Made by a program: the position numbers and the translations under genes. Below, in pieces: positions 1 through 36,491 of a stretch of 36,491 nucleotides of DNA. The number at the start of each line of letters is the position of its first letter. The first letter of the stretch is position 1. The DNA is taken from positions 1 through 36,491 of the forward strand of contig CALQOD010000020.1 of assembly GCA_943332105.1 (NCBI GenBank), in the 5' to 3' direction. The DNA is from Chitinophaga pinensis. Lineage in GTDB: Bacteria; Bacteroidota; Bacteroidia; AKYH767-A; OLB10. The notes beneath the pieces were generated by a model. The model made no database searches. It was given only the letters and a program-made list of their open reading frames with translations, and was not told the origin of the DNA.

Positions 1-1016
1 ACTCGAATAAATTAGCAAGCTACCATTTCTGGTTAGCAACATTAGGAATATTATTCTATGCTATTCCGATGTATTGGGCAGGCTTTGAACAATACATGAT
101 GTGGCAACAATTTACAGAAGATGGTTTATTAAAATATCCGAACTTCTTAGAAACAGTAACGAAGTTAATGCCGATGTATAAGCTGCGCGCTGTTGGTGGT
201 ACCTTGTATTTAGCTGGTGCATTAACGATGGTTTATAACTTAGTTATGACAATGAAGACAGGAAATTTATTAGCTGATGAACCAGCAGAAGCTCCTGCAT
301 TAGAAAGTGTTCCTCTTCCTGCAAGCGGTCATTGGCATCGTTGGATTGAAAGAAGACCGATTCAGATGATGTTGTTTGCAACAGTGTTGATTTTAATTGG
401 TGGATTAGTAGAGATGATTCCAACATTTATGATTAAAGAAAATATTCCAACTATTGCTTCTGTTAAGCCTTATACGCCGCTTGAATTACAAGGTCGTGAT
501 ATTTATATCCGCGAAGGTTGTTACACCTGTCACTCTCAAATGGTGCGTCCTTTCCGACATGAAACAGAACGTTACGGTGAATATGCAAAAGCAGGGGAGT
601 TTGTTTATGATCATCCTTTCCAATGGGGATCAAAACGTACAGGTCCAGATTTACTACGCGTAGGAGGAAAATATTTGAATGTATGGCACTATCATCACAT
701 GATTGATCCACGCACAATGTCGCCAGGTTCTATTATGCCACCCTATGCATTTCTTGCAGAGAACAATTTAGATACAGCCTCAACTCCTGCTAAAATTAGA
801 GCAATGATAACGTTAGGTGTTCCTTATGCGAAAGGATACGATCAACAAGCAAATGCCGATTTGATGAAGCAAGCAAATGCCATTGCTGCCGATTTAAATA
901 AGAGCGGTGCTCCTATCGACGCAAATAAAGAACTGGTAGCTATGATTGCTTACTTACAGCGATTAGGCGTAGATATTAAAGCCAATAAAGTTTCAGAAAA
1001 TTCAACTACTAAATAA
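1..1016 (+). CDS. ccoNO: cbb3-type cytochrome c oxidase, fused CcoN-CcoO subunit (5' partial)
   Basis: The frame is open from base 3, so the gene starts before the window; 337 residues are visible. The first ~65 match the end of CcoN, the haem-copper catalytic subunit (FWLATLGILFYAIPMYWAG, then a last membrane helix). A short linker leads directly into CcoO: a membrane helix at visible residues ~120-142, then a periplasmic cytochrome c domain with the haem-binding CYTCH at 173-177 and a likely axial Met at 245 (IMPPY). CcoN and CcoO are separate in Proteobacteria; a fusion is known in Bacteroidota. The product would reduce oxygen at low oxygen tension in the inner membrane and take electrons through the haem c. 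It leads the ccoNO-Q-P-G-fixH cluster, with ccoQ 8 bases downstream. The identification is firm; only the 5' end is missing. Confidence 0.95.
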   Translation, partial: SNKLASYHFWLATLGILFYAIPMYWAGFEQYMMWQQFTEDGLLKYPNFLETVTKLMPMYKLRAVGGTLYLAGALTMVYNLVMTMKTGNLLADEPAEAPALESVPLPASGHWHRWIERRPIQMMLFATVLILIGGLVEMIPTFMIKENIPTIASVKPYTPLELQGRDIYIREGCYTCHSQMVRPFRHETERYGEYAKAGEFVYDHPFQWGSKRTGPDLLRVGGKYLNVWHYHHMIDPRTMSPGSIMPPYAFLAENNLDTASTPAKIRAMITLGVPYAKGYDQQANADLMKQANAIAADLNKSGAPIDANKELVAMIAYLQRLGVDIKANKVSENSTTK

Positions 1017-1024
1017 GCAAAGTT

Positions 1025-1201
1025 ATGTTTAAACAATATTTAGAACAAATTAAAGATGTGGGTTTCTACCCAATGTTTTCGCTACTTGTATTCTTCGTGT
1101 TTTTTACTGCATTGATTGTTTATGTAGTGAAAGCAAATAAAGAAGAGTTAAACGAAATAAGTAAGTTGCCTTTAAGCAATGACGAAATCACAAACGCCTA
1201 A
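1025..1201 (+). CDS. ccoQ: cbb3 oxidase small subunit CcoQ
   Basis: A 58-residue reading frame in the gap between ccoNO and ccoP. It has one membrane helix at about residues 16-36 (PMFSLLVFFVFFTALIVYVV) followed by a charged tail (KANKEELNEISKLPL). Length, single helix and position between the ccoO part and ccoP fit CcoQ (FixQ), a small subunit that in other bacteria stabilises the interaction of CcoP with the CcoNO core. The start lies 8 bases after the ccoNO stop and the stop 10 bases before the ccoP start chosen here, as expected within one operon. CcoQ sequences are very divergent, so the call rests on position and topology. Confidence 0.85.
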   Translation: MFKQYLEQIKDVGFYPMFSLLVFFVFFTALIVYVVKANKEELNEISKLPLSNDEITNA

Positions 1202-1211
1202 TTCGAATATC

Positions 1212-2180
1212 ATGAAGAAAAATATCATTTCAATTGGATTTATAGCAGGACTGTTGATTACATCTACAACAGTTAATGCGCAAGCGGTAACGGATAGTGT
1301 TAGTGTTGCTGCCAATGGTACCATTTTTAAAAGTGTGGATCCTATCTTCTATCAGCCAACATTTTATTATATCGCTGTTTTTCTGATTATCCTGTTAATT
1401 GCCATTTTCGTTATGGCACGTACGTTATTAGTTATTGCACGAGGAATGGTGCCTCAAAAAGTACAGGTTAAAACAGAAGCTGTTAAGCCTATTCAGACAG
1501 AATCATTCTGGTCGCGCTTCGACAGAACCGTTTTAACACAAGCAGTGCCTGTTGAAAAGGAAGTTGACATTATGCTAAATCATAGCTATGATGGTATTCG
1601 TGAATTAGATAATAATTTACCCCCTTGGTGGAAATGGGGATTTTATTTTACAATCGCTTGGGGGCTTATTTATTTAGTCCATTTCCATGTTTTAAAAACG
1701 GGCGATAGTCAAGAACAGGAATATATTGCTTCTGTAAAAGCTGCTGATGAAGCGCAGAAAATAAGAATGGAAAGCATGGCGGATATGATTACACCTGAAA
1801 ATGTAAAACAGCTAGCGGATGCATCTACATTAAGCGATGGGAAAGATATTTTCAATAAAAACTGTACTGCTTGTCACGGACAAAATTTAGAAGGTGGTGT
1901 TGGTCCTAACTTAACAGATGCTAACTGGATTCATGGTGGTGGAATAAAAAATGTTTTTAAAACTATCACCAACGGAGTTCCATTAAAAGGAATGATTAGC
2001 TGGAAAACTCAATTATCACCTAAGACTATTCAAGCTGTTGCAAGTTATATTTTGTCAATGCAAAATACTAATCCTGCAAATGCAAAACCTGCGCAAGGTG
2101 ATGTATGGGTTGATGAGTCTGCACCAGTAGTTAATGATTCTGCAGCGGTAGTTTCTGCAACTGCTGAAACTTTAAAATAA
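1212..2180 (+). CDS. ccoP: cbb3-type cytochrome c oxidase subunit CcoP, single-haem form
   Basis: 322 residues. An N-terminal hydrophobic stretch ending in VNAQA looks like a signal peptide. A membrane helix follows at ~52-76, then the CcoP signature (DGIRELDNNLPPWW, ~127-140) and a second helix at ~141-158. The C-terminal half holds one cytochrome c domain with CTACH at 218-222 and a candidate axial Met at ~261. Proteobacterial CcoP has two haem c domains; only one CxxCH is present here. The protein passes electrons towards the CcoNO core. An upstream ATG at 1179 would overlap ccoQ by 23 bases and place 11 polar residues before the signal peptide, so the start at 1212 is preferred. The C-terminus after ~300 is a low-complexity Ala/Val/Ser tail. 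Confidence 0.93.
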   Translation: MKKNIISIGFIAGLLITSTTVNAQAVTDSVSVAANGTIFKSVDPIFYQPTFYYIAVFLIILLIAIFVMARTLLVIARGMVPQKVQVKTEAVKPIQTESFWSRFDRTVLTQAVPVEKEVDIMLNHSYDGIRELDNNLPPWWKWGFYFTIAWGLIYLVHFHVLKTGDSQEQEYIASVKAADEAQKIRMESMADMITPENVKQLADASTLSDGKDIFNKNCTACHGQNLEGGVGPNLTDANWIHGGGIKNVFKTITNGVPLKGMISWKTQLSPKTIQAVASYILSMQNTNPANAKPAQGDVWVDESAPVVNDSAAVVSATAETLK

Positions 2181-2203
2181 TTAAGTATATAAATCTTTTC
2201 ATC

Positions 2204-3619
2204 ATGGATCATGATATTTACGACGAAGCTGATAGTTTTAGAGATAGTATTTCTACTATTTCCAAAGATGGTAACCGTAATTGGATTTTTCCTAAGCAAC
2301 CAAAAGGTCGTTATTATAATAGAAGGACTTTACTAAGCTACTTTTTATTAGCTATTATGTTTGTGGGGCCGTTTATAAAATTAAACGGACATCCCTTCAT
2401 GCTGTTGAATGTTGTTGAACGAAAATTTATTTTATTCGGAATAGCCTTCTGGCCACAGGATTTTTATCTGTTTGTGTTGGCCATGCTCACGTTTGTTGTT
2501 TTTATTATTGTTTTTACCGCATTGTTTGGAAGGCTTTGGTGTGGATGGGCTTGTCCTCAGACAATTTTTATGGAAATGGTTTTTCGTAAAATTGAATATT
2601 GGATTGAAGGCGATGCTGTACAACAAAAAGCATTGAAGAATGCACCTCCATCAGCAGCTAAATTCAGAAAGCGGTTTTTAAAAGCAAGTATCTTTTTTCT
2701 GATTTCATTTATCATAGCGAATACGTTTCTTGCTTACATCATAGGCATTGATCAATTAAAACATATTGTGTTTGATAATCCTTCGAATCACCTCGGTGGA
2801 CTATTTACAATTCTTGCATTCACGTTTGTGTTTTTTGCTGTTTATATGCGATTCAGAGAGCAAGCTTGTTTAATTGTTTGTCCTTACGGACGCTTACAAG
2901 GTGTATTGCTTGATAAGAATTCTGTGGTGATTGCTTACGATTACAAACGTGGTGAACCAAGAGGTAAATTATCAAAGTCAGGCGAATCAAAATTGGGTGA
3001 TTGCATCGATTGTCACCAATGTGTGAATGTTTGTCCTACCGGTATCGATATCCGTAACGGTACGCAGTTAGAATGTGTGAACTGTACCGCTTGTATTGAT
3101 GCCTGTGATACAATCATGGATAAAATAAATAAGCCAAAAGGGTTAGTGCGTTATACGAGTGAAAACGCAATTGCCGATGGAACTAAGTTTAAAATAACGG
3201 GAAGGATAAAAGCCTATTCGTTTGTATTATTTCTTTTGTTAACAACACTTATTTCTTTATTGATTATGCGCTCTGATGTTGAATCAACAATCCTGCGTAC
3301 TCCTGGTATGATTTATCAGCAGCAGAATGATTCTGTTTATTCAAATTTATATACGGTGAATTTGATTAATAAAACATTTGATAAAATGCCTGTTGAAATA
3401 AGAATGGTTTCTCCAAAAGGAAGTGTTAAATGGATTGGCAATGGAATTACAAAGTTAGATGAACAAGGAAGTGCTGATGGGGAGTTTTTTATTATGATAA
3501 ATCAAAAAGAAATTGTTACTGCACGTATGCCTATCGTGCTTGAATTACGATCAGGCAATAAAGTCTTAGAGAAAATTAAAACCAATTTTATTGGACCTGT
3601 TAAAATTAAAAATCCTTAA
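2204..3619 (+). CDS. ccoG: cytochrome c oxidase accessory protein CcoG (FixG/RdxA), polyferredoxin
   Basis: 471 residues. Membrane segments lie at ~43-60, ~85-108, ~160-182, ~200-216 and ~333-352. The conserved CGWACPQ is at 113-119 and ACLIVCPYGR at 221-230. Two ferredoxin-type clusters follow: Cys 267/270/273/277 and Cys 291/294/297/301, enough for two [4Fe-4S] centres. The C-terminal ~110 residues form the periplasmic Ig-like domain typical of the family (IG_FixG_C). CcoG acts in cbb3 oxidase assembly and has been linked to copper reduction for the CcoN centre. It lies 23 bases after ccoP and 11 bases before fixH, in the usual order. Length is normal for the family. Confidence 0.95.
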   Translation: MDHDIYDEADSFRDSISTISKDGNRNWIFPKQPKGRYYNRRTLLSYFLLAIMFVGPFIKLNGHPFMLLNVVERKFILFGIAFWPQDFYLFVLAMLTFVVFIIVFTALFGRLWCGWACPQTIFMEMVFRKIEYWIEGDAVQQKALKNAPPSAAKFRKRFLKASIFFLISFIIANTFLAYIIGIDQLKHIVFDNPSNHLGGLFTILAFTFVFFAVYMRFREQACLIVCPYGRLQGVLLDKNSVVIAYDYKRGEPRGKLSKSGESKLGDCIDCHQCVNVCPTGIDIRNGTQLECVNCTACIDACDTIMDKINKPKGLVRYTSENAIADGTKFKITGRIKAYSFVLFLLLTTLISLLIMRSDVESTILRTPGMIYQQQNDSVYSNLYTVNLINKTFDKMPVEIRMVSPKGSVKWIGNGITKLDEQGSADGEFFIMINQKEIVTARMPIVLELRSGNKVLEKIKTNFIGPVKIKNP

Positions 3620-3630
3620 AACCTACTTTT

Positions 3631-4062
3631 ATGAACTGGGGATATAAAATACTAATTGTTTACCTGCTATTTGTAGTAGGTATGCTAACGCTGGTGTATA
3701 AGTGTACGCAGCAAAACACAGAACTGGTAGCCGATGATTATTACGATCAGGAAGTGAAATATGAGAATCAATTTGTTAAAATGCAAAATGCTTCAAGTGC
3801 ATTAGTGGCATGTACTCCTATTCATTCTAATGCTGTTGATTTGATGTTTCCATCGGACTTTGCTAATCGTGCTATTAAAGGTCAATTGACATTTTATCGT
3901 CCCGATAACAAAGAAAAAGATTTTACCATACAGCTTAAAAATGAGAATGGTAAAATGCAGGTTTCGTCCGATAAATTATCAAGTGGATACTGGCGTTTAA
4001 CTATTGCATGGAGTTGCGATGGGAAAGAGTATTTACAAGAAGAAAAATTAATGATGCCTTAA
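3631..4062 (+). CDS. fixH: FixH family protein (cbb3 oxidase maturation)
   Basis: 143 residues. One N-terminal membrane helix (~6-24) is followed by the family signature around DDYYDQEVKYENQ (~35-47) and a periplasmic beta-rich domain ending in a conserved-looking W-R-L-T-I-x-W segment. FixH/CcoH proteins are needed for stable assembly of cbb3 oxidase. The gene follows ccoG by 11 bases, and the next gene begins one base after its stop, so translational coupling is likely. The call rests on the YYDQEVxY motif, the topology and the position. Confidence 0.9.
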   Translation: MNWGYKILIVYLLFVVGMLTLVYKCTQQNTELVADDYYDQEVKYENQFVKMQNASSALVACTPIHSNAVDLMFPSDFANRAIKGQLTFYRPDNKEKDFTIQLKNENGKMQVSSDKLSSGYWRLTIAWSCDGKEYLQEEKLMMP

Positions 4063-4063
4063 C

Positions 4064-4768
4064 ATGAATTATTATCTGATTAGTGCTTTATCATTAGGAT
4101 TCCTGGGTAGTTTTCATTGTCTAAGTATGTGCGGACCCATTGCTTTATCATTGCCGATTGTTGATGGTGATGCAAAGCATTTTTATATCGGCAGATTGAT
4201 GTATCAATTAGGCCGAATTATAGTGTATATGTTGCTGGGTGTCATTGCTGGATTAATCGGAATTAGTTTTCAGTTAAAAGGATTGCAGAGCGATGTAAGT
4301 ATTCTATCGGGTATATTGATCATATTAGTTGTGTTATTTCTGAATGATAAATTGCTAAGTAAAGTGAATGGTCGTTTAGTGAAAATGTCGTTTAAGATAA
4401 AATCGGTTATTGGAAATTACATCCAGAAGAAATCGTATACAGCTATGTTTGTTGTTGGAATGGCAAACGGGATTTTACCTTGCGGATTTGTTTATTTAGC
4501 AATGGCGGGTGCAATCAGTTATGGAGGTATTCAGAATGCAGCGTTGTACATGCTGATGTTTGGATTAGGAACCCTGCCTTTGATGTATATGGTGGCTGTA
4601 TCGCAAATTTTATTTGGTGCTAAATGGAAATTATCCATCAATAAACTTTCTCCGGTTATTGCCATTGCGCTTGCTTTGTTTTTAATTCACCGAGGCAGTG
4701 TGATGAAAAATGGTGAGGCCGATTGCTGCAAGCATGAACGAGTGAATACGCATCAGACTTGTAAGTAG
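4064..4768 (+). CDS. sulfite exporter TauE/SafE-type (UreH-like) membrane protein of the cco operon
   Basis: 234 residues with about six membrane helices. The first contains the motif GSFHCLSMCGPIALSLP (~15-31), with His and two Cys inside the helix, and a later helix has the related NGILPCGFVYLAMAGA. The last 16 residues carry three Cys and two His (a CCKHE stretch, then H and C near the end), which suggests metal binding. Members of this family regularly close cco clusters in Bacteroidota. A role in copper handling or maturation of the oxidase is plausible but is inference; the family name (sulfite export) should not be taken as function. It starts one base after the fixH stop and converges with the minus-strand gene that ends at 4775. 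Confidence 0.85.
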   Translation: MNYYLISALSLGFLGSFHCLSMCGPIALSLPIVDGDAKHFYIGRLMYQLGRIIVYMLLGVIAGLIGISFQLKGLQSDVSILSGILIILVVLFLNDKLLSKVNGRLVKMSFKIKSVIGNYIQKKSYTAMFVVGMANGILPCGFVYLAMAGAISYGGIQNAALYMLMFGLGTLPLMYMVAVSQILFGAKWKLSINKLSPVIAIALALFLIHRGSVMKNGEADCCKHERVNTHQTCK

Positions 4769-4774
4769 TTTTTT

Positions 4775-5773
4775 TTACAACTGATGTTTTTTATTTGTCA
4801 TCAGATTTTTAATATCCCATTTTACCGTTTGAAGATGTTCCGATTTTCGGAAGGCGCATTGTTCAACGCTACAAAGGTTGCAAGGGAACTCTTCGTTGCA
4901 AGGATCGGTATGGACAAAAAACTCTACTTCGTGCTGGAAGTCCTTGTTAACATCTGCTTCCAGATTTTTAATCTCAGCGTGCACCTGATCTAGCGCATAA
5001 TAAAATGGAAGCGTCAGATGACAATCGATATGAATAATATTCCCGAAGCGCTGCATGCGTAAATTGTGAATGTCTATCCAAGTTGATTTACGATTTTTAT
5101 TCAGCGAGTTCACTACATTTTGTATCGTATCAAAATCGGCTTTGTCCAATAAACGATCAATGGATTCTTTCGTGAGCTTGTAGCCACTCATCATAATATG
5201 CATTGCTAATAAAACGGCGAGCAAAGGGTCAATCCAAGGTAGCTTAGTAAGGTGATATAAAACCAAACCGATAATTAATGCAATGCTGGTGATAGTATCG
5301 AGGTGAAAATGCTCACCATCCGCAACCAGGGTAATAGAATCTAATTCGCGCCCTTTCTTTTTCAGGAAAGAACCAATGAAGTACATAAACAATCCGGTGG
5401 ATGCAGTGATGATAATTCCGAGATCAACATTTTGTAATGGCTCTGGATGAATGAAATGATTAAAGGCTTCGTAGAGAATGTAAACTCCCGTTCCTAAAAT
5501 CAAGGCGCCTTCAAAACCTACTGCTAAATATTCAATCTTGCCATGTCCGTAGGGATGATCATGATCTTTTAGTTTGGCCGAATAATAAATACTATATAGT
5601 GTAAAAGAGCTTGTTGCTATGTTAATGAATGATTCCAGCGCGTCAGACAATAATGCATTCGATTTAGTAAGATAATACGCTACAAACTTCACCAACATTA
5701 TTAGTACTGAAAGTAATAATACAATTCTTATTGCATTAACTTTTACTTTGAGGTTCTTATCGTTCACAGCCAT
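4775..5773 (-). CDS. cation diffusion facilitator (CDF) family metal transporter
   Basis: 332 residues. The N-terminal ~200 form the six-helix CDF transporter. The second helix carries SDALES (43-48), the loop to the third has HPYGHGK (73-79), and the fifth carries HFHLD (155-159), an HxxxD pair typical of Zn-transporting members. The cytoplasmic C-terminal domain (~200-290) is the usual CDF dimerisation domain (IDCHLTLP, VHTDPC). It ends in an added tail with Cys 292, 298, 301 and 306. The protein probably exports Zn or a similar divalent cation with proton antiport; the exact metal cannot be decided. It is a single minus-strand gene facing the cco operon, and I found no promoter match upstream. 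Confidence 0.9.
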   Translation of the reverse strand: MAVNDKNLKVKVNAIRIVLLLSVLIMLVKFVAYYLTKSNALLSDALESFINIATSSFTLYSIYYSAKLKDHDHPYGHGKIEYLAVGFEGALILGTGVYILYEAFNHFIHPEPLQNVDLGIIITASTGLFMYFIGSFLKKKGRELDSITLVADGEHFHLDTITSIALIIGLVLYHLTKLPWIDPLLAVLLAMHIMMSGYKLTKESIDRLLDKADFDTIQNVVNSLNKNRKSTWIDIHNLRMQRFGNIIHIDCHLTLPFYYALDQVHAEIKNLEADVNKDFQHEVEFFVHTDPCNEEFPCNLCSVEQCAFRKSEHLQTVKWDIKNLMTNKKHQL

Positions 5774-5883
5774 ACCGCTTTTATTATTGTTATTTTCCCC
5801 ATCTTATAAATTAAAATTAAAACAATTTTTCTACAATGTACTACATCAAGATTGAAATATGTTACTAATAATTAGGATTAATT

Positions 5884-7545
5884 TCAATTAATACTTATGG
5901 AGGCTATCCTATTATTATTACCTTGATAATCGATAAGAAATAGATCGATATTATTTGTTTTATTCATGTAAATTCCTTTTATAATAACTGTACTATTTTT
6001 CAAATCAAATTCACAAGGAATAAATTTATTGTTTATAAAGACATTGGCTTTTTTAACTCCTGAAATGTCATCGCTGATTTTTAATAATGTGTTCTTTTGT
6101 TCCTTGGTAATGGGGTCTTTTTCTGAAAATACTTTAATGAGTTGTGGAGCAACACTATCTTGCTCCAATGAGTACCATCCCATTTTTTTAATAGTTGTTT
6201 GATAACCGTATTTCACACTATCTAATTTAAAAGATGTTCCAGTAAGTTCATTTTTGCTATTTCTTTCACACAGCCAAAAGTTAGGACTGAGTTTTTTTTG
6301 AATCACAACAACAGCATTTTTAAGTAATGGCACTGATGGATCTCCAATTAAAAAAGTTGTTGATTCTGGAACGGTATCATAGTTAGTAAGTGGATAGCAA
6401 AATGAATTATCGATGCCATAAGCTATTATATTTACAAATCCATATTTGAAAGGAAAAGAGAAGCTTTCATCATAATGTCGGCAAACAATATCATCATATT
6501 TTCTTTTTATCTCAGAAACTTTCGATCCTATTAATTGAATCGTATCACAGGTAGTGTTTCCGTTAAAATCAGCCACGCTAATGATAACTTTCTGAAGCTG
6601 ATTTCCTATTTGTAAAGATTTTGATTTCGTTTTTTTAAATAAAGTCGATTTGTTAATTGGTAATAGGTACAAACGAATCCATTCGGATTTTGAATTCACC
6701 AGTGACTCGTAATTAATAGAGGCATTCACCAATCTGGTTTCATCAAAATTGAATCGATCGTATTTCGTAAAATATAAAGTATCGCCATCAAGCGTCTTTG
6801 CTAAAATTGAATAATAGTTTCCGTAAGAATCGTTGCTGTTATCGGTACCTTTTATTTCAAAATAATACTTTCCTGTACACAATATATTAATTGAACTATC
6901 ATGTAATTGGATTGGATTTAATGTATCACTAACAAGATAATCGTAATCATCAATCACCTGAACAGCCCTAATTCCTCTTATGACTGGCGCAATAGAGTCT
7001 TGATAATTTAGAAATACTAGCGGATTCAATGGCTCTTCCGATTTTAAGTCCCGTATTTCAAAATGTAAATGTGGCGATGCGCTGGATCCAGAATTTCCGC
7101 TTATTGCAATGGTATCACCTTTCAAAATAGGAAATAGTTTTGTATCAGGAAATACTTCTATGTCGTACGATTCATTGGACTTTTGAATTGAATCGACAAA
7201 AGCATCTAACGATGGAATGAAAGAAGATAAATGTGCATAAACGGAAGTATATCCTTCGGGATGGTTGATATAAACGACCTTTCCAAATCCGGTAGGGCTG
7301 ACTTTTATACGTGATACATATCCATCTCCGATAGAAAAGATGGGCAGGCCTTCCTTTCCATTGGTTCTGATATCAATGCCTGAATGAAAATGATTGGGGC
7401 GAATTTCACAAAAATTACCTGCCAATGAAATGGGAATGTTAACCGGCGAACCGAAATCGGGCTTGCTATTTTGCGCATTAGTGTTGAAAATTGCAGCCAA
7501 AATCAAGAACGCAACTACATAAATGAATTTAATTTGAAACAACAT
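5884..7545 (-). CDS. secreted M23 (LytM-type) peptidase-like protein
   Basis: 553 residues. A signal peptide covers ~1-24 (FNTNAQ at the cleavage region). The peptidase domain lies at the N-terminal end, ~35-170: HSGID gives His54 and Asp58, His105 sits in YAHLS, and HLHFE holds His159 and His161. These are the zinc and catalytic residues of lysostaphin-type enzymes, so the domain should be active on peptidoglycan cross-bridges or similar peptides. The remaining ~380 residues look beta-rich and match no family I can name; near 475-545 there is an Ig-like stretch (KISDDISGVKKANVFIN). The ATG start gives a clean signal peptide. It is divergent from the zapA operon. Confidence 0.88.
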   Translation of the reverse strand: MLFQIKFIYVVAFLILAAIFNTNAQNSKPDFGSPVNIPISLAGNFCEIRPNHFHSGIDIRTNGKEGLPIFSIGDGYVSRIKVSPTGFGKVVYINHPEGYTSVYAHLSSFIPSLDAFVDSIQKSNESYDIEVFPDTKLFPILKGDTIAISGNSGSSASPHLHFEIRDLKSEEPLNPLVFLNYQDSIAPVIRGIRAVQVIDDYDYLVSDTLNPIQLHDSSINILCTGKYYFEIKGTDNSNDSYGNYYSILAKTLDGDTLYFTKYDRFNFDETRLVNASINYESLVNSKSEWIRLYLLPINKSTLFKKTKSKSLQIGNQLQKVIISVADFNGNTTCDTIQLIGSKVSEIKRKYDDIVCRHYDESFSFPFKYGFVNIIAYGIDNSFCYPLTNYDTVPESTTFLIGDPSVPLLKNAVVVIQKKLSPNFWLCERNSKNELTGTSFKLDSVKYGYQTTIKKMGWYSLEQDSVAPQLIKVFSEKDPITKEQKNTLLKISDDISGVKKANVFINNKFIPCEFDLKNSTVIIKGIYMNKTNNIDLFLIDYQGNNNRIASISIN

Positions 7546-7598
7546 ATTGGCTATGAAATTAGAATAATATTTCCAATTTAGATAAAAGAACTTAATTT

Positions 7599-7630
7599 TT
7601 TGTTTAAAACCATATATTCAATTACCTTTG
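7599..7630 (+). promoter_or_regulatory. Bacteroidota-type promoter of the coiled-coil protein - zapA operon
   Basis: TTTG at 7599-7602 and TACCTTTG at 7623-7630, separated by 20 bases. This is a full match to the -33 TTTG / -7 TAnnTTTG consensus at normal spacing. The predicted transcript start falls near 7635, about 20 bases before the ATG at 7656. It is the best promoter match in the window. Confidence 0.8.
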
Positions 7631-7655
7631 TTTCAATGTTCAAAATCATTGATTT

Positions 7656-7952
7656 ATGAATTCTTTAACGATCCAAATCGATAATCTTAAGTCACAGATA
7701 AAATCTGCTGTTGAACAACATCGTAAATTGCAAAAAGAATTTCAAAAAATAGATTTACAAAATCAACAGTTGAAGGTTGATAAAGATGTTGCAATTAATG
7801 AGGCGGAGGCTATAAAAGAACAGATGAAAACAATTAAATTAGCACAGGCTTTAGTTGTACCCGATAAAAAGGATACGCGAGAGCTTAAAATTCAAATTAA
7901 CAACTACTTACGCGAAATAGATCGTTGTTTGTCGTTGTTGAATAAAGATTAA
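7656..7952 (+). CDS. small coiled-coil protein upstream of ZapA
   Basis: 98 residues, almost entirely helical and charged. Residues ~1-65 have the heptad pattern of a coiled coil with no Pro or Gly. A short break follows at VVPDKKD, then a second helix (ELKIQINNYLREIDRCLSLL, ~75-95). There is no signal peptide or membrane helix, so it is cytoplasmic. The zapA start lies 3 bases after its stop, so the two are co-transcribed and probably made together. A gene of this size and nature is often found before zapA in Bacteroidota. By analogy with ZapB, a coiled-coil partner of ZapA, a role at the division ring is possible, but this is inference from position; I see no sequence identity to ZapB. Confidence 0.8.
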   Translation: MNSLTIQIDNLKSQIKSAVEQHRKLQKEFQKIDLQNQQLKVDKDVAINEAEAIKEQMKTIKLAQALVVPDKKDTRELKIQINNYLREIDRCLSLLNKD

Positions 7953-7955
7953 AAG

Positions 7956-8255
7956 GTGAGCAAAACCGTCTCTATACAGGTACAAATTGCCAACAAGTCC
8001 TACCCATTAAAGGTAAAAGAGGATCAGGTAGAAGTCATACAACAGGCTGCCCTTAAGGTGTCCGAACAGTTAAAGACTTATCAAACTGCTTTCAATTTAA
8101 AGGAGCCTCAGGATATTTTGGCCATGTGTGCGTTACAACAGGCAGCAGATTTAATTTCTGCTTCAATCGCTAGAGATAAGAATGATTCTGAGATAGCCAA
8201 TGAGTTATCAAAGCTTTCTGAAATGGTAAATGCTTTCGGGCCAGATAATCAATAA
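7956..8255 (+). CDS. zapA: cell division protein ZapA
   Basis: 99 residues. The N-terminal globular part (VSIQVQIANKSYPLKV, ~4-19) matches the ZapA beta-hairpin. The middle DILAMCALQQAADLISA (~52-68) matches the conserved ZapA helix, and a C-terminal helix follows. ZapA binds FtsZ and stabilises the division ring. The start codon is GTG at 7956: it lies 3 bases after the upstream stop and gives exactly the family's N-terminus, whereas no ATG is available before the conserved part. The 6S RNA gene follows directly, the order also known from E. coli (zapA-ssrS). Confidence 0.9.
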   Translation: MSKTVSIQVQIANKSYPLKVKEDQVEVIQQAALKVSEQLKTYQTAFNLKEPQDILAMCALQQAADLISASIARDKNDSEIANELSKLSEMVNAFGPDNQ

Positions 8256-8265
8256 TTATTCGTTC

Positions 8266-8299
8266 TTTGATCATCACCCGAAAGGGATTATATTATTTG
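8266..8299 (+). promoter_or_regulatory. possible promoter of the 6S RNA gene
   Basis: TTTG at 8266-8269 and an imperfect -7 box (ATTATTTG, 8292-8299) separated by 22 bases. The box differs from TAnnTTTG in its first two bases. It would start transcription near 8303, which agrees with the 5' end expected from the RNA fold. A short CCC-GAAA-GGG hairpin (8278-8287) lies between the boxes. The 6S RNA could also be processed from the zapA transcript. Confidence 0.4.
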
Positions 8300-8301
8300 A
8301 A

Positions 8302-8462
8302 GATCCGCATACCATTCTGGTGCAGGTTAAAATCAACATACATACACTTAGGAGGCATTTTTTGCTGCGGATAGCATGTCCGTAAGGAAAGCATGAAACA
8401 GCGGGGTGTTCTCCGACCCTATCTAATGGGTTTTAATTCTCCCAGGGTGGATGCGGAGCTTC
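8302..8462 (+). ncRNA. ssrS: 6S RNA (SsrS), regulator of RNA polymerase
   Basis: The segment folds as a 6S RNA by eye. The ends pair as TCCGCAT (8304-8310) with ATGCGGA (8451-8457), and three further pairs AAG/CTT follow a mismatch. Next comes a 9-bp stem, CCATTCTGG (8312-8320) with CCAGGGTGG (8442-8450), including two G-U pairs. A large unpaired bubble follows, with a small hairpin on its 3' side (ACCC/GGGT around 8417-8432), and a terminal arm lies between GCTG (8364) and CAGC (8399). Length of about 160 bases, the long interrupted hairpin and the place directly behind zapA all fit 6S RNA, which binds housekeeping RNA polymerase holoenzyme in stationary phase. Ends are estimated from the fold. 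Confidence 0.83.
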
Positions 8463-8522
8463 TTCAATTTGCAAATATTGTCGCAAGACAAATCATTATA
8501 TAAACCAATAAAAATTAAAATT

Positions 8523-10082
8523 ATGGAACCAATTTCTATCATATTAGGACTAGCGGGACTGACTGTAGGCGGAGTATTAACATTTATTGTTACTAGAAAA
8601 AGTAAAAATGGTATTGTTGAAGCTGCTGAAGAAAAAGCAAAAGCGATTATTAAGGAAGCCGAAGCAAAAGGTGAATTATATCTGAAAGATAAAACGATGG
8701 AAGCTAAAGATCGTTTTTATCAATTAAAGACAGATCATGAAAAACATATCACTGAAAAAGACAAAGTTATTCTAGCCGCTGATAACAGAATCAAACAAAA
8801 AGAAACTACGCTTAATCAGCAATTAGAACAAAGCAAGAGAAAGCAAACTGAGATTGACACAATTCAAACTAATCTGAATTCTCAACTAGAAGTAATTAAT
8901 CGCCGTAAAGAAGAATTAGAAAAAGCACATCAAAAGCAAGTTCATGCGTTAGAAAAAATCGCCGGACTATCAGCAGAAGATGCGAAAGCTCAGTTGGTAG
9001 AAGCCTTAAAAGCAGAAGCTAAAACAGAAGCAATGTCTTTTATTAAAGACGCTATCGACGAAGCTAAATTAACAGCGAATAAAGAAGCTAAGCGTATCGT
9101 GATTCAGACGATTCAACGTGTAGCTACAGAGCATGCAATTGAAAATGCTGTAACTGTTTTCCATATTGATAATGATGAAGTAAAAGGTCGTGTTATCGGG
9201 CGCGAAGGAAGAAATATTCGTGCTTTAGAAGCAGCAACAGGAATTGAAATTATTGTTGATGATACTCCGGAAGCAATTATCCTTTCTGGTTTTGATCCAG
9301 TTAGAAGAGAATTAGCTCGTTTAGCTTTACATCAATTAGTTACTGACGGTCGTATTCACCCAGCAAGAATTGAAGAGGTGGTTACTAAAGTTCGTAAGCA
9401 GTTAGACGAAGAACTTATTGAGATTGGTAAGCGCACAGCTATTGACCTAGGAATACATGGTTTAGCACCTGAGTTAATTCGTATGGTTGGTAGAATGAGA
9501 TATCGTTCATCTTACGGACAAAATTTATTACAACACTCGCGTGAAGTAGCTAACCTTTGTGCTTTAATGGCTGCTGAGTTGGGCTTGAATGTGAAGCTGG
9601 CTAAGCGTGCTGGTTTATTACATGATATTGGTAAAGTTGCCGAAGAAGATACAGAACTTCCACATGCTATTGCAGGAATGAAGATGGCAGAACGTAGTAA
9701 GGAAAATGTAGAGGTTATAAATGCTATTGGAGCCCATCATGATGAAATCGAAATGACTAGTATGATCTCTCCTATTGTTCAGGTTTGTGATGCTATCAGT
9801 GGTGCTCGCCCAGGTGCTCGTCGTGAGATTGTTGAGCAATACATGAAGCGTTTGAAGGAAATGGAAAATCTTGCTCAAGGATATAAGGGCGTTGAAAAAG
9901 CATTTGCTATTCAAGCGGGACGTGAGTTGCGTGTGATTGTTGAGAGTGAGAAGTTAGATGATAAAGCAACAGAACAATTAGCATTTGATATCGCTAATCG
10001 TATTCAAACAGAAATGACTTATCCAGGACAGGTGAAAGTGACAGTTATTCGTGAGACAAGAGCTGTTAATTACGCTAAATAA
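8523..10082 (+). CDS. rny: ribonuclease Y
   Basis: 519 residues with the family's full layout. An N-terminal membrane helix (~4-24) is followed by a long coiled coil (~30-150). The KH domain follows at ~210-275 with the RNA-binding loop GREG (226-229). The HD domain lies at ~334-430 with H338 and the metal-binding HD pair H367/D368 (LLHDIGK), then HHDE at ~405-408. RNase Y is a membrane-bound endoribonuclease that starts mRNA decay. An in-frame ATG at 8451 would add 24 residues encoded by the 3' end of the 6S RNA. The ATG at 8523 places the membrane helix at the very N-terminus as in the family, so it is chosen. The gene follows zapA and 6S RNA and precedes the polysaccharide operon. Confidence 0.96.
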
Positions 10083-10127
10083 TTTCTTTATTCCGGAGTT
10101 TTTCCTTGATAATAACAATAGTAGCAC

Positions 10128-11192
10128 ATGAAAATAATTACCGTTGTTGGCGCTCGTCCTCAGTTTGTAAAAGCGGCGGTAGTTAGTCGTGAGTTAAAAA
10201 AGCATGCTTCTATAACTGAACAAATTATTCATACTGGTCAACATCACGATGCGAATATGTCGGATGTTTTTTTCGAGGAGATGGATATTCCAAAGCCTGC
10301 CTTTCATTTAGGTATTCATGGTTTAGGCCATGGAGCTATGACAGGTCAGATGCTGGAAGGGATTGAGCGAATTTTAATCGAGGAAAAGCCCGACTTTGTT
10401 TTAGTTTATGGAGATACCAATAGCACTTTAGCTGGTGCGTTGGCTGCGGCTAAATTATTGATTCCAGTGGCTCATGTTGAAGCAGGATTACGATCATTCA
10501 ATATGGCAATGCCTGAAGAACAAAATCGTATTCTAACCGATCGACTTTCATCATTGCTCTTCTGCCCTACGCAAACAGCAATTGATAATCTAACAAAAGA
10601 AGGATATCCTTTTAATAATAAACTGATTCTTTCGGGTGATGTGATGCAGGATGCTGCTATGTATTATGCTGAAAATTCGGAAGCGCGTTCGACCGTTTTT
10701 AAAACATTAAAGCTGCACGACTTTGTACTTTGCACCTTGCACAGAGCAGAAAACACGAATGATTTAAATCGTTTGCAGTCTATTATAAACGCACTCGAAA
10801 AAATTAATATCGAACGAAAAGTGGTATTGCCGTTACATCCGCGTACGCAAAAAATCATGAAGGATGCGGGCATGAAAACGGATCTAACCATTATTGATCC
10901 GGTAGGATATTTTGATATGCTTGAATTATTAAAGCATTGCAAATTAGTAATGACAGATAGTGGTGGACTACAGAAAGAAGCATTTTTCTTTCAGAAATTT
11001 TGCATTACACTTCGTGATGAAACAGAATGGGTTGAATTAATAAACGGAGGTTATAATTTATTAGCAGGTGCTGATGAAGAAAAAATAATGCACGCCTACG
11101 CTGCTGCATTAACAGTACAATGCAATTTTAATATCGATTTATACGGTGGTGGTCAAGCTGCTGCTCGGATAGTTAGTGAACTTATTAAATAG
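10128..11192 (+). CDS. wecB: UDP-N-acetylglucosamine 2-epimerase, non-hydrolysing (WecB type)
   Basis: 354 residues, normal for the family. Recognisable motifs in order: VGARPQFVKAA at the N-terminus, HTGQHHD (~37-43), YGDTNSTLAG (~92-101), HVEAGLRS (~115-122), MPEEQNRI (~126-133), LHRAENT (~203-209) and TDSGGLQKEA (~277-286). These hold the acidic and His residues used to interconvert UDP-GlcNAc and UDP-ManNAc. The start gives the canonical MKIITVVGARPQ. The glycosyltransferase gene begins 2 bases after its stop, and it opens a five-gene polysaccharide operon. Relatives acting on UDP-FucNAc-type sugars (FnlC) share the fold, so the exact substrate is not certain. Confidence 0.92.
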   Translation: MKIITVVGARPQFVKAAVVSRELKKHASITEQIIHTGQHHDANMSDVFFEEMDIPKPAFHLGIHGLGHGAMTGQMLEGIERILIEEKPDFVLVYGDTNSTLAGALAAAKLLIPVAHVEAGLRSFNMAMPEEQNRILTDRLSSLLFCPTQTAIDNLTKEGYPFNNKLILSGDVMQDAAMYYAENSEARSTVFKTLKLHDFVLCTLHRAENTNDLNRLQSIINALEKINIERKVVLPLHPRTQKIMKDAGMKTDLTIIDPVGYFDMLELLKHCKLVMTDSGGLQKEAFFFQKFCITLRDETEWVELINGGYNLLAGADEEKIMHAYAAALTVQCNFNIDLYGGGQAAARIVSELIK

Positions 11193-11194
11193 TC

Positions 11195-12406
11195 ATGCGC
11201 TTTTTAATATTAACTCAATATTACCCTCCAGAAACTGGAGCTCCTCAAAACCGATTGAGTGGTTTAGCAAGAGAGTTAAAAGCCGCCGGTCATGAAGTCT
11301 GTATCCTTACTGCAATGCCCAATTATCCTGCAATGGAAATACATGAGCAGTATAAAGGAAAAAAATATGTTTGTGAACAGTTTGAAAATATTGATGTTCA
11401 TCGTTCATGGATATACGTTAGTAAAAACCGTTCGGTGATTTCACGATTATTAAATTACTTTTCATTTACGTTTTCCTCGATGTTTTATGCGGGACGTATT
11501 AAAGGTGATTTTGATTATTTGATGGTGGAGTCGCCCCCACTCTTTTTAGGTATCAGTGCATGGTGGATAAGTAAGCGTAAGAAAGCGAAGATGGTTTTTA
11601 ATGTGAGTGATTTATGGCCTGAGTCTGCTGAAAAGCTAGGCGTAATAACGAATCGTGCTTTTTTAAAAATGGCTACTATTCTCGAAGAATTGCTTTATAA
11701 AAAAGCATTCATGGTTACTGGCCAAACGCAAGGCATAGTTGCAGATATTAAAAAACGTTTCCCGAATAAAACGGTTCATTGGTTGCCCAATGGTGTTGAT
11801 GAATCGATTTTTAGTTTTCAACGAACGATTGATGTGCGAAAGCAACTTCAGTTTTCGGATAGTGATTTTCTAATTATGTACGGAGGAATTATTGGGTTGG
11901 CACAAGGACTCGATGTGGTTCTTGATGCCGCGAAATTACTTCCTGCAGAAAGTAAAATCACCTACTTGTTATTAGGCGATGGACCTGAAAAAAAAAGATT
12001 ACAGCAGCGCGTTATTGAGGAACAAATTACCCGAGTGAAGTTCTTAGAGCTTGTAAGCAGAGAAGTTGTTCCATCGTATGTGGATGCAGTGGATGTAGCG
12101 GTTATTCCGTTGAAGAAAATGGATTTATTCTTAGGTGCAATTCCTTCTAAAATTTTTGAAAACTTAGCATTGGGAAAACCATTGTTATTGTCGGTAGATG
12201 GCGAAGCAAGAAAATTATTTGTCGACGAAGGCAAGGCGGCCTTGTTTATAGAACCTGAAAACAGTCAGATGCTTGCCGAGAAATCATTATTGCTCGAAGC
12301 TAACCCTGCATTGGTTCGTGAAATGGGAAACAATGGCAAGTCTTACGTTCAAATCTATTTTATGCGTAAAAAAATTACGTCCGATTGGGTGAGCCTACTT
12401 AATTAA
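11195..12406 (+). CDS. glycosyltransferase family 4 (WbuB-like)
   Basis: 403 residues. The N-terminus (QYYPPETGAPQNRLSGLAREL, with the acceptor-domain Rossmann motif) is typical of WbuB-like GT4 enzymes. The donor domain has GLAQGLDVVLDAAKLL (~234-249) and LLGDGPEKKRL (~263-273). The family's ExxxxxxxE-type region is partly recognisable at PSKIFENLALGKPLL (~317-331). It should transfer a sugar from a nucleotide donor to a lipid-linked acceptor on the cytoplasmic side of the membrane. WbuB relatives transfer N-acetylfucosamine, which would agree with the epimerase upstream, but donor specificity cannot be read here. A nine-adenine run lies inside the gene (11988-11996). Confidence 0.88.
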   Translation: MRFLILTQYYPPETGAPQNRLSGLARELKAAGHEVCILTAMPNYPAMEIHEQYKGKKYVCEQFENIDVHRSWIYVSKNRSVISRLLNYFSFTFSSMFYAGRIKGDFDYLMVESPPLFLGISAWWISKRKKAKMVFNVSDLWPESAEKLGVITNRAFLKMATILEELLYKKAFMVTGQTQGIVADIKKRFPNKTVHWLPNGVDESIFSFQRTIDVRKQLQFSDSDFLIMYGGIIGLAQGLDVVLDAAKLLPAESKITYLLLGDGPEKKRLQQRVIEEQITRVKFLELVSREVVPSYVDAVDVAVIPLKKMDLFLGAIPSKIFENLALGKPLLLSVDGEARKLFVDEGKAALFIEPENSQMLAEKSLLLEANPALVREMGNNGKSYVQIYFMRKKITSDWVSLLN

Positions 12407-12430
12407 AAGAAGTGTAAATTTATACTGTAA

Positions 12431-13660
12431 ATGATCACACAATTACCTTCGACTACTTTAAAGAAATGGCTGTTGCTGATTTCTATATTTTGCTTTTCGT
12501 TCAATTTACTAGTGTCAATTGCTTGTTGGATAATTATTGGAGTAATTACATTGGTAAATACTGAGCAACGGAAATTCATGTTCAGCAATTTCAAGAAAGA
12601 AAAATATTTATGGATTCTGCCATTATTTTATTTGTTGCATGTGGCAGGTTTACTGTGGACAGTTAATTATAATCAGGCAGGATTAGATTTGCAAATTAAA
12701 TTGACTTTATTTTTATTGCCGATAATATTTTCATCCTATCATTTTGATGATGGATTAATAAATAAAGTGAGACGTTATTTTATTGGAGGAATTCTTGTTT
12801 CTTGCGCATTGCTATTGTTTATTGCAACCAGAAGGTTTTTACATGGAGCACCTTTAACTGTTTTCTTTTACTCGGATTTATCGAGTGCTTTGATGCATCC
12901 TACTTATTTAAGCATGTATCTTAATGCTGCTGTGTTATTTGTTTTTCACGAAATGTTAGTGTCAACACATCGCCGAACAATTTGGATGGGTGCAGCTATT
13001 ATGATTGTGTTTTTTGTGATGATAGTTTTATTATCAGCACGAACTGCAGAAGCAACAGCATTTCTATCATTGCTGGTTATGATTGCGTTATATTGGAAGC
13101 AAAAAGGAAGTTATCGTTTTATTTATCCTCTTTTGTTTGTGTTTGCTGTTACTATAATATCTCAGGTTTTGGTGTTAAAATATAGCAATCGATTTGCTCA
13201 GGTAGAAAATGCAATTCAAATGAATGAAGTTGTTGCTGAAACTAGTTATAACAGCACCACTGGCCGTTTGGAAATCTGGAAAGAAACGATTTCGATATTA
13301 CCTCAACACTGGTTGTTAGGTACAGGAACAGGCGATGTGAAAGACGTTTTGAATAAAACCTATCATGAGCATGATTTTTCATACGGATACGAGAAATCAT
13401 TAAATACCCATAATCAATATTTACAATCGTTCTTAACACTTGGAATAATCGGGTTGCTGTTGTTTGTATTAGCCATTACAATTCCTTGGTTAATGCGTCA
13501 CAGTTACCATCCATTATTATTGATGTTTTTATTTATTTTTGCACTGAATTGCCTCACTGAATCCATGTTAGAAGCGCAACGCGGAGCCATCTTCTTTGCA
13601 CTCATGATTAGCATCTTCGGAAGAACTCATAAAGTAGACCCCTACGGGGACACTTTATGA
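12431..13660 (+). CDS. O-antigen ligase / polymerase family membrane protein
   Basis: 409 residues with about ten to eleven membrane helices. The large periplasmic loop contains GRLEIWKETISILPQHWLLGTG (in two parts, ~278-299) and NTHNQYLQSFLTLG (~326-339), the Wzy_C / WaaL signature with the H-N-Q-Y core. Such proteins polymerise O-units or attach the finished glycan to a carrier at the outer face of the inner membrane; the two activities cannot be told apart from sequence. The last nine residues (KVDPYGDTL) and the stop are encoded by a palindromic repeat (13626-13661), so the original C-terminus has probably been changed by repeat insertion. It lies 24 bases after the GT4 gene. Confidence 0.88.
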   Translation: MITQLPSTTLKKWLLLISIFCFSFNLLVSIACWIIIGVITLVNTEQRKFMFSNFKKEKYLWILPLFYLLHVAGLLWTVNYNQAGLDLQIKLTLFLLPIIFSSYHFDDGLINKVRRYFIGGILVSCALLLFIATRRFLHGAPLTVFFYSDLSSALMHPTYLSMYLNAAVLFVFHEMLVSTHRRTIWMGAAIMIVFFVMIVLLSARTAEATAFLSLLVMIALYWKQKGSYRFIYPLLFVFAVTIISQVLVLKYSNRFAQVENAIQMNEVVAETSYNSTTGRLEIWKETISILPQHWLLGTGTGDVKDVLNKTYHEHDFSYGYEKSLNTHNQYLQSFLTLGIIGLLLFVLAITIPWLMRHSYHPLLLMFLFIFALNCLTESMLEAQRGAIFFALMISIFGRTHKVDPYGDTL

Positions 13661-13661
13661 G
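13626..13661 (+). repeat. palindromic repeat unit, copy 1
   Basis: Outer arms CTCATAAAGT (13626-13635) and ACTTTATGAG (13652-13661) pair over 10 bp without mismatch. Inner arms CCCC (13639-13642) and GGGG (13646-13649) enclose a TAC loop. The linkers are AGA on the left and AC on the right, the same as in copy 2. The unit contains the last codons and the TGA of the O-antigen ligase gene. Confidence 0.85.
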
Positions 13662-13684
13662 AAATTATAAATTAATATTACCCT

Positions 13685-13720
13685 ACAATAAAGTAGAATC
13701 CTTCGGATACACTTTATTGT
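13685..13720 (+). repeat. palindromic repeat unit, copy 2
   Basis: Outer arms ACAATAAAGT (13685-13694) and ACTTTATTGT (13711-13720), 10 bp perfect. Inner arms ATCC (13698-13701) and GGAT (13705-13708) around a TTC loop. The layout is identical to copy 1, including the AGA/AC linkers and the AATAAAGT or CATAAAGT core, but both arms have changed together, so pairing is kept while sequence differs. The two units lie in the same orientation 23 bases apart. Confidence 0.85.
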
Positions 13721-13738
13721 GCATCATCAAATTAACCC

Positions 13739-13762
13739 ATTAGCAAATTAGCAAATTAAAAT
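13739..13762 (+). repeat. short tandem repeat before the aminotransferase start
   Basis: ATTAGCAA occurs twice in tandem (13739-13746, 13747-13754) followed by a degenerate third unit ATTAAAAT (13755-13762) that ends directly at the ATG. Function unknown; it fills the place of the 5' leader. Confidence 0.6.
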
Positions 13763-14986
13763 ATGTCTCTTATTCCCTTCGCCCCTCCTCGTATCGATGA
13801 TGAAATCATCAATGAAGTTGTTGCAACCTTACGTTCTGGCTGGATAACTACTGGTCCCAGGACAAAGCAATTCGAAAAGGAACTTTCGGCTTATAACGGT
13901 AATGCAGCCACTCTTTGTTTAAATTCTGCTACAGCAGGTTTAGAAGTTATGCTAAAATGGTTTGGTGTAAAAGAAGGTGATGAAGTAATAATTCCCGCCT
14001 ACACCTACTCTGCTACCGCTAATGTTGTTGTACATTGTGGTGCTATTCCTGTATTGGCTGATGTGAATGCTGATGATTTTAATATCAATGTTGAAAATAT
14101 CAGCAAAGCAATCACCTCAAAAACAAAAGTGATTATGCCGGTTGATATTGCTGGATATCCTTGTGATTATTACGCAATCATGAATTTGGTAAATGAGGCA
14201 ACTGTTAAATCAATGTTTGTTGCGGATGGAGAAAATCAGCAAATGCTAGGACGTATTATGGTATTGTCGGATGCGGCACATTCATTAGGCGCTTGGTATA
14301 AAGGCAAGCATACAGGTGTATGGGCTGATGCAACTGTGTATTCCTTCCATGCAGTGAAGAACTTAACAACAGCGGAAGGTGGTGCTATTGCATTGAATTT
14401 TCCAACACCTTTTAACAACGAAGAAATTTATAAATACCTCTGCATTTTTACGTTGCATGGTCAGAATAAAGATGCATTGGCTAAGATGCAGAAAGGAAAC
14501 TGGCGTTACGATATTATCGAGGCTGGTTATAAATGCAATATGACCGATTTAATGGCAGCCATCGGGTTAATTGAATTGAAACGTTATGCAAATGATACTT
14601 TAATAAAGCGTAAAGCTGTGTGTGATTATTATGCAAATAATTTTAAAAACTTCGAATGGGCGCAGCTCCCTCCTCTTAAAACGGATGATTTAGAGACCTC
14701 TTATCACCTTTATCCTTTGCGTATTAACGGAATTACCGAATCACAGCGCGATGCTATCATTCAAAAGATATTTGATGCCGATGTTAGCGTGAACGTACAT
14801 TTTATTCCGTTAGCGATGTTGTCATTCTACAAAAATAGAGGATACAATATTTCTAACTATCCTGTTACGTATGATAATTACAGTCGTGAAATATCTTTAC
14901 CGGTATTTTACGATTTAACGGAAGAGATGCTGAAACGTATTGTCGATGCGGTTACCAATGCTGTTGAATCGGTATTAAATAGTTAA
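13763..14986 (+). CDS. DegT/DnrJ/EryC1/StrS-family sugar aminotransferase
   Basis: 407 residues. The N-terminus (SLIPFAPPRIDDEIINEV, SGWITTGPRTKQFE) is the usual start of PLP-dependent sugar aminotransferases. YTYSATANVV lies at ~81-90 and the PLP-contacting Asp170 in LSDAAHSLG. The Schiff-base Lys199 is in SFHAVKNLTTAEGG. Residues ~142-164 form an insertion between VDIAGYPCDYYAIM and the LSDAAHS strand, where the family usually has about ten residues. The enzyme should transfer an amino group to a keto-sugar nucleotide. The sugar transferase start lies 1 base after its stop, which suggests that its product, an amino-sugar, is the first sugar loaded onto the lipid carrier, as in PglE/PglC pairs. 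No 4,6-dehydratase or acetyltransferase gene lies nearby. Confidence 0.9.
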   Translation: MSLIPFAPPRIDDEIINEVVATLRSGWITTGPRTKQFEKELSAYNGNAATLCLNSATAGLEVMLKWFGVKEGDEVIIPAYTYSATANVVVHCGAIPVLADVNADDFNINVENISKAITSKTKVIMPVDIAGYPCDYYAIMNLVNEATVKSMFVADGENQQMLGRIMVLSDAAHSLGAWYKGKHTGVWADATVYSFHAVKNLTTAEGGAIALNFPTPFNNEEIYKYLCIFTLHGQNKDALAKMQKGNWRYDIIEAGYKCNMTDLMAAIGLIELKRYANDTLIKRKAVCDYYANNFKNFEWAQLPPLKTDDLETSYHLYPLRINGITESQRDAIIQKIFDADVSVNVHFIPLAMLSFYKNRGYNISNYPVTYDNYSREISLPVFYDLTEEMLKRIVDAVTNAVESVLNS

Positions 14987-14987
14987 T

Positions 14988-15581
14988 ATGCTTAAACGTT
15001 TATTCGATTTGATGATTACGATACCAGTGCTTGTGTTGTTGTTGCCTTTTTTTCTGATAATCGCTGTGCTTATTAAAGCTGGAAGTAATGGTCCTGTGTT
15101 TTACAAGCAAGTGCGCGTTGGATTAAACAATCGAGATTTTAAAATCTTTAAGTTTCGCACGATGCACCTAAATGCAGATAAGGAGGGCTTGCTAACGGTG
15201 GGTGGTCGTGATCCGCGTGTTTTGCCAATTGGATATTTTTTGCGTAAGTATAAGTTGGATGAATTGCCTCAATTGTTGAATGTTTTAATTGGTTCAATGA
15301 GTCTAGTTGGGCCACGTCCGGAGGTAAGAAAGTATGTTGATCTGTATAGTATTGAGCAACAAAAAGTATTAATTGTAAAGCCTGGCATTACTGATTATGC
15401 ATCCATCGAATATTCTGAAGAAAATGATTTACTTGCACTATCAAGCGACCCAGAAAAAACCTATATCGAAGACATTATGCCAGCTAAACTTTTATTAAAT
15501 CAGAAATATATTGATGAAATAAGTTTGTTAACCGATTTTAAAATCATTTTGAGAACAGCTGCAAAAATTATTTCACATTAA
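14988..15581 (+). CDS. initiating sugar transferase (PglC / WcaJ-like phosphoglycosyltransferase)
   Basis: 197 residues, the short monotopic PglC form without an N-terminal multi-helix domain. A re-entrant hydrophobic helix lies at ~4-29 (LFDLMITIPVLVLLLPFFL), then GPVFYKQVRVG (~35-45) and FKIFKFRTM (~51-59). The catalytic Asp91-Glu92 are in KLDELPQLLNVL, and SLVGPRPE follows at ~105-112. It transfers a sugar-phosphate from a nucleotide sugar to undecaprenyl phosphate and so starts assembly of a surface glycan. It starts 1 base after the aminotransferase stop and its 3' end overlaps the minus-strand SirB1-like gene by 14 bases (15568-15581). Confidence 0.92.
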   Translation: MLKRLFDLMITIPVLVLLLPFFLIIAVLIKAGSNGPVFYKQVRVGLNNRDFKIFKFRTMHLNADKEGLLTVGGRDPRVLPIGYFLRKYKLDELPQLLNVLIGSMSLVGPRPEVRKYVDLYSIEQQKVLIVKPGITDYASIEYSEENDLLALSSDPEKTYIEDIMPAKLLLNQKYIDEISLLTDFKIILRTAAKIISH

Positions 15582-16443
15582 ACAAGGTAATCATTTGTGA
15601 TAATTCATCAACTTTATCGGTGTCTCCTAATTTTTGATACGAATTAGCAAGGTTACGAATCATTCTTAAAATCATTTCTTTATTAGAGCATGGATAATAA
15701 TAATTATCCTGTGGAGTTAAATTAAGACGATTTACAAAGACATCAATATCGCTTTTTCCGAAAACTGTGCCCCTGCTAAAAGGATTAATATAAAACAACA
15801 CATTCTTCTTATCAATCTGTTCATTGTCATCAATCCCGCAATAAGCTAATACAAAATGCTCTGGCAAGTTAATTCCATAAATAGGCAACCCTAACATTTG
15901 AGCTAATGTTAAATAAACTATTCCTAATGTAAGAGGATTTCCTTTTTTACTCTCCAAAACAATATTTATAAAGGAGTTTTGAGGGGCATGGTAATTAGTG
16001 GTATTTCCACTAAAATTATGATTAGTAAAAAAAATGTGATTTAGAATATTGATAATTTCTAGTGCTGTTAAGTTTTCATTTATTTCCAACCATATTTCCT
16101 TTTTTATCTGATTTAAAGATTCTTGAATTCTTTTTTGATCCAAATCAGGATACTGATATCTCGCTAGCAACAATGCGCCATCAAAAAGATTATCATCATT
16201 GGTATGAATCCAAAGTTTTAAATCTTCCAACAGATTTTCAAACTGAATTTTATGGACAATTGCTTCGATGCGTTGTTGTAATACAGCATCAAAGGCATGC
16301 GACCAGGCATCTTCTAAAAAGGGTATAACTTCGCTTCCAAGACTAATTAATTTTCCTTCAATATGAGAAAAGACCTCCTTATCTGAGTCATCTAATAGGC
16401 TTATTAATGCTTTTACCTCGTTATCGTTGATTGTTGTGTTCAT
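15568..16443 (-). CDS. SirB1-like transglutaminase-superfamily protein
   Basis: 291 residues, cytoplasmic. The N-terminal ~70 residues form a helical region with a repeat-like segment (LISLGSEVIPFLEDAW). The SirB1 / transglutaminase-like core lies at ~115-205 with KKGNPLTLGIVYLTLAQML (~166-184) and INLPEHFVLAY (~191-201). The position that holds the catalytic Cys in true transglutaminases has Thr here (NPLTLG), as is usual in SirB1-type proteins, so enzyme activity is doubtful. The last ~25 residues resemble one TPR helix pair (RNLANSYQKLGDTDKVDELSQ). Its 3' end overlaps the sugar transferase tail to tail. The function in Bacteroidota is not known to me. Confidence 0.82.
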   Translation of the reverse strand: MNTTINDNEVKALISLLDDSDKEVFSHIEGKLISLGSEVIPFLEDAWSHAFDAVLQQRIEAIVHKIQFENLLEDLKLWIHTNDDNLFDGALLLARYQYPDLDQKRIQESLNQIKKEIWLEINENLTALEIINILNHIFFTNHNFSGNTTNYHAPQNSFINIVLESKKGNPLTLGIVYLTLAQMLGLPIYGINLPEHFVLAYCGIDDNEQIDKKNVLFYINPFSRGTVFGKSDIDVFVNRLNLTPQDNYYYPCSNKEMILRMIRNLANSYQKLGDTDKVDELSQMITLFNVK

Positions 16444-16625
16444 GATTGCAATTTTAAACTTTTTTAAAGTAAGTGGCTATGCTTAGTAATGATAATTTTC
16501 AACCATCGAATGTTAGATAACTTAAGCGTATTATTTAGGTGTTTTCACTTAATTATCCTCTTTTTTTATCGAATATGGAACTCTATCTAATTTTTATCGT
16601 TGTATGACCTTTAATTAAAATAGTC

Positions 16626-17789
16626 ATGAATAAACAAGAACAAGATTTAAAGGTTCCTTCGCACTTGCAAGATAAGTTTGAAGAAGAAATTAGAGTGGAA
16701 ATAATTCGTCAACAAACAGAAGACGAACTCAGATCACAATCTATTTACCAGGAATTCTTTAATCAATTCAACCCTCATTCAGTCGAATCATTTATTAAGA
16801 ACTACGCTCGTCGTAAGGCTTTATATTTAACCCGCGGACAAGAATACATAAATCTTCAGGAACAAAAAGAATTGAAATATAAAATGCTTGCGGAAGAGGC
16901 TTTATGGTCTATTCAACAAAAGAAGTTATTTAACTTACAATGCCAATGGCGTGCTGAGCAGATAAAGTTAAAAGGTATTGAACATACTACACAGTTTTTA
17001 ACATTAGGTACAAATATTCAGCATTGTCCGTTTATAGCTCCAGTTAGTAATGCTGAGTTAGAATTGTTTATTAGCTTCTTGAAATCAGGACAAGCAAATC
17101 AGGTTTTCGGATATGATAATTGGCAGGATTATGATGTTTTTATAGCTGAAGCAGATGATTGTTATTTACCAGGTATTGATGGTCCTCTTGAATCGCGTAT
17201 TCCATCGTGGTATAAATTCTTTGATGATCATATGGGTACAGGATATTTATTGACATTACCTGATTCACGTGGCGAAAAAGAACAGCGATATCGTGCAGAA
17301 GCTCGTAAGCAACAATTAAAGGATATTAAAAATAGTGATTCAAAGAAATCAACTGATAGTCGTCCATTCTTAAGCATCTTTGATACCAACATCGTTGAGT
17401 CGTTTGTTAAGCAATTTGAAGATAAGCGAACGCTGAAATATTGCAAAGCTGTTGAGGAATTTCAATCACAGATGGATGACAATATTGAATTAGACGATGC
17501 ATTAGAAACATTACGTTTGGCAAGCACGAAAGTGAACATCCGCGCTAATGTTGATTGGAAAGAAGCTATTATTGATGCGGCACGACAATATGAATTAAGC
17601 CAGGTGGCTGATGCATTATATGCAGTACATCAGGAGTATAATTTCCGATTAGAAAATGGAATTAATTTCTCTCAAAGTGTGATGGATAAAAAACGAGAAG
17701 AATATACGTATACCTTAAGCGACCTTGCCAAAAATCAGATTTTGCTTGGAAGAAAATTGTTGGGTGAAGATGAGAATATGAATTTTTAA
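16626..17789 (+). CDS. uncharacterised protein, 387 residues
   Basis: I do not recognise this protein. It is cytoplasmic by appearance: no signal peptide or membrane helix. Residues ~1-115 are helical and highly charged (many E, Q, K, R; for example FIKNYARRKALYL at 57-69). A middle segment at ~125-215 looks folded and carries many aromatic residues (QHCPFIAPVSN, FGYDNWQDYDVF, IPSWYKFFDDHMGTGY). A charged linker (~218-245) and a second helical part (~250-387) follow. It stands alone: 182 bases separate it from the divergent SirB1-like gene and a strong terminator follows at 17808. Codon use looks like that of its neighbours, so recent transfer is not suggested. Length and regular coding character make it a real gene. 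Confidence 0.8.
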   Translation: MNKQEQDLKVPSHLQDKFEEEIRVEIIRQQTEDELRSQSIYQEFFNQFNPHSVESFIKNYARRKALYLTRGQEYINLQEQKELKYKMLAEEALWSIQQKKLFNLQCQWRAEQIKLKGIEHTTQFLTLGTNIQHCPFIAPVSNAELELFISFLKSGQANQVFGYDNWQDYDVFIAEADDCYLPGIDGPLESRIPSWYKFFDDHMGTGYLLTLPDSRGEKEQRYRAEARKQQLKDIKNSDSKKSTDSRPFLSIFDTNIVESFVKQFEDKRTLKYCKAVEEFQSQMDDNIELDDALETLRLASTKVNIRANVDWKEAIIDAARQYELSQVADALYAVHQEYNFRLENGINFSQSVMDKKREEYTYTLSDLAKNQILLGRKLLGEDENMNF

Positions 17790-17807
17790 TCGATATACAA
17801 TTAAATG

Positions 17808-17837
17808 AAAATCCCGAGGTAAACTCGGGATTTTTTT
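17808..17837 (+). terminator. rho-independent terminator of the 387-residue protein gene
   Basis: ATCCCGAG (17811-17818), loop GTAAA, CTCGGGAT (17824-17831), running into seven Ts (17831-17837), with As on the left flank. It is a perfect 8-bp stem, 19 bases after the stop codon. This is the clearest terminator in the window. Confidence 0.9.
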
Positions 17838-18102
17838 AATTAAGTATAATCACTTTATTTAAATCTACTTCTCTGATTTTTCTTTCTTTTGTCTTGACAC
17901 AAAATGAAAGAACCAAAGAAAAAGTGGGTGTAGTGAGCAAGCTACTACACCCCACTTTATAAAAAACTCGCAAATTTTCTCCTCGATAAAATTGCTGCAA
18001 ATTCAGTGATTTCCTCACAGGCTCGGAACTTCTAAATTTGTTAAACGCAATTTTATAGTCGTCAAAAACCGAATAAACTGAGGCCGATTTTATTTTGTTA
18101 AA
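17838..18102. repeat. gene-free stretch rich in inverted repeats, possible dispersed repeat element
   Basis: No gene lies here. Three nested or successive palindromes are visible. Hairpin A: CTTTC-TTTTGT (17882-17892) pairs with ACAAAA-GAAAG (17899-17910) with one bulged base, loop CTTGAC. Hairpin B: AAAGTGGGTGTAGT (17921-17934) pairs with ACTACACC-CACTTT (17944-17958) with one extra C, and an inner AGC/GCT. Pair C: ATAAAATTGC (17986-17995) and GCAATTTTAT (18047-18056), 51 bases apart. The TTTTGTCTTGACACAAAA core resembles a sequence that I recall recurring between genes in many Bacteroidota genomes. The region lies between two converging genes. No coding potential, insertion-sequence ends or direct repeats were seen. 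Confidence 0.65.
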
Positions 18103-18873
18103 TTACTTCCCAGCCGACTTAAATTTCTGTATCGCGTTTCTGGTGAAGTCTGATAAAACTAATTTACCACTCATGCCAGCACGTTCTATTAATAGTTCGT
18201 CCCAGTTTTCAGTTCCTTCCCACATGATCTTTTTAAGCATGCTCATCGCCTCTGGATTGCTCAAAGATAATTTCATGGCGAGTGTGTTGATTGCAGCATC
18301 CATTTCTTCAACACTGTTGTATAAATGTGCATATAATCCTTTTTCTTTTGCCCATTCCGCCGAATGAAAAGTTGTTGCATCAATGGTCATTTGTGTAAAT
18401 GCTGATTTACCTACTTTGCGTTCTACTGCTGGTCCGACTACAAATGGTCCGATGCCAACAGCTAACTCACTCAGTTTAACAGCAGCACCTGTAACAGCAA
18501 AGGTATAGTCGGCTGCAGAAGCTAATCCTACTCCACCACCTACTGCTTTGCCTTGTACCCTCGCAATAACAAACTTGGGTGCTTTGCGCATCGCATTAAT
18601 TACGCCTGCAAATCCTGAAAAGAAGTATGTTCCTGTTGCATGATCATCAATGGCAATTAATTCATCGAAGGAAGCACCAGCACAAAATGCTTTTTCTCCT
18701 TCGCTCTGTAACACGATTACTCTTGCTTCATCCTTCTTTCCCATTTCTTCAATCGCACTTGCTAAATCTCGCAAAACTTGTCCTGGCAATGAATTACTTT
18801 GCGGATGAAAAAAAGTGACGTAACCAATATTATTTTCAATGTGTGCATGCACACGTCCTGATTCTTGTGACAT
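18103..18873 (-). CDS. enoyl-CoA hydratase/isomerase family protein
   Basis: 256 residues, normal crotonase length. The oxyanion-hole segments are FCAGASFDEL (~62-71) and GKAVGGGVGLASAADYTFA (~107-125). A Glu in KLSELAVGIGP (~133-143) lies where crotonases keep a catalytic Glu. It should hydrate or isomerise an enoyl-CoA in the cytoplasm. The gene starts 3 bases after the paaZ stop, in the same direction, so the two form an operon. In that context a role in the CoA-bound steps after phenylacetyl-CoA ring opening (as for PaaF or PaaG) is likely. The subfamily cannot be fixed by eye, so no gene symbol is given. Confidence 0.9.
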   Translation of the reverse strand: MSQESGRVHAHIENNIGYVTFFHPQSNSLPGQVLRDLASAIEEMGKKDEARVIVLQSEGEKAFCAGASFDELIAIDDHATGTYFFSGFAGVINAMRKAPKFVIARVQGKAVGGGVGLASAADYTFAVTGAAVKLSELAVGIGPFVVGPAVERKVGKSAFTQMTIDATTFHSAEWAKEKGLYAHLYNSVEEMDAAINTLAMKLSLSNPEAMSMLKKIMWEGTENWDELLIERAGMSGKLVLSDFTRNAIQKFKSAGK

Positions 18874-18876
18874 ATT

Positions 18877-20925
18877 TTAAAGTGCTTGATTTAATTTTTT
18901 TACCATCGTTAAGATTGTTGCAATCGCTACTGTTTCTCCCGTTTCATCATAAACATCCACCAGCCATTTTACAATTCCTTTTGCAATGTCTTCTTCGTTT
19001 TTCTTTTCGGTATCTACTTTTTCTTTCACGGTTAGTTTAACGCCGATGGTCATTCCCGGATAAACAGGTTTAGTAAAACGACATTCATCTAATCCGTAGT
19101 TTAACAAAACGGGACCTTTCTTCGCATCGACAAATAATCCTGCGGCCTTCGATAATACAAAGTATCCATGGGCTACGCGTTGAGTAAAGATGGTTCCTTC
19201 TAGTGAAGTTGTATCCATGTGCGCGTAGAAATTATCACCGCTTACATTTGCAAAGTTGGTAATGTCGGCCTCACTAACGGTATGCTTAGCTGTAATTAAT
19301 GTTTCACCAATTTCCAGCTCTTCAAAATACTTTTTAAAAGGATGAATATCTTTCTCAATTTGTTTTCCTCCTCGTTGATATACTTCTGTAATATAAGAAA
19401 GCGTAGTTGGTGATCCTTGAATAGCGGTACGTTGTAAGTAATGAAATACGCCACGCTTACCACCCATCTCTTCACCACCACCCGCACGACCAGGTCCACC
19501 ATGCACAAGCATTGGCATCGGTGAGCCGTGACCGGTAGATTCTTTCGCACAATCATTATTTAAAACTAATATCCTTCCATGCATCGATGCTGCTCCTACT
19601 ACAAATTCACGCGCTGTTGCATTGTCTGCTGTAACGATACTACATACCAACGATCCTTTACCCATCTTGGCTAATTCAATTGCCTCTGAAATATTCTTGT
19701 AAGGCATAATGGTAGATACAGGTCCGAATGCTTCGATGTTATGGCAATCGATATTTTTAAATGGATCGCTATTGATAAATAATACAGGCGATAGAAAGGC
19801 ACCTTTATCAGTACCGTCACCAATAGGAGTCAAATCCGAATTACCAAAAACGATTTCTTGTGTTTTAGCTAATAGTTGAATTTTTTCTTTCACCTCTTGC
19901 ACCTGACTCGCAGAAGCTAATGGTCCCATGCGGACACCCTCCACGTTAGGATCACCAATACTGGTAGTCGATAAGCGTTTGCTAAGTGCTACCTTAACAT
20001 CTTCTATTAAATTTTCAGGTACCATAACACGACGAACAGCAGTACATTTCTGACCTGCTTTCACTGTCATTTCACGTTGAACTTCTTTAATAAAAATATC
20101 AAATTCAGGAGTGCCAGGAATTGCATCTGGTCCTAGAATACAAGAGTTTAATGAATCGGCTTCCATGTTAAATGGTACCGATTCTTCTAAAATGCGCGGG
20201 TGCGACTTCAACATTTTTCCAGTTGTGGCAGAACCTGTAAACGTCACTACATCCTGGCTAGTAACGTGGTCTAAAATTCCATTCGCAGAACCGCAGATTA
20301 ATTGTAAACTTCCCTCTGGCAAAATGCCTGATGCTACTATTTCTTTTACTACTGCTTCAGTTAAGAAAGAAGTTACTGTTGCTGGTTTTACAATCGCAGG
20401 AACTCCCGCTAAAAAGTTAACCGCAATTTTTTCAAGCATTCCCCAAACAGGAAAGTTGAACGCGTTGATGTGAATGGCTACACCTTCTTTGGGTACACAT
20501 AAATGGTGACCAATAAAACTACCACCTTTCGATAATATTATAGGATCTCCATCGATGCAATATGGCATATCCGGAAACTGACGACGCAGACTTGCATAGG
20601 CAAATAAATTTCCGATACCACCATCAATATCAATCCAGCTATCCACACGCGTTGCACCTGTTGCCCAGCTGATCTTATAAAAATCTTCTTTCTTAGCTGT
20701 CAGATGCATAGCCAATGCTTTTAACATTCGTCCGCGCTCGTGAAAAGTTAATTTACGAAGTGCGGGTCCGCCGACAGTTCTTGCATAATTGGTCATTAAG
20801 GCAAAGTCGAGACCTTTGGAAGATGCAGTAGTGTAAGCGCTGCCGTTAACTGCGTTATATAAAACCTGCCCTTCTCCTTCTCCTGCAACCCATTTTCCGA
20901 GGGCGTAATTCATTAGCTTATTCAT
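18877..20925 (-). CDS. paaZ: PaaZ, oxepin-CoA hydrolase / 3-oxo-5,6-dehydrosuberyl-CoA semialdehyde dehydrogenase
   Basis: 682 residues in two domains, the normal PaaZ layout. The aldehyde dehydrogenase covers ~1-520 with NAFNFPVWGMLEK (~154-166), Glu255 (NMEADSLNS) and nucleophile Cys294 (GQKCTAVRR). These numbers agree with the E. coli catalytic Glu256 and Cys295. The MaoC-like hydratase covers ~545-680 with SGDNFYAHMD (the Asp and His that open the oxepin ring) and RVAHGYFVLS. The enzyme hydrolyses the oxepin ring of activated phenylacetate and oxidises the resulting aldehyde. An in-frame TTG at 20946 would add 7 residues, but it lies inside the likely -7 promoter box, so the ATG at 20925 is preferred. 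Other paa genes are not in the window. Confidence 0.95.
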   Translation of the reverse strand: MNKLMNYALGKWVAGEGEGQVLYNAVNGSAYTTASSKGLDFALMTNYARTVGGPALRKLTFHERGRMLKALAMHLTAKKEDFYKISWATGATRVDSWIDIDGGIGNLFAYASLRRQFPDMPYCIDGDPIILSKGGSFIGHHLCVPKEGVAIHINAFNFPVWGMLEKIAVNFLAGVPAIVKPATVTSFLTEAVVKEIVASGILPEGSLQLICGSANGILDHVTSQDVVTFTGSATTGKMLKSHPRILEESVPFNMEADSLNSCILGPDAIPGTPEFDIFIKEVQREMTVKAGQKCTAVRRVMVPENLIEDVKVALSKRLSTTSIGDPNVEGVRMGPLASASQVQEVKEKIQLLAKTQEIVFGNSDLTPIGDGTDKGAFLSPVLFINSDPFKNIDCHNIEAFGPVSTIMPYKNISEAIELAKMGKGSLVCSIVTADNATAREFVVGAASMHGRILVLNNDCAKESTGHGSPMPMLVHGGPGRAGGGEEMGGKRGVFHYLQRTAIQGSPTTLSYITEVYQRGGKQIEKDIHPFKKYFEELEIGETLITAKHTVSEADITNFANVSGDNFYAHMDTTSLEGTIFTQRVAHGYFVLSKAAGLFVDAKKGPVLLNYGLDECRFTKPVYPGMTIGVKLTVKEKVDTEKKNEEDIAKGIVKWLVDVYDETGETVAIATILTMVKKLNQAL

Positions 20926-20943
20926 AGGTAATTTATTTATTTG

Positions 20944-20951
20944 CAAAAATA
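20944..20951 (-). promoter_or_regulatory. -7 promoter box of paaZ
   Basis: On the minus strand this reads TATTTTTG, an exact TAnnTTTG match, ending 18 bases before the paaZ ATG. No TTTG is visible at the -33 spacing. The predicted transcript start near 20938 rules out the upstream TTG as a start codon. Confidence 0.55.
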
Positions 20952-20990
20952 CAATTTGATTTGTTTCTATTTGTTGATGATGTATCTATT

Positions 20991-22541
20991 TTACTTTTTT
21001 CTTGTTAGAAGTTGAATGTTGTTATCCTGATAAGTAACTTTAAACTGCTCGTTTAAAAGCGCACTTACCGACTTATTGCAGGAGTCTTCTAGGTTGCTGT
21101 TCTCCTTTTTCCAGATGGTGACTTCTGTAATTTTTCGTTGGAAGGTTTGTTCGAACTCGTTGAGATTAATACAAGGATGATTAGAGGAAGTGTAATTGCC
21201 TAGTACTTTTTCAGGATTATAATTTTCCTTCCAAACAAGAGGAAAATGTCCTTGTGTAGGTTCGTAATTATCAAGCACCATGGCTTTGCTAACGGCACCC
21301 ATATACGAACACATATTGGTGTGCATCCAATTTGAACTATAATTTAGAGGCATTACTAAGCTATGTTCGTTCAAGGATGTGCCTGCATGGATGAAGGATT
21401 GGGCATCTTCGCTTAATCCTTTTTGTGTTGGATAATGATAAAGCATCATCATACAGCTAAATCCAACGGAAAATAATCCCATTGCATAACTTTTTATAGA
21501 AGATGTTTCCAATGAAGCCATCCATAAAATCAAACAGAGAAAGAAAAGCTGAATGATACGAATAGATAATATTCCACCAGAAGCTAGACTATCAGGCAAA
21601 ATAAAAATCATCAATAAGGAAACAACAACTAGCAAGAATGGAAAAAGTTGAAAGTTGATTTTCTTTCTTTCGTAGATGCTCCATCCTACTGCTAGTAAAA
21701 TAAAGAAAGAATAAATAAGGGTTAATCCATATTCATCCTCATAATTATACACAATAAAAATCCTTGATTCGGCAATTTGTAGTACTAAATCGGTGAAAGG
21801 TAAATAACTCACTTCTCCTCGATAACCATTGGCGCCACTAAGCCATAAAAATAGTCCAGAGAATATAATCCAGGGAAGTGAAAATATAAGTAACAACCGA
21901 ACTTCCTTCCAACATGTAGCATGTAATTTTCTCCAATGACTAAGCGTGTATAATCCCATTGCCAATACCGTAAATAAAAAGATCACTAGGTGAGAAAAAT
22001 AAATCAATGCCAGCCAGCAAAAACCAATTAAAATATTTTTGAATGAATAGTCATTTCGGTTTTTTATCCACCAAGAAAGTGCAAACGGAAAGAGTGCAAC
22101 TGCCAGCGAATAATTTATAAATCCTAGACAAAAAACAAAGTTGAAAAGGAAAGGAAAAAGCATCCAGGAGTTGAGCGAAATTGAACTTTCAAAGGAGTGA
22201 ATCAGCTTACGATATCCGAAGGCCGTTAATAATACAACTGATAGCAACATGACTTTTTCTACCATCAAAACAGGTAAGACGAAAGTCAACAGCGACATCA
22301 CCAAATGACCTGTCCAATTTGGCTCTGGAAAAGCATTAAATTGAAGGAAGAAATGCTGATTCGTAATCACATCATAAAACTGCGTTCCGATTAACTCGCG
22401 AATTAAAACCGCATTATACAAATGCGCGGGACCGTCAAGGGTAACAAAAGGTGTTAATAATAGTATTGGTAATAGATGGATAAAAAGGATTATTCGAAAT
22501 CCCCATTTCTCAATTAACGCCAGTCGGTCGTTTATAATCAT
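20991..22541 (-). CDS. large polytopic membrane protein, possibly GT-C type glycosyltransferase
   Basis: 516 residues with about ten to eleven membrane helices. The first extracytoplasmic loop has TPFVTLDGPAHLYNA (~30-44, with Asp and His), then FPEPNWTGHL (~71-80). An acidic residue in the first loop together with many helices is the plan of GT-C glycosyltransferases (dolichyl-phosphate mannosyltransferase-like). The C-terminal ~100 residues form a soluble domain. I cannot name the exact family, and the glycosyltransferase reading is inference. A TTG at 22556 would add five residues; the ATG at 22541 is chosen because a charged start (MIINDRLALIEKWG) leads straight into the first helix. It lies 65 bases upstream of paaZ in the same direction and is divergent from dnaX. 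Confidence 0.75.
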   Translation of the reverse strand: MIINDRLALIEKWGFRIILFIHLLPILLLTPFVTLDGPAHLYNAVLIRELIGTQFYDVITNQHFFLQFNAFPEPNWTGHLVMSLLTFVLPVLMVEKVMLLSVVLLTAFGYRKLIHSFESSISLNSWMLFPFLFNFVFCLGFINYSLAVALFPFALSWWIKNRNDYSFKNILIGFCWLALIYFSHLVIFLFTVLAMGLYTLSHWRKLHATCWKEVRLLLIFSLPWIIFSGLFLWLSGANGYRGEVSYLPFTDLVLQIAESRIFIVYNYEDEYGLTLIYSFFILLAVGWSIYERKKINFQLFPFLLVVVSLLMIFILPDSLASGGILSIRIIQLFFLCLILWMASLETSSIKSYAMGLFSVGFSCMMMLYHYPTQKGLSEDAQSFIHAGTSLNEHSLVMPLNYSSNWMHTNMCSYMGAVSKAMVLDNYEPTQGHFPLVWKENYNPEKVLGNYTSSNHPCINLNEFEQTFQRKITEVTIWKKENSNLEDSCNKSVSALLNEQFKVTYQDNNIQLLTRKK

Positions 22542-22640
22542 GCTGAAAATTACCAAATAATTAGATTCGGTAAAGTAGATTTTTCCGAAGCATTGAAATT
22601 TAGGGATTTAAAAATTTTCAAAATGGTCGAAAACTATTAT

Positions 22641-22667
22641 TTGACATCGACTTTTTCGATACATTTG
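22641..22667 (+). promoter_or_regulatory. dnaX promoter, nearly leaderless
   Basis: TACATTTG at 22660-22667 is an exact -7 match. A TTG at 22641-22643 (within TTTG 22640-22643) could be the -33 box, with 16 bases between, slightly short. Only six bases separate the -7 box from the dnaX ATG at 22674, so transcription would begin within a few bases of the start codon. Confidence 0.6.
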
Positions 22668-22673
22668 TGACGT

Positions 22674-24524
22674 ATGAATCAGTTTGTAGTATCGGCAAGA
22701 AAATACAGGCCAGCCACCTTTGATACGGTTGTTGGGCAAGCGCAAATTACTAGTACTTTAAAGAATGCTATTCGTAATAACCACTTGGCGCAGTCGTTTT
22801 TATTTTGTGGGCCTCGTGGAGTTGGTAAGACTACCTGCGCAAGGATCTTAGCCAAAACAATTAATTGTCAGTTTATCACGGATGCTAACGAAGCTTGCAA
22901 TCAATGTGAATCATGCGTATCATTTAATAACGGACAATCATTAAATATTTTCGAATTAGATGCGGCTTCCAATAACTCGGTAGATGATATCCGAAATTTA
23001 GTTGAGCAGGTGCGATTCTCTCCTGCAAGCGGTAAATACAAGATTTATATTATTGATGAGGTTCACATGCTATCTCCTTCGGCTTTCAATGCTTTTTTAA
23101 AGACCTTAGAAGAACCACCATCGTACGCTATTTTCATTCTTGCAACTACGGAAAAACATAAGATTATTCCTACTATTCTTTCTCGCTGTCAGATATTTGA
23201 TTTTAATAGAATTCAGGTAGAAGATATTGCAAATCATCTGGCTTTTGTAGCAGGCAAAGAAGGTGTAGATGCAGAAACGGATGCTTTACATATTATAGCA
23301 CAAAAAGCTGACGGAGCCTTGCGTGATTCACTATCAATCTTTGATCAGATTGTAAGCTTTGCTGGCAATAAAGTATCTTATAAAGACGTAATCGACAATC
23401 TAAATATTCTTGATTATGATTATTATTTCCGTGTAACAGATAATATTCTAAATGGTAATATTCCTTCCTCACTTTTAATCTTCAATGAGATATTATCTAA
23501 TGGTTTTGATGGACATACATTCATTAATGGATTGGCTGCTCATTTACGTGATTTATTAGTTTGTCAGGATGCATCGACTATTCAACTTCTAGAAGTAAAT
23601 AATGCGATAAAAGAACGATATGGTGAGCAATCTAAAAAGACAGCTGTTCCTCTGCTTTTAAATCTTTTGGACATTTGTAATCGCTGTGATATAGATTATA
23701 AAGCTTCGAAAAATCAACGGCTTCACGTTGAGCTAGCTTTAATCAGAATGTGTTCCGCCGGTAATTCTTTACCTGGCGAAAAAAAAAATCCTGAATTAAT
23801 AACTACAGTCCCTCCTGTTAAAAAGGAACAATCTGCTCCTGCTGGACCTATTGTTTCGGCTCCTGTAGTAAATAGGTCTACCTATGCTCCTGTTGTTGAA
23901 ACACCATATCCAACTCCAGTTCTTGCACAAACAAATCCAACAGAAGAAAAAACTGTTGTAGTTATACCGGAAGCTATTCCTGAGGTTCCTGCAGAAAAAA
24001 CTAAGACTGAAGAAAAAGTAAAAGAGGCTCCTGTAGTTGTAAAAGGATCAAGTGCGATGATGGGTATTTCACTTTCGTCAATTGGAAAACCTAAAGAAGA
24101 AACGAAAAACGAATTTGATTCAGCAGCTCCTAAAAAAGAACCAAATTTTAATTTTAAAATTGATGAGAATGAAATGCAAACTTTTTGGGATGAGTTTGCT
24201 GAACGTTATAATAAATCGGGTGGCCATCAGATTTATACTACGCTTATCATGAATAAACCTACTTTAATTGCTGAAAATGAAATTGAACTTGTTATTCATA
24301 ACATGGCTCAGGATTTAATATTGCAAGAAGAGAAACCTGACATCATGGATTTTCTTCGTAGCAAATTAAAAAATGATAACATATTACTCACTACCCGTAT
24401 TGTAGATAAAAGTGGTTCAAAGGAATTATTGTACAATCCTAAAGATAAATATAGAGTAATGAAGGAACAAAATCCATCAATTGATGAATTAAGAATACGA
24501 CTTGGATTGGAAATCGATTATTAA
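22674..24524 (+). CDS. dnaX: DNA polymerase III subunit gamma/tau
   Basis: 616 residues. The AAA+ clamp-loader core has Walker A GPRGVGKTT (46-54) and a zinc site of Cys 65, 75, 78 and 81. Walker B IYIIDEVHML (124-133) and sensor 1 with the SRC motif (ILSRCQIF, ~168-175) follow. Domain III ends near residue 360 (NQRLHVELALIRM). A Pro/Glu/Lys-rich linker covers ~370-470 and a C-terminal tau-type domain ~485-616. It loads the beta clamp in the replisome. At the end of domain III is a run of ten As (23779-23788, codons 369-372), and both other frames stop within three or four codons. A shorter gamma-like product of about 373 residues is therefore possible. It is divergent from the membrane protein gene. 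Confidence 0.96.
   Translation: MNQFVVSARKYRPATFDTVVGQAQITSTLKNAIRNNHLAQSFLFCGPRGVGKTTCARILAKTINCQFITDANEACNQCESCVSFNNGQSLNIFELDAASNNSVDDIRNLVEQVRFSPASGKYKIYIIDEVHMLSPSAFNAFLKTLEEPPSYAIFILATTEKHKIIPTILSRCQIFDFNRIQVEDIANHLAFVAGKEGVDAETDALHIIAQKADGALRDSLSIFDQIVSFAGNKVSYKDVIDNLNILDYDYYFRVTDNILNGNIPSSLLIFNEILSNGFDGHTFINGLAAHLRDLLVCQDASTIQLLEVNNAIKERYGEQSKKTAVPLLLNLLDICNRCDIDYKASKNQRLHVELALIRMCSAGNSLPGEKKNPELITTVPPVKKEQSAPAGPIVSAPVVNRSTYAPVVETPYPTPVLAQTNPTEEKTVVVIPEAIPEVPAEKTKTEEKVKEAPVVVKGSSAMMGISLSSIGKPKEETKNEFDSAAPKKEPNFNFKIDENEMQTFWDEFAERYNKSGGHQIYTTLIMNKPTLIAENEIELVIHNMAQDLILQEEKPDIMDFLRSKLKNDNILLTTRIVDKSGSKELLYNPKDKYRVMKEQNPSIDELRIRLGLEIDY
23779..23788 (+). other. possible slippage site (ten adenines) in dnaX
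   Basis: The reading frame is GAA-AAA-AAA-AAT-CCT (residues 369-373). Gain of one A or a -1 shift gives AAA-TCC-TGA, stop at 23792-23794. Loss of one A or a +1 shift gives ATC-CTG-AAT-TAA, stop at 23797-23799. Thermus dnaX (transcriptional slippage on nine As) and E. coli dnaX (A-AAA-AAG frameshift) use similar sites to make gamma. I see no convincing stem-loop or Shine-Dalgarno-like stimulator nearby, so transcriptional slippage is the likelier mode. Confidence 0.5.
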
Positions 24525-24538
24525 CTGCGATTAAATTG

Positions 24539-24546
24539 TAAATTTG
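24539..24546 (+). promoter_or_regulatory. -7 promoter box of icd
   Basis: TAAATTTG, an exact TAnnTTTG match, ends 29 bases before the icd ATG and begins 14 bases after the dnaX stop. No TTTG lies at the usual -33 spacing. It would give icd its own transcript apart from read-through from dnaX. Confidence 0.5.
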
Positions 24547-24575
24547 CAACCTAAAAAATAAAAAATAAATTAGAA

Positions 24576-25913
24576 ATGGAAGGCGGAAAAATCACAATTC
24601 AAAATGGAAAATTAGTAGTTCCAGATCAACCAATTATACCTTTTATAGAGGGTGATGGAACTGGTCCAGATATTTGGGCTTCATCTGTACGCGTAATCGA
24701 CGCAGCTGTAGAAAAAGCATATGGTGGGAAGAAAAAAATTATATGGAAAGAAGTATTAGCTGGTGAAAAAGCATTTAATCAAACAGGAAATTGGTTGCCA
24801 GATGAAACGATTCAGGCTTTTAATGAATATTTAGTTGGTATTAAAGGTCCACTTACTACGCCCGTTGGTGGTGGAATCCGTTCATTGAATGTAGCACTTC
24901 GTCAAATTCTCGATTTGTACGTTTGTCTTCGTCCCGTTCGTTGGTTTGAAGGTACTCCTTCTCCTGTAAAAAATCCTGGAGCAGTAGATATGGTGATCTT
25001 TCGTGAGAACACAGAAGATATTTATGCAGGAATTGAATTTGCTGCAGGAACACCAGAGAATGCAAAAGTGTTAGACTTTATTGCAAAAGAATTTCCAAAA
25101 GAGTTTAATAAAATCCGTTTTGGTACAGCAGAAAAAGCGGAAGCTTATTTAAAAACTGCGGGTGCCGATGCAAGTGCTGATGCTTCTTCTGTTCAGGTTG
25201 GTATTGGAATTAAACCAGTAAGTAAAGTTGGTACTGAGCGTTTAGTAGGCGCTGCAATTGAGTTTGCTATTCGTCATGGAAAAGAATCTGTAACGATTGT
25301 GCATAAAGGTAACATCATGAAATTTACGGAAGGTGGTTTCCGTGATTGGGGTTATGCATTAGCAGAAAGTAAATACGGCGACAAATGTTATACTTGGATG
25401 CAGTGGGAAAAGACGAAGAAAGAAAAAGGTGAAGCTGCTGCCAATGAAGAACAAAAAGCTGCACTTGCATCAGGAAAAATTTTAGTGAAAGATGCGATTG
25501 CTGATATCGCTTTACAACAAGTATTAACTCGTCCCGAAGATTTTGATGTGATAGCAACATTAAATTTGAATGGTGATTATTTATCAGATGCATTAGCTGC
25601 TCAAGTTGGTGGAATCGGTATTGCGCCAGGTGCTAATATTAATTATGTAACTGGTCATGCAATTTTTGAAGCTACTCACGGAACTGCTCCTAAATATGCA
25701 AATCAAGATAAAGTAAATCCGGGTTCAGTGATACTATCGGGGGCGATGATGATGGAACACTTAGGATGGAATGAAGCTGCTGATTTAATGTATCGTGGAA
25801 TTGAAAAGAGCATAGCTGTGAAGCGTGTTACTTACGATTTTCATCGTTTGATGGAAGGAGCTACTATGTTAAAGTGCTCTGAATTCGGTGATGAAATCAT
25901 CAAAAATATGTAA
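24576..25913 (+). CDS. icd: isocitrate dehydrogenase, NADP-dependent
   Basis: 445 residues, the homodimeric E. coli-like type. [14 protein letters not shown] lies at ~22-35. The substrate-binding run [10 protein letters not shown] / [10 protein letters not shown] (~105-126) holds the Ser, Asn and Arg that contact isocitrate. [14 protein letters not shown] follows at ~144-157, and [17 protein letters not shown] (~328-344) gives a metal-binding Asp. [17 protein letters not shown] (~367-383) has the Lys-Tyr pair that selects NADP. The enzyme makes 2-oxoglutarate, CO2 and NADPH in the citric acid cycle. It is somewhat longer than E. coli Icd, mainly through the segment at ~185-210 ([20 protein letters not shown]). 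It precedes the GH3 gene by 31 bases, and no terminator is visible between them. Confidence 0.96.
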
Positions 25914-25944
25914 TCGTAAAAGTTAGAAACTTTAACAAACTGCA

Positions 25945-27486
25945 ATGGCTATTCTGGCAAGTATAATTAAAAAAGGAATTGAACTGAGACATAAAATTCG
26001 TCTTACAGAAAAATCTCCTTTATACTATCAGAAGAAAGAATTAAAAAAATTATTGCGCAAGTCAGAGTTTACCATGTTTGGTCAGAATTACCATTTCTCC
26101 AACATGTTAAACTCTCGCAATTTTGTAAATAAGTTCAGAGCAACAGTTCCTGTGCATGATTATAATTCAATCTATGCGCTATGGTGGAACAAAGCATTGC
26201 ATAATCAAGAAAATGTATGCTGGCCGGGAAAAGTAAATTACTTTGCATTAAGCAGTGGCACGAGCGAAAGTTCGAGCAAGCATATACCCGTTACGCGTGA
26301 GATGGTGAAAGCTATCCGTCGAACTAGTACCCGACAAATAATTTCTTTAGGTGGCTACCAAGGTTTGCCGCAGGATATTTTTTCTAAGGGTATTTTAATG
26401 CTTGGTGGTAGCACACATTTAAATCAGAAAGGTTCTTATTTTGAAGGTGATTTAAGTGGAATTACGGCAAGTAAAATACCATTCTGGTTTCAACATTTTT
26501 ATAAGCCAGGAAAGAAAATAGCGAGTGAAAAAGATTGGTCTACAAAATTAGAAGAGATTGTTGAAACAGCGCCTACATGGGATATCGGAATTTTAGTTGG
26601 TGTTCCTGCATGGTGTCAGCTGTTGCTCGAAAAAATTATCCAGCGTTATCAGCTAAAAAATATTCATGACCTATGGCCTAACTTAACGATATATGTTCAT
26701 GGAGGTGTTTCATTTGAGCCTTATAAAAAGAGTTTTGATGCATTAGTAGCTAAGCCATTGACTTGTATTGAGACTTATCTTGCTTCTGAAGGTTTTATTG
26801 CTTATCAAAATGAACAAGATAATCGTTCGATGAAAATGGTAACCAACAATGGACTTTTTTATGAGTTCGTTCCTTTTAATGAAGAGAATTTTAATAGTGA
26901 TGGTGAATTAGTAAAGAAGCCGAAGACATTGTTGATTAATGAGGTAAAAGAAGATGAAGAGTACGCGTTGATTATTTCTACTTGTGCAGGAGCATGGCGT
27001 TATTTAATAGGTGATGTAGTGAAGTTTACAAATGTTGCTAAGGCCGAGATCATTATTTCGGGGCGAACAAAACATTATTTGAGTTTATGTGGGGAACATT
27101 TGTCGGTTGACAATATGAATAAAGCCATTGAAATGGTTTCTGAAGAATTAGATATTCGAATCAATGAATTTACGGTCGCAGGTATTAATCACGGAAGTAT
27201 GTTCGCTCACAAATGGTTCATTGGTACAGATGATAAGGTTTCAGCAGTTGAGTTGAAATTTTTAATTGATTCGAAATTGAAAATGTTGAACGACGATTAT
27301 CGGGTTGAAAGAACCTCTGCGCTAAAAGATATTATCATCGATGTATTACCACATGATATCTTTTTAAATTGGATGGAGAGTAAAGGTAAAATTGGTAATC
27401 AGAATAAATTCCCTCGTGTGATGAAAAATAATCAGCTCGAAGAATGGGAACAGTTTATCGATGCTAAAATGCAAAGAAGTAAATAA
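25945..27486 (+). CDS. GH3 auxin-responsive promoter family protein (acyl-adenylating fold)
   Basis: 513 residues, usual for bacterial GH3 proteins. The ATP-binding motif FALSSGTSESSSKHIPVT lies at ~100-117. IYVHGGVSFEPYK (~250-262) and ETYLASEGFIAYQ (~273-285) are the second and third GH3 nucleotide-binding segments. YLIGDVVKFTN lies at ~353-363, and the C-terminal cap follows at ~370-510. In plants these enzymes join amino acids to jasmonate or auxin through an acyl-adenylate. Bacterial members are common in Bacteroidota, but their substrates are unknown, so only adenylation of a carboxylate is inferred. A glycosyltransferase gene starts 8 bases after its stop, in the same direction, which suggests a shared pathway. 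Confidence 0.9.
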   Translation: MAILASIIKKGIELRHKIRLTEKSPLYYQKKELKKLLRKSEFTMFGQNYHFSNMLNSRNFVNKFRATVPVHDYNSIYALWWNKALHNQENVCWPGKVNYFALSSGTSESSSKHIPVTREMVKAIRRTSTRQIISLGGYQGLPQDIFSKGILMLGGSTHLNQKGSYFEGDLSGITASKIPFWFQHFYKPGKKIASEKDWSTKLEEIVETAPTWDIGILVGVPAWCQLLLEKIIQRYQLKNIHDLWPNLTIYVHGGVSFEPYKKSFDALVAKPLTCIETYLASEGFIAYQNEQDNRSMKMVTNNGLFYEFVPFNEENFNSDGELVKKPKTLLINEVKEDEEYALIISTCAGAWRYLIGDVVKFTNVAKAEIIISGRTKHYLSLCGEHLSVDNMNKAIEMVSEELDIRINEFTVAGINHGSMFAHKWFIGTDDKVSAVELKFLIDSKLKMLNDDYRVERTSALKDIIIDVLPHDIFLNWMESKGKIGNQNKFPRVMKNNQLEEWEQFIDAKMQRSK

Positions 27487-27494
27487 TACACACA

Positions 27495-28361
27495 ATGAAA
27501 GTCGCAGGATTTACTTTTATTCGTAATGCGGTTCGTTACGATTATCCGGTAGTTGAATCCATCACGTCCCTCCTTCCCCTCGTTGATGAATTAGTCGTTT
27601 GTATTGGTGATTCTAACGACGATACACTTGAGCTAATTGAAAGTATTGGCTCTTCTAAAATTAAAATCATTCATTCTGTTTGGGATGATTCCCTTCGTGA
27701 AGGTGGGAAAATACTGGCTATTGAAACTAATAAAGCATTGGCTGCAATTGCGCATGATGCTGATTGGTGTTTTTATTTGCAAGGTGATGAAGTGCTTCAC
27801 GAAGAAGATTACGAAGCTATTCGCAATGCAATGGTTCGTTATAAAGATGATTTGAATGTAGAAGGACTTCTGTTTAACTACCGACATTTTTATGGCAGTT
27901 ATCAATATATTGGCAATTCCCGTAAATGGTATCGAAATGAAATTCGCATTGTTAGAAATAACATTGGTGTTTATTCTTATAAGGATGCGCAAGGATTTAG
28001 AATTGACAATCGCAAGCTAAAAGTGAAACCAATCAATGCTTTTATATATCATTATGGTTGGGTAAAAAATCCGCATTTGCAAACAGAAAAGCAAAAGAAT
28101 TTTCATAAGCTATGGCATAACGATGAAACTGTAAAAAATATGGTGCAAGCTGATGAGTATGATTATTACTCCATCGATTCGTTAGATGTTTTTCATGGTT
28201 TTCACCCTTTAGTAATGATTAATCGAATTGCAAAAGTGAATTGGGACTTTCATTTTGATGTGTCAAAAGTAAAGCTGAAATTGAAATATCGGATTTTGAA
28301 TTGGCTAGAAGCTCTTACAGGTCATCGTTTCTTTGAATATAAGAATTATCGTAAACTTTAA
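27495..28361 (+). CDS. glycosyltransferase family 2 type protein
   Basis: 288 residues, no membrane helix. The N-terminus (MKVAGFTFIRNAVRYDYPVV) and VDELVVCIGDSNDDT (~31-45) fit a GT-A fold with the first nucleotide-binding acidic motif. WCFYLQGDEVLHEEDY (~91-106) holds the metal-binding D-E equivalent of the DXD motif. The C-terminal part is aromatic and basic (FNYRHFYGSYQYIGNSRKWY, ~126-145). It is of the type found in Bacteroidota with unknown acceptors. It lies between the GH3 gene (8 bases) and a lipoprotein gene (10 bases to the preferred start), so the three are probably co-transcribed. Confidence 0.85.
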   Translation: MKVAGFTFIRNAVRYDYPVVESITSLLPLVDELVVCIGDSNDDTLELIESIGSSKIKIIHSVWDDSLREGGKILAIETNKALAAIAHDADWCFYLQGDEVLHEEDYEAIRNAMVRYKDDLNVEGLLFNYRHFYGSYQYIGNSRKWYRNEIRIVRNNIGVYSYKDAQGFRIDNRKLKVKPINAFIYHYGWVKNPHLQTEKQKNFHKLWHNDETVKNMVQADEYDYYSIDSLDVFHGFHPLVMINRIAKVNWDFHFDVSKVKLKLKYRILNWLEALTGHRFFEYKNYRKL

Positions 28362-28371
28362 TATTTATTCT

Positions 28372-29781
28372 ATGAAATATTATAGATTATTTACTTGGAT
28401 TTTATTTTTATTTATTGGATTACTTTTATCATGCTCTTCAAACTCTACTAATAAAAATCAAGCTGTGAAAAACAATGCTAATAATACAGCATTACCAACA
28501 TCAGGAATAATTGACCAATCATGTTTGTCAGATCCCAATATTTCCTTTTCGTATTACCTTCCGAAATCATATACAGAAGGCAGAAAGTATCCTGTATTAT
28601 TGCTTTTTGATCCACATGGTGATGCACATTTTGCAATAGAAAAATACAAGTCTGCCGCGGATAAGTTTGAGTATATTTTAATGTCGACGAATGCCATTAA
28701 AAATGGACTTGATGGAGAAACAGCAGGTCATGTAATGCAATCATTATTAGGCAGCCTTAGCAAACAACTTCCTGTCAATCTCACACAATTGTATGTAGGA
28801 GGTTTTTCTGGTGGTGCACGCTATGCCGCTATGCTTGCAATGAGTGGCTCAGGAGTACAGGGATTAATGGTTGCTGGTGCAGGATTTACCGCTGATAACT
28901 GGAAGAATTTAAGTCCCTCAGTAATAATTGCAGTTGGCAATGATGGCGATATGAATTTATCTGAGATTCTTGCTTTAAATGATATTCAAGATAAAGATCA
29001 GCGTAGCAGAGTTTTAATTATGCGTGATAAAGGTATTCATGAATGGCCATCTTTAGATAAAATGCAAGAATGTTTAGCAATTTTTACAGCATATGCAATA
29101 CGAGATAGTATTGAAAGTGATAAAAAGAAATTAGACCTTATTTTAGCAATGTATGACACGCTTGATAAATCAGATTATTGTTCAACATCTCCGATTCACA
29201 AAGCATTGTTCTATGAACGAATTGTTAAGGCACTCGCTTACCAAAAAGATATTGATAAATATGGTAAATCTTACGCAGTAATGATTCAATCATCATCTTA
29301 CCTATCAGAGAAAAAGTTGGAGCAGAGTCTGGTAAAAGAGGAATCAACAATTAAGAATAATTATTATACTGCTATGGGTACGAAGGATACACTATGGTGG
29401 TATACTGAAATGCAGAAATTAAATTCATCGATTATCAATGAAAAAAATAATTTTAAGCAAGCACAGTTAATGCGTATCCGTAGTGGACTTAGTTTAATGT
29501 GTTATATGAATCTTGATAAGACCATGAAAGCTAATTCGAATCAAGATGCTTATTACCTTTCTGTTTTATACAGAAACATCGATCCTGATAATTCAGAAGC
29601 ATGGTTTTTAGCAGCCGTGATGGAAGCTAGAAGCAATAATAAAATCAAAGCAATAGATTTTCTAAGTACAGCAGGTAAAAAAGGATTTAACCAACGAGCA
29701 AGAGTAAACCAAACAACAGATTTTAATTCATTGCTTGGTGATCCCTTGTTTCAGGATGCAGTAAATAAATTACCTAATTAG
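28372..29781 (+). CDS. lipoprotein with alpha/beta-hydrolase domain
   Basis: 469 residues. Signal sequence 1-20 with lipobox LLLSC and lipid-carrying Cys21. An alpha/beta-hydrolase domain lies at ~55-245: YYLPKSYTEGRKYPVLLLFDPHG (in parts, ~61-83), nucleophile elbow GGFSGGAR with Ser146, a possible acid in GNDGDMN and a possible His in KGIHEWPS. This resembles the esterase/PHB-depolymerase-like group. The C-terminal ~220 residues are helical and end in a TPR-like segment (PDNSEAWFLAAVMEARSNNK). The protein should be anchored in a membrane facing the periplasm or outside. An ATG at 28333 would add 13 residues before the signal peptide and overlap the glycosyltransferase, so 28372 is preferred. 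Substrate unknown. The 3' end overlaps the minus-strand CDGSH gene by 4 bases. Confidence 0.82.
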   Translation: MKYYRLFTWILFLFIGLLLSCSSNSTNKNQAVKNNANNTALPTSGIIDQSCLSDPNISFSYYLPKSYTEGRKYPVLLLFDPHGDAHFAIEKYKSAADKFEYILMSTNAIKNGLDGETAGHVMQSLLGSLSKQLPVNLTQLYVGGFSGGARYAAMLAMSGSGVQGLMVAGAGFTADNWKNLSPSVIIAVGNDGDMNLSEILALNDIQDKDQRSRVLIMRDKGIHEWPSLDKMQECLAIFTAYAIRDSIESDKKKLDLILAMYDTLDKSDYCSTSPIHKALFYERIVKALAYQKDIDKYGKSYAVMIQSSSYLSEKKLEQSLVKEESTIKNNYYTAMGTKDTLWWYTEMQKLNSSIINEKNNFKQAQLMRIRSGLSLMCYMNLDKTMKANSNQDAYYLSVLYRNIDPDNSEAWFLAAVMEARSNNKIKAIDFLSTAGKKGFNQRARVNQTTDFNSLLGDPLFQDAVNKLPN

Positions 29782-29999
29782 ACTTTAGGTGCTGGCAGTT
29801 CAAATGCTACAGAAGGGCAATCAAACTTTCCTCTGTGAGCGCTGTCGCAAAATGGGCGATTACTAGATAAATTACAACGACAAAGTGCTACGGATGTCCG
29901 GCCATTTAAGTTATAAGGATTTCCTTCATGATCTACTATTTCAAAATCGCCTTCTACACGAATAGATCCATTTGAATTTATTTTTATTCTGGTTTTCAT
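29778..29999 (-). CDS. CDGSH-type iron-sulfur domain protein
   Basis: 73 residues. The motif CRCNLSSNRPFCDSAH (~41-56) carries the three Cys and one His that bind the [2Fe-2S] cluster of mitoNEET-like proteins, with Ser in place of the Gly of CDGSH. The first ~35 residues form a beta-strand region (MKTRIKINSNGSIRVEGDFEIV). There is no membrane anchor, so it is soluble. Small CDGSH proteins act in redox or cluster transfer; the exact role is unknown. It lies 5 bases after the four-helix membrane protein gene in the same direction and overlaps the lipoprotein gene tail to tail by 4 bases. Confidence 0.9.
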   Translation of the reverse strand: MKTRIKINSNGSIRVEGDFEIVDHEGNPYNLNGRTSVALCRCNLSSNRPFCDSAHRGKFDCPSVAFELPAPKV

Positions 30000-30004
30000 T
30001 TTAA

Positions 30005-30394
30005 TTATTTTTTAGCTTCTTCTAAATTTACATAGTAAACAATCATTGAGCAAATTGAGCTTACACATATGATACTAAGCAAAACTACATAAATACTTTT
30101 ATGATAGGCATTCGAGATTAATCTGTTTTGCATTATTCCTATCAGTGCCATTAAATTAGCTAAACAACGCTGACCAAATGCAACAGAACAAATCAACGAA
30201 AATGCGAAACCTGTCCATGTTGTGATTTTATCTATTTTTTGTAAATACGCAATTATCCAGGCAATTGCCCCTAATCCTATTGATGCGATTAATAACTGAT
30301 TAGCTTTTGATCCTGCATAGTAGTAAGCTATAAACCCACAAATTATCATAATACTACCTAAAACATGCAGTAGTCTTTCGTTTTTAGTATTCAT
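30005..30394 (-). CDS. small four-helix membrane protein, function unknown
   Basis: 129 residues with four hydrophobic segments at about 9-26, 33-50, 58-85 and 103-122, joined by short loops. The N-terminus is MNTKNERLLHVLG and the C-terminus charged (NLEEAKK). I recognise no family. A likely promoter box stands 16 bases upstream. The CDGSH gene follows by 5 bases, so the two form a small operon and may work together, for instance with the membrane protein as partner of the soluble iron-sulfur protein. That is inference from position only. Confidence 0.75.
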   Translation of the reverse strand: MNTKNERLLHVLGSIMIICGFIAYYYAGSKANQLLIASIGLGAIAWIIAYLQKIDKITTWTGFAFSLICSVAFGQRCLANLMALIGIMQNRLISNAYHKSIYVVLLSIICVSSICSMIVYYVNLEEAKK

Positions 30395-30410
30395 AGTGTA
30401 AAATTGAATC

Positions 30411-30418
30411 CAAATATA
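30411..30418 (-). promoter_or_regulatory. -7 promoter box of the membrane protein - CDGSH operon
   Basis: On the minus strand this reads TATATTTG, an exact TAnnTTTG match, 16 bases before the ATG at 30394. No clear -33 TTTG. It stands back to back with the kup promoter box at 30486-30493, which has the same eight bases. Confidence 0.5.
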
Positions 30419-30485
30419 TTGATTTTTAGATATGAAATCATTTAAAAATTTGGAGTTAATCCTGAGGTTTTACATCCTTTAAAAG

Positions 30486-30493
30486 TATATTTG
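30486..30493 (+). promoter_or_regulatory. -7 promoter box of kup, nearly leaderless
   Basis: TATATTTG, an exact TAnnTTTG match. Seven bases separate it from the kup ATG at 30501, so the transcript should begin at or within a few bases of the start codon. No TTTG at the -33 spacing was found. Confidence 0.55.
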
Positions 30494-30500
30494 CACCACT

Positions 30501-32444
30501 ATGGCTATAGGACATATTGACCACGACAAAGTTTCGGCTGCTGGCCTGCTCGTAACGATTGGAATTATATTCGGTGATATTGGTACTTCTCCGCTTTATG
30601 TTATGAATGCTATAGTGGGAAGCAGAACAATAACAGAGCAGTTGGTATTAGGTGGACTCTCATGTATATTTTGGACATTAACACTGCAAACAACATTAAA
30701 GTATATCATATTAACCTTGCGCGCCGATAATAAAGGTGAAGGAGGGATTTTTTCTCTTTATGCATTAGTTAGAAAGATGCACATAAAGTGGTTGTTTTTT
30801 CCAGCAATGATAGGCGGTGCTGCTTTATTAGCTGATGGAATAATAACGCCTCCCATATCCGTTGCTTCTGCCATTGAAGGGTTAGAAGTTATTAATCCAA
30901 ATATTAAAATCATACCGATTGTCATTTCAATAATATTTTTCCTCTTTTTTATTCAGCAATTTGGAACCCGCTTCGTAGGTAAATTTTTTGGACCAGTAAT
31001 GTTATTGTGGTTTTTTATGTTGTTTATTTTAGGATTTAATCAGTTGGTAGATTATCCAAATGTTCTAAAAGCTATAAATCCTGTCTATGCATTTGATTTA
31101 CTAGTACGCTATCCAAACGGCTTTTGGTTATTAGGTGCTGTATTTTTATGTACAACAGGTGCCGAAGCTTTATACTCAGATTTGGGCCATTGTGGCAGAC
31201 AAAATATTCGTATAAGTTGGATATTTGTGAAGGTGGCCTTATTGGTTAATTACTTCGGACAAGCATCTTGGCTAATGCAACATACCGGTACAACATTAGG
31301 TGATTTAAAACCATTTTTTGTTTTAATGCCTCGTTGGTTTTTACCGTTTGGAATTGGAATAGCAACTTCAGCAGCAATAGTTGCGAGTCAGGCTTTAATA
31401 AGTGGAACATTTACTTTGATTAACGAAGGTATGCGCATGGATTTCCTCCCTAAAGGTAGAATTGAATACCCTACCGATATAAGAGGACAGCTATATATTC
31501 CTACTATTAATTGGTTAATGTGCCTTGGCTGTATTGGTATTGTATTATACTTTCAGGAGTCTAGTAAAATGGAAGCAGCTTATGGTTTAGCAATTGTTTT
31601 AACGATGCTAATGACTACTACTCTACTTATATATTATTTATATCTTAAGAAGTATTCAAAGATTATTATCGGACTCGTTCTAGTAGTTTTTGGTTCTATT
31701 GAAATAGCATTTTTAATTGCGAATCTTGATAAGTTTAAACATGGCGGCTATGTTACTGTTTGTATTGCAATTGCTATCATTTTTGTTATGTATGTATGGA
31801 GTGAAGCAAGAAAAATTAGAACATCGTTATTGGAGTTTGTTAAGCTTTCAAATTATTATGAAATAATAAGTGATGTTAGTATGGATGATTCAATTCCTAA
31901 ATACTCCACACATCTGGTTTATCTAACCAGTGCCTCACATGATGATGAAGTAGAAAACAAAGTGATTTATAGTATCCTTCAAAAACAACCTAAGCGTGCA
32001 GATATTTATTGGTTTGTTCATATAGATGTTGTGGATGAGCCTTACAAAATGGAATACAAAGTTCGTGAACTTGTGAATGATAAAATTATTCATATCCGAT
32101 TTAAATTAGGATTTCGCGTTGCACCAAGAATTAATTTAATGTTTCGTCAGGTAGTAGAAGAGTTAGTTAATAATAAAGAAGTTGACATTATTAGTCGTTA
32201 TGCTTCATTAAATAAGCAACACTTAATTGGTGATTTTAAATTTGTTGTAATGGAGAAATTTTTGTCTTACGAAAACACACTAAATGTTTACACTAAAGTA
32301 ATATTGAATATTTACTTTTTTATGAAAAAGTATACAATCTCAGAAGAGAAAGCTTTTGGCCTTGATACAAGTAATATTACAATTGAAAAAGTACCGCTGA
32401 TTGTTTCTCCTCCGAATAATTATAAGTTTACACGAGTTCAATAA
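30501..32444 (+). CDS. kup: KUP-family potassium uptake transporter
   Basis: 647 residues. The N-terminal GIIFGDIGTSPLYVMNAIVG (~22-41) is the family signature, and DNKGEGGIFSLYALVRK follows at ~76-92. About twelve membrane helices cover ~15-435, with ADGIITPPISVASAIEGL (~110-127) and GAEALYSDLGHCG (~219-231). The C-terminal ~200 residues are cytoplasmic. KUP proteins take up K+ with protons across the inner membrane. The start at the first ATG matches the family N-terminus. It has its own promoter box 7 bases upstream, is divergent from the membrane protein - CDGSH pair, and ends 9 bases before ligA. Confidence 0.95.
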   Translation: MAIGHIDHDKVSAAGLLVTIGIIFGDIGTSPLYVMNAIVGSRTITEQLVLGGLSCIFWTLTLQTTLKYIILTLRADNKGEGGIFSLYALVRKMHIKWLFFPAMIGGAALLADGIITPPISVASAIEGLEVINPNIKIIPIVISIIFFLFFIQQFGTRFVGKFFGPVMLLWFFMLFILGFNQLVDYPNVLKAINPVYAFDLLVRYPNGFWLLGAVFLCTTGAEALYSDLGHCGRQNIRISWIFVKVALLVNYFGQASWLMQHTGTTLGDLKPFFVLMPRWFLPFGIGIATSAAIVASQALISGTFTLINEGMRMDFLPKGRIEYPTDIRGQLYIPTINWLMCLGCIGIVLYFQESSKMEAAYGLAIVLTMLMTTTLLIYYLYLKKYSKIIIGLVLVVFGSIEIAFLIANLDKFKHGGYVTVCIAIAIIFVMYVWSEARKIRTSLLEFVKLSNYYEIISDVSMDDSIPKYSTHLVYLTSASHDDEVENKVIYSILQKQPKRADIYWFVHIDVVDEPYKMEYKVRELVNDKIIHIRFKLGFRVAPRINLMFRQVVEELVNNKEVDIISRYASLNKQHLIGDFKFVVMEKFLSYENTLNVYTKVILNIYFFMKKYTISEEKAFGLDTSNITIEKVPLIVSPPNNYKFTRVQ

Positions 32445-34475
<2,031 letters not shown>

Positions 34476-34501
34476 ACTTTAAATTTACTTGGCATACAAC
34501 T

Positions 34502-35056
34502 ATGAAAAATAATTTAAGACATAAAATTGCTCACTTCGTTTTTTTGAATGAATTCAGAAACAAGGTTACTAAATGCAATGTTATTCCTTTCGATCAAGCA
34601 ACTTCAATAGGGATATTATATGATTCAAGTAATGAAGCGCATTATGAAATTGTTAGAAAATATGTTAAAGAGTTAAGAGAGGTTCATCATAAAGATGTTT
34701 TGGCTTTGGGCTATTATAATCAGAAAGAATTGCCGACTCTTCGGTTTTCAAAGTTAGGTCTTGATTTTTTTACACTCAAAGATTTGAATTGGGTTTATAA
34801 GCCTATTTCCGGAATTGTAAAACGATTTGTAAACAAGGAGTTTGATATTCTTATTGATTTACACTTAAATAATCAAATTCCATTAAAATATGTAGCTGCA
34901 TCCTCCAATGCGAAATTTAAAATTGGAAAATATTCAAAGAATGCAGAAAACTATTATAGTTTTATGTTGAGCGTTGGCGAACAAACACAATTACCTGCAT
35001 TTATTGAACAGGTAAATCATTACTTAAAACTGATAAAAAATGAAAAATCTAAATAA
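34502..35056 (+). CDS. DUF6913-like conserved protein of Bacteroidota
   Basis: 184 residues, soluble. Recognisable points are the basic N-terminus (MKNNLRHKIAHFVFLNEF), IGILYDSSNEAHYEIVRKYV (~52-71), GYYNQKELPTLRFSKLGLDFF (in parts, ~90-110) and FDILIDLHLNNQIPLKYVA (~134-152). Proteins of this kind sit between ligA or a neighbour and dapA in many Bacteroidota. The family assignment is from memory of that arrangement and these motifs. Its function is not known. Its 3' end overlaps dapA by 17 bases, so translation of the two is probably coupled. Confidence 0.8.
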   Translation: MKNNLRHKIAHFVFLNEFRNKVTKCNVIPFDQATSIGILYDSSNEAHYEIVRKYVKELREVHHKDVLALGYYNQKELPTLRFSKLGLDFFTLKDLNWVYKPISGIVKRFVNKEFDILIDLHLNNQIPLKYVAASSNAKFKIGKYSKNAENYYSFMLSVGEQTQLPAFIEQVNHYLKLIKNEKSK

Positions 35057-35924
35057 GTTCGTTGGTACAGGAGTAGCAATTGTAACACCTTTCAAAAATA
35101 ATGGAGAGGTTGATTACAAAGCACTGAATAAATTAGTTCAACATATTGTAAAAGGCGGTTGTAATTATTTAGTTGTTTTAGGTACTACTGGTGAAAGCGT
35201 TACTCTTACTATTGAAGAAAAAAACAAAGTAGTTGAGACGGTTGTTAAAAGCAATAATGGTAAATTACCCGTTGTACTAGGCCTTGGAGGAAATAATACG
35301 CTTCAATTATTAGAAGAAATTAAGTCAACTGATTTTAATGGAATAGACGCCATATTATCTGTTTCTCCCTGTTATAATAAACCTTCACAAGCAGGAATTA
35401 TTGAACATTATAAATTGGTAAGCAAATATTGTCCTGTACCAATTATATTATATAATGTTCCTTCGCGTACTGGGTCAAATATGCTGCCTGCTACGGTTGT
35501 TGAAATTGCGAAATCGTGTAAAAATGTTATCGGAATAAAAGAAGCAAGTGGTAATATTGAGCAAGCAATGTCGATTATTGAAAACAAGCCCAAAGATTTT
35601 TTAGTTATTTCTGGAGATGATGGTATTACTCTTCCATTAATTGCTTGTGGTGCTGCTGGAGTCATTTCAGTCGTAGCCAATGCGTATCCTAAGAAGTTTT
35701 CTCTGATGGTTAATGCAGCATTGAATAATGATTACCATGCGGCTCAGAAATTATATTATCCATTTCACAATTTTATTCCATTGTTATTTGCTGAAGGAAA
35801 TCCAGGTGGAATAAAATCTGTTTTACAAGATTTAAAAATCATGGAAGATCAGGTACGACTTCCACTTATTAAAATTAGTAAATCACTTGCTGGTAAGCTT
35901 AAAAATTCAATGAAATCACTTTAA
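35040..35924 (+). CDS. dapA: 4-hydroxy-tetrahydrodipicolinate synthase
   Basis: 294 residues, normal length. GTTGES (48-53) holds the active-site Thr pair, and Tyr138 is in ILYNVPSRTG with Arg143. The Schiff-base Lys167 is in VIGIKEASGN. These correspond to E. coli Thr44/45, Tyr133, Arg138 and Lys161. The enzyme condenses pyruvate and aspartate semialdehyde, the first step committed to diaminopimelate and lysine. The chosen ATG overlaps the upstream gene by 17 bases and gives the usual N-terminus (FVGTGVAIVTPFKNNGEVD), so it is kept. Confidence 0.95.
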   Translation: MKNLNKFVGTGVAIVTPFKNNGEVDYKALNKLVQHIVKGGCNYLVVLGTTGESVTLTIEEKNKVVETVVKSNNGKLPVVLGLGGNNTLQLLEEIKSTDFNGIDAILSVSPCYNKPSQAGIIEHYKLVSKYCPVPIILYNVPSRTGSNMLPATVVEIAKSCKNVIGIKEASGNIEQAMSIIENKPKDFLVISGDDGITLPLIACGAAGVISVVANAYPKKFSLMVNAALNNDYHAAQKLYYPFHNFIPLLFAEGNPGGIKSVLQDLKIMEDQVRLPLIKISKSLAGKLKNSMKSL

Positions 35925-35938
35925 AATTTATTTCATTT

Positions 35939-36491
35939 ATGCGTAAATTTATAGTATTCATCGTTTTATTATTATCAAGCAAATTTTTATTTGCGCAGGT
36001 GCAGCTTAGTAATACACCTTTGGTAAATGTTGATTTTAATAATGAATTTTATAAAGAAGAATTTGATTCTTCGTCTGTGGATTGGCCTACCATTTCTAAT
36101 TTTAATAATCTGTTCATGGCTCAAAATGGCAGTTATTATCTTAATAGAAAAGTCAAAGGTGATCCCTATGCATTGATATGTTCCAAGACATTAAATTTAT
36201 CTGCTTATCAGATAAGCGTTATTGTGAATCCAATTGCAATTGCACCTGACGGATTTATTGGTCTTTTATTTATGCTTCAAGAATCGAGTGTGGGCGGGTT
36301 TATTTTTGAAATTGGACCAAATCAAAATTACAGGTTAAGACAAGTTAAGAACGGTATCTATAAAAATGTAACTGGAGATATTAAATCAAATGGCTGGATT
36401 GCATTAAAAGATGTAATTAAATACAATCAAAATAATACGCTTAAAATTTCTTTTAATGATAGAAATTATGATCTTTTTATTAATAATAACA
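35939..36491 (+). CDS. secreted protein, N-terminal part only (3' partial)
   Basis: The frame opens at ATG 35939 and runs to the window end without a stop; 184 residues are visible. A signal peptide covers ~1-20 (FIVFIVLLLSSKFLFAQ). The rest is beta-rich, rich in Asn, Phe and Tyr, and looks like a concanavalin-type sandwich: GFIGLLFMLQESSVGGFIFEI (in parts, ~100-122), NQNYRLRQVKNG, then NNTLKISFNDRNYDLFINNN at the end. Such domains in Bacteroidota often bind carbohydrate or occur in LamG-like or GH16-like proteins, but this is an impression of pattern, not a family match. It starts 14 bases after dapA in the same direction. Confidence 0.75.
   Translation, partial: MRKFIVFIVLLLSSKFLFAQVQLSNTPLVNVDFNNEFYKEEFDSSSVDWPTISNFNNLFMAQNGSYYLNRKVKGDPYALICSKTLNLSAYQISVIVNPIAIAPDGFIGLLFMLQESSVGGFIFEIGPNQNYRLRQVKNGIYKNVTGDIKSNGWIALKDVIKYNQNNTLKISFNDRNYDLFINNN

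Follow-up and report, generated by a model that had tools for sequence, protein, structure and literature searches.

The described systems closest to the repeat analyzed here are the GTAG repeats, presented in the sections of the source drawn upon here as intergenic hairpins of 20–40 bp with subfamilies that carry alternative complementary stem residues (PMC3733652). According to the same sections, these repeats can supply stop codons and some of them sit at gene ends, and the phyla listed for them are Proteobacteria, Cyanobacteria, Chloroflexi and the PVC group, a list without Bacteroidetes (PMC3733652). Palindromic repeats tagged with CGTC are there assigned to five phyla, Bacteroidetes among them, and are said to have no dedicated transposase (PMC3733652). 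In addition, the part of a second source considered here reports that subclass 2.6 Y1 transposases of Bacteroidetes have flanking hairpins, or 'atypical secondary structures', with copies elsewhere in the genome (PMC6006769).

We analyzed a window (the whole stretch of 36 491 nucleotides) from a genome of 2.77 Mb, referred to as G000, and compared it with six other genomes of the genus (G001 to G006) and with wider collections. The window contains two hairpin units, one of which supplies the end of a protein.

Two hairpin units at the end of a ligase-family gene

The units and the genes around them are as follows.

12431..13660, + strand: Wzy_C (O-antigen ligase family) gene, 409 aa (PF04932, E 2.5e-21), with its last ten residues and stop within unit 1
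13626..13661, + strand: hairpin repeat unit 1, 36 bp, inner stem CCCC/GGGG, outer stem CTCATAAAGT/ACTTTATGAG, encoding HKVDPYGDTL and a stop
13633..13654, + strand: constant frame AGTAG-N13-CACT of unit 1 (frame search)
13685..13720, + strand: hairpin repeat unit 2, 36 bp, inner stem ATCC/GGAT, outer stem ACAATAAAGT/ACTTTATTGT
13692..13713, + strand: constant frame AGTAG-N13-CACT of unit 2 (frame search)
13721..13762, + strand: A/T-rich spacer that separates unit 2 from the next gene and contains an 8-nt repeat (cattagcaaattagcaaatta; read from the sequence)
13763..14986, + strand: DegT/DnrJ/EryC1 aminotransferase gene, downstream of the units and in the same direction as the ligase-family gene

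Unit 1 reads CTCATAAAGT-AGA-CCCC-TAC-GGGG-AC-ACTTTATGAG and unit 2 reads ACAATAAAGT-AGA-ATCC-TTC-GGAT-AC-ACTTTATTGT. Both are imperfect palindromes of one common plan, and a repeat finder placed them 59 bp apart with 83% agreement over 30 nt. Each unit is an imperfect hairpin in which a near-constant collar connects two stems; the collar consists of AGTAG (5΄ side) and CACT (3΄ side), which pair around a bulged A. Folded as single-stranded RNA, unit 1 reached –18.2 kcal/mol (z –6.3) and unit 2 reached –13.4 kcal/mol (z –5.1), with none of 200 shuffled sequences folding as well in either case; the RNA folds further indicated that the hairpin is stable on either strand. The coordinates, the repeat finder and the folds agree with the initial annotation, made from the letters of the window, which had described two 36-bp palindromic units of the same plan with paired differences in their arms. 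A search of the window against Rfam 15 gave no matches at the gathering score.

The window pair is located in an apparent operon, in which genes for a glycosyltransferase, the ligase-family protein, the DegT-type aminotransferase and a sugar transferase follow one another in one direction. We take the Wzy_C family (PF04932) to include O-antigen ligases; the gene may also encode a polymerase. The C-terminus of the frame at 12431–13660 reads ...FGRTHKVDPYGDTL, and the codons ACT CAT AAA GTA GAC CCC TAC GGG GAC ACT TTA TGA correspond to THKVDPYGDTL and the stop; the TGA (13658–13660) falls within the outer arm on the 3΄ side of unit 1. The frame and its codons thus bear out the earlier claim that the first copy provides the final residues and the stop of the ligase gene.

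We compared this end with those of the related genes, as had been suggested in the initial annotation. Across 24 relatives, the best match of each stops at residue 390–406 of 409, and the best matches in the six other genus members stop at 399–401 of 409; a second, weaker match on contig 214 of G002 (36% identity, with an internal stop) aligned up to residue 408. The nearest orthologues have different end residues: the four nearest species have the tails FGRKIKTLKH, FGRKIELNSKSSN (in two of them) and FGRKINSLAN, compared with FGRTHKVDPYGDTL in G000, the residues after FGR being KIKTLKH, KIELNSKSSN (G002 and G006) and KINSLAN. The tails of the ligase family differ among relatives in any case, and the stop of the G004 gene is supplied by the A/T spacer itself. 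The locus is a clear example of a repeat that supplies the end of a protein, in a gene with a tail that is variable among close relatives.

An aligned copy of unit 2 is present in G001, G002 and G006, and unit 2 is therefore probably older than the split of these lineages. Alignment of the ligase-end region across species yielded no aligned counterpart of unit 1, and no unit was found between the ligase-family gene and the aminotransferase gene in G003, G004 and G005. In G001, the first copy lies just behind the ligase stop, 47 bp ahead of the second copy, so the G000 frame may have reached an existing unit via a short deletion. The ligase end in unit 1 may accordingly derive from an insertion or from a deletion that removed the old stop and reached as far as an existing unit, and the two routes are equally compatible with the observations. 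Of the earlier proposal that an insertion had replaced the end of the ligase, the repeat-derived end stands; given the G001 copy, a deletion is as likely a route as the insertion.

Copies within and beyond the genus

The whole-genome search proposed at the outset returned more than the window pair: G000 contains five copies, among which three inner stems occur (ATCC, CCCC and GCTC). The exact pattern occurs at three places, and allowing one mismatch adds a copy on contig 53, in which CATT replaces CACT. So that copies would not be selected by their stem sequence, we also searched for the bare frame AGTAG-N13-CACT, which occurs at 17 places in G000, compared with 16 for a reversed control pattern. 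Four of these 17 matches, namely the window pair and the copies on contigs 35 and 9, have inner stems paired at 4/4 positions and outer stems paired at 5/6 or more; in the remaining 13, no more than 3/4 and 3/6 positions, respectively, are paired. The contig 9 copy carries the third inner stem, GCTC/GAGC, together with the outer stem ATGA/TCAT.

Using a covariance model (R1), we detected 13 strong window-type copies (at least 49 bits) in five of the seven genus genomes (G000, 4; G002, 3; G006, 3; G001, 2; G004, 1), 11 of which were in the alignment behind R1 and hence match by construction; the two others are on contigs 55 and 58 of G006. Four matches to the opposite strand of known copies and six weak matches (19–35 bits, in G001, G003, G004 and G005) were left uncounted. 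R1 scored only 150 first-look candidates per genome; the contig 9 copy is absent from its matches, and diverged copies may escape it. Several window-type copies occupy sites with matching flanks in two or three species.

Two of the weak matches (L118 and L119, in G003/G005) revealed a sister family with a frame of the same length as the window type, AGTAG-N-GCT-GAAAW-AGC-N-CACT. Allowing up to two mismatches, this pattern gave 69 matches, of which G005 has 53 and G003 has 16, and the remaining five genus genomes have none. The five copies in G000, the 13 strong genus matches and the 69 sister matches substantiate the earlier suggestion of a repeat family. Neither outcome named in the initial annotation as refuting, a total of two copies in the genome or equal residues at the ends of ligase orthologues that lack the repeat, was obtained. 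The number of copies per species ranges from 1 to 53 within the genus, and insertion, duplication and loss could hence be traced in close relatives. At the start of one G005 contig (L212:1-272, G005:C37), three altered units (AGGAG...CCCT) recur with a 125-bp period.

In wider contig collections, from which records of G000 itself were possibly excluded, the window-type pattern matched 30 stretches of genome contigs and 3 of viral contigs. At least three of the four inner pairs were formed in 5/30 and 0/3 of these, respectively, and all five paired matches fall on contigs that appear to be those of G002, G004 and G006. At the order level (42 genomes), six genomes from other genera contained eight window-type matches; read by eye from the printed letters, none of these had all four inner positions paired. 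At the class level, a search of 395 genomes for exact matches to the sister pattern, with G000 as the sole genus member in the sample, gave none. Within the collections searched, the repeat family is confined to one genus. Among the publications listed in literature searches, none recognisably described this hairpin repeat.

Paired changes in the stems

In the set of 11 window-type copies, both sides had changed at 5 of the 15 pairs, and none of 500 shuffles reached the observed covariation. In a joint alignment of 46 distinct rows from both families, the covariation was 0.360, compared with 0.166 for shuffled alignments (0/500 shuffles as high); slid registers reached no more than 0.093. Of the five measures used, two (pairs changed on both sides and further pair types) were no higher than in the shuffles, and the inner-stem changes mostly reflect a single inherited difference that separates the window-type from the sister family.

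The cleanest test comes from the sister outer arms, since the copies had been found without them. Twelve of 65 copies were removed before counting; in these, the beginning of another hairpin takes the place of the 3΄ arm. In the 53 unfused copies, 265 of 318 cells of the outer stems were Watson–Crick pairs, compared with a shuffled mean of 213 and a maximum of 240 (10 000 shuffles), and the 34 distinct arm pairs gave 154 of 204 (shuffled mean 126, maximum 148), where the shuffles take the copies as independent and ignore kinship among them. The outer arms present include ATGA/TCAT, ATGC/GCAT, CTAA/TTAG and GTAA/TTAC, and wobble pairs weakly favor the minus strand (15 versus 10 cells). The inner and outer stems may alter their sequence provided that pairing holds, and the hairpin fold is very likely under constraint. 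Of the view put forward in the initial annotation, that compensated changes point to selection on the hairpin, the paired changes themselves are supported: they exceed those of the shuffles.

The 12 fused sister units (at L132, L145, L152, L182 and others) are mosaics, their 3΄ arm being another hairpin of the CCTGACGATAACTGTCAGG type. Further palindromes, TCCCGATAGCTATCGGGA and CCTCGACAAGCTCGG or similar types, lie beside units at four loci (L032, L033, L187 and L061).

Arrangement of the copies and genes nearby

Neighboring copies within 300 bp of each other were on the same strand, head to tail, in 24/24 pairs, 11 of which were spaced by 45 or 38 bp, and there were no inverted doublets (REPIN/BIME) among these 24 pairs. 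More distant neighbors on one contig shared the strand in 11/17 cases. When simple open reading frames of at least 100 aa were used as gene calls, 59 of the 66 sister copies read with flanks lay outside called frames, and 7/66 lay inside frames of 120–150 aa that run through repeat clusters. Among the 46 sister clusters, the 3΄-side gene reads into the hairpin in 32 of the 43 with a called gene (two-sided P ∼ 0.002), and the 5΄-side gene exhibited no bias (16/41 parallel, P = 0.21); the 38 clusters with both neighbors called comprise 10 convergent, 23 tandem and 5 divergent arrangements. The orientation of the window pair is opposite to the usual sister one, in that the 3΄-side gene runs along with the units, and window-type copies, orthologues included, have no clear preference (four +|+, four –|–, one in a gene and three partly known).

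An orthologous gene in G003 and G005 terminates at a sister unit (L139/L152), its stop coming from the 5΄ outer arm right before AGTAG. This stop is TGA in G003 and TAA in G005, and the outer stem shows a paired change between L139 and L152, GTGA/TCAC versus GTAA/TTAC. Frames of paralogous secreted-looking proteins recur beside sister copies (L134, L136, L138, L145, L180 and L182); reading them by eye, we take them to be secreted proteins with a C-terminal sorting tail, rather than transposases.

Short-period spacers lie upstream of copies at six loci (L003, L030, L033, L134, L148 and L177), and a spacer of this kind also occupies 13721–13762 of the window. Spacers of the window clade have an 8-nt period (caaattat/cattagca; mean lag match 0.43, 12 copies) and those of G003/G005 have a 7-nt period (gaaccat, aacccta; mean lag match 0.37, 30 copies). 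Copying of the right arms from the adjacent spacer was not supported: 2/30 arms occurred in their own upstream 60 nt, compared with 2.5 expected.

Possible explanations of the conserved fold

We consider that there is about an even chance that this is a REP-like, intergenic, genus-confined hairpin repeat with a fold that is probably kept as a 3΄-end RNA structure, its mobility and function being putative. The hairpin would be retained because its folded form acts within transcripts. Most likely it would lie at the 3΄ end of the mRNA whose gene reads into it, and would shield or trim this mRNA. New copies would arise through local head-to-tail duplication, plus occasional dispersal by some further activity, and at the ligase-family gene an insertion or short deletion would have carried the reading frame into the unit. 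Both the RNA role and the spreading route are what we infer. Five copies in its own genome are few for a REP, which argues against this reading, as do the unusual orientation of the window pair and its place in an apparent operon, the missing orientation preference of window-type copies, the missing bias of the 5΄-side genes, the weak strand preference of wobble pairs and the two covariation measures that do not rise above the shuffles.

A different interpretation, possible and put forward tentatively, is that the near-constant collar with its bulged A is read by a putative protein and sits between two freely changing paired stems, as in a cassette. Such a unit, with no transposase linked to it, would multiply within clusters in a single orientation and would alter protein C-termini where gene ends enter it. 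Inner stems differ by lineage within the genus (ATCC, CCCC, GCTC and TGCT types), and the frame length is constant.

It is rather doubtful that the repeat is a true REP. In that case, a Y1 (TnpA-REP/RAYT) transposase would act on the hairpin in trans and be guided by GTAG, and the fold would persist because the transposase recognizes it. GTAG is indeed found one base ahead of the inner stem in 50/50 aligned rows, most of which were selected by a pattern containing GTAG, and the repeat is a short intergenic palindrome that is multi-copy in G005 (53) and G003 (16), with only 5 copies in its own genome. Published GTAG repeats likewise supply stops, some at gene ends, in the sections cited above (PMC3733652). 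Y1 transposases are present in 7/7 genus genomes (14 matches); however, a search of the fetched flanks in the seven genomes with two sequence patterns found units of either family at 0/14 Y1 loci, several of which adjoin other hairpin types, and GTAG lies within a longer stem rather than at the end of the element. The transposase link suggested in the initial annotation was therefore not borne out, although Y1 genes exist in the genus, and we limit the label to 'REP-like'.

At eight loci (L068, L069, L070, L071, L073, L074, L102 and L103), Y1 genes adjoin other hairpins, often arrays, of the AGCTCCGTAGGAGCG, CGCCCCTACAGGGCG and CAACCCCGCNNNGCGGGGTTG types. Judging by eye from these hairpins, there are apparently several REP-like systems within this single genus.

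A bidirectional transcription terminator or attenuator between polysaccharide operon genes would suit a hairpin that is stable in both strands and sister copies that lie mostly after genes. We nevertheless regard it as unlikely, because a scan for terminators, defined by a G+C-rich stem with a T run behind it, found no + strand site at either unit and a single weak – strand match (13651–13638, in unit 1), genes of the same pathway carry on downstream in the same direction, and three species (G003, G004 and G005) have no unit at this place.

Template-switch correction of quasi-palindromes yields paired changes without function. The arms could thus match without selection, through such correction during replication or through gene conversion between copies, and some orthologous copies do differ on only one side. 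Correction should, however, erase the bulge, yet the bulged A is present in 50/50 aligned rows and the adjoining G–C pair in 45/46 distinct rows, most rows having been selected by a pattern that contains the bulged-A frame; the spacer comparison (2/30 right arms versus 2.5 expected) also argues against this explanation, which we hold to be improbable. Chance palindromes, as the few copies in the window's own genome might suggest, are already contradicted by the fold z-scores of both units, by the own-genome frame scan that is independent of stem sequence, and by the copies at orthologous sites in other species together with the sister family.

Comparison with known systems

The repeat is of a known general kind, with an uncommon plan and a low copy number in G000. 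Like the CGTC-tagged repeats, which are said in the sections of the source used here to lack a dedicated transposase (PMC3733652), it occurs in Bacteroidetes and showed no linked transposase in the flanks searched at the 14 Y1 loci; unlike them, it shows by eye no CGTC tag at the two ends of the 38-nt rows of the alignment. With the hairpins of subclass 2.6 Y1 transposases, again as described in the part considered, it shares a Bacteroidetes host and copies around the genome (PMC6006769), whereas several Y1 genes of this genus adjoin arrays of other hairpins, for example AGCTCCGTAGGAGCG, and units were found at 0/14 Y1 loci. The likeness to GTAG-tagged REPs, within the sections drawn upon, comprises intergenic hairpins of 20–40 bp, alternative stems, an occasional gene end or stop and, in rows mostly selected by a pattern containing it, a nearby GTAG (PMC3733652). 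In contrast to these REPs, our GTAG lies within a longer stem, a second variable stem lies outside it, no cognate Y1 gene was found among the 14 loci tested, and the copies form head-to-tail clusters. The present results add to the Bacteroidetes a covariation-supported family of hairpin repeats that is REP-like and that two defining REP features, a linked transposase and inverted doublets, set apart from REPs proper.
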